Positions 1 through 64,000 of a DNA stretch of 64,000 bases are shown piece by piece. The translations under genes and the position numbers were made by a program. How positions within the stretch are numbered: the first letter of the stretch is position 1; each line of letters opens with the position of its first letter. Source of the stretch: Hungatella sp. (GTDB taxonomy: Bacteria > Bacillota > Clostridia > Lachnospirales > Lachnospiraceae); contig WASS01000020.1 in NCBI GenBank assembly GCA_009712635.1, forward strand, positions 1 to 64,000. The letters are read 5' to 3'. Below the pieces are notes generated by a model, which did not search any database, was not told where the DNA came from, and saw nothing but the letters and a program-made list of their open reading frames with translations.

Positions 1-535
1 CGCCACTGGCCCCAGTCGGCCCAGGAGCCCCGGTCGGTCCAGTAGCGCCCGGCGGTCCAGTAGCCCCCGTAGGTCCAATAGGCCCAGTATCACCCGTGGG
101 TCCAGTCGGCCCAGTTGACCCATCGCCTGTAACGTTTTCCTGTACTATAACAATAGAACCTTCTAAAGGAACCTGTGGAGAGTAATACACAGTTGCTGTG
201 CTAATGTTTTCTAACGATAAAGTAACAGGAGCACCAACGACTTCAATAATTCCAGCTCCATATACTTCACCGGTCTTTAGCGGAGAATTTCCTCTTAGAA
301 AGTCACCTTGTGAGGTAACAAGTGCAAATGAAGATCCATTTGTAGATTGAGAAGATTGTGTTGCCAGCCACCAGTCAATAGAAAATCTTCCTGTTGCCAA
401 AAAAGTGATGACACCTGTGGCAGGATCGTAAACTATATTTCCTGAAGTGAAGACAATGCTGTCAAAAAGAACATTATTTCCAGCCTCTATGCTAACGGAA
501 TTGTTTAATTCCAGTTGGAGAGCTATATCAGCCAT
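1..535 (-). CDS. Collagen-like exosporium/surface protein (BclA-like), C-terminal part outside the window
   Basis: Read on the minus strand from ATG at 535, with AAGGGGG just upstream as ribosome-binding site. The first about 135 residues form a globular beta-rich domain (start [10 protein letters not shown]; later [38 protein letters not shown]). This resembles the TNF-like jelly-roll head found at the C-terminus of BclA-type exosporium glycoproteins. From base about 122 to the window edge it becomes collagen Gly-X-Thr/Pro triplets ([19 protein letters not shown]). The gene runs off the left edge, so its total length is unknown. Such proteins make hair-like fibres on spores or cell surfaces. 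The order head then collagen is the reverse of classical BclA. The domain assignment is by eye; the collagen repeats are certain. Confidence 0.8.
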
Positions 536-690
536 AGTTATCCCCCTTGTTTAAATTGAGTTAAATAATGATACTGATTATTGTTAATGAAAGTATCTAT
601 ATATAGTATGTTAGCAGACGGATTTTGGGACATACGGCATAGGGATCTGGACATTGCAAATCATTTTATAAAACCGGATGAAATGCACAC

Positions 691-720
691 AAAAAAAAGC
701 TCCTCACAGCGTGAGGAGCC
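691..720 (-). terminator. Rho-independent terminator of the oadB-oadG unit
   Basis: GCTCCTCAC (699-707) pairs with GTGAGGAGC (711-719) around a 3-base loop. On the minus strand it is followed by eight Ts (the A run at 691-698). It sits 25 bases past the stop of the small gamma-subunit gene. Bases 536-690, between this and the collagen gene, hold only its RBS and AT-rich sequence. Confidence 0.9.
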
Positions 721-744
721 TATTCTTCCAACTGAATAATATGA

Positions 745-900
745 TCAGTCTTCTTTAGAGTTGTCCTGTTTCAATTTAGATGTATTTGTAAACTTAGAGA
801 GCAGTACTACAATTGCTGTTAAGATTCCAATCACTATAAATATGGAAGCCATACCTTTTCCCATAATCTCTAAAGCGTAAATTATATTTTGTGTATTCAT
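745..900 (-). CDS. Small OadG-like gamma subunit of a Na+-pumping decarboxylase (51 aa)
   Basis: A short gene, ATG at 900 preceded by AAAGGAGC, encoding 51 residues. It has one hydrophobic helix, roughly residues 17-35 (GMASIFIVIGILTAIVVLL), and a short charged tail ending NSKED. It lies 17 bases downstream of the beta-subunit gene in the same direction and before a terminator, so the two are co-transcribed. Gamma subunits of oxaloacetate, methylmalonyl-CoA and glutaconyl-CoA decarboxylases are single-span proteins with a Gly/Met-rich start of the helix that hold the complex together. Position, size and topology fit. Sequence similarity in such a small protein is weak, so the specific substrate cannot be named. 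Confidence 0.7.
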   Translation of the reverse strand: MNTQNIIYALEIMGKGMASIFIVIGILTAIVVLLSKFTNTSKLKQDNSKED

Positions 901-917
901 AATAAAGCTCCTTTCAT

Positions 918-2066
918 CTAAGCCATATTCTTAAGAATCTGACTAACCAGATTTATAACGACGCCTCCCGCAACAACAGAACCAATCTGGCCTGCTACAT
1001 TTGCGCTGATCGCATGCATCAGGAGATGATTGGTCGGATCTTCCTTAAGTCCCATTTTTTGAATGACACGGGCTGACATGGGGAAAGCAGAGATTCCTGC
1101 GGCACCAACCATCGGATTGATTTTCTTCTTTAAAAATAAATTCAAAAACTTGGCAAATAAGACGCCGCCGATGGAGTCAAAAACAAATGCAACTAATCCA
1201 AGCAGCATAATAAGTAATGTATTCACATTTACAAATGCTTCCGCCTGCATACTAAAGGAAATTGTGATGCCAAGCAGTAAAGTGATGAGATTAGCAAGCG
1301 TGGTCTGAGCCGTATCAGATAAACTTCCCAGGCAGCCGCATTCTCTGATTAAATTTCCAAACATAAGAAAGCCAACCAGTGCAACAGACTGGGGTGCGAT
1401 GAGTCCGGCAACTATGGTAACTATGATTGGAAACAGTATTCTGGTTAATTTTGTGACTGATGCGGGATTATAATCCATCCGGATCATACGTTCCTTTTTG
1501 GTAGTAACCAGTTTGATTGCGAAAGGTTGTACAATGGGTACCAGCGCCATATAAGAATATGCAGCAACTGCGATTGCTCCCATATAGTTTGAGTGCATGA
1601 TCTGGGAAACCAGAATAGAGGTTGGACCATCCGCAGCACCGATAATACCTATGGCAGCCGCATCATTTAGATCGAAGTTAAAGATTACTGCCAGCAATAT
1701 TGTAAAAAAGATACCAAACTGTGCAGCACCGCCGAATAAGAACATTTTTGGATTGGAGAGCAGTGGTCCGAAATCGATCATAGCTCCAATTCCAATAAAC
1801 AAAAGAATTGGCAAAGCTTCAGAAGATTCAATGGTAGTCTCAAATAACCACTGGATTATTCCGTTTACATTCCCCACTCCTTCAATCGTCTGGTTTAGTA
1901 CTCCTGACAAGGGAAGGTTAACGAGAATGGCCCCGAAACCCATAGGCAGCAGAAGTGAAGGCTCAAATCCTTTGACTATGGCCAGATAGATCAGTATTCC
2001 ACCAATTCCATACATAACCAACTGCTGCCAAGTAATGGCTGTGACACTTGACAATAAAAATTCCAT
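918..2066 (-). CDS. oadB: Na+-transporting carboxylic acid decarboxylase beta subunit (OadB/GcdB/MmdB family)
   Basis: A 382-residue polytopic membrane protein of the family's usual length. It begins with an amphipathic segment and contains the conserved aspartate motif IGIIGAADGPTSI (about residues 138-150), where the Asp takes part in Na+/H+ movement, and a second conserved stretch NPMVGAAGISAFPMSARV near residue 320. The beta subunit decarboxylates the carboxybiotin carrier and exports Na+ in exchange for a proton. Start is ATG 2066 after AAGGAGG. It is followed by a small gamma-like subunit and a terminator. No alpha (carboxyltransferase) or biotin-carrier gene is adjacent, so those partners must be elsewhere; the substrate (oxaloacetate, methylmalonyl-CoA or glutaconyl-CoA) is undecided. 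Confidence 0.9.
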   Translation of the reverse strand: MEFLLSSVTAITWQQLVMYGIGGILIYLAIVKGFEPSLLLPMGFGAILVNLPLSGVLNQTIEGVGNVNGIIQWLFETTIESSEALPILLFIGIGAMIDFGPLLSNPKMFLFGGAAQFGIFFTILLAVIFNFDLNDAAAIGIIGAADGPTSILVSQIMHSNYMGAIAVAAYSYMALVPIVQPFAIKLVTTKKERMIRMDYNPASVTKLTRILFPIIVTIVAGLIAPQSVALVGFLMFGNLIRECGCLGSLSDTAQTTLANLITLLLGITISFSMQAEAFVNVNTLLIMLLGLVAFVFDSIGGVLFAKFLNLFLKKKINPMVGAAGISAFPMSARVIQKMGLKEDPTNHLLMHAISANVAGQIGSVVAGGVVINLVSQILKNMA

Positions 2067-2502
2067 AATGAAAATCCTCCTTAGCTAGGTTTCCTTTTTG
2101 TGTAAACTGCAACTATATTTAATAAATATAATATAAAATTTATAAAAAAACAATAAAAATAAACATTTTTATTTTAAACTATTACCATTATTTGTGTCAA
2201 TGCGTTCTTGAACTTTTGTCTGTTAATTATTTGTTAATATTACAGATAAGTTTTATAAATCAAACGAATGGTTCATATCTAATTATTGTCATAAACTTTT
2301 AGATTATAATCAGTATTTAATAACAAAAATAGCGAAAAATATACATAATATACAAATAAATAACATAAAAATAGTTAAAGAACCAATGCTATATGTGCAT
2401 TATATCGAATTGTGTGATAGCATTTATTTACTACTTGAACTTATTGCACTAAAATGCTAGTATTGGAGACAAAGCGAATTTTGCTTAATAAATGAAAGGG
2501 AG
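2067..2502. promoter_or_regulatory. AT-rich divergent intergenic region oadB / hppA with hppA promoter
   Basis: A 436-base, very AT-rich, gene-free stretch between two divergently transcribed ion-pump genes. A good sigma-A promoter points toward the pyrophosphatase: TTGAAC at 2435-2440, 17-base spacer, TAGTAT at 2458-2463. No coding sequence or stable hairpin was seen. A promoter for the leftward genes must also lie here, but AT-richness prevents a confident call. Confidence 0.6.
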
Positions 2503-4644
2503 ATGAGCTCTTTGGTACTTAATTTACAATTTTTTCAGATCTTATCTATTATTATTTCAATGCTTGCTTTTGGCGTAGCATTCTGGCTTTACCGATGGGT
2601 TGAAGCACAGCCTTCCTCCAATCAAAGGATAGCAGAAATAAGTAAATTGATCCGCAATGGCGCAAACACATTTCTCACAAAAGAATACAAGACTTTATCA
2701 CGTTTTTGTCTTGTAGCAGCAGTTGTTATTTTAATATTACTTCCTTCACCCATATGGAAGGGCAATATTATTGGCAACATCATTATGGCAGCTTCGTATT
2801 TGTTCGGCACAGTTTTTTCCGCTATTGCGGGTAAGATTGGTATCAGTATTGCAACAATCGCCAATGTGAAGGCAGCTGAGGCTTCCACAAAGGGGATTAA
2901 ACAGTCATTTATGTCAGGATTCCGAGGCGGAGCCGTTATGGGAATGGCAGTTGTGGGATCCAGTCTTCTGGGAGTGACCCTGGTTTTACTTTTGACAAAT
3001 AATACCACAGCACTTCTGGGATTCAGCTTCGGTGCAAGCTCCATGGCCCTTTTTGCAAAGGCAGGCGGCGGTATCTTTACAAAGACAGCAGATATCAGTG
3101 CGGATCTGGTTGGTAAGGTTGAACTTGGAATTCCTGAGGACGATCCCAGAAATCCTGCAGTTATTGCTGATAATGTAGGCGATAACGTAGGCGATGTAGC
3201 TGGAATGGGAGCGGATCTATTTGATTCCAATGTGGCTTCCATGGCAGCTGCGCTGGTTATGGCAGTATCCCTGGATGGGGCCTGTAAGGCAGCCGGTCAG
3301 ACTGCCAACAATGCAGCCATGGTATTCTGCTATGCAGCAGTCGGTCTTCTGGCTTCCATGGTGGGTGTAATGACCGCAAGAATGAAAGAGGGCGGGGACC
3401 CCACTTTGGCATTAAACACAAATACATACGTAACAACAGGACTATATGGTGTGCTGACTGCAGCAGCTACCTGGGCATTCGGTTTTTCCTGGCGGATCTG
3501 GGGGGCCAGCGTGATTGGTCTTTTGGTAGGTGTTGTCATTGGTCTTGCCAGCGATTACTTTACAGATGACAAAAGGCCTCCGGTTCGTGCAGTGGCAAAG
3601 GCCTGTGAGTCCGGACCTGCATTTACGATCTTATCAGGAATCAGCTATGGCTTAATGAGCACCCTTCCGTCTATGATCGGAATTGGCGTGTCAGCACTTG
3701 CTGCTTACAAGCTTTGCTATCCGATGGGCGGAGGAAGTGTGGAGTATGCCATGTTTGGAATCGCTATGGCTGCAGTTGGAATGCTTTCAATTGTAGGTAT
3801 GATTATATCCAACGATGCGTATGGACCAATTGTTGACAATGCAAGAGGTCTGGTTGAAATGGGAGATCTTGGGGACAAGGCGCTTGAGATAACCGATTCC
3901 CTGGACAGTGCAGGAAATACAGTAAAGGCAGTGACAAAAGGGTTTGCCATCGGGGCTGCCGGTCTTACAGTAATCGCTTTGCTGGGAGCATTTATGAGTG
4001 AAGTGAACGGTGCGATTGATGAGCTTAATGCTGCTTCGGCAGGAGCAATTATGGATAAGATCACAGGCTTTGATGTGATTAATCCCAATGTCTTTTTTGG
4101 ATTATTAATCGGTGCAGCAATTCCTGCATTGTTTTCAGCCATGCTGATGCTTGGAGTTGACCGGAATGCACAGCGAATGGTTTCTGAAATTCACCGCCAG
4201 TTCAGAGAGATTGCTGGATTAAAAGAGGGAAAAGAAGGCGTTGTTCCGGAATACGACAAGTGTATTGAGATTGCCACTGATGGTGCAATTAAAGAGCTGG
4301 TTCCAGCCGGACTTATGACCATCATTGCTACTTTGTTAGTTGGATTTATCGGAGGCGTACAGTCCATCGGCGGTTTCATTACTGGAAATATTGTCAGCGG
4401 ATTATTATTCGCATTATTCATGTCCAATTCAGGAGGACTGTGGGATAATACAAAGAAATACATTGAGGCGGGTAATAATGGAGGCAAAAATTCACCAGCT
4501 CATAAGGCAGGTGTAGTGGGAGATACAGTAGGAGATCCATTTAAAGATACAGCAGGTCCGTCAATTAATACTCAGATAACGGTTGTATCCCTGGTGGCTT
4601 CTCTGACTGCTACTATTTTCCTAACCTTTAATCTGTTTGGATGA
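2503..4644 (+). CDS. hppA: Membrane-bound ion-pumping pyrophosphatase (V-type H+/Na+-PPase)
   Basis: A 713-residue integral membrane protein, about 16 helices, normal family length. It hydrolyses pyrophosphate and pumps H+ (or Na+) out of the cytoplasm, saving energy in anaerobes. The substrate-binding signature is clear: EDDPRNPAVIADNVGDNVGD around residues 212-235, and DNAKKYIEAG/GDTVGDPFKDTAGPS-type motifs near the C-terminus. The segment GNTVKAVTKGFAIG near residue 470 has Lys where K+-dependent enzymes have Ala, which predicts a K+-independent pump. The RBS AAAGGGAG (2495-2502) touches the ATG at 2503, too close to work well; an in-frame TTG at 2512 sits 9 bases away and may be the real start. 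A terminator follows. Confidence 0.95.
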   Translation: MSSLVLNLQFFQILSIIISMLAFGVAFWLYRWVEAQPSSNQRIAEISKLIRNGANTFLTKEYKTLSRFCLVAAVVILILLPSPIWKGNIIGNIIMAASYLFGTVFSAIAGKIGISIATIANVKAAEASTKGIKQSFMSGFRGGAVMGMAVVGSSLLGVTLVLLLTNNTTALLGFSFGASSMALFAKAGGGIFTKTADISADLVGKVELGIPEDDPRNPAVIADNVGDNVGDVAGMGADLFDSNVASMAAALVMAVSLDGACKAAGQTANNAAMVFCYAAVGLLASMVGVMTARMKEGGDPTLALNTNTYVTTGLYGVLTAAATWAFGFSWRIWGASVIGLLVGVVIGLASDYFTDDKRPPVRAVAKACESGPAFTILSGISYGLMSTLPSMIGIGVSALAAYKLCYPMGGGSVEYAMFGIAMAAVGMLSIVGMIISNDAYGPIVDNARGLVEMGDLGDKALEITDSLDSAGNTVKAVTKGFAIGAAGLTVIALLGAFMSEVNGAIDELNAASAGAIMDKITGFDVINPNVFFGLLIGAAIPALFSAMLMLGVDRNAQRMVSEIHRQFREIAGLKEGKEGVVPEYDKCIEIATDGAIKELVPAGLMTIIATLLVGFIGGVQSIGGFITGNIVSGLLFALFMSNSGGLWDNTKKYIEAGNNGGKNSPAHKAGVVGDTVGDPFKDTAGPSINTQITVVSLVASLTATIFLTFNLFG

Positions 4645-4657
4645 TAATCATAAAATC

Positions 4658-4700
4658 AGGGCAGAAATCCTTTTGTATGGATTTCTGCCCTATTCTTTTT
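4658..4700. terminator. Bidirectional terminator between hppA and the heparinase-like gene
   Basis: A perfect 13-bp stem, AGGGCAGAAATCC (4658-4670) with GGATTTCTGCCCT (4679-4691), 8-base loop, then a T-rich run. The convergent gene ends at 4707 and can use the same hairpin from the other side. Confidence 0.9.
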
Positions 4701-4706
4701 TTGAAT

Positions 4707-6515
4707 CTATTCTATGGTTAATACTAGATCGTTTAAATCCATTGATACCAGAACCCGGTAAATATCATGCTTCCAGGTTGTTTTTAGCCTGTCATCTGTT
4801 ATGGGAAGGCATTCCTTTCTCATATGAGAGCTGCCGGTTACAGTTACTGTTCCAAGATCTCCGATTTTTATCTGATTCCCATCTAATGTTGGTTCCTCAT
4901 AAAACATAAGGGATAATACCGGCTGTAAACCTTCCCCCTCGTAATGATCCGATATAACAATCTGCTTCCCCTTTTTCATAACGGCGCTTCGCACATAAGA
5001 ATGTATCCGGTTGTCCGGATAAGCGCCGGCAATGTCCATTGAAATGCTGCATACAGTAGAATCTAACTTATAAGAGACATTTTTTGCAGCAAAAGAAACT
5101 CCTGCTTTCTGAATAATTTCAATATCTCCATCCAGGAAAGATGGGAGGTTGTGGTAACGGGACTGCATGGTCCATATATCATATCTTTCCGGAGAAAATG
5201 TCTTTTTGGTATAGGTTTCCACACCTATATCGATCAGCAGAGGCCTGCCATCTTTATAAATGGTAAAGCTGCCGGTATCGTTATGATTGTGGCTGTCATT
5301 GTTATCGCCTGCTTTAACGGCTAAGTACCGATGGTCATCTCTTGCAATGAAGATTCCAACACTTTCATACCAGTAATCCTTATGTTTTATAGAAGGGGTT
5401 TTGTCAAAGGTAAGCATTTCCGAATATGTGAAAACAGTCTGGAGCCGGTAAAATAAATTGTGCTCACTGACATCCAGTGGATCTTCCCCGTTTTGATAAT
5501 CAGAGGCAGCAAATGCCATCAGTTCCTGGTTCCCTGTCCGTTTTCCAAATAAGAATTCTCTGGCGCCGCAGCGACCGGCCACAGGAGAGCAGTCTGCAAA
5601 ATTAACATAATAGATCCCGTCAACATGAACGTTTAAAATATATGCTGCAATGTTCCTAACTTTTTCATTTGAGTATATGGTTTGAAAGGAATTATCTGTG
5701 ATACCGTTCAGCACCTCCAGACAATTAAACAGACATAATCCTGCATGACGATAATACTGCGCTCCCTCGTCACAGCACCCGTCGTCTCCGTATTCATTAA
5801 GAAAGTAATCAATGCTTTGGCATGCTTTCTCAAGAATCTGTTGTTTCCTCACTTCATCAAGATCTCTTGTAAATGCAGAGAGAAGTACATTCTGTGTACA
5901 CCATACCGTCCAGTTGTTCATGGGACTTTTGCCATCCCCCATCCACCAGAAATGTTCATTCAGGTAAGGCCGAAAGATCCGTTCTTCCAGATTTTTATTA
6001 ATCATTGCCGACAGGAAGGGACTCACCTGATGAAGCTCCTGCCGCAGAAGATACTCTGCTACAGACAGAACCGCTCCGGTTTCTGCAGCGAATAAATCGA
6101 TGACAGGCCGGGTTACGTCAGGAAGGATAAATTGTGGTGTATCCCGGATATAGGAGTTATGGGCAGGAAGCTGCCACGCATTTTCTTCGCAGATTAAATA
6201 AAGGCCGTTGATGATATCGTCCAGAAATCGTCCTTTATATTCTGCACATTCAGCCAGAACCAGAGAATTTAAAACCGTCCTCCTTAAAAACATTTTATCC
6301 TGAAAATGACTCCGGTTTCCTGTTCTGGAGAATTCCATAAATTCAGTTGCAGGCAGGGCAGGGTATGGAAAACCAAGATATTGCTCCCCGTCCTTAATCA
6401 GACGTGTTCGTAATTCTTCCGGCAGACCTTCCCAGGAATCCCGGTTGGAGGCAGGAAATAACGGATTAAAGCTGGTTATGGGTTTCGTTAAATGTTGAAA
6501 AATTTCTGTAATCAT
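4707..6515 (-). CDS. Heparinase II/III-like polysaccharide lyase
   Basis: A 602-residue protein with an all-alpha N-terminal toroid (about 1-330) and a C-terminal beta-sandwich heparinase II/III domain. The family core is visible at about residues 405-440: KAGDNNDSHNHNDTGSF, with the paired histidines, followed by GRPLLIDIGVETY. Members cleave uronic-acid linkages in heparin, heparan, alginate or related polymers by beta-elimination, giving unsaturated uronyl ends. No signal peptide is seen, so it should act on imported oligosaccharides in the cytoplasm. ATG 6515 follows AAGGAGA. It is the last gene of the sensor-regulator unit and faces the importer/GH88 operon. Exact substrate unknown. Confidence 0.8.
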   Translation of the reverse strand: MITEIFQHLTKPITSFNPLFPASNRDSWEGLPEELRTRLIKDGEQYLGFPYPALPATEFMEFSRTGNRSHFQDKMFLRRTVLNSLVLAECAEYKGRFLDDIINGLYLICEENAWQLPAHNSYIRDTPQFILPDVTRPVIDLFAAETGAVLSVAEYLLRQELHQVSPFLSAMINKNLEERIFRPYLNEHFWWMGDGKSPMNNWTVWCTQNVLLSAFTRDLDEVRKQQILEKACQSIDYFLNEYGDDGCCDEGAQYYRHAGLCLFNCLEVLNGITDNSFQTIYSNEKVRNIAAYILNVHVDGIYYVNFADCSPVAGRCGAREFLFGKRTGNQELMAFAASDYQNGEDPLDVSEHNLFYRLQTVFTYSEMLTFDKTPSIKHKDYWYESVGIFIARDDHRYLAVKAGDNNDSHNHNDTGSFTIYKDGRPLLIDIGVETYTKKTFSPERYDIWTMQSRYHNLPSFLDGDIEIIQKAGVSFAAKNVSYKLDSTVCSISMDIAGAYPDNRIHSYVRSAVMKKGKQIVISDHYEGEGLQPVLSLMFYEEPTLDGNQIKIGDLGTVTVTGSSHMRKECLPITDDRLKTTWKHDIYRVLVSMDLNDLVLTIE

Positions 6516-6527
6516 GATGTGTTCTCC

Positions 6528-8141
6528 TTATTCTTCTTCCGGATCCATAGTGTTTTGCTGAATAAAGTCCCTGGGAGAGTATCCGGTGACTTTTTTAAAT
6601 ACCTTGCTGAAATAAAAAGCGCTTTCAAAGCCCAGCTGGTCGGCAACCTCATAAATCTTCATATCCTGTTCCAGAAGAAGGTTTTTTGCTTTAGTGATCT
6701 TAGCCTGGGCGATGTATTCGGAAAATCCCAGGTGGCAGTTCTTTTTAAACAGAATACTTAAATAATTAGGGCTTAGTCCGAATACTCCGGCAACTTCATT
6801 TAAAGTGAGCTTTTCGGCGACATGATTGTGAATATACTTTTGTACGTTTGTAATGACATGAGCCTTATAGGTTTTTCGTTTGGATTTTAAGATATCACAC
6901 AAACCGTCCCGGAGAACGGTCATCCATTCAACAATCTGTTCCACATTGCTAAACCGGTAAATCGAACGGTAACCATCACTATAAGAAGAGAAAATCTCCG
7001 CCATATTTGCCTCTCCATCGGGCAGAAGAGACAATGCCAGATAAAGAATGTTACAGGCACCGTCTGCCGCCTGGGAAAAACGCAGCGGGTGGGCTTCAAA
7101 CAGTTCTATGATTTCTGTTAAGGTGCGGGAGAGTACATCCGTATCAAATTCATTAAATGCCTTTGTAATTTCCCCTTTAAAGACTGAAATATTAAATGCA
7201 TTCCGGATGGAATCCGTATCCCCGCTGTTAAAAAAGGCGATGGACTGGGACCGGTTCATCCGTCCAAAGGCCTGACGAGCTTCCTGGTAGGATTCGCTGA
7301 TTTTTAAAGGCTGGGAGAAGGGGGAACCCACACCGGTTAACACAGTTACATTAAAATAATTGTTCACCATTTCCGATGCATTGAGAAAGGCATTTTTAAT
7401 CGTATCTTCCTTAAAGCCGTCTAAGGAATCAAGGTGAAACACAACTGCAAAATGCTTCATATCCAGAGATACCACATAGGCGGGAAGATACCTGGTTATA
7501 ATTTCCCTGTACATCTGCAGGGTACTGCTATATAGATTCATTAACTTACTGTATTCCATATTGGTATGGTTGTTTTCCTGTATTTCACAAAATGCTGCAA
7601 AGTAGCAGTGCTCTGCAAAACTCAGCTTTAAATCCTTTGACTGCAAATCAAACTGTTCCTCACTGTCAAATAAGTTGTGTAAAAGCCGCATGAAAAATTT
7701 TTCATAATAGCTTTGAAGCAAAGGACGGCCGGATTCCTTATACTCGATGGAAACCCGAAGACTTTCTAACCGGGAGAGAGCTTTTTGAACGGATTCCAGT
7801 AAGGACTGGGCATTTAACTCCAGCTTGATCAGATAATCCACTGCTTCATATGACATTGCTTCTTTAATCAGCTGAAATTCTTCATAACTTGTGAGAAATA
7901 TAAACAGAGGGATTTTGCCGTATTTTTCCCGGCACGCCTTTGCAAGATCCAGACCATTCATAATAGGCATGCGAATATCCGTAATAATGATTTCCGGCGA
8001 ATATTCCTCAATTAAGTCCAGTGCATTCTGACCATTTACTGCAGTGCCGCAGATTTCAATCCCGTAGTCTGTCCAGTTTAACATGGACTTTATTCCGATC
8101 TGAACCAGTGGTTCGTCATCCACGATCAATAATTTTGTCAT
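6528..8141 (-). CDS. YesN-type response regulator (REC + AraC HTH)
   Basis: 537 residues. The receiver domain at the N-terminus (KLLIVDDEPLVQIGIKSML; phospho-acceptor Asp in IIITDIRMPIMNG, about residue 55) is followed by a central linker and a C-terminal AraC/XylS double helix-turn-helix (about 430-530: HVAEKLTLNEVAGVFGLSPNYLS, SAFYFSKVFKKVTGYSPRDF). It lies 5 bases downstream of its partner kinase gene and upstream of the lyase. Such pairs activate sugar ABC operons in Firmicutes. The likely target is the divergent promoter region before the importer at 10343, which has a good -10 but a poor -35, as expected for an activated promoter. Confidence 0.92.
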   Translation of the reverse strand: MTKLLIVDDEPLVQIGIKSMLNWTDYGIEICGTAVNGQNALDLIEEYSPEIIITDIRMPIMNGLDLAKACREKYGKIPLFIFLTSYEEFQLIKEAMSYEAVDYLIKLELNAQSLLESVQKALSRLESLRVSIEYKESGRPLLQSYYEKFFMRLLHNLFDSEEQFDLQSKDLKLSFAEHCYFAAFCEIQENNHTNMEYSKLMNLYSSTLQMYREIITRYLPAYVVSLDMKHFAVVFHLDSLDGFKEDTIKNAFLNASEMVNNYFNVTVLTGVGSPFSQPLKISESYQEARQAFGRMNRSQSIAFFNSGDTDSIRNAFNISVFKGEITKAFNEFDTDVLSRTLTEIIELFEAHPLRFSQAADGACNILYLALSLLPDGEANMAEIFSSYSDGYRSIYRFSNVEQIVEWMTVLRDGLCDILKSKRKTYKAHVITNVQKYIHNHVAEKLTLNEVAGVFGLSPNYLSILFKKNCHLGFSEYIAQAKITKAKNLLLEQDMKIYEVADQLGFESAFYFSKVFKKVTGYSPRDFIQQNTMDPEEE

Positions 8142-8146
8142 ATTTA

Positions 8147-10021
8147 TTACCTTTCTGCCAATTGTTTTTCTGTAAACAGTACGTAAGGCAGCCGAATGGT
8201 CATGGTAGTAAATTCACCTTGCCGGCTGGTAATTGTAATTCCGTATTCTGAACCGAAATCATACTGAATCCGCTTGTTTACATTACTAATGCCTACGTGC
8301 CGGAAGAACTCCGTTTTGTTATGAGAATCGGTATCTTCCCGAAGTACTTTCTCGATCATTTCCTCCGACATTCCGATTCCGTTATCTGTCACACGGATCA
8401 TCAGTCCTTTTTCTCCAGCAATTTCTTCCGCTTCAGCTGATACAATGATCCTGCCTGCCGCTCCTTTTGGTTCGATTCCATGAAATAGAGCATTTTCAAT
8501 AATGGGCTGAAGAGAGAACCGGTGAATCTGGCAGTTATATAGTTCATCGGACTGAATCTGATATTCAATGGTCACACTGCCGCCGTAACGGTACTGCTGT
8601 ATTAAAAAATAGTCCTTAATAAGATCCAGTTCTTCTCTCAGCGGAATCATGGATGCAGTTCCTTTGGATACGTTCTTTAAGAGCCGGGCAAGGGCAGTTG
8701 TCATGTCTGCGATGCCTCCCGCATTCTGAATGGTCGCCATCCACTTGATGGAATTCAGCGTGTTATAGAGAAAGTGAGGATTGATCTGGCTTTGAAGAAT
8801 CTGATATTCCAGATCCTTTTTCTGTTTTTCATCGGACACACGTTTTTCCATCAGCGTGATAATATTGCCGGACATGTTATTAATTCCTCTGCCGATCTGA
8901 CCCAGCTCATGATTCCATTCAATGGTACTGTCTCTGGAAAAATTTCCGGTTGAAATACTGTCTATCTTATTACTCAGCTTATGGATTGGCTCCATAATAA
9001 AGCGGTTTAAGAAGAATGCAAGCAGGATTCCCATAGAAACAATAAAAAAGCAGATGCCGATAATCAGCAGTGTATATAAATTCTTTTGCTGTTTAAACTG
9101 CTGTTCTGATAAAATCTGGGATATACTCCAGTCGTTGACTCCATCTATGGGACGTTCAATAAGAATTCGCTTTTCTCCGCCACTCATGGTTACAGAGTGA
9201 ACCTGGGTGCCTGCCAAGAACGATTCCTTTCTGGCTGAATTTTCGGAAATCTCATAAGGCTTTTCCGTTTCTACCAGGGTATTGGACTGAAAACGATAGG
9301 TTTTCTCTCCCATATTAATGAAAAACAGACTGTCATCCGGAAGGGGATAGGTTGCCAGATAGTCCGTAAACAGTCTGGTTGAAATTTCAACATAAGTCCA
9401 TCCGATGATTTCCGAATTAAATTTGTCATATACGGGACGTACAATTGGAATGAATTCTCCCTGAGTGATGGATGATAATGGGTCATGAATCAGCCCGATC
9501 CATAAAAAATCGTCAGCATGAAACAGAGGTTCAAAAAAATCGCTCTTCCTTATTAGTTTGGCAGCATAAGGAGAAGAGGTGCTGACGGAAGATGTCATAT
9601 GGAGAAAGTTATTTTCATTATTTGTAGAAACGATTGCACGTATATATTTGTAGGAACGGGTTTTATAATATTCTTCTTTCAGACGGTTATGGGTGGAAAG
9701 AGCCATTGGCCGTAAATTGCTGGAATCATTGGAAGCTGTTGGAAGCTTGTTTACATCTTTAAACGCTTCCAGATAGTCCTGTATGACTCCATTGGAGCAG
9801 CACCATTTACTGAAATATATGATATCCTTCATGTCTGTTGCTATGTTATTGCTCACAACCTGCAGACTGAATTCTGCAGACTGAACCTGATTTCTTCTGA
9901 GAAATAACTGAAAGACTGAGAAACAGACTGTGGTTGTAAGGACTGTGATAAGCAGCGTAACGGCTGCCGTCAAAATCATGATTTTGCCTCGAATAGTTTT
10001 TGGAATTATTGTTTTCCACAT
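8147..10021 (-). CDS. YesM-type sensor histidine kinase
   Basis: About 624 residues. One N-terminal membrane helix (about 15-37), a long extracytoplasmic sensor (about 40-295), a second helix (about 298-320), HAMP (about 320-375), the His_kinase domain with the phospho-accepting histidine in QSQINPHFLYNTLNSIKW, and an HATPase_c domain (IIENALFHGIEP; TDNGIGMS). The track-independent start is uncertain: TTG at 10033 lies one base after the AAAGGA site, while ATG at 10021 is 14 bases from it; ATG 10021 is given. It probably senses an extracellular oligosaccharide or a loaded binding protein and phosphorylates the adjacent YesN-type regulator. Confidence 0.9.
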   Translation of the reverse strand: MWKTIIPKTIRGKIMILTAAVTLLITVLTTTVCFSVFQLFLRRNQVQSAEFSLQVVSNNIATDMKDIIYFSKWCCSNGVIQDYLEAFKDVNKLPTASNDSSNLRPMALSTHNRLKEEYYKTRSYKYIRAIVSTNNENNFLHMTSSVSTSSPYAAKLIRKSDFFEPLFHADDFLWIGLIHDPLSSITQGEFIPIVRPVYDKFNSEIIGWTYVEISTRLFTDYLATYPLPDDSLFFINMGEKTYRFQSNTLVETEKPYEISENSARKESFLAGTQVHSVTMSGGEKRILIERPIDGVNDWSISQILSEQQFKQQKNLYTLLIIGICFFIVSMGILLAFFLNRFIMEPIHKLSNKIDSISTGNFSRDSTIEWNHELGQIGRGINNMSGNIITLMEKRVSDEKQKKDLEYQILQSQINPHFLYNTLNSIKWMATIQNAGGIADMTTALARLLKNVSKGTASMIPLREELDLIKDYFLIQQYRYGGSVTIEYQIQSDELYNCQIHRFSLQPIIENALFHGIEPKGAAGRIIVSAEAEEIAGEKGLMIRVTDNGIGMSEEMIEKVLREDTDSHNKTEFFRHVGISNVNKRIQYDFGSEYGITITSRQGEFTTMTIRLPYVLFTEKQLAER

Positions 10022-10342
10022 GATATCAGACAAGTCCTTTCTATTATAGATGTATTCATACCCAACGCTGTCATTTTTTAAGTTAGCTTATTTCCTGTAA
10101 AATGTCAATGAAAAGAGCCGTGTTATTTTTATAAAAACAGGTCAATATGTATACAAAAGATAAATTTTACTGTTTATGATAAAATAATACATGTTTTAGT
10201 AATAGAGAATTAATTTGTGAATAAATAGTGAATATTTTCTTAGATAATTTCCATTCTTAAATCCAATGGAAGCGGGTTATAATAGTGCCATAGTAAATCA
10301 CAAGGGTTTACTGAAAACAATTTCAAATCAGGAGGGTATACA
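10022..10342. promoter_or_regulatory. Divergent control region of the uronic-acid polysaccharide locus
   Basis: A 321-base gap between the kinase and the binding-protein gene. A perfect TATAAT at 10278-10283 points right, with no good -35 box at the right distance, consistent with activation by the AraC-type response regulator. The binding-protein RBS AGGAGGG is just before 10343. The left part is AT-rich and must hold the leftward promoter, which I cannot place. Confidence 0.55.
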
Positions 10343-11692
10343 ATGAAAAAAAGAGCACTTAGCCTTGCACTTGCCTGTACCATGGCAGTCACTGCACTTG
10401 CTGGCTGCGGCGGCAGTACCAAAGAAACCACAGCTGCAACAACGGAAGCAAGCAAAGCAGAGACAAAGGCAGCAGAGACCACTGCATCAGCAGGCGGACA
10501 GACAACACTGAAATGGTCTGTTTGGGATATCAGTTCCACTACCTATTATCAGCCTCTGATCGATGCGTTTGAAAAAGCACATCCGGATGTTAAAATCGAG
10601 ATGGTAGATCTTGGTTCTACCGATTATCAGACAGTTCTTGCAACAGAATTAACTGGCAGCGGTTCTGATTTTGATGTGGTAACTGTAAAGGATGTTCCAG
10701 GATACATGACACTGGTAAACAAAGGCGTTTTAGAGCCTCTGGACAGCTACATCGAATCTTCCAAAGTGGATTTAACTCAGTATAAAGGCCTTACCGATCA
10801 GATTAAGGTAGAAAATAAATTATATGAGCTTCCATTCCGTAACGATTTCTGGGTACTGTTCTATAATAAGGATATCTTTGATAAAGCAGGTGTTGCTTAC
10901 CCAACCAATGATATGACATTTGAACAGTATGATAAGCTGGCAAGAAGCTTAACAGTAGACACACCAGGACAGGAAGTATACGGAGCACATTATCATACAT
11001 GGAGATCTGCAGTACAGTTATTTGGCGTGCTTGACGGAAAAAATACCATTATTGATGGAAAATATGATTTCTTAAAGCCTTACTATGATATGGTAATTAA
11101 AGAGCAGGAAGACGGCGTTTGCCAGGATTATGCTACGTTAAAGACCAGCGGACTTCATTACTCAGGCGCATTTGCACAGGGCAACATCGCTATGATGAAC
11201 ATGGGTACCTGGTTTATCTCCACTTTAATGGATAAGATCCGTACAGGGGAATATACAGACTGCAAAAACTGGGGAATCGTGAAATATCCTCATGCAGAAG
11301 GCGTAGAGCCAGGATCTACTCTTGCTACCATTACTTCTCTTGCAATTCCTGCCAATGCACCTCATAAAGATCTTGCATGGGAATTCATTAACTTTGTAAG
11401 CGGAAAAGACGGAGCAGAGATTCTTGCTTCTACCGGAACCATTCCAGCTGTTATGAACAGCACAGTTGCTGATCTTGTATCCAGTGCAGACGGATTCCCA
11501 AAAGCAGACGGAACCAGTGTTGAAGCATTAAACACTTCCAAGCTGTACCTGGAGATGCCTGTAAATCCAAAGAGCTCTGAGATCGAAACTGTATTAAATG
11601 AAGCACATGATGCAATCATGACAGGAAGTATGTCAGTTGATGACGGCATTGCTCAGATGAATGAAAAAATCGGTGCAATTCTTGGCAAATAA
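10343..11692 (+). CDS. Sugar ABC transporter substrate-binding lipoprotein
   Basis: 449 residues, family 1 extracellular solute-binding protein. The lipoprotein signal is clear: MKKRALSLALACTMAVTALAGC with lipobox LAGC, the Cys near residue 22 being the lipid anchor. A Thr/Glu/Ala/Lys-rich linker (about 25-50) separates it from the folded domain starting TTLKWSVWDI. Typical family segments include GVLEPLDSYI, FNMGTW-like AMMNMGTWFIS and AWEFINFVSGKDGAE. It captures the oligosaccharide outside the membrane for the two permeases downstream. No ATPase gene is present, so a shared MsmK-type ATPase encoded elsewhere is expected. A stable hairpin follows the gene and probably raises its mRNA level over that of the permeases. 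Confidence 0.93.
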   Translation: MKKRALSLALACTMAVTALAGCGGSTKETTAATTEASKAETKAAETTASAGGQTTLKWSVWDISSTTYYQPLIDAFEKAHPDVKIEMVDLGSTDYQTVLATELTGSGSDFDVVTVKDVPGYMTLVNKGVLEPLDSYIESSKVDLTQYKGLTDQIKVENKLYELPFRNDFWVLFYNKDIFDKAGVAYPTNDMTFEQYDKLARSLTVDTPGQEVYGAHYHTWRSAVQLFGVLDGKNTIIDGKYDFLKPYYDMVIKEQEDGVCQDYATLKTSGLHYSGAFAQGNIAMMNMGTWFISTLMDKIRTGEYTDCKNWGIVKYPHAEGVEPGSTLATITSLAIPANAPHKDLAWEFINFVSGKDGAEILASTGTIPAVMNSTVADLVSSADGFPKADGTSVEALNTSKLYLEMPVNPKSSEIETVLNEAHDAIMTGSMSVDDGIAQMNEKIGAILGK

Positions 11693-11712
11693 AGCAGCGT
11701 GGTAACAAAAAC

Positions 11713-11743
11713 AGGCGGGCAGCATATAACGGCCCGCCTTATT
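11713..11743 (+). other. Intra-operon hairpin after the binding-protein gene
   Basis: AGGCGGGC (11713-11720) pairs with GCCCGCCT (11732-11739), followed by TATTT. It is a weak terminator or 3' mRNA-stabilising hairpin, placed where an excess of binding protein over permease is usually produced. Confidence 0.7.
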
Positions 11744-11783
11744 TAAAAACTTCTGATTTGATATTGACGGATAAGAACTGGAA

Positions 11784-11825
11784 AAGGAGGATAAGCCGTT
11801 TTACCGGGCTTTAAGACAGACTATG
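11784..11825 (+). promoter_or_regulatory. Distant Shine-Dalgarno bridged by a small hairpin
   Basis: The only good ribosome-binding site before the permease, AAGGAGG at 11784-11790, is 32 bases from the ATG at 11823, and no in-frame start lies nearer. A small stem AAGCC (11793-11797) with GGCTT (11807-11811) between them would bring them to about 13 bases apart. It is an inference from sequence only. Confidence 0.4.
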
Positions 11826-12890
11826 GCTAAGACAATAACAGAAGCGCAAAAACAGGAAAAAATCGCGGCTTTACATGAGAAACGAAATGCACTCAGTCTT
11901 TTGTTAAAAGACGCAAAACGTACTCATGAGCGCGACAGGCTGATTGCGAAAATCGAAACAATAGATGAGAAAATTAAGAAGGTGAGGACCGGAGAGATTC
12001 TTACCAGACAGGAAAAAAGAAATTTAGTCGCTTATTCTTTTATCGCTCCCAACTTTATCGGATTTGCCATATTTACGCTGGGACCCATTATCTTTGCGTT
12101 TGTACTGGCATTTATGAGCTGGGATGGCAACAGTCCCATGAAATTTGCAGGAATTAAAAACTTTATTGACATGTTTGGCAATGCAAGGTTTCATTCTGCC
12201 TTTTTCAATACCATTGTATACTGTATCGCCACCGTACCTTTGACACTAGTCAGTGCACTGGGACTGGCTATTGTTTTAAACCAGAAAATAAAGGGAAGGA
12301 ATTTCTTCCGTACAGTAGGATTCTTTCCTTACGTAGCCTCTCTGGTTGCAGTGGCAGCTGTATGGAACATGCTTTTCAGTCCCCAGAAAAGCGGACCAGT
12401 CAATATGATTTTATATTATCTGGGTGTTCATGCAAAAAGCCTGCCTAAATGGTCGGCAGATCCTCACTGGGTTATGTTTACAATCGTGCTCTTTAGTGTA
12501 TGGAAGAACATGGGTTACTACATGGTAATTTATCTTGCAGGACTTCAGGGAATCAATGCAGAGCTCTATGAGGCAGCCGGCCTTGACGGTTGTAATTCCT
12601 GGCAGCGGTTCCGTTATATCACCTGGCCCCAGCTTCAGCCTACTACATTCTTTGTTACAATCATTCTGACCATTAACTGCTTTAAGGTTTACGATATTGT
12701 ATATATGCTTGCAGGCGGTTCTAACGGTGTTGTAAGTTCCCAGGCTATGGTTTTGGTTTACCACATTTATGAAGAAGCATTCCGTAACTGGAATCTGGGC
12801 TATTCCAGTGCAGTTGCAATTGTGCTGTTCTTAATGGTTCTTGCTATCACCCTGGTTCAGTTCCGCGGTGAGAAAAAATATGCAAACTAA
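11823..12890 (+). CDS. ABC sugar permease, MalF/UgpA type, with N-terminal coiled-coil extension
   Basis: 355 residues. Six membrane helices start at about residue 70 (NLVAYSFIAPNFIGFAIFTLGPIIF), with the EAA loop AELYEAAGLDGCNSWQRFRYITWPQL near 235-265 that contacts the ATPase. Before the first helix is a highly charged, probably coiled-coil cytoplasmic segment (about 1-65, rich in Lys/Glu, for example EKIAALHEKRNALSLLLKDAK) that is longer than usual for this family. With the next gene it forms the heterodimeric membrane channel of the importer. Confidence 0.92.
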   Translation: MAKTITEAQKQEKIAALHEKRNALSLLLKDAKRTHERDRLIAKIETIDEKIKKVRTGEILTRQEKRNLVAYSFIAPNFIGFAIFTLGPIIFAFVLAFMSWDGNSPMKFAGIKNFIDMFGNARFHSAFFNTIVYCIATVPLTLVSALGLAIVLNQKIKGRNFFRTVGFFPYVASLVAVAAVWNMLFSPQKSGPVNMILYYLGVHAKSLPKWSADPHWVMFTIVLFSVWKNMGYYMVIYLAGLQGINAELYEAAGLDGCNSWQRFRYITWPQLQPTTFFVTIILTINCFKVYDIVYMLAGGSNGVVSSQAMVLVYHIYEEAFRNWNLGYSSAVAIVLFLMVLAITLVQFRGEKKYAN

Positions 12891-12907
12891 AAAAAGGAGG
12901 ATATAAC

Positions 12908-13744
12908 ATGAAAGTAAAAAGCACAAATTATAAAATCAGCAGATCCCTCCTGTATGTGGTTTTGCTCATTCTTACAGCGGCTATGCTGATCCCGTTTGCA
13001 TGGATGCTGTCGGCATCATTAAAACTTGATAAAGACGTATTTATTTTTCCCATTCAGTGGATTCCCAAAAATCCGCGTTGGATGAATTACGTTGATATCT
13101 GGACAAAAATCCCTCTTATGACCTTTGTCGGAAATACCATAAAGATCACATTGATCGTAACATTTCTCCAGCTTTTAACCAGCAGCTTTGCTGCCTATGC
13201 ATTTGCAAAGCTGAAATTTAAATACAAAGACACCCTTTTTATGGCCTATATTGCCACCATTGCTGTTCCGTGGCAGGTTTACATGGTTCCCCAGTTCATG
13301 ATGATGAGAAATTTCGGACTGAATGATTCCCATCTGGCGATTATTTTCCTTCAGGCGTTTTCTGCCTTTGGTGTATTCATGATGAGACAGTTCTATCAGG
13401 GTATTCCCGATGAATTGTGTGAAGCGGCAAGAATTGATGGTATGTCAGAGTATCAGATTTACTCTAAAATCATGCTTCCCTTGTCAAAACCGGCGCTGTC
13501 TACCCTAACAATCTTTACATTTGTTAATACCTGGAATGACTTCTTAGGACCGTTAATCTATTTAAAGACGGAATCCAAGAAAACACTTCAGTTAGGACTT
13601 AAAATGTTTATCAGCCAGTACAGCTCAGAATTTGGTCTGATTATGGCAGCATCAGTGCTTTCCTTAATACCCGTATTAATTGTATTTTTATCCCTTCAGA
13701 AATATTTCGTAGAAGGAATTGCAGCTACCGGCGTGAAAGGTTAA
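12908..13744 (+). CDS. ABC sugar permease, MalG/UgpE type
   Basis: 278 residues, six predicted helices, the standard length. The conserved start is LLILTAAMLIPFAWMLSASLK, and the EAA motif is PDELCEAARIDGMSEYQIYSKIMLPLSKPAL. AAAAGGAGG lies 8 bases before the ATG. It ends only 3 bases before the GH2 gene, so the importer and the enzymes are one operon. Confidence 0.94.
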   Translation: MKVKSTNYKISRSLLYVVLLILTAAMLIPFAWMLSASLKLDKDVFIFPIQWIPKNPRWMNYVDIWTKIPLMTFVGNTIKITLIVTFLQLLTSSFAAYAFAKLKFKYKDTLFMAYIATIAVPWQVYMVPQFMMMRNFGLNDSHLAIIFLQAFSAFGVFMMRQFYQGIPDELCEAARIDGMSEYQIYSKIMLPLSKPALSTLTIFTFVNTWNDFLGPLIYLKTESKKTLQLGLKMFISQYSSEFGLIMAASVLSLIPVLIVFLSLQKYFVEGIAATGVKG

Positions 13745-13747
13745 ACA

Positions 13748-15577
13748 ATGGAAATAATAAAAAATTTCGTGGACAATATCCATAACGGGGATTATAAAAG
13801 GAACTATAAAATCCCCATTATACAAGAGGAAACCTTGATTTTTCCAGGAGGAAGAAGAACCCGGTCTTTAAACGGAGAATGGAACTTTTCTGTGGACCAG
13901 TACGATAACTGTTTAAGAGCAAAGTGGTTTCAAGAACAGGAAATAAATGACGAAGGGCGCAGTGTCCCTCTTGATTACGCCTTTGACGACTGGGAAAAAA
14001 TCAAAGTACCGGGAGTATGGAATCTTGCTAAACCGGAATATTTTTATTACGAAGGACCGGCGGTATACAGCCGCCGGTTTTCTTTGGAAGAAGAAAACAA
14101 TGGGCGTGTGTTCTTACAGTTTGGTGCGGTTTCCTATGAAGCCAGAATCTTTTTAAATGGAACATTCCTTGGAATCCACAAAGGAGGTTCCACACCGTTT
14201 TCCTTAGATATTACGGCTCATTTAAAGGCTGAAAACAGATTAATTGTGGTAGCGGATAATACGAGAAGAAAAGAACAGATCCCCAGTGAAAATACGGACT
14301 GGTTCCTATATGGCGGTATTTACCGGGATGTTTCCCTCCTTTTTGTACCAAATGTCTACATTAAGAATATGAAAGTAAGTCTTGTTAACAGGGAAACCGG
14401 AGCGATTGAAGTGAAGGCTCTTATTGAGAGTGAGAAGAAATTGACAGATCATACGTTGACTTTTTTAATTCCGGAACTTAACATAGAAGAAACCTTTTCT
14501 GTAAATGAAGACGGTACCTTTTCAAAGATTGTTTATGCACAAAATTTATCTCTTTGGAGTCCAGAGAGTCCGAAACGTTATGATGTGATTCTGACTTTGA
14601 AGGAAAAGGGAGAGGCAAAGGATGAGGTGACGGATGTCATCGGCTTTCGTACCATAGAGACAAGAGACGGAAAGATACTGCTAAATGGCAGACCCATATT
14701 CTTGCGGGGAGCCTGTCTCCATGAAGAAACCGAGGATCATGGAAAAGCGGTAACAAAAGAGGATATCCGGGAAGCATTTCAAAGAGCGAAAAAGATGAAC
14801 TGCAATTTCCTGCGCCTCGCCCATTACCCTCATACCCAATGGGTTTCTGAGATTGCGGATGAGGAAGGAATTCTACTTTGGGAGGAGATTCCGGTTTACT
14901 GGTGGATCGACTTTTCAAATCCTCAGACGCTCAGTGATGCAAGAAACCAGCTTTCAGAATTAATCTCCCGGGATTTTAACCGCGCCAGTGTTATCATCTG
15001 GTCTGTTGGAAATGAAAACCCGGATACAGACGACAGGTATCACTTTATGAAGTATCTGGCAGAGACAGCGAAAGAAAAGGACCCTTCCCGTCTGATTTCA
15101 GCTGCATGTCTGGTAGATTCCGTAAATCTAAGAATTGCTGACCGGCTGGAGAGTCATCTGGATGTTATTGGTTTTAATGAGTACTACGGCTGGTATGATC
15201 CTGATTATGAGAAGCTGACAGAAATTCTAAATGGATCTAAGCCGGAAAAACCTGTAATTATCAGTGAGTTTGGTGCAGATGGATACCATACTGAAAATAA
15301 AACCGGGAAGAATGTCCGCGGCTCTGAACAGGAACAGGAGGAAATCTATAAAAAGCAGGTAGAGATGTTCGGTAAAACAGAATACATTCAGGGCACGGCG
15401 CCCTGGATTCTGTATGATTACCGGACGCCCAAGAGGCTTGGCGCATATCAGAAGGGATACAACATAAAGGGTCTGGTGAGTGCGGACAGAAAGAGAGAAA
15501 AGCCTGCGTTTGCAGTGATGAAGAAGTTTTATGAGGAGGTAATGGAAAATGAAGGAAACGACGGAGAAATTGTTTGA
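13748..15577 (+). CDS. Glycoside hydrolase family 2, beta-glucuronidase-like
   Basis: 609 residues, similar in length to GusA-type beta-glucuronidases. Sugar-binding jelly roll (about 35-190: SLNGEWNFSVD, DDWEKIKVPGVWN), immunoglobulin-like domain (about 195-295), then the TIM barrel (about 300-595). The acid/base glutamate is in IIWSVGNEN (about 422) and the nucleophile in VIISEFGADGYH (about 505). No signal peptide. It sits between the importer and a GH88 enzyme, so glucuronide or galactoside release from imported oligosaccharides is likely. Specificity within GH2 cannot be fixed by eye. Its last 29 bases overlap the next gene. Confidence 0.88.
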   Translation: MEIIKNFVDNIHNGDYKRNYKIPIIQEETLIFPGGRRTRSLNGEWNFSVDQYDNCLRAKWFQEQEINDEGRSVPLDYAFDDWEKIKVPGVWNLAKPEYFYYEGPAVYSRRFSLEEENNGRVFLQFGAVSYEARIFLNGTFLGIHKGGSTPFSLDITAHLKAENRLIVVADNTRRKEQIPSENTDWFLYGGIYRDVSLLFVPNVYIKNMKVSLVNRETGAIEVKALIESEKKLTDHTLTFLIPELNIEETFSVNEDGTFSKIVYAQNLSLWSPESPKRYDVILTLKEKGEAKDEVTDVIGFRTIETRDGKILLNGRPIFLRGACLHEETEDHGKAVTKEDIREAFQRAKKMNCNFLRLAHYPHTQWVSEIADEEGILLWEEIPVYWWIDFSNPQTLSDARNQLSELISRDFNRASVIIWSVGNENPDTDDRYHFMKYLAETAKEKDPSRLISAACLVDSVNLRIADRLESHLDVIGFNEYYGWYDPDYEKLTEILNGSKPEKPVIISEFGADGYHTENKTGKNVRGSEQEQEEIYKKQVEMFGKTEYIQGTAPWILYDYRTPKRLGAYQKGYNIKGLVSADRKREKPAFAVMKKFYEEVMENEGNDGEIV

Positions 15578-16730
15578 AAACAGACCGGAGCTGTCGGCAG
15601 ACCAATGCCGCAACGCTTTGGACTTTGCTGTCAGACAGCTGAAGGATAATTTAGGGGAATTTACCCACTCTTTTAAAAAAGCTTATAGTGAAGACGGCTA
15701 TTATAAGCCAACTCCCAATGTAAACTGGACCACCGGATTCTGGACCGGTCAGCTCTGGCTGGCGTATGAGTGGAGCAGGGATGATGCTTTTGCCAAAGCC
15801 GGCAGCATTCAGGCTGAAAGCTTTTTAAAGAGAATTGAAGATAAGGTGGAAGTGGATCATCACGATATGGGATTTCTGTATTCCCCTTCCTGCGTGGCAG
15901 CTTATAAGCTGGCAGGGGATGAGACGGGAAAGAAGGCGGCAATCAAGGCAGCAGATCAGCTCATCAGCCGTTTTCAGCCAGTGGGGCAGTTTATTCAGGC
16001 ATGGGGACCTATGAACCAGCCGGAGAATTACCGTTTTATCATTGACTGTCTTTTAAATCTGCCTCTCCTTTACTGGGCATCAGAAGAAACAAATGATACA
16101 AAGTACAGGGATATTGCTGAAAAGCACATTCATACTGCCATTGCCAATGTGATCAGAGAAGATTATTCCACCTGGCATACCTTCTTTATGAATATGGAGA
16201 CTGGTGAGCCGGATCATGGTGCAACCTGCCAGGGATACCGGGACGGGTCTGCCTGGGCAAGAGGTCAGGCGTGGGGAGTATATGGCTGTGCATTAGCATA
16301 CCGTTATACGAAAAGAGAAGAATATGTTGAAGACTTTAAGCATGTGACTGGATACTTCTTAGACCATCTCCCCGATGATTTAGTACCTTACTGGGATTTG
16401 GAATTTACAGATGGATCAGGGGAGCCAAAGGATTCTTCTTCCGCTTCCATTGCAGCCTGCGGGATGCTGGAAATGGCTAATTATCTGCCTGAATCGGAAG
16501 CGGCTTACTATCGTTCCATTGCGAAGAAGATCATGGAATCGGTAGTAACTGGTTATGCGGTGAAGGAAGGAACCAAATCCAACGGACTGGTTCTTCACAG
16601 TACGTATTCCAAGAAATCTCCATACAATACCTGCACTCCGGAAGGTGTGGATGAATGCAATATCTGGGGAGATTATTTCTATTTAGAAGCGCTTATCCGT
16701 CTGTCTATAGACTGGAATCCATATTGGTAA
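15549..16730 (+). CDS. ugl: GH88 unsaturated glucuronyl hydrolase
   Basis: 393 residues, the usual length for unsaturated glucuronyl hydrolases. The (alpha/alpha)6 barrel markers are visible: VNWTTGFWTGQLWLAYE (about 55-72), the catalytic-site Asp in VDHHDMGFLYSPS (about 103-115), the second Asp in FIIDCLLNLPLLYWA (about 160-175), and RGQAWGVYG and SSASIAACGML later. These enzymes hydrate and release the 4,5-unsaturated uronic acid left by lyases. This links it directly to the heparinase II/III-like lyase on the other strand. The RBS AGGAGG lies inside the end of the GH2 gene, 10 bases before ATG 15549; the overlap suggests translational coupling. Confidence 0.92.
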   Translation: MKETTEKLFENRPELSADQCRNALDFAVRQLKDNLGEFTHSFKKAYSEDGYYKPTPNVNWTTGFWTGQLWLAYEWSRDDAFAKAGSIQAESFLKRIEDKVEVDHHDMGFLYSPSCVAAYKLAGDETGKKAAIKAADQLISRFQPVGQFIQAWGPMNQPENYRFIIDCLLNLPLLYWASEETNDTKYRDIAEKHIHTAIANVIREDYSTWHTFFMNMETGEPDHGATCQGYRDGSAWARGQAWGVYGCALAYRYTKREEYVEDFKHVTGYFLDHLPDDLVPYWDLEFTDGSGEPKDSSSASIAACGMLEMANYLPESEAAYYRSIAKKIMESVVTGYAVKEGTKSNGLVLHSTYSKKSPYNTCTPEGVDECNIWGDYFYLEALIRLSIDWNPYW

Positions 16731-16760
16731 TAATCAATGACTGAAAAGAGGCGAATGTTC

Positions 16761-18461
16761 ATGAAGCTTGAAACAAAAGAGGATTACAGGCAGCTGATGT
16801 TTCAGCTGTTAGATCCGTTAAAGCCATTATACAGCAACGGCCGCGCCCGACTGCATTTAGGAGACAGCGGTGTTACTTATCCTGCAGTCAGCATGGAAAT
16901 GGAGGCTTTCTCAAGACCCCTGTGGGCTTTGGTACCCTTATGGCTTGGGGGCGGAAAAGGCTATGAAGAAATCTATGTAAATGGTTTGAAAAATGGTACC
17001 GATCCACTCCATAGCGAATACTGGGGCGGTTTTAACGATTATGACCAGAGGTTTGTGGAGATGGCTGCCATCGCAAGCGGTCTGATCTTTACTCCGGAAA
17101 AACTTTGGGAGCCGTTAGAAGATCGGGAAAAAGACAATCTGGCTAAATGGCTTTATGGAATCAATGAGCACATCATACCGGACTGTAACTGGCAGTTTTT
17201 TATGATTCTTGTAAATGTTGCCCTGCAAAAGCTTGGCTATCCATACAGCAAAGAAAAGCTTCAGTCAGGTCTTGATAAAATCGAAAGCTATTATATCGGT
17301 GATGGCTGGTACCGGGATGGCGGCTCCAGTCAGAAGGACTACTACATTTCCTTTGCCATGCATTATTACGGACTTTTATATTCCGTAGCGATGGAAGAGG
17401 AAGATTCTAAGCGGTGCAGGGAATTTAAAGAACGGGCTAAGATTTTTGCCAGAGATTTTATTTACTGGTTTGATGAAAATGGTGCCGCACTTCCCTTTGG
17501 ACGAAGTCTTTCTTATCGTTTCGGAGAAGCTGCATTCTGGTCTGCCTACTTATTTGCAGGACTTGATGATATTTCCGCAGGCGTTATAAAGGGAATTTTA
17601 TCCCGTCATTTGAACTGGTGGCTGGATCAGAAAATATTTGACCGGGACGGTGTTCTGAACATTGGATATGCGTATCCGAATCTGATTATGGCGGAGCGTT
17701 ACAACGCCCCAGGGTCTCCTTATTGGGGAATGAAGACACTTTTGTGCCTGGGACTGCCAGACAGCCATCCGTTCTGGTCTGCGAAAGCAGAACCATTGCC
17801 CAGTCTTGACAGTATAAAGCTGTTAAAACAGGCGGATATGCTGATGCAGCGGATCGGATCGGATGTAATCGCCTATCCTGCAGGTGTTTGTGAAAAATAC
17901 GGTCATGGTCATGTACCGGAGAAATACTCCAAGTTTGCTTACTCCACCCGTTTTGGATTCTCAGTCGCCAGGAGTCAGATTATACTCCATGAAAATGCAC
18001 CGGATTCTTCCCTTGCATTCGTAATTGACGGTGATGACTATGTTTTTGTGAGAAAATACAGTGACCAGTACGAAGTATTAGAAGACCGTGTAATCAGCAG
18101 CTGGCATCCATTTCCCGGAATTGCGGTTACTACCACCATTGTGCCTCAGGAATACGGTCATTTAAGAGTTCATGAGATTGTAAGCCAGTACGACTGTACT
18201 GCCTACGACTGCGGATTTGCCGTAAAGAAGTTTACGGATGAATATGAACAGAAGGCAGCAGGGACTACAGCTCTTGTATCAAACCGGGAGCAATGCTGTC
18301 AGGTAACAGGGGAAGGTCCTTGTGCAGCTGGTTTTGTCATTGAATCGGATCCTAACACCAACGTGCTATATCCCAATGCAGCGATTCCGTCAGTATCCTA
18401 CCGGATTAAAAAAGGAGAAACCATTCGGATTGAAACCCAGGTGAAAAGCTCCATCCGCTAG
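16761..18461 (+). CDS. DUF2264 domain protein, probable polysaccharide-degrading accessory enzyme
   Basis: 567 residues from ATG 16761, which has AGAGG 9 bases upstream; an in-frame ATG at 16737 lacks a ribosome site. Family traits are an (alpha/alpha) toroid-like N-terminal half (about 1-350: SNGRARLHLGDSG, NCNWQFFMILVNVALQ, DGWYRDGGSSQKDYYISFAMHYYG) and a beta-rich C-terminal half with HGHVPEKYSKFAYSTRFGFSV. DUF2264 genes are common in uronic-acid and pectin loci, and the fold resembles lyases and GH105/GH88 proteins, but its reaction is not established. It ends the operon, before a terminator. Confidence 0.82.
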   Translation: MKLETKEDYRQLMFQLLDPLKPLYSNGRARLHLGDSGVTYPAVSMEMEAFSRPLWALVPLWLGGGKGYEEIYVNGLKNGTDPLHSEYWGGFNDYDQRFVEMAAIASGLIFTPEKLWEPLEDREKDNLAKWLYGINEHIIPDCNWQFFMILVNVALQKLGYPYSKEKLQSGLDKIESYYIGDGWYRDGGSSQKDYYISFAMHYYGLLYSVAMEEEDSKRCREFKERAKIFARDFIYWFDENGAALPFGRSLSYRFGEAAFWSAYLFAGLDDISAGVIKGILSRHLNWWLDQKIFDRDGVLNIGYAYPNLIMAERYNAPGSPYWGMKTLLCLGLPDSHPFWSAKAEPLPSLDSIKLLKQADMLMQRIGSDVIAYPAGVCEKYGHGHVPEKYSKFAYSTRFGFSVARSQIILHENAPDSSLAFVIDGDDYVFVRKYSDQYEVLEDRVISSWHPFPGIAVTTTIVPQEYGHLRVHEIVSQYDCTAYDCGFAVKKFTDEYEQKAAGTTALVSNREQCCQVTGEGPCAAGFVIESDPNTNVLYPNAAIPSVSYRIKKGETIRIETQVKSSIR

Positions 18462-18488
18462 CAGAGCCGGTTTTTACCACAGAGATTT

Positions 18489-18538
18489 TAAGGGCAAAGA
18501 AGATGTGGATCGATAACAGCTTCTTCGCCCTTATTTTT
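18489..18538 (+). terminator. Terminator of the importer/GH88 operon
   Basis: Stem AAGGGCAAAGAAG (from about 18490) with CTTCTTCGCCCTT (to about 18532), one mismatch, followed by TATTTTT. Confidence 0.8.
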
Positions 18539-18584
18539 CATCCAGAAACCAAAAAATACAATGGATTCTTTTACCGTTGTCGAT

Positions 18585-18590
18585 TATAAT
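18585..18590 (+). promoter_or_regulatory. Putative -10 box for the LacZ-type GH2 gene
   Basis: A perfect TATAAT 35 bases upstream of the ATG, downstream of the operon terminator. The -35 region is poor, so an activator may be needed. Confidence 0.4.
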
Positions 18591-18607
18591 AAGTGTAATG
18601 TTCTTAA

Positions 18608-21685
<3,078 letters not shown>

Positions 21686-21764
21686 ATATGACATACAGCT
21701 GTCATGTTATGGGTGATATAATCCTTTAAACAGGTGACAGAGCAATCAACGAAAGGAGTTACTC

Positions 21765-22178
21765 ATGCTTGAAAAGATCCCGGACCGGGAAGAGATGATC
21801 AGTTTAATTGGCGAGGAGGCTTTTCTTGCATGGGAAGCCCTCTGCACTAAGATCGAAGAAACATATGACATGGACCGTCTTTGGAATAGCGGCGGTAAGG
21901 CATGGAAGTACGAATACAAATACCGCAGAGGGGGGAAGACCCTCTGCGCGCTCTATGCAAGAGAGGGCTGTTGTGGTTTTTTGGTAATTCTTGGCAAAGC
22001 AGAACGGGACAAGTTTGAACTGGAAAGACAAAACTTCTCACCCCGGATACTGGAACTGTATGATACTTCAACCACATACCATGATGGAAAATGGATCATG
22101 TTTCCTGCGGACGATCAGTCTTTGTTTGATGATTATATCAATCTTCTGCTGATAAAAAGACGTCCTAACAGAAAATAG
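21765..22178 (+). CDS. DUF3788 family protein
   Basis: 137 residues; pattern WNSGGKAWKYEYKYRRGGKTLCALY and FLVILGKAERDKFE is that of DUF3788, small cytoplasmic proteins of unknown role. ATG 21765 follows AAAGGAG. First of three close, same-direction genes (DUF3788, YjbR, DinB) that are often found together in clostridia as small stress or damage-related proteins. Confidence 0.8.
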   Translation: MLEKIPDREEMISLIGEEAFLAWEALCTKIEETYDMDRLWNSGGKAWKYEYKYRRGGKTLCALYAREGCCGFLVILGKAERDKFELERQNFSPRILELYDTSTTYHDGKWIMFPADDQSLFDDYINLLLIKRRPNRK

Positions 22179-22196
22179 GGGATTTTAGGAGGTACT

Positions 22197-22568
22197 ATGA
22201 AATATCCGTGGATTGATGGCTTTTTAAAGGAAATGAATGGAGTTACCAGTGATTTTAAAGAGGAATGGAACTGGGACCGGTATATGATTGACGGTAAGAT
22301 GTTTGCAGCTGTCTGCAGAGATGATCAGGGGAAGGAAAAGCTGATATCCATGAAGCTGGACCCTTTGGAAGGTGATTTTTTAAGGCAGCAGTACAAAGAT
22401 ATTGTACCGGGATATTATATGAATAAGGTTCATTGGAATTCAGTAATGGCAGACGGAGAAGTACCGGAAGATCTGTTAAAGGATATGCTGGAAAAGTCTT
22501 ATGCTCTTATTTTTGCAAAGCTGCCTAAAAAAAGACAGAAAGAATTGTTGGAAGAAAAGACCGTATAA
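22197..22568 (+). CDS. MmcQ/YjbR family protein
   Basis: 123 residues, the normal length. The pattern DRYMIDGKMFAAVCRDDQGKEKLISMKLDPLEGDFLRQQY and the ending PGYYMNKVHWNSV...LPEDLL-like GEVPEDLLKDMLEKSYALI is typical of the YjbR fold (CyaY-like), sometimes described as double wing DNA-binding. Role unknown. AGGAGG lies 7 bases upstream of the ATG; it is 18 bases after the DUF3788 gene. Confidence 0.85.
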   Translation: MKYPWIDGFLKEMNGVTSDFKEEWNWDRYMIDGKMFAAVCRDDQGKEKLISMKLDPLEGDFLRQQYKDIVPGYYMNKVHWNSVMADGEVPEDLLKDMLEKSYALIFAKLPKKRQKELLEEKTV

Positions 22569-22590
22569 CAGACTTTTATGGGGTGAGACT

Positions 22591-23286
22591 ATGAAATATT
22601 TTGGTGAGGGATTAAGTGAAGAGCATAAGGCATTAAATAAGGTGATCCGGAAAAGGCAAAGTACCAAAGAGGCCATTAATATTTTTCTGGACATTCATAA
22701 ACAGCTGCATCGAACGAATATAAAAGATAGAGAAGAAAACGAAACCGACCGCCTGTTTGGAGATTTAAAACCACAGGAATATGCAATCATGCCTGGCAAA
22801 GATGATGAGACAATTGCCTGGGTAGTCTGGCATATTGCAAGAATTGAAGATTTGACCATGGGCATTCTGGCTGCAAGGGGAAACCAGCTTTTTGACGAGG
22901 ACTGGAGCAGGAAAATCAATTCTCCCATAAAGGATACAGGAAATGCATTAACCGATGAGGAGATTATGACGTTCAGCAAACAGGTAAACTGTGAGGAACT
23001 GCTTCATTACCGCAGTGCTGTGGGAGAGAGAACCAGGGAAATTGTAAGCCGGTTAACCTATGAAGATATGATTCGGGATGTGAATGAAGCGGACCTTATG
23101 AAAATTAAAACAGAAGGGGGCGTAACCTCTCAAAAGGATTCTGCCTGGCTGCTGGAGTTTTGGGGAACCAAGGATGTGGCAGGACTTCTGCTGATGCCGC
23201 CAACCCGTCATGTGATGCTCCATCTCAATGACTGCTGTAAATGGAAAGAGAAAATTCGTACCAGAACTAAGTTTTTTCTGGAATAA
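22591..23286 (+). CDS. DinB-like (DinB_2) metal-binding protein
   Basis: 231 residues from ATG 22591 with GGGGTGAG as ribosome site; longer upstream in-frame reading overlaps YjbR and is not credible. Four-helix-bundle DinB pattern: first histidine in IAWVVWHIARIEDLT (about residue 75) and a distal histidine pair in PTRHVMLHLNDC (about 210). DinB-fold proteins bind a metal through three His and include thiol transferases; the exact reaction is unknown. Confidence 0.82.
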   Translation: MKYFGEGLSEEHKALNKVIRKRQSTKEAINIFLDIHKQLHRTNIKDREENETDRLFGDLKPQEYAIMPGKDDETIAWVVWHIARIEDLTMGILAARGNQLFDEDWSRKINSPIKDTGNALTDEEIMTFSKQVNCEELLHYRSAVGERTREIVSRLTYEDMIRDVNEADLMKIKTEGGVTSQKDSAWLLEFWGTKDVAGLLLMPPTRHVMLHLNDCCKWKEKIRTRTKFFLE

Positions 23287-23328
23287 TTGACTGCAATTTC
23301 CTATATTTCATAAAAGTTCAAAATTTGC

Positions 23329-23357
23329 TTGACAGAATAAAGAATTGGCAGTATTCT
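23329..23357 (+). promoter_or_regulatory. Promoter of the leader peptide / ABC exporter transcript
   Basis: Consensus -35 TTGACA at 23329-23334, 17-base spacer, -10 TATTCT at 23352-23357; a second TATAAT at 23358-23363 is nearby. It lies 51 bases upstream of the leader peptide start. Confidence 0.65.
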
Positions 23358-23407
23358 TATAATTGTATATTAAATACAACAAAATCCAAGAAAAGGAGGC
23401 AGGAACT

Positions 23408-23503
23408 ATGATGCGTAATCGTGTAATCAACAGAATCAATCAAATAGTTAGAAATATATTACTAAATTCAGTCTGCCTCATGGAAAACTGTCTTTGCGTC
23501 TAA
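23408..23503 (+). CDS. 31-residue leader peptide upstream of a heterodimeric ABC exporter
   Basis: ATG ATG at 23408 with a near-perfect AAGGAGG 8 bases upstream. It encodes 31 residues: a basic, Asn/Ile/Arg-rich first half (MMRNRVINRINQIVRNILLN) and a Cys-containing end (SVCLMENCLCV). It ends at TAA 23501, 18 bases before the first of three terminator hairpins. The arrangement is that of ribosome-mediated attenuation, as known for BmrB ahead of bmrCD in Bacillus subtilis. In addition GAGGCAG over the SD (23396-23402) is complementary to CTGCCTC inside the peptide gene (23473-23479), so a ribosome on the ORF would open or close its own start site. Confidence 0.72.
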   Translation: MMRNRVINRINQIVRNILLNSVCLMENCLCV

Positions 23504-23521
23504 GGATGTGAGGGCAAATGC

Positions 23522-23636
23522 AGCTTCTTGAACGAAGCTTCTTTTTATGAGTTTATCCGCAGTCTGAATGACTGCGGTTATTTTTTTGCTTATTTACCGA
23601 AAAAGACCGCACTACGCAGTTTTTTTCGGTTTTTTT
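23522..23636 (+). terminator. Triple tandem terminator/antiterminator region (attenuator)
   Basis: Three hairpins each followed by Ts. (A) AGCTTC 23522-23527 with GAAGCT 23534-23539, then TCTTTTT. (B) CCGCAGTC 23557-23564 with GACTGCGG 23570-23577, then TTATTTTTTT. (C) ACCGAAAAA 23596-23604 with TTTTTCGGT 23622-23630, then TTTTTT. The 3' arm of B (ACTGCGGT) can instead pair with ACCGCA (23606-23611) or CGCAGT (23615-23620) inside C, giving mutually exclusive folds. All three lie between the leader peptide and the exporter genes. Confidence 0.85.
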
Positions 23637-23689
23637 ACATATATGGGAGAAAAGTCATGAAGTTTTTTAAAAGAATAGGAGGAAATGGT

Positions 23690-25417
23690 ATGAAAAATTT
23701 GTGGAAGTATGTAAGGAAATATAAGTTTCTTTACGTTCTTGCCCTTGCAGCGATGATTATCAGCATTTTGCTTGATGCATCAGCCCCCCAGATTACAAAA
23801 CATATTATTGATGATGTAATTGTGGGTGGTGAAACGAAGATTCTTATGAGGCTGCTTTTAGGGCTTTTGGGAATTGGTTTCGGCAGAGCGATATTTCAGT
23901 ATACAAAGGAATTTATCTTTGACTTTGCTGCTGCAAGGATCGCCTGTGGTTTAAGAAAGGATTTGTTTGATCATATCCAGACATTGTCCGTGGGGTATTT
24001 TGACAGCCACAATACAGGAGAACTGATGGCCCGGATTAAGGATGATGCAGAGCGGATCTGGAATGCCTTTGGTTTTGTGGGAATGCTTGTTTTGGAATGC
24101 TCCATTCACACCATCATTGTTCTAGTGTGTATGCTGCGGTTAAGCCCCATCCTGACACTGATTCCTATCGTCATCTTGCCGATTATTGCCTGGTATGCGT
24201 TAAAAATGGAAAAAGGACTGGGTGAGGTTTACGACAAGATCAGCGAACAGACTGCTGAGCTCAATACGGTTGCCCAGGAGAACCTGGCGGGAGTCAGGAC
24301 AGTTAAGGCATTTGCCAGAGAAGACTATGAAATCAGTAAATTTAAGAAGCACAACAAGCAGTACTATGACTTAAACATGAGTCAGGCAAAGCTGCTGATC
24401 CGGTTCCAGCCAAACATCTCATTCCTGTCTAAGTTCCTTATGATGTCAGTCATTGTCATTGGCGGAATTCTAGTAATTAAAGGAAAGATGTCAATCGGTG
24501 ATTTAGGAGCATTTTCCGAATATGCAAACAATATCATCTGGCCTATGGAAATGGTGGGCTGGTTAAGCAATGATCTTGCGGCAGCCTTTGCTTCCAATAA
24601 GAAGATTAAAAAGATCATGGAAGAGAAGCCGGTGATTGCAGATCCTGACAAACCAGTTCTTCCGGAAGTTGTGAAAGGGGAGCTTACCTTTCAGCATGTA
24701 GATTTTGAGCTGGATGGAAAGGATATTTTAAATGATATTAATTTCACACTGGAAAAAGGAAAGACACTGGGAATTATGGGAGTCACCGGTTCTGGAAAGA
24801 CATCGATTGTCAATCTGATCGAGCGTTTCTATGATGTAACAGCGGGAGAGATTCTGCTTGACGGGATCAACATCAAGGATCTGCCCCTTCCCTTGCTGAG
24901 AGGACAGATTTCGGTAGTTATGCAGGATGTATTTCTCTTTTCCGACAGCATTTCCGAGAATATCAAAACCGGAAATAAAGATGCTACAGAGTGGGAAAGT
25001 GTTCAGCAGGCAGCGATTTCTGCAGAGGCACACAGCTTCATTCAGAAGCTGTCAGAACAGTATGATACGGTAATCGGGGAAAGAGGCGTAGGCTTATCCG
25101 GAGGTCAGAAGCAGAGAATCAGTATAGCCAGAGCCATTGCAAAGGAAACGCCTATTTTGATTCTTGATGACTCCACCTCTGCTCTTGATATGGAGACCGA
25201 AAGGGAGATAGAATCTCATTTGTCAGAACTGAAAAACAGTTCTAAAATTGTCATTGCCCACAGGATTTCAGCTATGCGCAGAGCCGATGAGATTCTGATT
25301 CTGGAAGACGGAAAGATTATAGAGCGCGGAACTCATGAGGAGCTTATGGAGAAACGGGGACAGTATTACAGAACCTATGAGGTTCAGTATGGAAAGGAGG
25401 CTGCACTATGTCAGTAA
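23690..25417 (+). CDS. Heterodimeric ABC multidrug exporter, subunit with degenerate ATPase site (BmrC/YheI-like)
   Basis: 575 residues from ATG 23690, which has AGGAGG 7 bases upstream; an in-frame ATG at 23657 is less well placed and anything further upstream runs through the attenuator. Six-helix ABC_membrane domain (about 10-290), then an NBD: Walker A MGVTGSGKTSIVNL (about 365), signature VGLSGGQKQR, Walker B ILILDDSTSALD. The catalytic glutamate after Walker B is Asp (DD, not DE), the hallmark of the degenerate-site half of heterodimeric exporters. It overlaps the partner by 10 bases. Confidence 0.92.
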   Translation: MKNLWKYVRKYKFLYVLALAAMIISILLDASAPQITKHIIDDVIVGGETKILMRLLLGLLGIGFGRAIFQYTKEFIFDFAAARIACGLRKDLFDHIQTLSVGYFDSHNTGELMARIKDDAERIWNAFGFVGMLVLECSIHTIIVLVCMLRLSPILTLIPIVILPIIAWYALKMEKGLGEVYDKISEQTAELNTVAQENLAGVRTVKAFAREDYEISKFKKHNKQYYDLNMSQAKLLIRFQPNISFLSKFLMMSVIVIGGILVIKGKMSIGDLGAFSEYANNIIWPMEMVGWLSNDLAAAFASNKKIKKIMEEKPVIADPDKPVLPEVVKGELTFQHVDFELDGKDILNDINFTLEKGKTLGIMGVTGSGKTSIVNLIERFYDVTAGEILLDGINIKDLPLPLLRGQISVVMQDVFLFSDSISENIKTGNKDATEWESVQQAAISAEAHSFIQKLSEQYDTVIGERGVGLSGGQKQRISIARAIAKETPILILDDSTSALDMETEREIESHLSELKNSSKIVIAHRISAMRRADEILILEDGKIIERGTHEELMEKRGQYYRTYEVQYGKEAALCQ

Positions 25418-27183
25418 ATACCAGTAGAATTGATGAGGAACAGAAAGAGGTATTGAAAAAGGATACCATAATCCGTCTGTTTCGTTATCTGCTCGCTTTT
25501 AAAAAGAAAATTGTACTTGTTCTGTTTATCATGGGCGGCACCATTACCATCAGTATGCTGGCGCCACTTCTAATGGAGTATGCAGTAAATGTCTGCGTGG
25601 CACAAAAGGATATCAATGGACTTCTTTATGTGGGAATTGTAGCAATTGGATTGTTTCTGATATTTTTAGTAGGGACGAAAGCTCGAATGCGTATCATGGC
25701 GGAAGTTTCAAACCGAGTCCTTTTAAACATCAGAGAGGAACTATACCAGCATATCCAGTCTCTGGGGTTTGGCTTCTTTGACAGCCGCCCCACAGGAAAG
25801 GTGCTTGCGAGAATTATTGGTGATGTCAATTCACTAAAAGATGTATTATCCGATAGTGTCACCCAGCTGATTCCGGATTTCATTACGGTAATCTGTGTTC
25901 TCAGCATTATGCTGATTAAGAATTACCGTCTGGCGATGGCAGCATTGCTGACAATTCCCATTCTGGCGGTCGGTATGTTTTTTATTCAGACCAATGTTCA
26001 TAAAAGATGGCGGGTATACAGAAAGAAAACTTCTAATTTAAATGGCTATGTTCACGAAGACTTATCGGGAATCAGAATTATACAAAGCTATGCCGCTGAG
26101 GATGAGACAAAAGAGGTGTTTCATGATCTGGTAGACCAGCATTACCGTTCCTTTATTGATGCGGTAATCGTTGCAGATGCTTTCGGTCCTCTTGTAGAAA
26201 TAACCTGGGGAATGGGCGGGTTTTTGCTTTATTTTATCGGAATTAAAGTGGTAGGAGTGGAACAGATCGGAATTGGTACGTTTCTTGCATTCTCCACTTA
26301 CATCGCCATGTTCTGGAGTCCCATACGTAATCTTGCCAACTTCTATAATAAGCTGACCACCAATATCTCAGCTGCGGAGCGAATCTTTGATATTATAGAT
26401 ACGGAAGTTGAAATTAAGGATGAAGAAAATGCAGTAGAACTAAAGGAATTAAAGGGCGAGGTACGGTTTGAAGAGGTTTCCTTTGCCTATGGAGATGAGC
26501 CGGACCGTCTGATTCTGGATCACGTAAGCTTTTCTGTAAAACCAGGTGAGACTATTGCTCTGGTAGGGCCGACAGGCGCGGGGAAAACGACCATTGTAAA
26601 CCTGATCAGCCGTTTCTATGAAGTGACTGGCGGAGAGATCTATATTGACGATAAGGAGATCAGAAGTGTGACGTTAAAGAGTTTAAGAAGTCAGATGGGC
26701 ATTATGACCCAGGACAATTTCCTCTTTTCCGGAACCATTCGGGATAACATTCGTTACGGCCGGTTAAATGCCACCGATGAAGAGATTGAAGAGGCTGCCA
26801 AAGCAGTTAACGCCCATGAGTTTATTATAAAGATGGAAAAAGGATATGATACGGAAATCAGTGAAAGGGGAGCCGGCCTTTCCATCGGTCAGAGACAGTT
26901 ATTGGCTTTTGCAAGAACCATGGTCTCAAAGCCCGGCATTCTTATTCTTGATGAGGCGACCTCCAGCATTGATACCCATACGGAGCTGCTGGTTCAAAAA
27001 GGAATTGAAGTGCTTTTAAAGGAGCGGACTTCCTTTATTATCGCCCACAGATTATCCACCATCCGCAAGGCAGACCGGATCTTTGTTATCGATCAGGGTA
27101 CGATTCGGGAAGCTGGAAATCATGACGAGTTAATGAAACTGGAAGGTGCTTATTATCAATTGTACCAAAGCCAGTTCGCGTAA
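25408..27183 (+). CDS. Heterodimeric ABC multidrug exporter, catalytically competent subunit (BmrD/YheH-like)
   Basis: 591 residues, six-helix membrane domain (about 30-320) and NBD with Walker A VGPTGAGKTTIVNL (about 385), Walker B ILILDEATSSID with normal Glu, and a non-canonical signature GAGLSIGQRQ (LSIGQ in place of LSGGQ). Its signature faces the Asp-containing site of the partner, so both defects fall in the same composite site, as known for BmrCD/TM287-288-type pumps. The canonical site is formed by this Walker A/B with the partner's LSGGQ. RBS AAAGGAGG lies within the end of the upstream gene. Confidence 0.93.
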   Translation: MSVNTSRIDEEQKEVLKKDTIIRLFRYLLAFKKKIVLVLFIMGGTITISMLAPLLMEYAVNVCVAQKDINGLLYVGIVAIGLFLIFLVGTKARMRIMAEVSNRVLLNIREELYQHIQSLGFGFFDSRPTGKVLARIIGDVNSLKDVLSDSVTQLIPDFITVICVLSIMLIKNYRLAMAALLTIPILAVGMFFIQTNVHKRWRVYRKKTSNLNGYVHEDLSGIRIIQSYAAEDETKEVFHDLVDQHYRSFIDAVIVADAFGPLVEITWGMGGFLLYFIGIKVVGVEQIGIGTFLAFSTYIAMFWSPIRNLANFYNKLTTNISAAERIFDIIDTEVEIKDEENAVELKELKGEVRFEEVSFAYGDEPDRLILDHVSFSVKPGETIALVGPTGAGKTTIVNLISRFYEVTGGEIYIDDKEIRSVTLKSLRSQMGIMTQDNFLFSGTIRDNIRYGRLNATDEEIEEAAKAVNAHEFIIKMEKGYDTEISERGAGLSIGQRQLLAFARTMVSKPGILILDEATSSIDTHTELLVQKGIEVLLKERTSFIIAHRLSTIRKADRIFVIDQGTIREAGNHDELMKLEGAYYQLYQSQFA

Positions 27184-27541
27184 TGGCTGACTTGATAATG
27201 AACTTTTTAAAAAGAGTATAGATGTTCAGGTGTTTTTTGCTGTTCAGGGCAGCTTGATTTTGAGCTTCCTTAGTTTAGGGGCACTAACATGCCTAATATG
27301 GGGACAGAGAAGGAAAATCGGAGAGAAGGGGTAGAGGGCTGAAAAAGAAGTTATTTATGCCCCTTCTCCTTCTACTGCTGTCAGAAGGAGTTATAAAGAC
27401 ACCATTTATATAAAAGGGTGAATATGAACTGTCTCCTGGGGCCCATATTTGCTTTTTCAACTCTCAAGTTCGCCTGACGACATCGAAAGGGATTGACCGG
27501 ACTGGATAAATGAAATAAAATAGTAGGCGAGGTGATTTAAG
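27184..27541. other. 358-base gene-free region before the patatin gene
   Basis: No open frame with a credible start was found. It contains an 8-bp inverted repeat, CTCCTTCT (27366-27373) with AGAAGGAG (27383-27390), without a T run, and G-rich stretches with short repeats of GGGGACAGAGAAGG-like sequence. It may hold a decayed gene or an RNA; nothing more can be supported. Confidence 0.3.
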
Positions 27542-28399
27542 ATGACAGAAGGAGCTTTAGTTCTAGAAGGGGGATCCCTGCGAGGAGTATTTACTGCAGG
27601 AGTTTTGGATGTGTTCATGGAACAGGGGATTGAGATGTCCTATGTAAACGGTGTTTCGGCCGGTTCCATGTCAGGTATGAGTTATGTCAGCAAGCAGATA
27701 GGCAGAACCATAAAAGTGGATTTGGATTATGTCAATGACAAACGTTTTTTAAGTTTCCGGAACTTAGTAGAAAAACGTTCGATCTTTAACTTTGACTTCC
27801 TGTTTGGGGAATTAAGCAATACATTGGTTCCTTTTGATTATGACACATTCTATCAGTCTGAACAGATTTTTGAAGTGATTGCGACCCGCTGTAAGACTGG
27901 AAAACCCGAATATTTTGAAAAGAGCAGATGTGATAATTTCATCGACGCGGTAAAAGCTTCCAGCAGCATTCCCATACTTTCCAGAATGATTTCGGTGGAA
28001 GGAAAAAAGTATTTAGATGGCGGCTGCTCCATGCCGGTGGCTTATCAAAGAGCGATTGATCTGGGGTATGAAAAGATTGTGCTTGTTCTCACCAGAGAAC
28101 CGGGGTATCGGAAACCGCCCCTTGATAAATGGACGAAAAAAGGGTATGAGCGTTATTTTGCGCCTCTTCCCAGATTTTTAAAGGCGCTGGAGGACGTTCC
28201 GGAGAGATATAACCGGATGCAGGAGGAGATTGACCGTCTGGAAAAAGAGGGCAGAATCTACGTAATACGTCCGGATCATCATGTGACAGTTCAAAGAACG
28301 GAGCAGGACAAAAGGAAACTGGAGGCGCTGTATCAGGAGGGAAGACGGCTGGCACTGGAGCATATGGATTCCCTGAAAGCCTATTTGAAGCTGAGCTGA
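27542..28399 (+). CDS. Patatin-like phospholipase (RssA/YjjU family)
   Basis: 285 residues. Oxyanion-hole motif GALVLEGGSLRGVFTAGVLD at the N-terminus (glycine-rich), nucleophile elbow GVSAGSMSGM (GxSxG, Ser about 40), and catalytic-dyad Asp in KYLDGGCSMPV (DGG, about 160). The length and the C-terminal basic region fit bacterial patatin-like acyl hydrolases of the YjjU/YlbK type. Cytoplasmic; substrate (phospholipid or acyl ester) unknown. RBS AGGCGAGGTG upstream. Confidence 0.9.
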   Translation: MTEGALVLEGGSLRGVFTAGVLDVFMEQGIEMSYVNGVSAGSMSGMSYVSKQIGRTIKVDLDYVNDKRFLSFRNLVEKRSIFNFDFLFGELSNTLVPFDYDTFYQSEQIFEVIATRCKTGKPEYFEKSRCDNFIDAVKASSSIPILSRMISVEGKKYLDGGCSMPVAYQRAIDLGYEKIVLVLTREPGYRKPPLDKWTKKGYERYFAPLPRFLKALEDVPERYNRMQEEIDRLEKEGRIYVIRPDHHVTVQRTEQDKRKLEALYQEGRRLALEHMDSLKAYLKLS

Positions 28400-28408
28400 A
28401 GATATGGG

Positions 28409-28503
28409 GGAACAAGGTTGCCTGCGGCATCCCTCTATGCCCAGAAAACATGGGCAGGAACAAGGTGCCTTAGGCATCCCTCTATGCCCAGAAAACATGG
28501 GCA
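28409..28503 (+). repeat. Two tandem 47-48 bp repeats with an internal hairpin
   Basis: Unit 1 is 28409-28456, unit 2 is 28457-28503, starting GGAACAAGGT and ending AGAAAACATGGGCA; a third partial start GGAATAAGG follows. Each unit carries TGCCCA-gaaaaca-TGGGCA, a 6-bp hairpin, and a smaller GCC...GGC element. The units lie directly between the patatin stop and the pcrA start. Confidence 0.85.
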
Positions 28504-28533
28504 GGAATAAGGAAAGGAAAAAGCGTACAATTT

Positions 28534-30822
28534 ATGAGTATTTATGATACATTAAATTCTATGCAGAAAGAGGCGGTACTTCAAACGGAGGGACCGCTTC
28601 TTGTGCTGGCAGGAGCGGGCTCTGGTAAGACCAGAGTTCTTACGCACAGGATTGCCTATTTAATAGAAGAAAAGGGTGTGAATCCCTGGAACATACTTGC
28701 TATAACATTTACCAATAAAGCTGCAGGAGAAATGAGAGAACGTGTGGATCGTCTGGTAGGATTTGGAGCAGACAGTATCTGGGTTTCCACATTTCATTCT
28801 TCCTGTGTGCGTATCTTAAGAAGGCATATAGAAAGTCTTGGATATACTACTAATTTTACCATATACGATTCAGATGACCAGAAGACTCTGATGCGGCATG
28901 TTTTAAAAAAGCTTGATATAGATCCCAAGGTATATAAAGATCGTGCGATGCTGGGGCTGATTTCCACAGCCAAGAATGAGTTGATAAGTGCGGCGGAGTT
29001 TGAACTCAACTCTTCCGGCGATTTCCGCCAGAAGAAAGCAGCTTCTGTGTACAAAGAGTACCAAAGTGAGTTAAAGAAGAATAATGCACTGGACTTTGAT
29101 GATCTGATTATGAAGACTGTGGAGTTGTTTCAGAATAACCCGGAAGTCTTAAACTACTATCAGGAGCGTTTCCGCTACATTATGGTAGACGAGTATCAGG
29201 ACACCAATACGGCTCAGTTCCGTTTAATCAGTCTGCTTGCGGGAAAATATAAGAATCTTTGTGTTGTGGGCGATGACGATCAGTCCATCTATAAGTTCCG
29301 TGGTGCCAATATCGAGAACATTTTAAACTTTGAAAAATCTTATACTGGCGCAAAGGTAATTAAACTGGAACAAAATTACCGCTCCAGCCAGAATATTTTA
29401 CAGGCTGCCAATGAGGTAATTCGTCACAACAGAGGCCGAAAGGATAAAACCTTATGGACGTCCAATGAAGAAGGTCCCATGGTTCAGTTTAAGCAGTTTG
29501 AAAATGCAACGGAGGAGGCGGATGCCATTGTCCGTGACATATTAAACAGTTCATCTGACTACCAGGACTGTGCCGTTTTATACCGTACCAATGCCCAGTC
29601 CCGTCTGATCGAGGAAAAATGCCTTCAGCATAATGTCCCATACCGTATGGTGGGTGGTGTTAATTTCTATCAGAGAAAAGAGATCAAAGACATTTTAGCT
29701 TATTTAAAAACAATCGCAAACGGCAGAGATGACTTATCTGTCTTAAGAGTGATTAATGTTCCCAAAAGGGGAATCGGGGCAACCAGTATCGGAAAGGTCC
29801 AGGCATTTGCTTCCGAACGTGGAATGGGTATCTACGATGCATTCTGCAGGGCAAAAGCCGTACCGGGACTTGGAAAAACAGCGGATAAAGTTCTTGGATT
29901 TACGGAAAAGATAGAAGATTTCAGGGATCGGCTGACGGAAGAAACCTACAGCATTCATGAACTGATTGAAGATATTCTTGATGAAACCGGCTATCAGAAG
30001 GAACTGGAAGCAGAGGGAGAGATTGAATATCAGACCCGACTGGAGAATATAGAAGAGTTGATTAATAAAGCAGTCAGCTTTGAAGGCGAGCATGAGCATC
30101 CGGAATTAAGTGAGTTTCTGGAAGAGGTTGCTCTTGTTGCCGATGTAGACCGAATGGATGAATCAGAAAACCGTGTAACGCTTATGACACTTCACAGCGC
30201 CAAGGGACTTGAATTCCCAAGAGTCTATTTAAGCGGTATGGAAGATGGTTTATTTCCCAGTATGATGTCTATTTCTTCCGATAATAAAGAAGATGTGGAA
30301 GAAGAACGGAGACTCTGCTACGTTGGTATTACCAGGGCTCAGAAGTTTCTTATGATGACTGGCGCAAGACAGCGTATGGTAAATGGTGAAACCAGATATT
30401 CTAAGATCAGTCGGTTTGTGGAAGAAATTCCAGCGGAATTATTGGACTCCAGCAGACTGGAACAAAGACTTTCTTCCAGAGCCCAGTCCGATTTTGACGA
30501 CAGCGGTCTTCCATGGGGAAATAGCGGGGCAGCAGGACGGACAGCTGGTGTCAGCAGCTTTGGACCAGGCAGCAACGCATATGCGTCAAAAACGTCAAAG
30601 CCTGCAACAACTCCTGGATTCGGAAAAGCATTTACGATTGAAAAACCGCTTTCTCTTGGTTATAAAGAGGGAGACCGGGTCAGTCACATCAAATTCGGAA
30701 TTGGTGAGGTAAAGGAAATCAAGGATGGTGGAAGAGATTTCGAAGTAACGGTTCACTTTGACCAGGCAGGTGTGAAAAAAATGTTTGCCTCATTTGCAAA
30801 ACTGAAGCTTGTGAGAGAATAA
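28534..30822 (+). CDS. pcrA: ATP-dependent DNA helicase PcrA (UvrD/Rep superfamily 1A)
   Basis: 762 residues. N-terminal Q motif and Walker A: LNSMQKEAVLQTEGPLLVLAGAGSGKT region (residues 6-32), motif II DEYQDTN, motif III DDQSIYKFRGA, motif IV LEQNYRSS, motif V LMTLHSAKGLEF, motif VI VGITRAQ. The C-terminus carries the PcrA-specific Tudor-like domain (about 705-760; GDRVSHIKFGIGEVKEI) that contacts RNA polymerase. It unwinds DNA in nucleotide-excision repair and removes recombinase or RNA polymerase blocks. Long SD-ATG spacing after the tandem repeat. Confidence 0.97.
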   Translation: MSIYDTLNSMQKEAVLQTEGPLLVLAGAGSGKTRVLTHRIAYLIEEKGVNPWNILAITFTNKAAGEMRERVDRLVGFGADSIWVSTFHSSCVRILRRHIESLGYTTNFTIYDSDDQKTLMRHVLKKLDIDPKVYKDRAMLGLISTAKNELISAAEFELNSSGDFRQKKAASVYKEYQSELKKNNALDFDDLIMKTVELFQNNPEVLNYYQERFRYIMVDEYQDTNTAQFRLISLLAGKYKNLCVVGDDDQSIYKFRGANIENILNFEKSYTGAKVIKLEQNYRSSQNILQAANEVIRHNRGRKDKTLWTSNEEGPMVQFKQFENATEEADAIVRDILNSSSDYQDCAVLYRTNAQSRLIEEKCLQHNVPYRMVGGVNFYQRKEIKDILAYLKTIANGRDDLSVLRVINVPKRGIGATSIGKVQAFASERGMGIYDAFCRAKAVPGLGKTADKVLGFTEKIEDFRDRLTEETYSIHELIEDILDETGYQKELEAEGEIEYQTRLENIEELINKAVSFEGEHEHPELSEFLEEVALVADVDRMDESENRVTLMTLHSAKGLEFPRVYLSGMEDGLFPSMMSISSDNKEDVEEERRLCYVGITRAQKFLMMTGARQRMVNGETRYSKISRFVEEIPAELLDSSRLEQRLSSRAQSDFDDSGLPWGNSGAAGRTAGVSSFGPGSNAYASKTSKPATTPGFGKAFTIEKPLSLGYKEGDRVSHIKFGIGEVKEIKDGGRDFEVTVHFDQAGVKKMFASFAKLKLVRE

Positions 30823-30883
30823 TTTAAATTACATAAAATTTTAAAAAAAACCAAAAACCATAGTAAAAAAGGCAATATAATGG

Positions 30884-30889
30884 TATAAT
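30884..30889 (+). promoter_or_regulatory. Putative -10 box before the acidic membrane protein gene
   Basis: TATAAT in an A-rich stretch 80 bases before the ATG at 30969; the -35 region is not consensus. Confidence 0.35.
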
Positions 30890-30968
30890 AACTGCTACAG
30901 GCAAAGAGAGAAATCTATGCCGTAAAGGATATGAATGAAAGCAGGGCTCTCAGAAAGGACGTGGAGAC

Positions 30969-31262
30969 ATGAACAGATTTGATGCAATGAGCAAAGAAGC
31001 TATGAGCAAACTGGAAGATCTTATGAACTCAAGCAGAGTGAATGAATTGCTTCATAAAAGAGAACAGGAAGAAAAGAAGAAAAACTGTATCCTCTGGATA
31101 CTCGCGATCATAGGCGCAGTAGCGGCAGTAGCTGGAATTGCTTACACCGTATATCGTTTCTTTACTCCGGATTATCTGGAAGATTTTGAAGACGATTTTG
31201 ATGATGATTTCGACGATGATTTCTTTGAGGATGAAAAGTCGGAAGCTAGTTCCGAAGAATAA
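30969..31262 (+). CDS. Small single-span membrane protein with Asp-rich tail
   Basis: 97 residues: a helical N-terminal part (about 1-38, ending in a KREQEEKKKN charged run), one membrane helix (about 41-62, ILWILAIIGAVAAVAGIAYTVY) and an extremely acidic C-terminal tail with FEDDFDDDFDDDFFEDE. The positive-inside run before the helix suggests N-terminus in, acidic tail outside, though both topologies are possible. Homologues of this small protein are recalled from Lachnospiraceae but no function is known. RBS GAAAGGACG precedes ATG. Terminator follows. Confidence 0.75.
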   Translation: MNRFDAMSKEAMSKLEDLMNSSRVNELLHKREQEEKKKNCILWILAIIGAVAAVAGIAYTVYRFFTPDYLEDFEDDFDDDFDDDFFEDEKSEASSEE

Positions 31263-31280
31263 AATCTGGCATTAAAAGGA

Positions 31281-31314
31281 GAGCGTGCCTCAGAAAGTGA
31301 GACACGCTCTTTTA
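31281..31314 (+). terminator. Terminator after the acidic membrane protein gene
   Basis: GAGCGTG-c-CTCA (31281-31292) pairs with TGAG-a-CACGCTC (to 31309), followed by TTTT. Confidence 0.85.
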
Positions 31315-31371
31315 CATGACAGAATATATAATTTAAATGAAAATTTAAGAGAATAAAAGGAGTCAGCATAA

Positions 31372-32733
31372 GTGAAAAAGGGTGAGATATACGAAGGTAC
31401 AATCGGACGGTTTGAATTTCCTGATAAAGGTATGATAGAACTACCGGAAGGAAGAATTGGTGTAAAGCACGCACTTCCCGGACAGAAATTGAAAGTGATG
31501 ATTAATAAAAAAAGAGGAGGGAAATGCGAAGGCCGGATTCTTGAGGTTTTAGAGAAATCCCCTCTTGAATACGCAAAAGATCCCTGCCCTCATTTTGGAA
31601 TCTGCGGGGGCTGCACCTATCAGACCATTCCTTACGAAGAACAGTTAAAGATTAAGGAGCAGCAGGTGAAATCCCTGTTAGATGGTGTTGTGACAGGTGA
31701 TTTTATATTTGAAGGAATTAAACCGAGCCCGACTGAGGATGAATATCGTAATAAGATGGAGTTTTCCTTTGGAGATGAATATAAGGATGGTCCTCTTTCT
31801 CTTGGAATGCATAAAAGAGGAAGCTTTTATGATGTGGTGACGACGACAGAATGTAAGATTGTGGATACAGATTTTTGTGATATTTTAAAGGCGGCTAAGG
31901 ATTATTTTGAAGACTTAGGGGTTGGGTTTTATAAGAAGATGCAGCATACCGGATATCTGCGTCATCTTCTGGTGCGCAGAGCGGTGAAAACAGGAGAAAT
32001 TCTGGTTGATCTTGTTACTACGACTCAGGAGGAGCTAGATTTAAAGCCGTTTGCTGATGCGCTGCTTAACTTGAAACTGAATGGAAAAATTGTTGGAATT
32101 CTTCATACATTAAATGACAGTCTGGCTGATGTGGTTAAGAGTGACCGGACGGATATTTTATATGGACAGGATTATTTTTATGAGGAATTGCTTGGACTGA
32201 AGTTTAAGATTTCACCGTTTTCCTTCTTTCAGACTAATTCGCTGGGGGCGGAAGTCCTGTATGAAACCACAAGAGGGTATGTGGGAGAGACAAAGGATAA
32301 GGTGGTTTTTGATTTATATAGCGGTACTGGAACCATTGCCCAGATTATTGCACCTGTTGCGAAAAAAGTGGTGGGTGTGGAGATTGTAGAAGAGGCAGTG
32401 GAAGCGGCAAGAGAGAATGCTGCAAGAAATGGTCTGGATAACTGCGAGTTTATAGCGGGGGATGTTTTGAAGGTAATTGATGAACTGGAAGATAAGCCGG
32501 ATCTTATTATTCTGGATCCGCCCAGGGATGGGATTCATCCCAAGGCGTTGGGGAAGATTATCGACTTTGGGGTGGACAGGCTGGTTTATGTGTCTTGTAA
32601 GCCGACTAGTCTGGTGAGAGATTTGGAAGTGCTTCAGATGAGAGGGTATGAGGTGGTTAAGGTGTGTTGTGTGGACATGTTTCCTTCAACGGCAAACGTT
32701 GAAACCGTGGTGTTACTTGATAGGAAAGCGTAA
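31372..32733 (+). CDS. rlmD: 23S rRNA (uracil-C5)-methyltransferase, RlmD/RumA family
   Basis: 453 residues with a GTG start at 31372, AAAGGAG upstream. N-terminal TRAM-like RNA-binding domain (about 1-65, GEIYEGTIGRFEFPDKGMIEL), iron-sulfur cluster motif CPHFGICGGC (about 66-75) and a fourth Cys in TTECKIVD, then the SAM-binding methyltransferase domain (DLYSGTGTIAQIIA; EIVEEAVEAARENA; ILDPPRDGIHPKA) with the catalytic Cys in VYVSCKPTSLVRD. It methylates a uridine (U747 and/or U1939 type) in 23S rRNA using SAM. Firmicutes often use one enzyme for both positions. Confidence 0.93.
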   Translation: MKKGEIYEGTIGRFEFPDKGMIELPEGRIGVKHALPGQKLKVMINKKRGGKCEGRILEVLEKSPLEYAKDPCPHFGICGGCTYQTIPYEEQLKIKEQQVKSLLDGVVTGDFIFEGIKPSPTEDEYRNKMEFSFGDEYKDGPLSLGMHKRGSFYDVVTTTECKIVDTDFCDILKAAKDYFEDLGVGFYKKMQHTGYLRHLLVRRAVKTGEILVDLVTTTQEELDLKPFADALLNLKLNGKIVGILHTLNDSLADVVKSDRTDILYGQDYFYEELLGLKFKISPFSFFQTNSLGAEVLYETTRGYVGETKDKVVFDLYSGTGTIAQIIAPVAKKVVGVEIVEEAVEAARENAARNGLDNCEFIAGDVLKVIDELEDKPDLIILDPPRDGIHPKALGKIIDFGVDRLVYVSCKPTSLVRDLEVLQMRGYEVVKVCCVDMFPSTANVETVVLLDRKA

Positions 32734-32884
32734 TAAATCAAATTTTTTTTGAGATTCTGTAAAAGAAATAAGCATATGCTTTCATGGTAGTTTTAAATTC
32801 AATATATTTCAGATTTGTATTTGTCAGATAAGTATTTAAATATTTGGGCTTAAAGATAAATTAGAATTTATGGGAAAGGTAAAT

Positions 32885-33055
32885 ATGAAAAAATTAGCAT
32901 CGGTAGTAAGTATAGTTTTAGCAATAATATGTTTAATTGCTGCAATAATGAATTTTAGAAATAGTGATATACTTATGGAGATTGCCTATATTTTTTTCAC
33001 ATTAATGTTTTTGATTTTTGGTGTGAAAGGTGTGAATAGGAAGAAGGACAGCTAA
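32885..33055 (+). CDS. Small hydrophobic membrane protein
   Basis: 56 residues from ATG 32885 (GGAAAGGT upstream); an ATG 15 bases earlier is possible but has no ribosome site. Two hydrophobic stretches (about 5-22 and 30-46) joined by NFRNSDI, with a basic end (VKGVNRKKDS). No family recognised. Confidence 0.55.
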   Translation: MKKLASVVSIVLAIICLIAAIMNFRNSDILMEIAYIFFTLMFLIFGVKGVNRKKDS

Positions 33056-33326
33056 CATACCGAAGCCAGATTGGTATGACAATGTCTCAAATTAATTAAT
33101 GTACAAGGATTTTCGATATTTGATATACTTCAAATTGCGGGCGATGACAACCATTTGACAACCAAATTTCTGGAGTTTCAAATGGAAGCCGCCTCTTCAA
33201 AGATATCAACGCTACGTGATGAATATAAAAGGAGCCCATGTTAGAGCTCCTTTAGGTCACGGACGTCTCAAGTTCAGTGGTACAACCACTAAATATAATT
33301 ATTAATAATTAGTTTTTCAGGAACAA
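33056..33326. other. Intergenic region with the glyS terminator and a possible gene remnant
   Basis: The hairpin AAAGGAGC (33228-33235) / GCTCCTTT (33246-33253) followed on the minus strand by TTTATATTC ends glyS transcription. Upstream, bases about 33165-33245 read on the plus strand as KFLEFQMEAASSKISTLRD before a stop, with no start codon, which looks like the 3' scrap of a deleted gene. No match is claimed. Confidence 0.5.
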
Positions 33327-34700
33327 TTATTTTTCCAGTTGCGTAAATAAATAACCAGGGAGATTTTCAATTGAAATAGTTTCTTGTTCCATAGTATCGC
33401 GATGACGAACAGTTACTAAATTATTTTCGATTGTATTATCATCTATTGTAATTGCAAAGGGGATTCCAATAGCATCTCCGCGTCTGTATCGTTTGCCGAT
33501 GCTACCGGATTCATCATAACTTACCATCATCATCTTCTGTAATATATGATAGATTTCAGTAGCTTGATTTGAATGTTTCTTTTTTATTAAAGGCAATATA
33601 TTGGCTTTAATAGGAGCTAGTTTAGGAGCAATATTTAATACAATTCTTGTGTCGTTTTCAGCAATTTCTTCTTCATGTAAGTTTTCGAATAATAAAGCCA
33701 GAAATATACGATCCAGCCCATAGGTTGATTCAATAATATATGGAATGTATTTCTCGCCTGTTATCTCATCATAATAGTCCATTGGTTTTCTAGAATATTG
33801 CTGATGCCTTGTTAAATCAAAATCAGTTCGATTATGCGTCCCATTAATTTCGCTCCATCCGAATGGAAATAAGTATTCAATGTCGCAGGCTTCTTTAGCA
33901 TAATGAGCAAGCTTTTCATGGTTATGAAATCTTAGATTTTCTTGGGAGAGACCTAAATATTCAAAGAAACGAATACCATAATTTTTATAAAACTCATAAG
34001 TTTCGCTATCTGTTCCATGCTTACAAAAAGTCTGAAATTCCATTTGCTCAAACTCAATTGTTCGGAAAGTAAAATTACCAGGAGTTATTTCATTACGAAA
34101 TGCTTTACCAATCTGTCCAATGGAAAAAGGTAATTTTGCACGCATTGTTCTAAGGACATTTAAATAATTGACATATTCACCTTGGGCATTTTCTGGTCTT
34201 AAATAAATTGTATTTGAATTGTCTTGTGTAACGCCCCTTTGAGTTGCAAACATTAAATTGAATTGTCTAATGTCTGTAAAATCGGATTTTCCGCACTTTG
34301 GACAAGGGACTTTGTGTTCGCGAATATAAATCATCATTTCTTCTTGTGACATGGAATCAGCATTCATAGTGGAGTTATACTCATTTATTAAGTTATCTGC
34401 TCTATGCCTCGTATTACAACCTTTGCAATCCAATAATGGATCTGTAAATCCAGCCAAGTGACCACTAGCCTCCCAGACTGTCGGATTCATTAAAATATCT
34501 GAATCAAGTTCATAGCTATTTTCTCTCGATTGAATGAAATAATATCTCCAGGCATCTTTAATGTTATTTTTTAACCGTGTACCAAGCGGACCATAATCCC
34601 ATGTGTTAGCCAATCCACCATATAGTTCACTACCTTGAAATATAAAACCATACTGATTACAATATCTTATTAATTCATCCATTTCAAACTTTCTTTTCAT
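33327..34700 (-). CDS. glyS: Glycyl-tRNA synthetase, dimeric (eukaryote/archaea-like) type
   Basis: 457 residues, class II synthetase charging tRNA-Gly. N-terminal catalytic part (FEMDELIRYCNQYGFIFQGSELYGG), a Cys4 zinc site made by CKGCNTRH and CPKCGKSD (about 94 and 137), motif 2 region FRNEITPGNFTFRTIEFEQMEFQ (about 200-222), motif 3 STYGLDRIFLALL, and an anticodon-binding C-terminal domain (IAPKLAPIKANILPL; GIPFAITIDD). ATG 34700 after AAAGGAGG. The upstream T-box makes expression respond to uncharged tRNA-Gly. Confidence 0.96.
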   Translation of the reverse strand: MKRKFEMDELIRYCNQYGFIFQGSELYGGLANTWDYGPLGTRLKNNIKDAWRYYFIQSRENSYELDSDILMNPTVWEASGHLAGFTDPLLDCKGCNTRHRADNLINEYNSTMNADSMSQEEMMIYIREHKVPCPKCGKSDFTDIRQFNLMFATQRGVTQDNSNTIYLRPENAQGEYVNYLNVLRTMRAKLPFSIGQIGKAFRNEITPGNFTFRTIEFEQMEFQTFCKHGTDSETYEFYKNYGIRFFEYLGLSQENLRFHNHEKLAHYAKEACDIEYLFPFGWSEINGTHNRTDFDLTRHQQYSRKPMDYYDEITGEKYIPYIIESTYGLDRIFLALLFENLHEEEIAENDTRIVLNIAPKLAPIKANILPLIKKKHSNQATEIYHILQKMMMVSYDESGSIGKRYRRGDAIGIPFAITIDDNTIENNLVTVRHRDTMEQETISIENLPGYLFTQLEK

Positions 34701-34736
34701 TGAAAATAACCTCCTTTTATTTTTATTAAAAACGCA

Positions 34737-35012
34737 TTAAAAAAGCCCCAAACATATAAAAATATGCTTAGGGCGATTATCTCCGCGGTTCCACCTAAAT
34801 TCAGATATAGTATCTGCACTTTATCGATACGGATTAACTGGTAATCTTATATCGAATTCTTTTTAACGGTAGAATAATCCGGCGGTAGCTACTAAATTCA
34901 CTCCGCTGCTCCAAGACGCCTTCCATGCTATTATCATAGGAATTCACACCGGCCATTCCCTCTCTGAAATCAAAATCACATGTACTATTTCTTTTCATTG
35001 CATTTAAATATT
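34737..35012 (-). ncRNA. T-box riboswitch (Gly specifier) upstream of glyS
   Basis: On the minus strand the canonical T-box core GGTGGAACCGCGG is at 34796-34783. It is followed by a terminator, GCCCTAAGCATA / TATGTTTGGGGC, then a run of Ts (34774-34737). Stem I contains a bulged loop between GGAAT and ATTCC with the specifier triplet GGC (Gly) at 34954-34952. Uncharged tRNA-Gly pairing at specifier and T-box would favour the antiterminator. All hallmark elements are present and in order. Confidence 0.95.
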
Positions 35013-35018
35013 TGTTTT

Positions 35019-35047
35019 ATCCTAACACCAAACAAATAAATTATCAA
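35019..35047 (-). promoter_or_regulatory. Promoter of the T-box/glyS transcript
   Basis: On the minus strand: -35 TTGATA (35047-35042), spacer 17, -10 TAGGAT (35024-35019), just before the T-box leader. Confidence 0.75.
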
Positions 35048-35089
35048 GGTTTTTTTGCAAATTTATAAGAATGGTAATAATACAAGTAC

Positions 35090-35332
35090 TTATTTATTTT
35101 TTCTCCTCACCGAATCAATTAAATCATTTGCCTTCTCAGCAATCGATTCTTTGATATCCTCACTGATTTGTACGGATTTCTCCATAGTCTCCTCAACCTT
35201 CCCTCTGGTTTCGCCGGCAAGATTTTGCAATTTACCACTCAGTTCCATCTGCTCAGAATCCATAGCTTTTCCAATATTTTCTTTGATAGTACCTACGACT
35301 TTATCCGTTTTACTTATGATTGAATCATTCAT
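35090..35332 (-). CDS. CsbD-family stress protein
   Basis: 80 residues, strongly helical and charged. The family pattern KVVGTIKENIGKAMDSEQMELSGKLQ then NLAGETRGKVEE is clear (CsbD, YjbJ-like; extended at the C-terminus by an amphipathic helix). These small proteins are induced in general stress. It lies 23 bases behind the GlsB gene in the same direction, so both are probably one unit. Confidence 0.85.
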   Translation of the reverse strand: MNDSIISKTDKVVGTIKENIGKAMDSEQMELSGKLQNLAGETRGKVEETMEKSVQISEDIKESIAEKANDLIDSVRRKNK

Positions 35333-35355
35333 AAATTACGCCTCCACTCTTTATT

Positions 35356-35604
35356 TTATTTGTTGATTTTATTAAATATCCACAAAACAATTAATGAGCC
35401 TATAAAGGCAACCAAAAGACTCCAAAGATTAAAGCCGGAAATACCCGTTCCGCCTAGTAAACTCATAATGAATCCCCCGATAAGGCCACCAATAACGCCC
35501 ACTACAATATTTGCGAAAGCACCCATCCTTTTATCGTTACCAGTAACCATACTTGCGAGCCAGCCAGCAATAGCACCAATGATAATCCAACCAATAATTC
35601 CCAT
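35356..35604 (-). CDS. GlsB/YeaQ/YmgE family stress-response membrane protein
   Basis: 82 residues with three hydrophobic helices: MGIIGWIIIGAIAGWLASM, then NIVVGVIGGLIGGFIMSLLGG, then LLVAFIGSLIVLWIFNKI. This is the standard 80-residue transglycosylase-associated/YeaQ pattern. ATG follows AGGAGATT. Co-directional with CsbD. Confidence 0.92.
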   Translation of the reverse strand: MGIIGWIIIGAIAGWLASMVTGNDKRMGAFANIVVGVIGGLIGGFIMSLLGGTGISGFNLWSLLVAFIGSLIVLWIFNKINK

Positions 35605-36157
35605 AATAATCTCCTTACATAATTTATTTTTTAAATATAAACAAACAACCTATTTAAAGGCTGCCTGGATTACTTATATGAACAAATATATTAATAAGCC
35701 GGTAAGCGGTTTGGGGACAACTCTTAAGTCCATAGAGCAATTTTATGAGTTACTGCCATAGTAATGCCTCATTTTTTATTATTGTTCTATAAAAGAAGGA
35801 AAATATGCATTATATTAATGGTAAAGTCCTATATTTTTGAGTGAAATGAAATTAGAGAGAAAGGATATATGGGAGAATTTACTGAATTGTTTTAAGAATC
35901 GTGATATAATTATTTTATGAGCACTTAAAGGACTCTGATTAAGTTTTAGAGGAAGAAATACAAATATACCATAAGAAAGAAAATTTTGTTACAGTTAATA
36001 CATTGCTGTTGTTATCTCGTTTAGATTAATATTCTTCTGATAAATCGCTTGGTTTTTAAAAACGGAATTCTTCTTTATTATATTCTAGAGTAAATTCCTT
36101 AGAATCAAAAAAAAATTAGATTACATAGATGCGGAGTGGCTATGAAAGGATAATACT
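35605..36157. other. 553-base AT-rich region with no clear gene
   Basis: AT-rich. Around 35674-35761 a short plus-strand reading MNKYINKPVSGLGTTLKSI...ELLP ends in a stop and might be a remnant, but it has no ribosome site and no known relatives. The remainder (35762-36157) shows no hairpin or consensus promoter that I trust; the leader of the GTG-start gene at 36158 is here. Confidence 0.3.
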
Positions 36158-36652
36158 GTGGATAGAATTAGTGTTAGAAAAGGTTTATCACCTCATATGG
36201 GTAATATAGAACATTTAGCAATATATGTTAACGAAAAAAGATTGGATGAATATCTGGCTGAACGGATTAGTAAAGATTATCTTGGGCTGATTCCGGCATG
36301 GTTGGACTATTATGATGGCAGTTATGCTCCAAGCATTAGAGAAAAGGAATATGTCTGGGAGCAAACTCAATTATGTTATGATACAAGAGTACTACCTGTG
36401 TTACTATGTCCTGATGATTTTGATTTTAGCTGTACAATTGTAATTGTGGAGGTAACAGATAAGGGAGAATTAGTGCATTGGAACAGGTTTGGCATAGATT
36501 GTACAGAATTTGAGCCTGGAGAGGATATATTTCCCCAATATATTGGTAAAAATCAAAAATGGTTTGATGACATAGGTCCATTTGTATTTAAAAAGTCGGA
36601 GTATCAGCAGTGCATAAAATCATTTTGTACTTCTTTTGGTACTGATAATTAA
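36158..36652 (+). CDS. Hypothetical protein, 164 aa
   Basis: GTG start with AAAGGA 8 bases upstream. An acidic, soluble, Trp/Tyr-rich protein (LAERISKDYLGLIPAWLDYYDGSYAP; DDFDFSCTIVIVEVTDKGELVHWNRFG; PFVFKKSEYQQCIKSF). Size, acidity and isolated location in AT-rich sequence resemble immunity-type proteins of polymorphic toxin systems, but I recognise no specific family. No toxin gene is adjacent. Confidence 0.7.
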   Translation: MDRISVRKGLSPHMGNIEHLAIYVNEKRLDEYLAERISKDYLGLIPAWLDYYDGSYAPSIREKEYVWEQTQLCYDTRVLPVLLCPDDFDFSCTIVIVEVTDKGELVHWNRFGIDCTEFEPGEDIFPQYIGKNQKWFDDIGPFVFKKSEYQQCIKSFCTSFGTDN

Positions 36653-36743
36653 GAAATAGAAAATTCAATATTGATATTGACATTATGAAATAAATACTTA
36701 GCTTTTGTAACTGAAAGATAAGTCGGAAGCTGTGGGGGACATC

Positions 36744-37061
36744 ATGCTAGAACAATTGATAGAAAAATATGGAGAAGATTTTTCATGGTTTGAGTTAACT
36801 GATAATAGCAATTTAAAGCAATCCCTTGAGAAGAGGTTGATAATTGAATTGGTGCCGGAACATGATTTATATAGTAAGGGTAAAAAAATAATTGCTGTTG
36901 CAAAGAACGAAAGAAATGATGATGTTTTATTTGGGGAGGGGCAAGAATTTTATATTATTCACTTGACTTTTTCGTCTGGAAATACCAATTTCCCCAAATA
37001 TAAAAAGGTCAAATGGGATGAAATCATTGCATTTTTAGAGAATGACTACCTATATGGTTAA
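36744..37061 (+). CDS. Hypothetical protein, 105 aa
   Basis: ATG 36744 lies 6 bases after GGGGG; an in-frame GTG at 36732 is inside that ribosome site. Soluble, acidic N-terminus (LEQLIEKYGEDFSWFELTD), central beta-rich part (KKIIAVAKNERNDDVLFGEGQEFYIIHLTFSS) and PKYKKVKWDEIIAFLENDY at the end. Like its neighbour, it has the look of an orphan immunity or SMI1/KNR4-type protein. Unassigned. Confidence 0.65.
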   Translation: MLEQLIEKYGEDFSWFELTDNSNLKQSLEKRLIIELVPEHDLYSKGKKIIAVAKNERNDDVLFGEGQEFYIIHLTFSSGNTNFPKYKKVKWDEIIAFLENDYLYG

Positions 37062-37226
37062 ATATCAAATTTCTGTTTAGCCTTTAAAGAATTATATCAT
37101 GTGTGTCTTATGCATTGAAGGCAGATGGGTTTCAGAGATACGTGGAAGCGATAAATGTGTTTAACTAATAGAAAAATGTGATACGTACGATTTGCAGTAT
37201 TTACAGATTTACAATATGACGCATAA

Positions 37227-37270
37227 ATGAAGTGTGCCTAAAAGTCGATTTTAGGCACACTTCATTTTAC
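37227..37270. terminator. Strong bidirectional terminator
   Basis: A perfect 17-bp stem, ATGAAGTGTGCCTAAAA (37227-37243) with TTTTAGGCACACTTCAT (37249-37265), 5-base loop, then TTTAC. It closes the small orphan gene unit. The rest of 37062-37370 has no gene. Confidence 0.85.
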
Positions 37271-37370
37271 AGTATACTATATTTTTAAATACAAGTCTAT
37301 ACTTTTTTCCAAATTATAGTAAAATTATCATGCTGGCAAACATAATGATTTAAGGATTGGAGGGAATCAA

Positions 37371-38366
37371 ATGAGTGATAAAAATGAAAAAGCGGAATTT
37401 TGGGATATCTATACAAAAGAACGATTGAAGACAGGAAAACTGCACAAAAGAGGTGAAAAATTGTCTGACGATGAATACCATCTTGTGGTTCACGTATGTA
37501 TTTTTAATAATAAAAATCAGTTGTTAATTCAACAGCGTCAGCCATTTAAAAGCGGATGGCCAAATATGTGGGATTTAACGGTAGGAGGTTCTGCAATCGC
37601 TGGAGAGAGCAGTAGTCAGGCAGCTGAGAGAGAGTTAGCGGAAGAATTGGGATTGAAGATGGATCTGTCAGATGTACTTCCACAGTTTACGACAACATTT
37701 CGAAATGGATTTGATGATTATTATAAAGTAAAAAATAATGTTGATCTTTCGCATATTAAATTACAGAAGGAAGAGGTACAGGCTGTTAGATGGGCTGATA
37801 AAGAAGAAGTACTAAAAATGCAGCAAGAAGGTACTTTTATACCATATTGGTTCTTAGATAAACTTTTTGAATTGGATAGTTGGTACAATACTTTTCGTAA
37901 TGAAGATTCGGCAATTAAGATCGCATATGCGAACAATGAAAATCTTTCATCATGGATGAGTATGGTTGAAACTGTAAAATGGAATTTCCCGGGATTAGAA
38001 ACAGAGGAAAAAATAATTGAATATAAGAATACTGTAAAGAAAAATATAGATAGGGGAACAGCCATATGTGCGTTGTTTGGCAATATGGTTGTAGGTATTC
38101 TTTTATTTTCAATAAAGCATAACATGCTTTGTTGTATGGCGGTACATCAAGAGTTTCGAAGAAAACATATTGCTTCGAAGATGGTTAAGGTTATGCTTGA
38201 CACAATGGACAAAAACAGACCGGTTGTTGTGGAAACATTTCGAGAAGAAGATGAAAAGGGAATTGCTCCACGAGCTTTTTATAAGAAAGCAGGGTTTGAG
38301 GAGGGAGAATTATGTTTTTTTGAAAATGAATATCCAGAACAAAGATTTTATTTAAGGAGGTGGTAG
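37371..38366 (+). CDS. Nudix hydrolase-GNAT acetyltransferase fusion
   Basis: 331 residues in two domains. Nudix (about 1-165): starts EFWDIYTKERLKTGKLHKRGE, perfect Nudix box GSAIAGESSSQAAERELAEELGL (about 71-93), the isopentenyl-diphosphate-isomerase-like subgroup pattern with an upstream HVCIFNNKNQLLIQQR. GNAT (about 180-331): IAYANNENLSSWMSMV, a CoA-binding turn HQEFRRKHIASKMV and FYKKAGFEEGE. The fusion could combine removal of a diphosphate compound with N-acetylation, or two detoxification steps. RBS TTGGAGGG. It lies 3 bases before an APH-like kinase gene. Confidence 0.88.
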   Translation: MSDKNEKAEFWDIYTKERLKTGKLHKRGEKLSDDEYHLVVHVCIFNNKNQLLIQQRQPFKSGWPNMWDLTVGGSAIAGESSSQAAERELAEELGLKMDLSDVLPQFTTTFRNGFDDYYKVKNNVDLSHIKLQKEEVQAVRWADKEEVLKMQQEGTFIPYWFLDKLFELDSWYNTFRNEDSAIKIAYANNENLSSWMSMVETVKWNFPGLETEEKIIEYKNTVKKNIDRGTAICALFGNMVVGILLFSIKHNMLCCMAVHQEFRRKHIASKMVKVMLDTMDKNRPVVVETFREEDEKGIAPRAFYKKAGFEEGELCFFENEYPEQRFYLRRW

Positions 38367-38369
38367 ATT

Positions 38370-39308
38370 GTGAATACTAATTTATATATGGATATTCCGG
38401 AATACAAATCATGGAAAGAAATTGTTTTACTTGAAAAAGGGTATTCTACGGATAAAAAGTATCTTGTAACAACGGATTTAGGAGAGCATTTATTATTAAG
38501 AATCTCAAATGTAAGTGAATTTGATATAAAGAAAAAAGAGTACGACATAATTCGTAAATTTGCAACATCGGGATTCACAATGTCAGAACCACTTTCTTTT
38601 GGAATATGTAATAAAGGAAATAGTGTTTACATGATTTTATCTTGGGTGGAAGGAAGAGATTTAGAGGACGAATTGAGAAAATTGTCAGAGCAACAGCAAT
38701 ATCTTTTGGGAAGACAGGCGGGGAAAATTCTTAAAGAGATTCATAGCATATGTGTTGATAAAGAAGATTTACCTCAAAAAACAAAAGTAGATAAAAAATT
38801 AATACAGCTTGAGAAATATGAAAATTCCAAGGTTAGAGTTCCAAATGATGAAGATGCAATACGGTTTGTGAAACAAAATATTAATAAAATATGGAGAAAA
38901 CCACCCGTATATTTACATGGAGATTATCATCCGGGAAATCTGATTTATGTTCAAAATGAAAATATAGGAGTGATTGACTTTAATCGTTGGGAAGTCGGAG
39001 ATCCGTATGAAGAGTTTTATAAGTTAGAAAGCTTTGGGATTGAAGAGAGTATTCCATATTGTGTTGGTCAGATTGATGAGTATTTTAATGATACGATTCC
39101 AATTGACTTTTGGGAAACCCTTGCTGTTTATGTTGCACATGCATCTCTGTATTCTATCAAGTGGGCCGAAAAATTTGGTAGTGTGGAAATAGAGGGTATG
39201 AAGAAAAGATATGAAATTGCTTTTGAAAATTATAAAAATTTTAAGGAGGTCGTACCAGTCTGGTACGATCAAACGTTACGATTAAAATATGCAGAAAACA
39301 TAAAATAG
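38370..39308 (+). CDS. Aminoglycoside-phosphotransferase-family (APH/ChoK-like) kinase
   Basis: 312 residues; GTG start 9 bases after AAGGAGG, 3 bases after the Nudix-GNAT stop, so translation is coupled. Brenner catalytic loop VYLHGDYHPGNLIY (about 184-196) and the metal motif IGVIDFNRWEVGDP (about 204-217), with the N-lobe KYLVTT...HLLLRIS. APH-fold enzymes phosphorylate small molecules: aminoglycosides, macrolides, choline, homoserine or 5-methylthioribose. The substrate is unknown; pairing with an acetyltransferase suggests detoxification or resistance. Confidence 0.85.
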   Translation: MNTNLYMDIPEYKSWKEIVLLEKGYSTDKKYLVTTDLGEHLLLRISNVSEFDIKKKEYDIIRKFATSGFTMSEPLSFGICNKGNSVYMILSWVEGRDLEDELRKLSEQQQYLLGRQAGKILKEIHSICVDKEDLPQKTKVDKKLIQLEKYENSKVRVPNDEDAIRFVKQNINKIWRKPPVYLHGDYHPGNLIYVQNENIGVIDFNRWEVGDPYEEFYKLESFGIEESIPYCVGQIDEYFNDTIPIDFWETLAVYVAHASLYSIKWAEKFGSVEIEGMKKRYEIAFENYKNFKEVVPVWYDQTLRLKYAENIK

Positions 39309-39329
39309 CCAGTATTTTATATATTTCTA

Positions 39330-39360
39330 TTGACTTTATAGTTTGTATAGGGTTTACAAT
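39330..39360 (+). promoter_or_regulatory. MerR-type promoter with 19-bp spacer
   Basis: -35 TTGACT 39330-39335, spacer 19 bases (39336-39354), -10 TACAAT 39355-39360. The spacer holds a dyad, CTTTATA-gtttg-TATAGGG. Over-long spacers with a central dyad are the defining feature of MerR-regulated promoters. The MerR gene starts 26 bases downstream, implying autoregulation. Confidence 0.8.
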
Positions 39361-39385
39361 CACCTCATAAAAAGGAGGTATATCT

Positions 39386-40285
39386 ATGAACATTAAAGAA
39401 GTGGAGCAAAGGACAGGAGTATCTGCACAAAATATCAGATTTTATGAAAAAGCAGAGTTGTTTTCAACAAAACGTAATCCTGATAATGGATATCGAGAAT
39501 ATTCAGAGAATGACGTCAGAATACTAAAAGTAATTAAGATGCTTCGCATGCTTGATATGCCATTAGAACAAATTAAACTGGTATTGCGTGAGAAGGAGAA
39601 CCTGTCAAATTCCTTGGACAAACAACAGCAAATATTAGAAAAAAGAATAAGTGATGACAAAAATGCGATTGAGTTTTGCAAGGCATTAAAGAAAAAGCAG
39701 ATTACTATAGATGAATTAAATGTAGAAGAATATCTACAAAGTATGGAAAAAGAGCACTTTTTCACTTCATGGATTAAGGATTATATGGAAGTTATTGATT
39801 ATGAACATGAGAGAGTGATTACTTTTACTCCAGATGATGCGATAATAAATAGCTATGATTTTGAAAATGTACTTTACAAATATGCAATGGAACGAGATAT
39901 GGAGATCGAAATCACAAAGAAGGGGATGTATCCGGAATTCACGCTTGATGGGATAGAGTATATTGCTGAAAGAAATTACGCAAGAGGAGGAGGGCTCCCG
40001 GTAGCAATCGTTAGATGTACAAGAAAAGATTTGGCAGAAACGAAAGAAGAATACAAACATGGTAGAAAAAAATGGTTACGGATACTTCATATTTACTTGC
40101 CGGGAATTCTTGTTGCGTTATTTATTATTGTTACAAGTGGAAAAAATAATGTTAGACAGTTTTTCTCTTCAATAGAAGGCTTGATTTTGCTGGGAGTAAT
40201 AATCATTGTGTGTTTAGCCGATGCTTTTCGTAACTACTATTTTTATTGGAATCGTGATAATAAATATGAGGATAAAGAAAAATAG
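39386..40285 (+). CDS. Membrane-anchored MerR-family transcriptional regulator
   Basis: 299 residues. Winged-helix MerR DNA-binding domain (about 1-70: NIKEVEQRTGVSAQNIRFYEKAELF, NGYREYSENDVRILKVIKML), a dimerising coiled coil (about 75-115), a middle region possibly sensing ligand (about 125-215), and two C-terminal membrane helices (about 233-251 LHIYLPGILVALFIIVTSG; about 262-281 GLILLGVIIIVCLADAF). Most MerR proteins are soluble, so a membrane-tethered version probably senses an envelope signal. AAAGGAGGT before ATG. Upstream 19-bp-spacer promoter is likely its own target. Confidence 0.9.
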   Translation: MNIKEVEQRTGVSAQNIRFYEKAELFSTKRNPDNGYREYSENDVRILKVIKMLRMLDMPLEQIKLVLREKENLSNSLDKQQQILEKRISDDKNAIEFCKALKKKQITIDELNVEEYLQSMEKEHFFTSWIKDYMEVIDYEHERVITFTPDDAIINSYDFENVLYKYAMERDMEIEITKKGMYPEFTLDGIEYIAERNYARGGGLPVAIVRCTRKDLAETKEEYKHGRKKWLRILHIYLPGILVALFIIVTSGKNNVRQFFSSIEGLILLGVIIIVCLADAFRNYYFYWNRDNKYEDKEK

Positions 40286-40394
40286 GCGAAAAATATGACA
40301 CTGAGAAGCGGATTTCTTTTCTGTTTTTTTCGTTGCATGAAAGGTGAAAAACCAATCAGGGAATGTTCTTCATCTAATTTATCATTATAATGTA

Positions 40395-40425
40395 TTGACT
40401 TAATGTTAGCTTTAAGGTTTATAAT
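40395..40425 (+). promoter_or_regulatory. Second MerR-type promoter, upstream of the aldo/keto reductase
   Basis: -35 TTGACT 40395-40400, spacer 19 bases (40401-40419), -10 TATAAT 40420-40425. The spacer contains CTTAA-tgttagc-TTTAAG, like NmlR/AdhR-type aldehyde-responsive operators (CTTA...TAAG pattern). It is 74 bases ahead of the reductase start. Confidence 0.75.
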
Positions 40426-40499
40426 AAATTAAATATGGCAGGGGTATTCATTAGGAAACTGGTGATTTTTGTCATAATTGTATGAGGAGGTAAACTATC

Positions 40500-41417
40500 A
40501 TGAGATATATGAAATTGGGTAAATCTGATTTGCAGGTGCCGGCTATTGCAGTTGGCTGTATGCGTATTAATGAGCTGAGTACAACCGATGCAGAACGTCT
40601 TGTTCAGACTGCTCTGGAGGGCGGAGTAAATTTCTTCGATCATGCAGATATTTATGGCGGGGGTACATGTGAAGAATTATTTGCAGATGCCATACACATG
40701 AACAGTACTGTCAGAGAAAAGATAATCCTGCAATCCAAATGTGGCATACGAAAAGGGATGTTTGATTTTTCAAAAGAACATATCTTAGAGGCAGTAGACG
40801 GCAGTTTGAAACGATTGAAAACTGATTATCTGGATGTACTTCTTCTGCATCGCCCAGATGCTTTGGTTGAGCCAGAGGAGGTTGCTGAGGCATTTGATAA
40901 GCTTTACAGCAGTGGGAAAGTACGTAATTTTGGAGTATCAAATCAGAATCCTATGCAGATACAGTTGCTTGATAAATATTTAAACCAACCAATTATAGCA
41001 AACCAATTACAGCTTAGTATCACCAATGCTACTATGATATCAGCAGGGCTCCATGTCAACATGGCAGATGACACCGCTATAAGCCGTGATGGAAGTGTAC
41101 TTGATTTTTGCCGCTTACATGATATTACGGTACAGCCTTGGTCTCCATTTCAATATGGATTTTTTGAAGGAGTTTTTCTAAATAATGATAAATTCACAAA
41201 ACTAAATGCGGCGATTGATAAAATAGCAGCAAATTATGAGGTGTCAAATACCACAATTGCATTAGCATGGATACTTCGGCATCCGGCACATATGCAGCCT
41301 GTGACAGGAACGATGAACGCTGGCAGGCTAAAAGATTGTATGAAGGCAGCGGATATTTATCTGACCCGTGAGGAATGGTATGAAATCTATTGTGCAGCTG
41401 GTAATGTTTTACCATAG
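40500..41417 (+). CDS. Aldo/keto reductase (YdhF-like)
   Basis: 305 residues. AKR (beta/alpha)8 barrel with the catalytic tetrad visible: Asp and Tyr in FFDHADIYGGG (about 46-56), Lys in ILQSKCGIRKG (about 80), His in VLLLHRPD (about 118). NAD(P)H-binding C-terminal part PWSPFQYGFFEG, LAWILRHPAHMQPVTGT. It reduces aldehydes or ketones with NADPH. TGAGGAGG lies before ATG. The MerR-type promoter suggests induction by reactive aldehydes or quinones. Confidence 0.94.
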   Translation: MRYMKLGKSDLQVPAIAVGCMRINELSTTDAERLVQTALEGGVNFFDHADIYGGGTCEELFADAIHMNSTVREKIILQSKCGIRKGMFDFSKEHILEAVDGSLKRLKTDYLDVLLLHRPDALVEPEEVAEAFDKLYSSGKVRNFGVSNQNPMQIQLLDKYLNQPIIANQLQLSITNATMISAGLHVNMADDTAISRDGSVLDFCRLHDITVQPWSPFQYGFFEGVFLNNDKFTKLNAAIDKIAANYEVSNTTIALAWILRHPAHMQPVTGTMNAGRLKDCMKAADIYLTREEWYEIYCAAGNVLP

Positions 41418-41451
41418 TGCTATAGTTTTATTAACTAATTGGTTAAGGGGA

Positions 41452-41487
41452 AGCCTTGAGGGTATAGTCTCTCAAGGCTCTTTATTA
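41452..41487 (+). terminator. Terminator of the aldo/keto reductase gene
   Basis: AGCCTTGAG (41452-41460) pairs with CTCAAGGCT (41471-41479), followed by CTTTATT. Confidence 0.8.
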
Positions 41488-41550
41488 TCCGATTCCCAAA
41501 AGAAAGTAGAAGAATACCTTTTAAATTAAGATAAGGAATATAGATAACTA

Positions 41551-42159
41551 ATGGATCAAAATAGCGATTTTCTAACTAAACCGATACAAAAAGAGAAAGT
41601 ATATTCCATACCAGGAATCTTCCTGGTATGTTTTGCGACCATACATAGCATATCACTTATTTTAGCAGCAGTTAGTACACTTGCTGCCATCCTGACTACT
41701 CTGACCCTGCTTACATCTATTATAATTGTTCCCGTTCTACTTATAATAATTATCGTGCAGGTGATTATGAACCGGAAACAAAAATCACATTTAATAAACG
41801 GTCTGGGATCTGTTTTCTTATCGTTCGTGCTCGTTGCTGGCAGCTGGCTGGTAGAACCATACATATCACCTCTGCTGACAAGTTATAAAACAAATTTACA
41901 GATTAGCAGATATCAAAAAGTCGTTGATAAAATCCACAGAGGAGATGATGCGGAAGGTATTGCCTATTCTGTAGGGGGCCAAAAAGGACATGAGGATGTG
42001 GCTTTTCTTCAATATGCAATCCGTTTCGGGGCATCTGAATTTATCGTTTATTCAGAGGACGACCAGATTGAAACGAATTTATTACTGGAATATGATTATG
42101 ATCAAAGAACCGATGTGAAAATTAAAGAAAACTGGTATCGAATAAACATAGAAGATTAA
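41551..42159 (+). CDS. Hypothetical membrane protein
   Basis: 202 residues. Three hydrophobic segments (about 20-45 IFLVCFATIHSISLILAAVSTLAA, about 50-71 LTLLTSIIIVPVLLIIIIVQVIM, about 84-104 LGSVFLSFVLVAGSWLVEPYIS) followed by a soluble C-terminal domain (about 112-202) that reads like a small alpha/beta fold (GDDAEGIAYSVGGQKGHEDVAFLQYAIRFGASEFIVYSED). No family recognised. Weak RBS AAGGAA. Precedes a GNAT gene by 25 bases. Confidence 0.7.
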   Translation: MDQNSDFLTKPIQKEKVYSIPGIFLVCFATIHSISLILAAVSTLAAILTTLTLLTSIIIVPVLLIIIIVQVIMNRKQKSHLINGLGSVFLSFVLVAGSWLVEPYISPLLTSYKTNLQISRYQKVVDKIHRGDDAEGIAYSVGGQKGHEDVAFLQYAIRFGASEFIVYSEDDQIETNLLLEYDYDQRTDVKIKENWYRINIED

Positions 42160-42183
42160 AAAAAGTTTTTGGAGGGGGATAAA

Positions 42184-42834
42184 TTGAACAACATAGAGAA
42201 CTATACCATTAGAAATGAACAGGCAAAGGATTATTGGAACGTAGAGGATTTAACCAGAAAGGCCTTTTGGAATTTAAATGTTCCGGGCTGCAGTGAACAT
42301 TATATGGTACATGTCATGAGAAATCATCCAGATTTCATTCCTGAACTGGATCTTGTCCTTGAAAAAGATAATCGCATTATTGGAAATATCATGTACACCA
42401 AGGCAAAGCTGATAGATGAAGAAAACCGTGAAAAGCAGATACTGACCTTTGGCCCCTTAAGTGTACATCCTGAGTTCCAAAGAAAGGGATATGGAAAAGT
42501 CCTGCTTGAATACTCCTTTGCAAAGGCAAAAGAAATGTCCTACGATGTGATCGTAATTTTTGGAAATCCGGATAACTACGTATCCCGTGGATTTAAAAGT
42601 TGTAAAAAATTTGATGTTTACGTTAGAGAGGACATTTATCCGGCAGCTATGATGGTAAAGGAGTTAACAGATGGGTGCCTGGATAAGAGAAAGTGGCGCT
42701 ATGTCGAAAGCGAAGTCTATGAGGTAGATGAAATAGCGGCGGAGCAGTTTGATAAAAATTTTGAAAAAATGGAAAAGAAATCCCAGCCAAGTCAGGAAGA
42801 GTTTTATATTCACAGTCATTCAAGAATTATTTAA
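42184..42834 (+). CDS. GNAT-family N-acetyltransferase
   Basis: 216 residues from a TTG start at 42184; GGAGGGGG lies 6 bases upstream (a second in-frame TTG at 42169 overlaps the ribosome site). GNAT core: IRNEQAKDYWNVEDLTRKAFW at the start, substrate region LDLVLEKDNRIIGNIMYTKA, acetyl-CoA loop LSVHPEFQRKGYGKVLLEYS (about 98-117), IFGNPDNYVSRGFKS at the beta-bulge. Substrate unknown. Confidence 0.88.
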   Translation: MNNIENYTIRNEQAKDYWNVEDLTRKAFWNLNVPGCSEHYMVHVMRNHPDFIPELDLVLEKDNRIIGNIMYTKAKLIDEENREKQILTFGPLSVHPEFQRKGYGKVLLEYSFAKAKEMSYDVIVIFGNPDNYVSRGFKSCKKFDVYVREDIYPAAMMVKELTDGCLDKRKWRYVESEVYEVDEIAAEQFDKNFEKMEKKSQPSQEEFYIHSHSRII

Positions 42835-42870
42835 AGTCATGGAATTATAATGAACATAATGGAAGTATAA

Positions 42871-42925
42871 AAACAAGTGCATCTTGAGAAAGCTTTTAAA
42901 GCCCATTCAAGATGCATTTGTTTTA
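42871..42925. terminator. Bidirectional terminator between the GNAT gene and the LacI regulator
   Basis: AAACAAGTGCATCTTGA (42871-42887) pairs with TCAAGATGCATTTGTTTT (42906-42923) with one G-T; flanked by T/A runs on each side, serving both convergent genes. Confidence 0.85.
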
Positions 42926-42953
42926 TACTGAGATATATGTGGCTAAAGAGAAA

Positions 42954-43982
42954 TTATGGCACCTTGTTTTGATTTTTCGTTGATGAACGAACAATCAGAT
43001 TAGGAAGAGTTACAAAGGATTGAACTTGAAGTCCCGGATTCTTAATCTTCCTCAATAAGATAGAAGCCGCCTGTTTTCCCATTTCATGGACATCTATATC
43101 AATCACAGTCAGAGGAGGCTCAATGAGCTGTGAGAGAGGATAATCGTCAAACGTAATAAGTCCCATATCCTTTGGAATGGATAACCGATGTTTTTCTATT
43201 GCCCCAACTGCCCCCATAGCAATCTGATTATTTTCGCAGATAACGGCATCGGGGAGAGTGGGTTGACTTAGGAGTTCTTCCATCATTAAAAATCCGCTTT
43301 CTTTTGTATAGGTACCGTATTTTATAAAATCATCCTGTATGGTCAGTCCATTAATATTCATATATGATACAAAACCTTGCAGGCGGTGCCTTGATATTTC
43401 ATCGCTTTTAGGCCCTCCGATAAAAGCGATTTGAGAATAGCCGCATTTCTCCAAATATTCCATAGCCATTTGACCAGAAACGCGATTGTTTGTATCGATC
43501 CAGGAAGAGGGGCTTGCAAATGGGGGCCTCCCGATAATAATGTGTGGAAAGTTGTTTTTAGATAAAAAATCAACCAATGCCCTTGAAGTGGCAGAGCCAT
43601 GGACTAAAATACCATCAGCCGTGTTACAACCAACGATCTTATTTGCTGAATCAAAAGCATCTTGTTTGTCAGATACACCCAGGAAAGACAGATTATAGTT
43701 TTTGTCTCGGATTACATTTTGCGCACCGCATAGAATTTCAAACATGTGAGGATTATGAAAGGCAGTATGTATTTCCGTAACAGCAAGAAAGATAATGTTG
43801 CCAGTACGTTTGCATTTGAAATTACTGGCTTGTGCATTGGGATGATAATTGAGACGTTTCATTACTTCCATGACACGCTGAGTCGTACTTTCTGAAATAT
43901 AAGGCTTGTTGTTTAGTATTTTAGATACCGTAGCCGTGGATACTCCGGCTTCCCGGGCAACGTCTTTTATTGTTACAGCCAT
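42954..43982 (-). CDS. LacI-family transcriptional regulator of the maltodextrin locus
   Basis: 342 residues. LacI HTH at the N-terminus (TIKDVAREAGVSTATVSKILNNKPYISESTTQRVMEVM, residues 3-40; hinge RLNYHPNAQASNFK), then a periplasmic-binding-like effector domain (about 60-335) with LAVTEIHTAFHNPHM and VVITFDDYPLSQLIEPPLT. ATG 43982 after GAAAGGGGTG; promoter on the minus strand TTGATT, 17 bases, TACTAT. Divergent to the amylase/ABC operon; the effector is likely a maltodextrin or glucose derivative. Confidence 0.92.
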   Translation of the reverse strand: MAVTIKDVAREAGVSTATVSKILNNKPYISESTTQRVMEVMKRLNYHPNAQASNFKCKRTGNIIFLAVTEIHTAFHNPHMFEILCGAQNVIRDKNYNLSFLGVSDKQDAFDSANKIVGCNTADGILVHGSATSRALVDFLSKNNFPHIIIGRPPFASPSSWIDTNNRVSGQMAMEYLEKCGYSQIAFIGGPKSDEISRHRLQGFVSYMNINGLTIQDDFIKYGTYTKESGFLMMEELLSQPTLPDAVICENNQIAMGAVGAIEKHRLSIPKDMGLITFDDYPLSQLIEPPLTVIDIDVHEMGKQAASILLRKIKNPGLQVQSFVTLPNLIVRSSTKNQNKVP

Positions 43983-44060
43983 TGGACACCCCTTTCTTAA
44001 ACTCCATTAGAATAGTATATCGTTTACCTAAAAAAATCAAGCAATATGTATAAAAAAACT

Positions 44061-44110
44061 TTGTTATTAGGAGTAGTATTGTTATAATTTGCTTATAAAT
44101 ACCGGTATTT
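44061..44110 (+). promoter_or_regulatory. Promoter of the maltodextrin operon with a LacI-type operator
   Basis: -35 TTGTTA 44061-44066, 16-base spacer, -10 TATAAT 44083-44088. The perfect 14-bp palindrome AAATACCGGTATTT (44097-44110) has the central CG typical of LacI-family operators and covers the expected transcription start. It is 46 bases ahead of the amylase start and adjacent to the LacI gene. Confidence 0.75.
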
Positions 44111-44155
44111 TATAAAATAGTAAACAACATATTAAGAATGGAGAAGGAAGGGGAA

Positions 44156-46141
44156 ATGAGAGTGAAAAAGATGTTAAAACGTATTGTAAGCTTTGTACTT
44201 TGTTTTATTATGACAATGCCTCTGTTACCTCCAATGGAGGTAAATGCGGCCGAAAGTCTTCGGGGAGAGTCTATTTATCAGATTATGGTTGACCGTTTTT
44301 ATGATGGGGATAAAACGAATAATGCAACTGGAGAAGCGTTTCGATATGCAGAGAACTCAGACGAAGATTATCGTTATATGCATGGTGGTGACTGGCAGGG
44401 AATCATAGATAAGATTTCTTACATTAAGGAAATGGGATATACCGCAATCTGGATTTCACCGGTGTCTGACCCACAGCTATGGGGAATACCGGATTCCAGC
44501 GGCAAACAGTGGCCAACTGCCTATCATGGCTATAATGTATTTGATCCCAATCGAGCCAGTCGCTATTTCGGTTCGAGAGATCCTCAGGCCAGCAAGGATA
44601 AGCTAAAGGAATTGGTAGATGTTTGCCATGAAAACGGAATTAAGGTCATTTTTGATGTAGTTCCAAATCATGTGGGAGATTATTTACAGGGAATTGGAAG
44701 CAATGCTCATTATACCAACGGTACAGGATTAAAGGAGGGCACTCAGTTGCAGCCTGCGGCACCGTTTAATAATGTCTCATGGTATCACAATAAAGGAGAT
44801 ATCAACTTTGACATAGAGCATCCTCATACAGTAACAAGCACACAGATGCTTGAAGATCATGACCTGGGTGGTCTGGATGATATTGACTTTGATAATAAGG
44901 AAGCCAAGGGTGCAATGTTCGACTCTATAAAAAACTGGTTTACCTATACGGGGGCAGATGGGGCCAGAGTGGATGCGGCAAAATGTATGAAACCATCAGA
45001 TATTCATGAATTACAGGAATATTTGGGAGTTGCAACCTTTGGCGAGAACTTTGATATGCATGTGGAATTTATTAAAGATTGGGTTGGAGATAACGCTGAA
45101 ACAGGTATGCTTGACTTTCCCCTGTTTCAGGCTATTGTAAATGATTTTGCATATGGTAAGAATTTTAACAACACATCGGAAATCTCACTTCAATCCATTT
45201 TGGCACAGGATAACCTTTATGGAACTCACCTGAATGATATGGTTACATTTATTGACAATCACGACAGAAATCGTTTTCTGACAGAAGCTGGGGGAGATGT
45301 TGATAAACTACATAATGCGTTAACGTTTATATTTACAGCAAGGGGAACCCCGGTGGTCTTCCAGGGAACAGAGCAAAACAGAGGAAATGCCAATGGTCAG
45401 GGGATCAATGGGATTGCAGATACCTGGAATCGTTGGTCCATGGTAACGAAGGATCAAAACGGCAATGTAATAAAAGATTATTTTAACACATCCACCAATA
45501 CCTATAAGCTTATCCGGACTTTAAATGATCTTCGGGAAAAATATGAAGCTTTAAGCTTTGGAACACAACGTGAGATGTGGACTTCCATGCATACCTATGC
45601 GTTTTCAAGAAGAATGGACAGCGGAAAAAATGCGGGACAGGAATTAATTTGTGCATTTCATAATTCCAAAGGGACAGATACTGAAACCATGTCAATACGT
45701 GCCGAAAGTTCCATAAAGGCAGGGACTACGTTAGTAAATGTAATGAATCCCAATGATAAAATAACCGTATCCCAAGATAAGAAAGTAACAATAACACTTA
45801 CCGGAGACACTTCTAAAATATATGTGGTTGATGAAAATGCAGGTGATACCATTCCGGTAACCATTCATATACGCAATGCGTCTACGGACTGGGGACAGAA
45901 TGTTTATATTTTAGGGAACTGTGCTGAACTAGGTAACTGGGATCCAAACAAAGCAGCAGGACCTGCAGCCTGTCCCAATTATCCAGAGTGGAATTTGACC
46001 GTATATATTCCGGCAGGTCAGAAAATTGAGTTTAAAGCAATCAAGAAAAATGCGGCAGGCAATGTCATTTGGCAAAGCGGAGATAATCGAAGCTATACGG
46101 TGCCAGCATCGGGGGCAGGGACAGTCAATATAGACTGGTAA
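44156..46141 (+). CDS. Secreted GH13 alpha-amylase/CGTase-like enzyme with CBM20
   Basis: 661 residues from ATG 44156 (GGAAGGGGAA upstream; an ATG 18 bases earlier has no ribosome site). Signal peptide: basic start MRVKKMLKRI, hydrophobic core SFVLCFIMTMPLL, cleavage around VNAAES. GH13 domains A/B/C: DVVPNHVGD, nucleophile Asp in DGARVDAAK (about 272), acid/base in FGENFD (about 298), third Asp in FIDNHDRNRF (about 368). A C-terminal CBM20 starch-binding domain (about 568-661: VTIHIRNASTDWGQNVYILG...LGNWDP) follows directly, with no IPT-like D domain as in true CGTases. Exported; degrades starch outside. Confidence 0.93.
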   Translation: MRVKKMLKRIVSFVLCFIMTMPLLPPMEVNAAESLRGESIYQIMVDRFYDGDKTNNATGEAFRYAENSDEDYRYMHGGDWQGIIDKISYIKEMGYTAIWISPVSDPQLWGIPDSSGKQWPTAYHGYNVFDPNRASRYFGSRDPQASKDKLKELVDVCHENGIKVIFDVVPNHVGDYLQGIGSNAHYTNGTGLKEGTQLQPAAPFNNVSWYHNKGDINFDIEHPHTVTSTQMLEDHDLGGLDDIDFDNKEAKGAMFDSIKNWFTYTGADGARVDAAKCMKPSDIHELQEYLGVATFGENFDMHVEFIKDWVGDNAETGMLDFPLFQAIVNDFAYGKNFNNTSEISLQSILAQDNLYGTHLNDMVTFIDNHDRNRFLTEAGGDVDKLHNALTFIFTARGTPVVFQGTEQNRGNANGQGINGIADTWNRWSMVTKDQNGNVIKDYFNTSTNTYKLIRTLNDLREKYEALSFGTQREMWTSMHTYAFSRRMDSGKNAGQELICAFHNSKGTDTETMSIRAESSIKAGTTLVNVMNPNDKITVSQDKKVTITLTGDTSKIYVVDENAGDTIPVTIHIRNASTDWGQNVYILGNCAELGNWDPNKAAGPAACPNYPEWNLTVYIPAGQKIEFKAIKKNAAGNVIWQSGDNRSYTVPASGAGTVNIDW

Positions 46142-46187
46142 GTCATTTGTAACATAGTTTCTAAATTTTGAATGGAGGGCATGAGAA

Positions 46188-47426
46188 GTGAAGAAGATGG
46201 CACTGGTTTTGTGTATTGCAATGACTGCAGCAATGGTTACAGGATGTAGTAAAAATACGGACAGCGTTGCAGCAAAGCAGGGGAATAAGGAAGTATTGAA
46301 TCCCATCCGTATCTGGCATGATGGAGATAAGGCAATGATACAGCTGATGGAAGATCATCTAAATCAGGCTCTAAGTGATGATGGAATCACTGTAAAATTC
46401 GAGCAAAAGAGCGGGTTAACAGATCAGATTAAGCTATATGGGAGCGATGAGGTGAATGGACCGGATCTTTATATGTATGCCCATGATTCTCTTGGAATGT
46501 TTGTGGAAATGGGAGCGTTGGCACCAATCACGGATGTGATTGATAAAAACGTTTATGCGGATATGCTTCCCATGACGATGAAAGCAGGGAATTATAAGGA
46601 TGCGCAATACCTGATGCCAGTCTACTTTGAAACGCTGCTTTTTATTTATAATAAAGATTTGTGGGAGGGAGAAGTGCCTTCCACCACAGAAGAACTTTAT
46701 TCCTATATGAAAAATCATACAGATGCCACTGCAGGAACGTATGCTTTAGTGAACCAACATTCAACTGCTTATAATGTAGCTCCTTTAATAAACGGATTTG
46801 GCGGATTCATTATCAATGAGCAGGCAAAGCCAGGACTAAATGATAAAAAGACCATGGAGGCAATTGAGTATAATAAAAAGTTTGCCGAATTAGAAGCGGA
46901 CGGGGACTACAATACGGTGAATGCTCTGTTTAAAGACGGAAAAGCCGCAGCCATTATTGGCGGACCATGGCTGATATCAGGTGTGAAAGAAGCTAAAATC
47001 AATTATGGAATAAAATCCTTATGTGATTTCAAGCTGCCGAACGGTAATGCACTGGTGCCATATTCAGGTGTCCAGGGAGTTGGTGTTATGAAGCATGCAG
47101 CGGAAACTAAAAAAGAAGCGGTGGAAAAGGTACTGAAAGAAATTGCTGATCCCCAGCTTGGAATTGATCTGGCAGAAAACTCCAGATGCGCTCCTGCGAA
47201 TCAAAAATCTTATGAAAATCCAACGGTGTCAAAGGATGAAATGATAGCTGCTATGAGAAAGACTGCTGATATTGCCCAGCCAATGCCAAACATTCCCCAA
47301 ATGAGCGTAATGTGGGGACCGACAGAATCACTTCTTGCGGCAGTCAATAAATCTGGCAAAGAATTAAACAACGTAGCGGATGAATATCAAAAACAGGCAG
47401 AGACTGCAATTGCAGATATGCAATAA
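46188..47426 (+). CDS. Maltodextrin-binding lipoprotein (MalE-like)
   Basis: 412 residues with a GTG start at 46188 and GGAGGG upstream. Lipoprotein signal: KKMALVLCIAMTAAMVTGC, lipobox VTGC. Solute-binding family 1 segments include IRIWHDGDKAMIQLMEDHLNQ, ALAPITDV, FIYNKDLWEGEVPSTTEEL, AIIGGPWLISGVKEA and VPYSGVQGVGV. It binds malto-oligosaccharides made by the amylase. No msmK-like ATPase is present in the operon. Confidence 0.9.
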   Translation: MKKMALVLCIAMTAAMVTGCSKNTDSVAAKQGNKEVLNPIRIWHDGDKAMIQLMEDHLNQALSDDGITVKFEQKSGLTDQIKLYGSDEVNGPDLYMYAHDSLGMFVEMGALAPITDVIDKNVYADMLPMTMKAGNYKDAQYLMPVYFETLLFIYNKDLWEGEVPSTTEELYSYMKNHTDATAGTYALVNQHSTAYNVAPLINGFGGFIINEQAKPGLNDKKTMEAIEYNKKFAELEADGDYNTVNALFKDGKAAAIIGGPWLISGVKEAKINYGIKSLCDFKLPNGNALVPYSGVQGVGVMKHAAETKKEAVEKVLKEIADPQLGIDLAENSRCAPANQKSYENPTVSKDEMIAAMRKTADIAQPMPNIPQMSVMWGPTESLLAAVNKSGKELNNVADEYQKQAETAIADMQ

Positions 47427-47433
47427 AAGTGTA

Positions 47434-47469
47434 TGACCGGTTAACTTGTTTTAAATCGTTAATCGGTCA
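47434..47469 (+). other. Intra-operon hairpin after the maltodextrin-binding protein gene
   Basis: TGACCGGTTAAC (47434-47445) pairs with GTTAATCGGTCA (47458-47469) with one G-T, 12-base loop and no T run. It probably stabilises the upstream mRNA, as in malE-malF of enterobacteria, and parallels the hairpin after the other binding-protein gene at 11713. Confidence 0.65.
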
Positions 47470-47568
47470 TACAGAAGAAAACTTGTCTTACAATTATGTA
47501 GAGACATCTTACCTGTCCTTTTTATAGGATAGCTTGCTGCAGATTGAGTATATAGGAGTAGGCAATTT

Positions 47569-48459
47569 ATGAACAAGAAAAATAAAATTCTTCCATGGGA
47601 ATATAGTTTTCCCTCAATCATGTTAATCGGATTAATTGTGGTATTTCCGATTATTTATACCATATATATTTCGTTTACAAATATGAATCTGTATCATTGG
47701 ACGGACTATGAATTTATAGCTTTTGACAATTATAGACGTGCATTAACGAAACTGGACTCAGGTTTTATGTCTGCATTATTAACTACAATCATTTGGACCG
47801 TTTTAAATATGGTCATACAGATTTTGGCTGCCTATTTGATTGCACTGGGATTAAATGCAAAAGGGCTAAAACTGGCGAGACTATACAAGACACTCCTGAT
47901 GTTTCCTTGGGCGATGCCGGCTTACATATCTATTTTATTATGGAGAGTAGGTATTTTTAATCCGCAGTATGGTTTGTTAAATAAAATACGTTCTGCGCTG
48001 GGTTTTTCCAGTATGGACTATTTATCTGAAAACATTCCGGCTTTTATTTCTTGTATGGTATTAAACTTGTGGATGGCACTGCCATTTCTCATTATGATGA
48101 TGGATGGGGCGTTGCAGAGTGTGGATAACAGCTATTATGAAAGTGCAAGATTAGATGGAGGTGGATGGTGGGCTCAAAATTTATATATCACAATCCCATC
48201 CATTAAGCCCATATTAGCTCCTTCCATTATTATGACGACATTTACAACCTTTAAGCAGTTTGACATTATCTATTTATTAACGATGCAAAAGGGCTCTCTT
48301 ACAGGAGCAACTCTTCAGACTGTTATTACATATGCGCACCAAAATGCCTTTGTATCTAATAATTATGGGCTATCTTCCGCTGTATCCATTGTGATATTTG
48401 GATTTATTATTCTATTTTCTTTATTTGTCAATCGAGGCATCCGGGAGGAACACGTATGA
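47569..48459 (+). CDS. Maltodextrin ABC permease, MalF type
   Basis: 296 residues, six helices. Starts PWEYSFPSIMLIGLIVVFPIIYTIYISFTNMN; EAA loop SYYESARLDGGGWWAQNLYITIPSIKP near residues 190-216. TAGGAG is 10 bases before ATG. Overlaps the next gene by 4 bases (ATGA). Confidence 0.92.
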   Translation: MNKKNKILPWEYSFPSIMLIGLIVVFPIIYTIYISFTNMNLYHWTDYEFIAFDNYRRALTKLDSGFMSALLTTIIWTVLNMVIQILAAYLIALGLNAKGLKLARLYKTLLMFPWAMPAYISILLWRVGIFNPQYGLLNKIRSALGFSSMDYLSENIPAFISCMVLNLWMALPFLIMMMDGALQSVDNSYYESARLDGGGWWAQNLYITIPSIKPILAPSIIMTTFTTFKQFDIIYLLTMQKGSLTGATLQTVITYAHQNAFVSNNYGLSSAVSIVIFGFIILFSLFVNRGIREEHV

Positions 48460-49298
48460 GAATAAAAACAGCAAGACGCATCGCCCTTTTAAGTATCTTA
48501 AATGTATTTTTTGTACTGTTATGTTTTATTACTTTAATTCCTATTTTATACGCATTTTTGCTTTCCATAAGTAGTGATAGTTCTGCATTTGGAAACGGAT
48601 TCTTATTCCCCCAGAGTCCTACCTTGAAAAATTATAAAGCCATCCTGGTTGAGGAGCCATTTCTTATATGGCTTAAGAATTCAGTCGTTCTTAGTCTTGG
48701 GACCATGATACTTGCAATGGGGACTTCGGTAACAGCGTCATATGCATTTTCCCGCTTTCGGTTTCGGGGGAGAAATGAGATGTTAAAGCTATTGCTGATT
48801 TTGAATGCGTTTCCACAAATTTTATCAATGTTTGCTATATTTAGATTATTTAAAAACATGAACCTATTAAATAATTACATCGGTTTAATCCTGATTTATG
48901 CAGGAAGCATGTGTATATTCAGTATCTGGAATATGAAAGGCTACTTCGATACCATTCCTATCGAAATTGAAGAATCTGCAAGAATTGATGGCGGAAGTTC
49001 GGGACAGATCATATGGAAGATCGTATTACCCCTTGCCAGACCTTCCATTATTGTGACTGCTGTCATGGTATTGATTTTTGTATGGAATGAGTATCTGTTT
49101 GCAACTACATTTTTAATGAAAGAGGAGAACTATAACCTTGCAGGCGGGCTTTATCAGCTTCAGGCCAATGATTATAACAGAAGCTGGTCCTTATTTTCAG
49201 CAGCCGCAATTTTAGTATCAGTACCTATTTTGATCCTGTTTTTTTCCATACAAAAATATATGGTATCAGGACTGACTACAGGAGGAGTGAAAGGATAA
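48456..49298 (+). CDS. Maltodextrin ABC permease, MalG type
   Basis: 280 residues, six helices. EAA loop IPIEIEESARIDGGSSGQIIWKIVLPLARPSI (about 168-199), typical C-terminus QKYMVSGLTTGGVKG. ATGA overlap with MalF-like gene and a one-base overlap (TAATG) with the enzyme gene downstream show tight translational coupling. Confidence 0.93.
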   Translation: MRIKTARRIALLSILNVFFVLLCFITLIPILYAFLLSISSDSSAFGNGFLFPQSPTLKNYKAILVEEPFLIWLKNSVVLSLGTMILAMGTSVTASYAFSRFRFRGRNEMLKLLLILNAFPQILSMFAIFRLFKNMNLLNNYIGLILIYAGSMCIFSIWNMKGYFDTIPIEIEESARIDGGSSGQIIWKIVLPLARPSIIVTAVMVLIFVWNEYLFATTFLMKEENYNLAGGLYQLQANDYNRSWSLFSAAAILVSVPILILFFSIQKYMVSGLTTGGVKG

Positions 49299-51052
49299 TG
49301 AACAACAACATGAAAATAAATCGTGAGGCGGTTTTGCATATTCCGTTATCAAATTATGCATTTGCCAATTCGGAACATAGATTGACCATAAGAATACGAA
49401 CACAAAAAGACAATGTTTCAGCGTGTACCTTATACTATGGCGATCGCGCTTGTCCTGCCACGCCCGTTGTTTTTGAAGAAATTCAGATGGAAATAAAAGC
49501 AAGGGATGAACTTTTTGACTATTATGAAGCAACGTTTGAAACACCATATACCCGTGTATGCTATTATTTTAAGCTGCAAAATGAAGGAGAGTGGACCTAT
49601 TATTACTCAGAACGTTTTTCAAACGAACTTGCAATTCATTATTTTGAACGTAACATTATGGAAGAAAGAAGCGAGTATTATCAATACCCCTACATATTAA
49701 GAAATGAAATACCAGATGTACCAGCCTGGTTTAAGAAGGCTGTCGTTTATAATATATTTCCTGATAGCTTTGTGGGTGAGGAATCTGGTTCGCTCACACA
49801 GCCAAAGGAAGTGGTATTAGAAAATGGAAAGATTTGCAGATCAAGATTAGGAGGAACACTGAAAGAAGTTATAAAAAATCTGGATTATATTCAGGCACTT
49901 GGCGTTAACTGCATTTATTTCAATCCCATATTTGCCGCAGGAGAATACCACAAGTATGATACCATTGATTATTATCACATCGATCCTTGTTTTGGAACCA
50001 ATGAGGAATTTAAACACTTAGTGGAAGAAATTCACAAACGAGAGATGAAGATCATTATAGATGGTGTATTTAATCATTGCAGCTGGGAATTTTTTGCCTT
50101 TGAAGATGTAATGGAAAAGGGAGAAAAGTCAAAATATATTGATTGGTTTTATGACTTAAAGTTCCCGGTTCGCCGGCCGCAGTCGGAAAAAGAAAAACCT
50201 GGTTATGCCTGCTTTGCTTATGAGCCTAAGATGCCCAAACTAAACACTTCAAATGAAGAGGTGCAAAAGTATTTTGCCAATGTAGGTACTTATTGGATTC
50301 GTGAGTATCATATAGACGGATGGCGACTAGACGTAGCAAATGAAATTGACCGGAATTTTTGGAGAAAATTCAGAGAGGCAGTAAAAAAAGAAAATAAGGA
50401 AGCAATCCTCATTGGTGAGGTGTGGGAGAATGCAGAAAGCTGGCTTCGGGGAGATATCTTTGATTCAACCATGAATTACGAATTCAGACGAATTTGCCGT
50501 GATCACATCATCGGTAATAATAAAAATGCATTAACAGCTGCCAGACAGCTGGAACAGATGAGGCTCCGTTACCCTACCAATCTTGTAAACGGGCAGCTGA
50601 ATCTTCTGGATAGTCATGATGTACCCAGATTTTTATCTCTTTGCAGGGGCGATCTGGGAAAATGGAAATTGGCTTTTATCCTTCTTATGCTGTTCCCGGG
50701 AGTCCCCAGCTTATTTTACGGTGATGAACAGGCAATTTGCGGAATGAAGGAATATGAATACAGGAATCCCATGGTATGGAGCCAGAATCCACAACTATAT
50801 GAATTTGTGCAGAATATCATAAAGATAAGAAAAGAATATATAGAGGAAGACACTTCCTATGAAGTTTTATGGGAAGAAACCGATGAGCGAGTGTTGACTT
50901 TTGTGAGAAATGGAAGAATGGGAAGATTATTTGTAAGCCTGAATGTTTCAGAAATAAATCAGGAATGGAATAGAGAGGAGAAAAATATGATTCTTGCCTC
51001 CACGGGAAATAAAGAGCTTCTGGAAGCAATGGGATATAAACTATATTTATAG
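49298..51052 (+). CDS. GH13 neopullulanase/cyclomaltodextrinase-like enzyme (cytoplasmic)
   Basis: 584 residues, the length of cyclomaltodextrinases with the N-terminal CBM34-like domain (about 5-130: HRLTIRIRTQKDNVSACTLYYGDR). Catalytic motifs IIIDGVFNHCS, nucleophile in DGWRLDVANE (about 347), acid/base in LIGEVWENA (about 374), third Asp in NLLDSHDVPRF (about 440). No signal peptide, so it hydrolyses imported maltodextrins. Last gene of the amylase-transport operon. Confidence 0.9.
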   Translation: MNNNMKINREAVLHIPLSNYAFANSEHRLTIRIRTQKDNVSACTLYYGDRACPATPVVFEEIQMEIKARDELFDYYEATFETPYTRVCYYFKLQNEGEWTYYYSERFSNELAIHYFERNIMEERSEYYQYPYILRNEIPDVPAWFKKAVVYNIFPDSFVGEESGSLTQPKEVVLENGKICRSRLGGTLKEVIKNLDYIQALGVNCIYFNPIFAAGEYHKYDTIDYYHIDPCFGTNEEFKHLVEEIHKREMKIIIDGVFNHCSWEFFAFEDVMEKGEKSKYIDWFYDLKFPVRRPQSEKEKPGYACFAYEPKMPKLNTSNEEVQKYFANVGTYWIREYHIDGWRLDVANEIDRNFWRKFREAVKKENKEAILIGEVWENAESWLRGDIFDSTMNYEFRRICRDHIIGNNKNALTAARQLEQMRLRYPTNLVNGQLNLLDSHDVPRFLSLCRGDLGKWKLAFILLMLFPGVPSLFYGDEQAICGMKEYEYRNPMVWSQNPQLYEFVQNIIKIRKEYIEEDTSYEVLWEETDERVLTFVRNGRMGRLFVSLNVSEINQEWNREEKNMILASTGNKELLEAMGYKLYL

Positions 51053-51361
51053 ATTTAATGGAAAGCGGTATTTTGCCATTTGTTCGAATTATCAATGGCA
51101 GGATATCGTTTTTATGATTGGTCAACAAGATACCAGGGGAATTGCATGGCACACTTTCTCTGTTGTAAATGATATTTTATTATGATAATATAGCAGTATT
51201 CTTGCTGCGTTTCATAGTAAATGCAGCTTAAATTTTTTTAGTGACACTGGAGCACTGCATAAAATAGAGGCTTTTCGTTGATGATAACGCTGTATTTGCT
51301 TCGTCATATTAAGTTATATCAAATTATACGTTACTACAATCAGCAATAAGGAGATAAAACT
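51053..51361. other. 309-base region with a possible 3' gene remnant
   Basis: Between 51058 and 51185 an open plus frame reads FNGKRYFAICSNYQWQDI then VFMIGQQDTRGIAWHTFSVVND and stops; it has protein-like composition but no start codon in its own region, so it is likely a decayed 3' end. The rest is AT-rich leader for the next ABC genes, whose RBS AAGGAGAT is at about 51348. Confidence 0.35.
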
Positions 51362-52282
51362 ATGAATCCAATCATTCAGGTTAAAAACTTCACAAAAAAA
51401 TATGGTGACTTTGTCGCAGTAAACGATATATCTTTTGATGTGGAAGAAGGCAGTGTATTTGCATTTCTGGGACCAAACGGTGCTGGAAAAAGCACAACCA
51501 TTAATACGCTTTGTACCATTTTTGAAAAAACTTCCGGTACGTTATTGATCGATGGAAAAGATGTGAGCAGGCAAAAAAGCGAGGTAAGGTCTTCTATCGG
51601 AGTTGTATTTCAGGATTCCACTCTTGATGCGAAAATGACCATTGAAGAGAATTTAAAAATGCACTGTGTATTTTATAACATTCCAAACAAGGAAGTAGAA
51701 GAACGAATTAAGTTTGTTCTCAATCTGGTGGATTTAACAAATGAAAGAAAGAAGATGGTATCCGCTTTATCGGGAGGAATGAAACGGCGTGTTGAGATTG
51801 CCAGAGGCCTGGTGCATTATCCAAAGGTTTTATTCCTTGATGAGCCAACAACAGGGCTGGATCCCCAGACCAGGGCACATATATGGGAATATATTATGAA
51901 GCTTCAAAAAGAAAGGAACATTACAATCTTTCTAACCACCCACTATATGGAAGAAGCCGAGATCTGCAACAAGATAGCGATAATGGATGGCGGGGTGATT
52001 GTAGCACATGATACCCCTTATGCATTGAAGAAAATGTATACGAAGGATAAGGCTTATATCAATACAAATGAGGAAGAAGGGTTTGAACGCCTGCTGACGG
52101 AGCATCAATTAAACTACTCAAAAAAAGATGGTTATTATAAGGTGGAAGCAGAGTATCTGGACCGTCTGCTGGAGGTGTTAAGCGTTCATAAGGAGCACAT
52201 TACCAATATTGAAATTAAAAAAGGAACCTTTAATGATGTGTTTTTAGAGATAACAGGAAAAAAGATCAGGGAGGAGGGATAA
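51362..52282 (+). CDS. ABC-2 transporter ATP-binding protein (DrrA/NatA type)
   Basis: 306 residues. NBD with Walker A FLGPNGAGKSTTINTL (about 37-52), Q-loop VVFQDSTLD, signature LSGGMKRR (about 137), Walker B VLFLDEPTTGLDPQ, and a DrrA-type C-terminal extension (about 240-306). It powers export by the next gene, 1 base downstream. Drug, lantibiotic or lipid substrate unknown. Confidence 0.93.
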   Translation: MNPIIQVKNFTKKYGDFVAVNDISFDVEEGSVFAFLGPNGAGKSTTINTLCTIFEKTSGTLLIDGKDVSRQKSEVRSSIGVVFQDSTLDAKMTIEENLKMHCVFYNIPNKEVEERIKFVLNLVDLTNERKKMVSALSGGMKRRVEIARGLVHYPKVLFLDEPTTGLDPQTRAHIWEYIMKLQKERNITIFLTTHYMEEAEICNKIAIMDGGVIVAHDTPYALKKMYTKDKAYINTNEEEGFERLLTEHQLNYSKKDGYYKVEAEYLDRLLEVLSVHKEHITNIEIKKGTFNDVFLEITGKKIREEG

Positions 52283-52283
52283 T

Positions 52284-53120
52284 ATGAATACAGTACTCGC
52301 CTTATGGAAAAGAGGGCTAAAAGCATTTGTACGAAATAAAACAGGGCTCATATTTTCGCTCATATTTCCTTTTTTCTTTGTATATGTGTTTGGTGCAATA
52401 TTTAAAAATGATTTCATTGAAAACCCCATCGCATACATGCTTTCCGGTGTTATTATCACCACCGTATTTGAAAGTGCATTGAATCTTGCGTCTTCAACGG
52501 TTGATGATATGGTCAGTGGCTTTATGAAAGAAGTTTTGGTCTCCCCTGCAAAGAGAGTTTATGTTGCGATGGGACAATTACTGTCTGCAGCAACGGTAGC
52601 CACCTTACAGGGTATCCTGATCCTGGTAATTGGTTTATTTATCGGTATAAAGTTTACCAGCTGGAAAACTCCTCTGCTGGTGCTTGTATCCATGATTTTT
52701 ATCGGTATCGTATTTTCTGGCGTCGGGCTGTTTTTAGCCACGAAGGTACGCAACGGTCAGACTTTCCAGATTGTCAAAACAGCAGTAACCATGCCCCTTA
52801 CGTTTCTGTCCGGTGCCTATGTTCCATTGTCCATGCTGCCAGGCTCGCTGAAGTTTGTAGCTTACCTAAATCCTATGACTTATGCCACAGCATTTTTTAG
52901 AATGATCGTTTTGGAAAAAGGGAATCTTCCTGTTTCCCAACTGATTAAAGAAGGATTGGTGGTTGAAATAAATGGGTTCGCAATTACTCCGATTATGACG
53001 TTTGTCGTTATTCTTGCCATTGGTTTGGTGTTCCTGCTTCTTTCAACCATATCCTTTGTTAAGACAGATTTTTCCCGCCTCAACCGAAGTGCCACCGATG
53101 CCAATGCGCTTTGGGGATAA
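52284..53120 (+). CDS. ABC-2 type permease (DrrB-like)
   Basis: 278 residues, six helices. Family pattern: FVRNKTGLIFSLIFPFFFVYVFG, MLSGVIITTVFESALN, and FLSGAYVPLSMLPGSLKFVAYLNPMTYATAFFR (about 172-205). Overlapping context with the ATPase gene makes a complete two-gene exporter. Confidence 0.92.
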   Translation: MNTVLALWKRGLKAFVRNKTGLIFSLIFPFFFVYVFGAIFKNDFIENPIAYMLSGVIITTVFESALNLASSTVDDMVSGFMKEVLVSPAKRVYVAMGQLLSAATVATLQGILILVIGLFIGIKFTSWKTPLLVLVSMIFIGIVFSGVGLFLATKVRNGQTFQIVKTAVTMPLTFLSGAYVPLSMLPGSLKFVAYLNPMTYATAFFRMIVLEKGNLPVSQLIKEGLVVEINGFAITPIMTFVVILAIGLVFLLLSTISFVKTDFSRLNRSATDANALWG

Positions 53121-53160
53121 CAAGTCAGGCCCCTTAACGTTTAAGCTAAGCTGTTTATAA

Positions 53161-53199
53161 CAAGCCTTGGGAGTATGCCACCTCAAGGCTTGCTTTTTT
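53161..53199 (+). terminator. Terminator of the ABC-2 exporter operon
   Basis: CAAGCCTTG (53161-53169) with CAAGGCTTG (53184-53192), then CTTTTTTT. Confidence 0.9.
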
Positions 53200-53225
53200 T
53201 ATATCAGTTACCAATCACATACCAG

Positions 53226-53282
53226 TTGACATTTGGTTTAATCAGGCTATAATTGTCTCAGGGGAATAGTCTAATTAGACTA
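53226..53282 (+). promoter_or_regulatory. Strong promoter plus 16-bp palindromic operator
   Basis: -35 TTGACA 53226-53231, 16-base spacer, -10 TATAAT 53248-53253, near-consensus. The perfect palindrome TAGTCTAATTAGACTA (53267-53282) covers about +7 to +22. The following unit contains a PadR regulator, a plausible but unproven binder; PadR sites usually look different (ATGTA...TACAT), so another repressor is possible. Confidence 0.7.
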
Positions 53283-53326
53283 ATAATGTATTGAGTAATT
53301 ATAAACAAAAGAGAGGATATAAGATA

Positions 53327-54157
53327 ATGAAATCTTTTTTAATGATAGGGCAGTCTAATATGGCTGGACGAGGTTTTATACATGAGGTGCCGCCTATTTA
53401 TAATGAAAGAATACAGATGTTACGTAATGGCAGATGGCAGATGATGACCGAACCCATTAATTATGATCGTCCTGTTTCAGGAATAAGTCTCGCAGGTTCT
53501 TTCGCAGATATGTGGTGTCGTCAGAACCAGGAAGATGTAATTGGCCTGATTCCCTGTGCGGAAGGTGGCAGCATGCTGGATGAGTGGGCTGTGGACGGGG
53601 TGCTGTTTAAACATGCCATATCCGAAGCAAAATTTGCGATGCTAAGCAGTGATTTAGCAGGAATTCTGTGGCATCAGGGAGAAAGCGACAGCGTGAATGG
53701 CAACTACAAAGTATATTATAATAAATTATTACGAATCATTGAGGCGCTTAGAAAAGAGTTAAATGTCCCGAATATTCCAATTATCATTGGCGGCTTAGGC
53801 GATTTTTTGGGCAAAGAAGGATTTGGGAAAAATTGTACGGAATATAAATCCATTAATCAGGAATTAGAAAGATTTGCATTTGAACAAGATAATTGTTACT
53901 TTGTCACAGCAAAAGGTTTAACATCAAATCATGATGGGATACATTTTGATTCAATTTCTCAGAGGAAATTAGGGGTACGATACTTTGATGCATTTACTAA
54001 TAAGCATCATGTACTAGAGCCATTGATGAATGAAAATGAATTGGTAAGTCTAATTCAATCCAGAACATATACCAAAACAGAGAAAAGTTATATGAAAAGT
54101 ATGGAGTTTGCATTGGGGAAAATATCATATGAGGAATTCATATCCCATGTTATGTAA
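53327..54157 (+). CDS. SGNH-type sialate O-acetylesterase-like protein
   Basis: 276 residues from ATG 53327 (GAGAGGATA upstream); longer in-frame reading from 53291 has no ribosome site. Block I with nucleophile Ser in MIGQSNMAGRG (about residue 9), block III GILWHQGESDS, and the Asp-His pair HDGIHFDS near residue 215. It deacetylates carbohydrates (sialate O-acetylesterase/CE6-like family). It has no signal peptide, so it is cytoplasmic. Confidence 0.85.
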   Translation: MKSFLMIGQSNMAGRGFIHEVPPIYNERIQMLRNGRWQMMTEPINYDRPVSGISLAGSFADMWCRQNQEDVIGLIPCAEGGSMLDEWAVDGVLFKHAISEAKFAMLSSDLAGILWHQGESDSVNGNYKVYYNKLLRIIEALRKELNVPNIPIIIGGLGDFLGKEGFGKNCTEYKSINQELERFAFEQDNCYFVTAKGLTSNHDGIHFDSISQRKLGVRYFDAFTNKHHVLEPLMNENELVSLIQSRTYTKTEKSYMKSMEFALGKISYEEFISHVM

Positions 54158-54185
54158 TTCTATCATATTTTAGGGGAGGTATTTC

Positions 54186-54701
54186 TTGATACCATTACTA
54201 ATTTTAGGTTTATTGAAACAAAATCCCGGATCTCATGGTTATGAATTATTGTCCTTTATGGAAGAGAGACATTATAAATATATTGTTAATTTCACCAAAG
54301 GATCCTTTTATTACAATCTTCAACAATTAGAAGAGAAAAAATATATTGAGAAAGTTAACCAGTCAGAGAGTACGAGAGAAACGAATAATTATATTATCAC
54401 TGAATCGGGTAATAAAGAATTTGAAAAGCTGATGTTTAAATATGGTTCTAAAACCGACTATATAAATTTATCATTTTATATAACAATGTTATTTGGTACT
54501 GAGTATAATGAAAATGAACTGAAAAAATTAATAGAAATACAAATTGAAGAAACTAAAAAGAAAATATTTCTTTTAGAACAATCAATTCAGCATGATGAGG
54601 CAATCTCTGATAATTTTAGAAAGATGTTGGAAAATTCACGTTCTCATCACTTGGTAAATATTCAGTGGTTTGAAGGTCTGTTAAAGGATATGGAGCTTTA
54701 G
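54186..54701 (+). CDS. PadR-family transcriptional regulator
   Basis: 171 residues with a TTG start; GGGGAGG ends 7 bases upstream. Winged helix (about 1-70: LGLLKQNPGSHGYELLSFME, FTKGSFYYNLQQLEEKKYIE) and C-terminal dimerisation helices (about 100-170). Placed between an esterase and a flavin reductase with gaps of 28 and 32 bases, it may regulate this small operon. Confidence 0.88.
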   Translation: MIPLLILGLLKQNPGSHGYELLSFMEERHYKYIVNFTKGSFYYNLQQLEEKKYIEKVNQSESTRETNNYIITESGNKEFEKLMFKYGSKTDYINLSFYITMLFGTEYNENELKKLIEIQIEETKKKIFLLEQSIQHDEAISDNFRKMLENSRSHHLVNIQWFEGLLKDMEL

Positions 54702-54733
54702 GAGTCAGTGTTTAGAAGGGGGTATCTAAATAT

Positions 54734-55300
54734 ATGGAGAAGGTTAATATTAATCCGGATTGGGTATTTAGTCCGCAGCCAATGTATATCATTGGAACAA
54801 AAAACGAAAATGGCACTCCAAATTTTTGCATTATCACATGGATAGGATTTTCATTTGATAAGACACCACATTTAATGATGACGATAGGCGGAAGCAAGCT
54901 TACCAAGTCAAACATACTTCGGGATAGAAAGTTCTCTGCTAATATGATTACTGAGGATAATCTATGGCTTGCAGATTACTTTGGTAATACGCAAGGTGAG
55001 GATGTGGTGAAAAATAGAGTATCTTACAGCTATGAATGGGGTAAATGCCTGGAAGTTCCTATGGTAGAGGAATGTCACTGGGCATATGAATGTGAAGTTT
55101 CCAAAATAATTGAGCTTGATGGTGCCCATCTATTTCTGGCTGAAATAAAAAATATTCAAATTGATAAAAAATATGAATCCATGGATCTGAAAAAAATAGA
55201 TTTAACCGAATTGAAACCTGCAATCTATGCACCTTATCATTATTTTTCCATCGGAAAGAAATTAGGTGAGATGGGTGAATGGGAACAATACATTGAGTAA
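54734..55300 (+). CDS. Flavin reductase-like FMN-binding protein
   Basis: 188 residues, split-barrel flavin reductase domain: PMYIIGTKNENGTPNFCIITWIGFSFDKTPHLMM, then NILRDRKFSANMITEDNLWLADYFG. The family reduces FMN/FAD with NAD(P)H or acts as an electron carrier. It ends 40 bases before the convergent DNA ligase gene; no terminator hairpin is evident between them. Confidence 0.88.
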   Translation: MEKVNINPDWVFSPQPMYIIGTKNENGTPNFCIITWIGFSFDKTPHLMMTIGGSKLTKSNILRDRKFSANMITEDNLWLADYFGNTQGEDVVKNRVSYSYEWGKCLEVPMVEECHWAYECEVSKIIELDGAHLFLAEIKNIQIDKKYESMDLKKIDLTELKPAIYAPYHYFSIGKKLGEMGEWEQYIE

Positions 55301-55340
55301 ATTTATATGGAAACAGGATATAAGAAGCCTGGGTGGCCGC

Positions 55341-56264
55341 TTATATCCGGCATTCGATTGCCGATTTATCGTCTCTGATACCTTTAAATACTGGCTGGCG
55401 AAAGCTGTCTTTTTCGGTCGGCATAGACTCAACAATACATACCAGCTCTGGCGCCAGCCAGACAGCGTCATCATTGCCTTTAGGCACATAACCAAAAGGC
55501 GAATAGTCAATAATCTGATACTTATGCTCATTTAAAATCCTGAGACTTACTCCCAGGGTAACATGTCCCTTGTAAACTAGTAAATCATCGTCGTATTGAC
55601 CCAGTATAAGGCTGGTCATGTTATTTTCCTTTGGTATATAACCGCAGATAACACAATCATCAGAAGCCATTATTTTACACTTAATCCAATCTTTCGATCG
55701 ATTCCCCGGCCAGTACAGGCTGTCTTTTCTTTTTGCAACAATTCCTTCTAACCCTTTTTCTTTTACAAGATTAAATAACATAATTCCATTATTCTCAACG
55801 TATCGGGAAACAGAGATCAGATTATTCTCGATAACCACATTATCTAAATATTTCTTTCGTTCCATAAGTGGGAGCATGGTGATATCTTTATCTTTGTAAT
55901 ATAAGATATCGTAGGCGATAATACTGGCGGGATATTTACTGGCAGCTAATTTGATTTTAAACTGGTTACTCATTAATGCTCTTTTCTGGACTTCGTAGAA
56001 ATCGGGTATTCCGTTTCTAAGGACTAGTAATTCATGGTCCAGGATGCACTTTACTTTTACCTGTTTATATAAGTCTTCCAGTTCCGGAAAGAGAGGTATC
56101 ATTAATTTATTTCTTTTATTTCGCATATCAGTTTTATCGCTTAAAAATGACAAGCATCGGATACCGTCCCATTTTATCTCATAGATATGATCTGGTGAGT
56201 CAAATGGGGCTTTCATCTCAGATATCAGCATGGGACTTACATTCTTACTGTCAAATAGATCCAT
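55341..56264 (-). CDS. ligD: ATP-dependent DNA ligase (LigD ligase-domain type, NHEJ)
   Basis: 307 residues, ligase and OB domains only; polymerase and nuclease domains of the large LigD are absent. Motif I YEIKWDGIRCL with the AMP-accepting Lys31, motif III-like IIAYDILYYKDKD, motif IV GLEGIVAKRKDSLYWPG and motif V DWIKCK. C-terminal OB fold (about 205-300). Overlaps Ku by one base (TGATG), making a two-gene end-joining unit. Confidence 0.9.
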   Translation of the reverse strand: MDLFDSKNVSPMLISEMKAPFDSPDHIYEIKWDGIRCLSFLSDKTDMRNKRNKLMIPLFPELEDLYKQVKVKCILDHELLVLRNGIPDFYEVQKRALMSNQFKIKLAASKYPASIIAYDILYYKDKDITMLPLMERKKYLDNVVIENNLISVSRYVENNGIMLFNLVKEKGLEGIVAKRKDSLYWPGNRSKDWIKCKIMASDDCVICGYIPKENNMTSLILGQYDDDLLVYKGHVTLGVSLRILNEHKYQIIDYSPFGYVPKGNDDAVWLAPELVCIVESMPTEKDSFRQPVFKGIRDDKSAIECRI

Positions 56265-57040
56265 CAGGCTAATCCTTTTGTACCTTTTGCCATTTCAACT
56301 GTTCTCTTCATGGCTTCCATCAGGTCAATGATATTATTCTGGCTTTCCGTATCTGCGTTTACAATCTCTTTGCCTGCTATTTTTGTTTCAATCGCCTGCC
56401 GCAGTCTTTCCTGGTATTCGTCATGATAAAGACCAGGATCAAAAGTAGAAGTCATGGAATCAATTAAAGTTTTCGCCATATCTATTTCTGCCTTATTAAC
56501 TTCTGCCTTGGCTGTTGCAACCGGCACAGCCTGAATTTCTGCCTGGTAGAAAAGTGTTTTTGCAATAATTCCGTCTTTTGTCGGGTACAAAACCATTAAA
56601 TTCTCAGTGGATCCGATTACCGTTTTGGCAATACCGACTTTCTTTTGTGAAAGCATTGCCTGACGCAGTAATTCACAGGCTTTCTCTGCTCCAGGCTCAG
56701 GAACAACATAATAATTCTTCTCATAATAAATTTGATCCACATCTGTTAATTTTGCAAAATGCTCAATATGGATTGTTTTATCTTTCTTGGTCTTGATTTT
56801 TTCCAGTTCATCCTCCGTAAATGTAACATACTTACCCTTTTCATATTCATATCCTTTAATGATTCCGTCAGGCTCCACCTCTTTATTACAGGAGGGGCAG
56901 ATTTTTTTGTATTTTACCCGCTCATGAGTATCTTTACAAAGCTGATTAAAACTAACAGAAATATCTTTTGTGGTTTTATATAATCCAACGGGGATATAGA
57001 GCATTCCTACACTAATTGCACTTTTATGAGCTACGGCCAT
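56264..57040 (-). CDS. ku: Bacterial Ku protein (NHEJ)
   Basis: 258 residues. Core: AVAHKSAISVGMLYIPVGLYKTTKDISVSFNQLC, zinc-type CPSCNKE (about 49), KGYEYEKGKYVTFTEDELEKI, and the KLTDVDQIYYEKNYYVVPEPGAEKAC segment; short C-terminal tail ending GTKGLA. A homodimer that threads on double-strand ends and recruits LigD-type ligase. GGAGGCG upstream of ATG. In many Firmicutes this pair is spore-specific; here it follows the two WYL regulator genes by 71 bases. Confidence 0.95.
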   Translation of the reverse strand: MAVAHKSAISVGMLYIPVGLYKTTKDISVSFNQLCKDTHERVKYKKICPSCNKEVEPDGIIKGYEYEKGKYVTFTEDELEKIKTKKDKTIHIEHFAKLTDVDQIYYEKNYYVVPEPGAEKACELLRQAMLSQKKVGIAKTVIGSTENLMVLYPTKDGIIAKTLFYQAEIQAVPVATAKAEVNKAEIDMAKTLIDSMTSTFDPGLYHDEYQERLRQAIETKIAGKEIVNADTESQNNIIDLMEAMKRTVEMAKGTKGLA

Positions 57041-57111
57041 TGTAACGCCTCCTTTTATTTTTATTATTGTTTGATAAAAGAATAAAAATATTCATTACGG
57101 AGTGAGAATGA

Positions 57112-58086
57112 TCATTTCCTAACCGGTAACTGCTGCCGGTTAACCCGCTCCATAACCTGTTTTAAAAAAGGAGCTGGTCCAATCACTTTTACCACCGGAC
57201 CGAATGCAAGCACTTGAATTAACAGTTCGGTTTCCCTGGTTTTGTCATAGTAAATGGAACAGAGGTATTTTCCCGTTTCATCCATCCGTTCCACTTTTTT
57301 CTGATAACTGGAAAAATGAAGCATGGTTCTTTCCAATGCATTGCGCTCATCTGAAATTTCCATGACCAGCGGTTCCTGGCAGAGTGTATCATCTGCAAGT
57401 TTGTCTATTCGGACTGGTTCTTTTATGTAATATCCTGTTTCTTCTATTTTAACAATTCGTCCAATGTGTAAAACATCCATGCGCCAGCCATTTCTTCGTC
57501 TATAAAGGGCGTAAAGCCGAAACTTGCCATCTTTGGCGGAATACTCAATCCAGCAGGGAAGATAAGTAAACTCAATCAGCCGCTGTTTGACTGAATAATA
57601 GGAGATTTTAAGGGTCTGGTGTTGTTCCACCGCCTTTAAAATCAGCTGAAAATGTTGCCGGAAAGAGGCGTTTATCACATCGTGATCCTGAAATTGATCA
57701 AAATAGTGAAAGGCTGATGGATCATATAGCGGTGAGGTATCTGCTAATTCCTGCCGAAGCAGTTCCAGCTGTTCGTCAGTAAAAAACAGACTGATCCGTT
57801 CGTCTTTAAGCAAAACTTTCAGCCAGGATTTTTGAAGAGAAGTCAGGGGAAAACGAACGGGATTGCACAGACGTGAAGTGAAATTTTTACCGCTGTCATC
57901 AGGTGAAAGCAAAGCCCAGTCCCCACTTATCAGATGGGGGATGATTGACAATGCACTTTCATCGTAACCATATCTTTGGGTAATTTCCGTCATCTCGTTC
58001 TGGCTGACAGGCTTATGTGCCGCTTCTTCCAGTATTCGGGCGACAACCTGATAATAGCAATTATATATTTCTGAAAAGAGTTCCAT
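57112..58086 (-). CDS. WYL-domain regulator 2
   Basis: 324 residues from ATG 58086, with AGGAGG about 13 bases upstream; it begins 1 base after the stop of the other WYL gene, so they are translationally coupled. N-terminal helical region without a clear canonical HTH, and WYL domain (about 150-230; KISYYSVKQRLIEFTYLPCWIEYSAKDGKFRLYALYRR) plus WCX-like C-terminus. WYL domains bind ligands, often nucleic acid or nucleotide-derived, and control defence and repair genes. Confidence 0.85.
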   Translation of the reverse strand: MELFSEIYNCYYQVVARILEEAAHKPVSQNEMTEITQRYGYDESALSIIPHLISGDWALLSPDDSGKNFTSRLCNPVRFPLTSLQKSWLKVLLKDERISLFFTDEQLELLRQELADTSPLYDPSAFHYFDQFQDHDVINASFRQHFQLILKAVEQHQTLKISYYSVKQRLIEFTYLPCWIEYSAKDGKFRLYALYRRRNGWRMDVLHIGRIVKIEETGYYIKEPVRIDKLADDTLCQEPLVMEISDERNALERTMLHFSSYQKKVERMDETGKYLCSIYYDKTRETELLIQVLAFGPVVKVIGPAPFLKQVMERVNRQQLPVRK

Positions 58087-58087
58087 G

Positions 58088-59353
58088 TTATTGTCCTCCT
58101 GAAGGTATTGTATCAATATTTTCCCAGACATACATCTGCTGCATTTTCTTCATATCACTCCAGAAACGTTGTTCCACCTGTTTATTTGAGCAGGTGAAAT
58201 CAAGAATTCGTCCGGTGAAGGTTCTGATCCAGGGAAGTATTTCGGCGCTGTCCCAACATTCAATGGTATATTCATAAATATCTGGCTGTATCCGCTTCAG
58301 CTGGCCTTGCCGGCCTTCCCGGTTGATCCTGTTAATTAGATAGCTTTCCGTCTTTTCTTCTATACTGAGCTGCAAGCATATTTGTTCCGGTTCCCTGTGG
58401 CAGCCAAACGAAACGCCCCAGATATAATCGCTGTTATTCTCGTAACCGGCCAGATACCGGTCGTAATTTATATCTGATTTAAGAAGGGATACATTTTGTA
58501 TGCTGTCCAGCCGATACGAAGCCAGACGACCGTTTGTCAGTCTTCGCACACATACGTAGCGGCGGCCGGTCTGGGTACTGATCCGTATTTTTAAGGGCAC
58601 ACACTCAAATTCATTGATATTACCGCTTCGAATATATCTGATCTGCATGAGTACTCGCTGTTTGTCCCTTATGGCTGAAAGAAGCGGAAGTAAAATCTCA
58701 TCCTCCAGGGTGTGAGCCAGATAGTCATGTCGAAACCGAAAGTGGTCGTTTCGGCATCGCAGTGAATCCAGAATGGTACTACCAATAAAACCAAAGGGAG
58801 CAGCAGTCTGATAATAGGAGGCCGCTTCTTTTAGACCATGATATAAATCCGGATGACTGGTCAGCAAATCCGTGCAAGCCGTATACAGGTGCTGACGACC
58901 TTCTTTTTTTACTGAGAACAGTCCGTTCTGCTCATATTCTATCAGCTTCTTGCGAACAGTCTGCACCTCAAACAGAGTCAGGTAGCGTTCCTGTAATTCA
59001 TCATTTATTGTTTCCACACTACGTGATTTTCCGTCCTGCATCAGATCCAGAAGAAAAAAGTGCAGCATGATATCATTATTTGTAAAGCTTTTACTTTTCC
59101 ATACATGAAATAAGGGGTTACTGTCAATTCGGTTACTGTCCATGGTGATGGCAATTGATTTCTTATGGCTGGAGTCATAATCATACTGAATGTAATCGGC
59201 AAACCAGCTTTCGATCCGCCTGCGTTCATTATCATAAGTGCGTCTGCCAGATTCCGGATAATCCATACGGGATTTAAACCCATAGACATAAAAATCACGT
59301 ACATAAGTGCGTACTTTATTAAAATGTTTGATCAATTCATTAAATTCTGCCAT
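58088..59353 (-). CDS. WYL-domain regulator 1
   Basis: 421 residues from ATG 59353 (CAGGAGC upstream); the in-frame TTG at 59371 overlaps this site. N-terminal winged-helix-like DNA-binding region (about 60-140: VETINDELQERYLTLFEVQTVRKKLIEYEQNGLFS), WYL domain (about 195-280: LLSAIRDKQRVLMQIRYIRSGNINEFECVPLKIRISTQTGRRYVCVRR), C-terminal WCX-like region. It is transcribed divergently from the RtcB gene. Pairs of WYL regulators next to RNA-repair genes are known in the literature; likely the sensor of RNA damage for this island. Confidence 0.85.
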   Translation of the reverse strand: MAEFNELIKHFNKVRTYVRDFYVYGFKSRMDYPESGRRTYDNERRRIESWFADYIQYDYDSSHKKSIAITMDSNRIDSNPLFHVWKSKSFTNNDIMLHFFLLDLMQDGKSRSVETINDELQERYLTLFEVQTVRKKLIEYEQNGLFSVKKEGRQHLYTACTDLLTSHPDLYHGLKEAASYYQTAAPFGFIGSTILDSLRCRNDHFRFRHDYLAHTLEDEILLPLLSAIRDKQRVLMQIRYIRSGNINEFECVPLKIRISTQTGRRYVCVRRLTNGRLASYRLDSIQNVSLLKSDINYDRYLAGYENNSDYIWGVSFGCHREPEQICLQLSIEEKTESYLINRINREGRQGQLKRIQPDIYEYTIECWDSAEILPWIRTFTGRILDFTCSNKQVEQRFWSDMKKMQQMYVWENIDTIPSGGQ

Positions 59354-59500
59354 GTATTTTAGCTCCTGCAAGTTTAAAATGTGTTTATTTAATCTATTAT
59401 ATATGGATAATAGTTAAGTTCGCAACTTTTTTTAAATGATTAAAAGTATTCACAGTGCTATGATATAGCCATGGTAAGAAATGGAAACGGAGGAATCAAT
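59354..59500. promoter_or_regulatory. Divergent control region between WYL regulators and RtcB
   Basis: 147 bases, AT-rich, with inverted repeat AAGTT-CGC-AACTT at 59416-59428 in the middle, a candidate operator for a WYL regulator. Plus-strand -10-like TATGAT/GATATAG is near 59460-59466. No sigma-54 box of the E. coli rtcBA type was found. The RtcB ribosome site ACGGAGG lies 8 bases before ATG 59501. Confidence 0.5.
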
Positions 59501-60187
59501 ATGTTTGTTATTTATAATGAAAAAACAAGAAAACCAATCAAGGTATGGCTGGAGAATATAGATCAGATTGAAAAAGGTTGTTTGGAGCAGGCGTATCACC
59601 TGGCTGATCTGCCATTTATACATAAGTGGGTTTGCCTGATGCCAGATACACATACCGGAAAGGGAATGCCCATTGGCGGAGTGATCGCCACCCAAGGTGT
59701 TATTATGCGCGTTAAAGATATTGTGACAGAGAAAATTCAGAAATATTCAGATCAGAAGGTTGTATTCGGTGAGGAAATTAACTGTCACCATAACTATGCG
59801 TCTTTGGAGAATCATTATGGTAAAAATGTCTGGGTACACAGGAAAGGTGCCACCAGGGCACGGAGCGGTGAGCTGGCAGTGATTCCCGGTGCAATGGGAT
59901 CTTATAGCTATGTGGTAAAAGGCAGGGGCAATGAAGAAAGCTTTTGCACCTCCTCTCATGGTGCGGGACGTGCTTATTCCCGAAAGGGTGCAATGGAAGC
60001 GTTTAGCTGTGAAGACGTATTAAATGATCTGAAAGAACAGGGCATCGTTCTTGGCAAAACAAAAAAGGCAGATGTGGCAGAAGAAAGCCGCTTTGCTTAC
60101 AAAGATATTGAAGCTGTGATGGGGAATCAGAATGATTTGGTTGAGATTGTATCTAAATTAAAGACCATTGCAGTAGTAAAAGGATAA
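59501..60187 (+). pseudogene. rtcB: RtcB RNA ligase with a large in-frame internal deletion
   Basis: 228 residues from ATG 59501 (GGAGG before it), against about 400 for full-length RtcB. N-terminus is intact to VCLMPDTHTGKGMPIGGVIATQGV (about residue 67). It then jumps to MRVKDIVTEKIQKYSDQKVVFGEEINCHHNYASLEN. The missing piece is the one that in complete RtcB carries the Mn-binding VDIGCG and GTGNHF motifs. The guanylylated histidine region TSSHGAGRAYSRKGAM (His about 153) and the NCHHNYA motif remain, and the C-terminus is normal. The frame is kept, so it may still be expressed, but ligase activity is doubtful. It overlaps no other gene and leads into the non-coding RNA region. Confidence 0.8.
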
Positions 60188-60216
60188 TGATCTGCTATAT
60201 ACCAGCGTTAAATGCT

Positions 60217-60383
60217 GGATGGTGCCGGCTGTCATACAGTTCGGTATGCCGCGGAAATTATATAAATGCGAGGTGGAAAAAACCACAAGATCGCCCAAAT
60301 GATTATTTGCAGGTTCGAATCCTGCCGGTTATGAAACCGATTCTCAATGGTAGAGAGATCAAACAGACACCTGTCAAGTGTCC
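60217..60383 (+). ncRNA. Putative YrlA-type Y RNA (tRNA-mimic) downstream of RtcB
   Basis: Elements in order: anticodon-like strand TGATT (60300-60304); 4-base link; T-arm GCAGG-TTCGAAT-CCTGC (60309-60325); closed acceptor-like hairpin CGGTT-ATGA-AACCG (60326-60339); two bases; D-arm TCTC-AATGGTA-GAGA (60342-60356); GATCA (60357-60361), pairing with TGATT. T-loop and D-loop carry the canonical bases (TTCGAAT; GG) for the elbow. The order T-arm, acceptor loop, D-arm, with ends emerging from an anticodon-like stem, is that of YrlA Y RNAs. Flanks have hairpins GTGG-aaaaaa-CCAC and GACAC-CTGTCAA-GTGTC. Exact ends are not known. Confidence 0.65.
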
Positions 60384-60402
60384 AACTTAATGAAATGTAA
60401 AT

Positions 60403-60705
60403 ATGGTATCTGTCAGCCAGCTTGCTTTCAATGCCAGAAAACCGTCATTCTCAGTTTTTTGGAGATTTCCGGTGTTGGTATATGATGTAACTATGGCAGC
60501 AGAGCAGCAGCTTTGTACTGGTCGTTTCCTTTCGTACAGTTTCCGGTCCCATTTCCTGCAGGATGGAGAGTCGAAGAAGGCTTTCCTGGCAGCAGGAAAC
60601 CGGATCAGAAACCAGGCTTAGGCCGGTCAGTCCGCAGTTTCTCTGAGGCAGATACCAGACTTACATTCCCAAACAAAAAATAATATAAATAAGAGGTAAC
60701 AAACT
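60403..60705 (+). other. Second non-coding structured stretch before the slipin gene
   Basis: No credible gene is seen. A long stem is present: TTTCCTGC (60552-60559) with GCAGGAAA (60592-60599), extended after a 5-base bulge by CCGG (60543-60546) with CCGG (60600-60603). It could be a second small RNA of the same locus (Salmonella has two, YrlA and YrlB), or part of the slipin leader. Bases 60660-60705 hold the slipin RBS AAGAGG. Confidence 0.45.
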
Positions 60706-61809
60706 ATGAAATATATAATTAATCAGAATGAGTGTGGTTATTTAATGAAAAACGGTGTTTTTATCAAAACCTTATACTACGGTAAGCATCGCTATTCCAG
60801 AACGTTCGGTTATCAGGTAATTATTGAAAAGATGGAAAACATGGTTGATTTTGAAATATTGCCCATAGAGGTATTGTTAAAGGATCAGTCATTTGCTGAT
60901 AGAATTTTACATATTAAGATTCCGGAGGGGCACATCGGCATTTTGCGATATAATGGTGTGGTGCAGAAGGTGCTGACTGAGCCTGTATATCTGTATTGGA
61001 ATAACTGGAAACAATATGAGTATGAGCTTTTAGATATGAGAGAGACGAAAATGAAATCAGAAATCGCAAAATCCTGTCTGGCTCATATTCCGCTAAAATA
61101 TTATAAGAAAGTGGAGATTAAAACAGGTGAAACTGGTATTCTATTTTTCGACAATCAGATTGTGGGAGAATTAGCGGCAGGTACTTATTATTACTGGACC
61201 TATGCCAAGGATGTATTATGTCAGGTAATTGATTTGAAAACTAAAACATTAGAGATAAACGGTCAGGAGATCCTGACTGCCGACCGAATCGGCATCAGAG
61301 TTAATCTGCTTTGTACATACCGGGTTACTCAGGCACAAAGAATGCTTGAGACCATAAAGAATCTGGAAACTCAGCTGTATGCCTGCGCGCAGCTGGTGGT
61401 AAGAGAATATATCGGTTCCTATCGTCTGGATGAGATTTTAGAACAGAAAGAAGAGATCTCAGGTTTTATCTTTGCACGGCTGAAAGAGGTTCAGGAGGAC
61501 TACTGCGTAGAATATTTGACTGCCGGTATAAAAGATATCATATTACCAGGAGAGATCCGGGATATTATGAATACTGTACTGATTGCAGAGCGGAAAGCAC
61601 AGGCCAATGTTATCACCAGGCGGGAGGAGGTGGCTTCCACCCGTTCACTGCTCAATACGGCAAAGTTAATGGATGAGAACAAAACTCTCTATAAACTAAA
61701 GGAGTTAGAGTGTCTGGAACGTATTTGTATGCAAGTAGGTAATATCAATGTAGCAGGCAGCGGCGCATTGCTGGGACAGCTTAAGGAGTTAATGGGTAGT
61801 GGTGTATAA
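60706..61809 (+). CDS. Slipin / band-7 (SPFH) family protein of the RNA repair island
   Basis: 367 residues. SPFH-type region (about 120-330): KYYKKVEIKTGETGILFFDNQIVGELAAGTYYYWTYAKDVL, LTADRIGIRVNLLCTYRV, YSLDEILEQK-like YRLDEILEQKEEISGFIFARLKEVQ, ending in AERKAQANVITRREEVASTRSLLNTAKLMDENKTLYKLKELE, a typical slipin coiled coil. The first 110 residues look like a second, degenerate copy of the same start. No obvious N-terminal membrane helix. SPFH proteins form ring-like oligomers on membranes; slipins recur next to RtcB in bacterial genomes, but their role in RNA repair is unknown. Confidence 0.88.
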   Translation: MKYIINQNECGYLMKNGVFIKTLYYGKHRYSRTFGYQVIIEKMENMVDFEILPIEVLLKDQSFADRILHIKIPEGHIGILRYNGVVQKVLTEPVYLYWNNWKQYEYELLDMRETKMKSEIAKSCLAHIPLKYYKKVEIKTGETGILFFDNQIVGELAAGTYYYWTYAKDVLCQVIDLKTKTLEINGQEILTADRIGIRVNLLCTYRVTQAQRMLETIKNLETQLYACAQLVVREYIGSYRLDEILEQKEEISGFIFARLKEVQEDYCVEYLTAGIKDIILPGEIRDIMNTVLIAERKAQANVITRREEVASTRSLLNTAKLMDENKTLYKLKELECLERICMQVGNINVAGSGALLGQLKELMGSGV

Positions 61810-62860
61810 TAAAAAAACAGGTAGGGGGCAGATAAGAGAACATGAAAGACTTCAAAAAATTCATTCAGCTGAATATGATTTTCTTAGAAAACACGAAAGA
61901 TTGGGAAAAAATATTATCCTGCTTGGTCTGGGTGGCAGTTACGCATACGGAACAAACAATGAGAACAGTGATATTGATTTCCGTGGTATTACTCTCAATT
62001 TGCCTTCCGATCTGATTGGCTTAACAGAATTCGAACAATATGAGGATACAAAGACAGATACAGTCATTTATTCATTTAATAAGATAGTAAGATTGTTGCT
62101 TGAGTGTAATCCAAACACCTGTGAGATTCTTGGACTGGATGAAGACCAGTATTTGATTAAAACAAAACTGGGTCAGGAATTACTTGATAATAAGGGGCTT
62201 TTTCTCTCCAAAAGAGCGGCAAAATCTTTTGGAGGATATGCAGGTGCACAGCTGAGACGTCTTCAAAATGCAATAGCCAGGGATTCTATGCCTCAGACAG
62301 AAAAAGAGATACATATCTTAAATTCCGTCAAAAATGCACTGGAGGATTTTCAGCGGCGTTATGACAGCTTTGATCAGGGAAGCATTCATCTTTATATTGA
62401 TACAGCCATAAACCGTGAATTTGACACAGAGATATTTGTAGATGCCTCGTATAAGCACCTGCCGCTGCGTGATTATGAAAACATGTGGTCCGTTATGCAT
62501 AATGTTGTTAAGGATTACGATAAGATAGGAAAACGGAACAGAAAAAAGGACGACAATCATCTGAACAAGCACGCCATGCACTTAATCAGGCTGTTTATGA
62601 TGGCAATTGATATATTGGAAAAGGGTGAGATTAACACCAGCCGGAAGAATGACCTGGATTTGCTTAAAAAGATAAGGAGCGGCAGTTTTCAAAGGGAAAA
62701 CAAAACATTTGACAGTGAATTCTATGATATACTTGCAGACTATGAAGGCAGGCTTGAGAAAGCAATAAAGGTGAGCGTTTTACCAGATAATCCGGATATG
62801 GATAAAGTAGAGGCGTTCGTTGAATATATCAACAAAAAAGTGATAGAGGGTGATTATTGA
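61799..62860 (+). CDS. RlaP-like polymerase-beta-fold nucleotidyltransferase 1
   Basis: 353 residues with a GTG start overlapping the slipin gene by 11 bases; GGAG 10 bases upstream. Catalytic motif LGLGGSYAYGTNNENSDIDFRGI (about 40-62), that is GS...DxD, then EQYEDTKTDTVIYSFNKIVRLLLECNPNTCEILGLDE, and a helical C-terminal half (about 130-350) with HLNKHAMHLIRLFMMAIDILE. NTases of this group (RlaP: RNA-ligase-associated Pol beta) occur in RtcB operons and are thought to add nucleotides to damaged RNA ends. It ends with a one-base overlap with its partner. Confidence 0.85.
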   Translation: MVYNKKTGRGQIREHERLQKIHSAEYDFLRKHERLGKNIILLGLGGSYAYGTNNENSDIDFRGITLNLPSDLIGLTEFEQYEDTKTDTVIYSFNKIVRLLLECNPNTCEILGLDEDQYLIKTKLGQELLDNKGLFLSKRAAKSFGGYAGAQLRRLQNAIARDSMPQTEKEIHILNSVKNALEDFQRRYDSFDQGSIHLYIDTAINREFDTEIFVDASYKHLPLRDYENMWSVMHNVVKDYDKIGKRNRKKDDNHLNKHAMHLIRLFMMAIDILEKGEINTSRKNDLDLLKKIRSGSFQRENKTFDSEFYDILADYEGRLEKAIKVSVLPDNPDMDKVEAFVEYINKKVIEGDY

Positions 62861-63621
62861 TGTTTGATATCAGCAAAGAAATCCAACAAAAGTTGTTGGA
62901 AATTGAAAGTAAAGAAACGGTTAAAATATTGCATGCAGTGGAGTCAGGAAGCCGTGCATGGGGATTTGCATCGCCGGATAGTGATTATGATGTCCGATTT
63001 ATTTATATCAGGAGAAAGGAAGATTATCTTAAATTAAATGAATCAAAGGATGTGATAGATTGGCAGCTTGATGAAGTGCTGGATATCAATGGCTGGGATT
63101 TAAAAAAAGTATTAAAACAGTTTTACAGGGGAAATGCAACTTTATTTGAATGGAGTAATTCCCCGATTGTATATAAGACTACTGAATCATGGAAACAGAT
63201 ATATGATGAAGCAAAAAGCTGCTTTTCAATAAAAGCAGCAGCATACCATTATTATGGTACTGCAAAAAGCACATATATTAAGTACTTGCAGGAAGAGTCT
63301 GTGAAGTATAAAAAATATTTCTATGCATTAAGACCTTTGCTTGCAGGAAAGTATATACAGGAATTTCAGTGTCCGCCTCCGGTATTATTTGATGATCTTA
63401 TGAAAATGAATATTCCGGCAGAACTTCGTAATGGAATTGAAGAGTTGCTGGAAATCAAAAAAAAGAGTGATGAAAAAGAAAAGGGTGCACAAATTTCAGT
63501 GATTCAGGACTTTATTATCAATGAATTAGAAAATCAAAAAACTTATGTGGAAAGCATTTCGGATGATAGAAAACATGAGTGGGATGATTTGAATGATATT
63601 TTTCTGAAAACTGTGGGTTAA
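62860..63621 (+). CDS. rlaP: RlaP-like nucleotidyltransferase 2 (PF10127 family)
   Basis: 253 residues from ATG 62860, sharing one base with the stop of the previous gene. Hallmark AVESGSRAWGFASPDSDYDVRFIYIRRKEDYL (about 26-57), GS and DxD as metal site, followed by DVIDWQLDEVLDINGWDLKKVLKQFYRGNATLFEWSNSPIVYK, matching the RlaP/YcgL-type family (predicted RNA-repair nucleotidyltransferase). C-terminal helical part (about 115-250). Same operon as the slipin and NTase 1. Confidence 0.9.
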   Translation: MFDISKEIQQKLLEIESKETVKILHAVESGSRAWGFASPDSDYDVRFIYIRRKEDYLKLNESKDVIDWQLDEVLDINGWDLKKVLKQFYRGNATLFEWSNSPIVYKTTESWKQIYDEAKSCFSIKAAAYHYYGTAKSTYIKYLQEESVKYKKYFYALRPLLAGKYIQEFQCPPPVLFDDLMKMNIPAELRNGIEELLEIKKKSDEKEKGAQISVIQDFIINELENQKTYVESISDDRKHEWDDLNDIFLKTVG

Positions 63622-63733
63622 AAATATATCGCGCAGCAAGGCACTATTTTGGTTAATAGTTGCATTTATACACAATAGATGATAAGTTAATTACTATAAA
63701 GAGATAACTTACGCTTGAAAGAGGTGATACAAA

Positions 63734-63937
63734 ATGAGTAAATACAATGCTTTATGGGAATACGTCCAGAAAAATGGAAGTCCATCCTTCAAACTGACAT
63801 TTGATGAGATCGGCGAGATCGCAGGAATACCTTTAGACCACTCTTTTTTGACATATAAGAAAGAACTGGCTGAATATGGCTATCAGGTAGGAAAGATATC
63901 CATGAAAGAAAAAACGGTTATCTTCAATGTTTTATAA
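63734..63937 (+). CDS. Small DUF7662-like protein
   Basis: 67 residues. Pattern MSKYNALWEYVQKNG then KLTFDEIGEIAGIPLDHSFLTYKKE, a short winged-helix-like domain seen in many bacterial operons (DUF7662). AAGAGGTG lies before ATG, 113 bases downstream of the nucleotidyltransferase gene. Role unknown, possibly nucleic-acid binding. Confidence 0.7.
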   Translation: MSKYNALWEYVQKNGSPSFKLTFDEIGEIAGIPLDHSFLTYKKELAEYGYQVGKISMKEKTVIFNVL

Positions 63938-63954
63938 GTAAGGGGGAATCTTCT

Positions 63955-64000
63955 ATGAAGGAAAAAGCAAAAATTAAGGGAAAATTTACTGATGGTGACC
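63955..64000 (+). CDS. Start of a gene cut by the window edge
   Basis: ATG 63955 with AGGGGG 9 bases upstream opens a frame with 15 residues visible (MKEKAKIKGKFTDGD). Too short to identify. Confidence 0.6.
   Translation, partial: MKEKAKIKGKFTDGD

Follow-up and report, generated by a model that had tools for sequence, protein, structure and literature searches.

The closest described counterpart of the RNA reported here is the bacterial Y RNA YrlA, whose long basal stem, formed by the ends of the RNA, tethers Ro60/Rsr (available part of PMC8394870). TROVE proteins have been described as an RNA repair platform with a tRNA-like partner, and the nucleotidyltransferase RlaP is predicted to restore lost nucleotides ahead of ligation (both in the sections available of PMC7824862). 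An SPFH protein, PaFlo8, is located in the rtc locus of P. aeruginosa (excerpts of PMC13086221), and an Anabaena strain with trcR deleted shows a joint rise of a slipin gene and rtcB (excerpts of PMC10272220).

The window analysed here is a stretch of 64,000 nucleotides from Hungatella sp. (Lachnospiraceae; contig WASS01000020.1), whose relevant features are listed in Table 1. Its RNA shares with YrlA (RF02553) the permuted T arm, the closed acceptor-like hairpin, the D arm and an outer stem, and with YrlA of Salmonella the location in an rtcB locus. In contrast to YrlA it is about 450 nt long, with its own 5' hairpin, an anticodon-arm-like hairpin and a 3' rod; a slipin takes the place of Ro60, the long basal stem is found only in YrlA, and a pair of WYL proteins stands where Salmonella has RtcR. 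tRNA genes with a circularly permuted arm order exist, and the arm order of the RNA is likewise a circular permutation of tRNA. Unlike in these genes, the acceptor helix is capped by a 4-nt loop and has no tRNA ends, and the outer strands are not joined by an anticodon; the RNA is not a tRNA precursor.

Table 1. Genes and RNA elements of the locus, in window coordinates
Feature	Position	Strand	Composition or basis
WYL-domain protein A, divergent from operon	57112..58131	-	Pfam WYL 0.0027 (under cut-off), PADLOC WYL 2e-11
WYL-domain protein B	58088..59371	-	PADLOC WYL 6e-10
RtcB RNA ligase gene, shortened	59501..60187	+	Pfam RtcB 7e-62 in two stretches
5' hairpin	60220..60251	+	GGUGCC ... GGUAU; two-sided changes above shuffles in all four clades
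Outer (pseudo-anticodon) stem	60300-60304/60357-60361	+	TGATT pairs with GATCA; covariation alignment
T arm	60309-60325	+	GCAGG 60309-60313, loop TTCGAAT 60314-60320, CCTGC 60321-60325
Acceptor-like closed hairpin	60326-60339	+	CGGTT 60326-60330, loop ATGA, AACCG 60335-60339
D arm	60342-60356	+	TCTC 60342-60345, loop AATGGTA, GAGA 60353-60356
Anticodon-arm-like hairpin	60366-60382	+	GACAC 60366-60370, loop CTGTCAA 60371-60377, GTGTC 60378-60382
3' domain	60400..60661	+	closed by long-range helix 60400-60414/60647-60661; analogous rods in the other three clades
Slipin (Band 7)	60706..61809	+	three beta repeats in tandem, then an SPFH domain and a long helix; lacks a membrane segment
RlaP-like nucleotidyltransferase 1	61799..62860	+	Pfam RlaP 4e-16
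RlaP nucleotidyltransferase 2	62857..63621	+	Pfam RlaP 4e-86

Structure and covariation of the tRNA-like core

The core is the tRNA-like domain of the bacterial Y RNA YrlA, with permuted T, acceptor and D arms. All strands on which the first-pass annotation had based its proposal of a YrlA-type permuted tRNA mimic are present in the window letter by letter, and the structure itself is backed by covariation. Relatives were retrieved via the slipin gene in a scan of genome contigs, and the best 80 of at least 590 were used. In these 80 loci we searched up to 900 nt upstream of the slipin for a T arm with five of five pairs and the loop TTCRA, which was found in 72. It was not found in L079, L089, L096, L098, L101, L125, L143 and L144, of which L096, L101 and L125 have less than 900 nt of upstream DNA. 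The core alignment A2 comprises the window and 63 of the 72 T-arm loci (64 sequences); the nine omitted are L090 and L092, which have long hairpins, and the divergent loci L135 and L137-L142.

RNAalifold, to which the helices were not supplied, returns the outer stem, the T stem, the acceptor-like hairpin and the D stem from these 64 sequences. Pairing is found in 96.0% of 1080 cells, and two-sided changes occur at 14 of the 17 core pairs: four of four in the outer stem (89.5% of cells paired), four of four in the acceptor-like helix (96.9%) and three of four in the D arm (96.5%). The T helix and T loop do not count as independent evidence, because they served as selection criteria, whereas the other three helices are independent. 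The number of two-sided cells (281) compares with a shuffled mean of 86.3, and the covariation score of 0.676 with 0.163 in shuffles, none of 500 of which reach it. With partners slid the score stays at or below 0.165, which argues against kinship as the sole source of the excess. The permuted core structure is conserved beyond chance, and the compensatory changes in relatives that had been set beforehand as a test were thus found. The D-loop GG, present in 64 of 64 aligned sequences, is the second half of the tRNA elbow signature and complements the T loop TTCRA. In the window sequence folded alone, TGATT enters a small local hairpin and the outer stem is not formed. ARAGORN finds no tRNA gene in the window.

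A structured RNA of about 450 nt

The structured RNA spans about 450 nt (about 60203-60661), and the core makes up just its middle part. The extent of 60217-60383 given at first pass was far too short, as covarying helices reach 60661. The alignment from RtcB to slipin displays a strongly conserved 5' hairpin (GGUGCC, GGUAU), followed by the core, a further hairpin and, closed by a long-range helix, the 3' domain. Four clades were folded separately, namely 12 Lacrimispora/Hungatella-like sequences, 17 from other Lachnospiraceae, 15 Enterocloster/Clostridium/Blautia-like and nine Merdimonas-like ones. The 5' hairpin and a 3' rod are recovered in each of them, with helices above shuffles and letters that differ between clades; for these whole-RNA helices the shuffle is the only control, and kin sequences can exceed shuffles without structure. 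The closing helix of the 3' domain shows 13 two-sided changes versus 4.4 in shuffles (0 of 300), and a stretch of 491 nt folds 5.4 standard deviations better than its shuffles, none of 100 of which reach it.

The overall plan of the RNA is firm and its details are less so. The T, acceptor-like and D arms are recovered across the clade folds, with the D stem unlisted in the 9-sequence clade; a separate fold of the 12-sequence clade does not give the outer stem. The anticodon-like hairpin is unlisted in the 15-sequence clade, where the two outermost rod helices are weak (11 versus 6.5 and 10 versus 7.3 shuffled), and in the 17-sequence clade it lacks an excess of two-sided changes (2 versus 1.9 shuffled). 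The consensus helices 60204-60217 and 60272-60285 hardly form in the window sequence. In 55 of 73 sequences an exact GGTGCC occurs no more than 420 nt upstream of the T arm; for at least L116 and L131 the match is probably spurious. A promoter-like site was looked for on the plus strand just before the RNA, and none was seen.

The stem-loop GACAC-CTGTCAA-GTGTC with its GUC triplet had been left unexplained; it belongs to the same RNA as an anticodon-arm-like element. Each of the 12 sequences in the window's clade has a counterpart with a 7-nt loop, and the stem is kept, once through a two-sided change (L069). Loop positions 1 (C) and 6 (A) are constant, and the middle triplet is GUC in seven sequences, UCC in two, and ACC, GUU and UAA in one each. 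Outside this clade the loop frequently departs from 7 nt; the best hairpin has this size in 34 of 68 sequences, and many of these are a second T arm. A second T-arm pattern lies downstream in 31 of the 68. An anticodon of fixed identity was rejected as an interpretation, because the triplet varies within one clade and the loop size between clades. A by-eye search for a complementary partner of the loop gave nothing consistent.

The likely ancestor of the RNA is a junction between two tRNA genes in tandem. The first gene would have provided the T arm and an acceptor strand, and the second an acceptor strand and the D, anticodon and T arms. Such an origin fits the finding that real tandem tRNA junctions match the core model (see below), and it suggests a route by which Y RNAs may arise. 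L193, a locus from another family of the phylum, presents the T arm, the acceptor-like hairpin, the D arm and CTCGA-CTGTTAA-TCGAG in tRNA order.

Relation to YrlA and Ro60

In an Rfam scan of positions 55000-64000, YrlA is the sole plus-strand match on the RNA stretch (60301-60362, 31.9 bits, E 7.7e-4, cut-off 69); the eight further matches in the list are weak. YrlA is the best match to the core; of its model, positions 23-87 alone align in the window, and the score in this proposed check stays below the cut-off. Similar scores are obtained for L111, L080, L107, L128 and L116 (24.9-36 bits, under the gathering score of 69). At E 0.05 the model has matches in 248 of 299 family genomes and exceeds its cut-off in none of them; most of the matches listed have 31-37 bits over model positions 1-114. 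We rejected the Rfam YrlA score as evidence on its own, given the 248 matching genomes, and the analysis therefore went by the slipin locus.

A TROVE domain (Ro60, PF05731) was found neither in the source genome nor in any of the 17 family genomes with a slipin at E 1, in a search whose control gave a match in Deinobacterium chartae. The earlier remark that the window holds no Ro60 gene thus extends to the genome, and the partner of the RNA accordingly differs. The long Ro60-binding basal stem is absent as well; the consensus folds show an outer stem of just 4-5 bp. YrlA proper is also characterised by binding to Ro60 and PNPase and by D and pseudouridine modification. Strictly speaking, the RNA does not qualify as a Y RNA, because the basal stem is missing, the Rfam cut-off is missed and Ro60 was not found in the 17 genomes. 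Of the original designation as a Y RNA of an RNA-repair island, the island and the YrlA-type mimic stand, whereas the strict Y RNA identity falls with the missing stem and the 31.9 of 69 bits. We recognised no report of a slipin-associated Y RNA in the limited literature covered and in Rfam 15.

Neighbouring genes and the slipin

The neighbourhood is an RNA-repair island, as had been proposed: RtcB, two RlaP and two WYL proteins and the slipin are all found. The position of the RNA between RtcB and slipin is equally correct; RtcB, however, is shortened and not full-length. A comparison by blastn with L065, the Lacrimispora xylanisolvens locus that is the nearest relative of the window (slipin 97% identical), reveals that 546 nt are missing in frame at 59706/59707 with clean flanks, which may be due to a natural deletion or to an assembly fault. 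Given this kinship, the window probably derives from Lacrimispora. Both the RNA and the slipin seem undamaged, in keeping with a function for which the two can do without RtcB. Among the best 80 of at least 590 slipin loci, homologues of WYL proteins A and B are present in 55 and 58, respectively, and homologues of the two RlaP genes in just three and two. ORFs at 55341-57040 (minus strand), next to the RNA-repair locus, were judged by eye to be DNA ligase-like and Ku-like.

The slipin contains an SPFH (Band 7) domain (Pfam 6e-25; stomatin 3e-23), and beta strands are predicted at its N-terminus. Stomatins and slipins carry an N-terminal hydrophobic membrane hairpin. A membrane segment was not found in 15 of 15 slipins of this kind, whose maximum 19-residue hydropathy mean is 0.81-1.31. 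Like PaFlo8-type proteins, the Lachnospiraceae slipin is an SPFH protein within an RtcB locus; it differs from PaFlo8 by its extra N-terminal repeats and the lack of a membrane segment. The major vault protein (MVP) consists of nine tandem beta repeats, an SPFH-like shoulder and a long cap helix, and it forms a barrel-shaped particle that holds RNA. The domain order of the slipin is the same as that of MVP. A sequence match to MVP was not obtained up to E 10 with the profile of slipin alignment A1, from which G255 (stop inside) and G151 (fragment) are dropped and in which L048 is cut before its stop, nor was a vault family found in Pfam to E 1.

Distribution

A covariance model of the core (R1) scores above 50 bits in 67 of the best 80 of at least 590 slipin loci, always upstream and on the strand of the slipin. 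Loci outside the training set are included (L089 75.1, L090 68.6, L092 61.8 and L098 64.7 bits). In L079, L096, L101, L125, L140, L142 and L143 it reaches at most 16 bits or nothing. The distance from the core end to the slipin has a median of 359 nt and a range of 215-2861 (68 sequences), and that from the RtcB match to the core a median of 141 nt (49 loci with an RtcB match). The C-terminus of RtcB was not found upstream in 18 of the 67 core loci, where a divergent RtcB could be missed; of the RtcB-less loci L085 is cut short, L100 holds an N-terminal part and L073 has a distant downstream match. The RNA thus accompanies the slipin even at loci in which RtcB was not found. In L098 the RNA adjoins RtcB, and the slipin lies 2.9 kb away with an ORF between it and the RNA. 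The divergent slipin loci L135, L137-L139, L141 and L144 have R1 scores of 26-28 bits, with a different D arm in those read, and their RNA perhaps forms a separate subfamily.

The slipin is present in 17 of 299 family genomes, a set that overlaps with the 80 loci by at least six shared members (L077/G111, L079/G019, L098/G276, L107/G223, L123/G157 and L126/G013). The 13 best R1 matches in these genomes (63-79 bits) are all located at slipin loci; with that of G068 (48.2 bits), 14 of the 17 slipin genomes reach at least 48.2 bits. In the other three (G019, G165, G179) no match of this strength is located at the slipin among the matches listed, and G019, equivalent to L079, thus has a slipin without a detected RNA. 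Seven further matches (50-61 bits) lie away from slipin. ARAGORN finds no tRNA gene at the 20 loci above 50 bits, nor at L167, a slipin locus with 48.2 bits, whereas the other nine loci fetched (45-50 bits, up to 49.9) are real tandem tRNA genes. The filters of the R1 search in the family genomes were strict, and at least one weak match was lost (L189, 45.4 bits).

Outside the family, a slipin is found in eight of 398 genomes of the phylum, the source genome included. The core is recognised well in two of seven other phylum loci (L193 49.2, L194 44.1 bits) and weakly in three (12-21 bits); two are without it. Tandem pairs of the permuted tRNA unit, the core, are observed in L194 and also in L132 and L133; in the latter two the D arm of the second unit is presumably Leu/Ser-like. 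Ten IMG/VR virus stretches matched a peptide pattern, none of them related to the slipin.

Possible role of the RNA

We tentatively favour the reading that the RNA of about 450 nt is the RNA half of a slipin-based particle in the RNA-repair locus, in which the slipin replaces Ro60; this is quite possible, if not yet probable. It is supported by the conserved structure, the tRNA elbow signature and the constant place and strand upstream of the slipin. Proteins that normally handle tRNA would recognise the T-D elbow, and the 5' hairpin and the 3' rod would anchor the RNA to a slipin oligomer. The particle could then bring damaged tRNA, or the enzymes that cut and mend tRNA, close to RtcB and RlaP, and the WYL proteins may control the system. 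Further support comes from the SPFH protein in the P. aeruginosa rtc locus and the joint rise of slipin and rtcB in Anabaena. Points against it are the slipin without a detected RNA (L079/G019), the lack of a promoter-like site before the RNA, the outer stem, which the window sequence does not form by itself, and the anticodon-like hairpin, which has no excess of two-sided changes in the 17-sequence clade and whose 7-nt loop is not general. The location of the RNA beside a protein unlike the partner of its known relatives hints that bacteria may possess an RNA-protein particle of a new kind.

As a tRNA decoy or damage sensor, the RNA would bait anticodon nucleases with its anticodon-like hairpin and tRNA elbow, and RlaP and RtcB would then repair the cut ends, or the WYL proteins would bind them as an alarm. 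The 7-nt loop with a variable triplet in 12 of 12 sequences of the window's clade and the presence of RlaP and RtcB among the neighbours would suit such a function, which is nevertheless rather unlikely given that loop size and triplet vary across clades (7 nt in 34 of 68, many of them second T arms) and that the RlaP homologues are confined to three and two of the best 80 of at least 590 loci; moreover, YrlA fragments were not detected in Salmonella, according to the available part of PMC7790460. A cis-acting leader, that is, a tRNA-like element controlling slipin translation or read-through, is unlikely. Its location upstream on the slipin's strand in all 67 matches at a median of 359 nt, the lack of a visible promoter of its own and a sub-threshold cobalamin riboswitch match overlapping the RNA of L107 (20.5 bits, cut-off 31.5) speak for it; against it are L098, with the RNA beside RtcB and 2.9 kb and an ORF away from the slipin, the occurrence of the same core next to unrelated proteins elsewhere, and the fact that neither the window nor five loci gave a leader family at its cut-off.

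That the RNA is a canonical YrlA of a Ro60 particle is very unlikely and largely refuted by the missing basal stem, the score below the Rfam cut-off and the failure to find TROVE in 17 slipin genomes, even though the tRNA-like domain is shared and YrlA is the best Rfam match to the core. There is next to no probability left for two fragments of decayed tRNA genes, the alternative named at first pass. It draws on the tandem tRNA junctions, to which the core model gives up to 49.9 bits, and is refuted by the 281 two-sided compensatory cells; changes of this kind in every helix, the constant locus and the empty ARAGORN scans at the 20 loci above 50 bits point the same way.

The slipin-based particle would have a bearing on the origin and purpose of vaults, if slipin and RNA indeed form one. 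As in the vault (MVP, and TEP1 with a TROVE domain), a structured RNA is found beside an SPFH protein of the same domain order, and TROVE-like parts are suspected in cousin loci; in contrast to the vault, the slipin has three repeats and not nine, the RNA mimics tRNA and the particle is hypothetical. A vault-like ribonucleoprotein, with an SPFH shell around or with the RNA of about 450 nt that arose from tandem tRNA genes, a function in tRNA quality control beside RtcB, and TROVE-like or TerD proteins instead at the cousin loci, is a speculative and quite improbable extension. If true, the vault parts (MVP, TROVE protein, small RNA) would be alternative partners of one bacterial RNA family. 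In any case, a YrlA-type tRNA mimic is used here outside Ro60 particles, within a larger RNA of its own architecture, and the locus of RtcB, RNA, slipin and WYL proteins represents a tractable system for the role of such RNAs.

Cousin RNAs at other loci

Cousin tRNA-mimic RNAs are located at 9209-9303 in L175, 9412-9509 in L176, 9231-9324 in L177, 2816-2911 in L178, 1436-1534 in L179 and 8718-8814 in L180. With the exception of L178, they adjoin intact proteins of the TerD-domain type, which possibly carry a TROVE part; the candidate for this fold is the protein of L176. The core is flanked on both sides by an AGCUA.....UUACUUCU-like motif in L175-L178 and by a GGCUAU.....UCCAUCCUUCUAUU-like motif in L180. 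In L181, a locus from a member of the family, a core RNA (8860-8948) lies upstream of a DUF2828/DUF7788 protein, which we take to be a possible Ro60-like partner.
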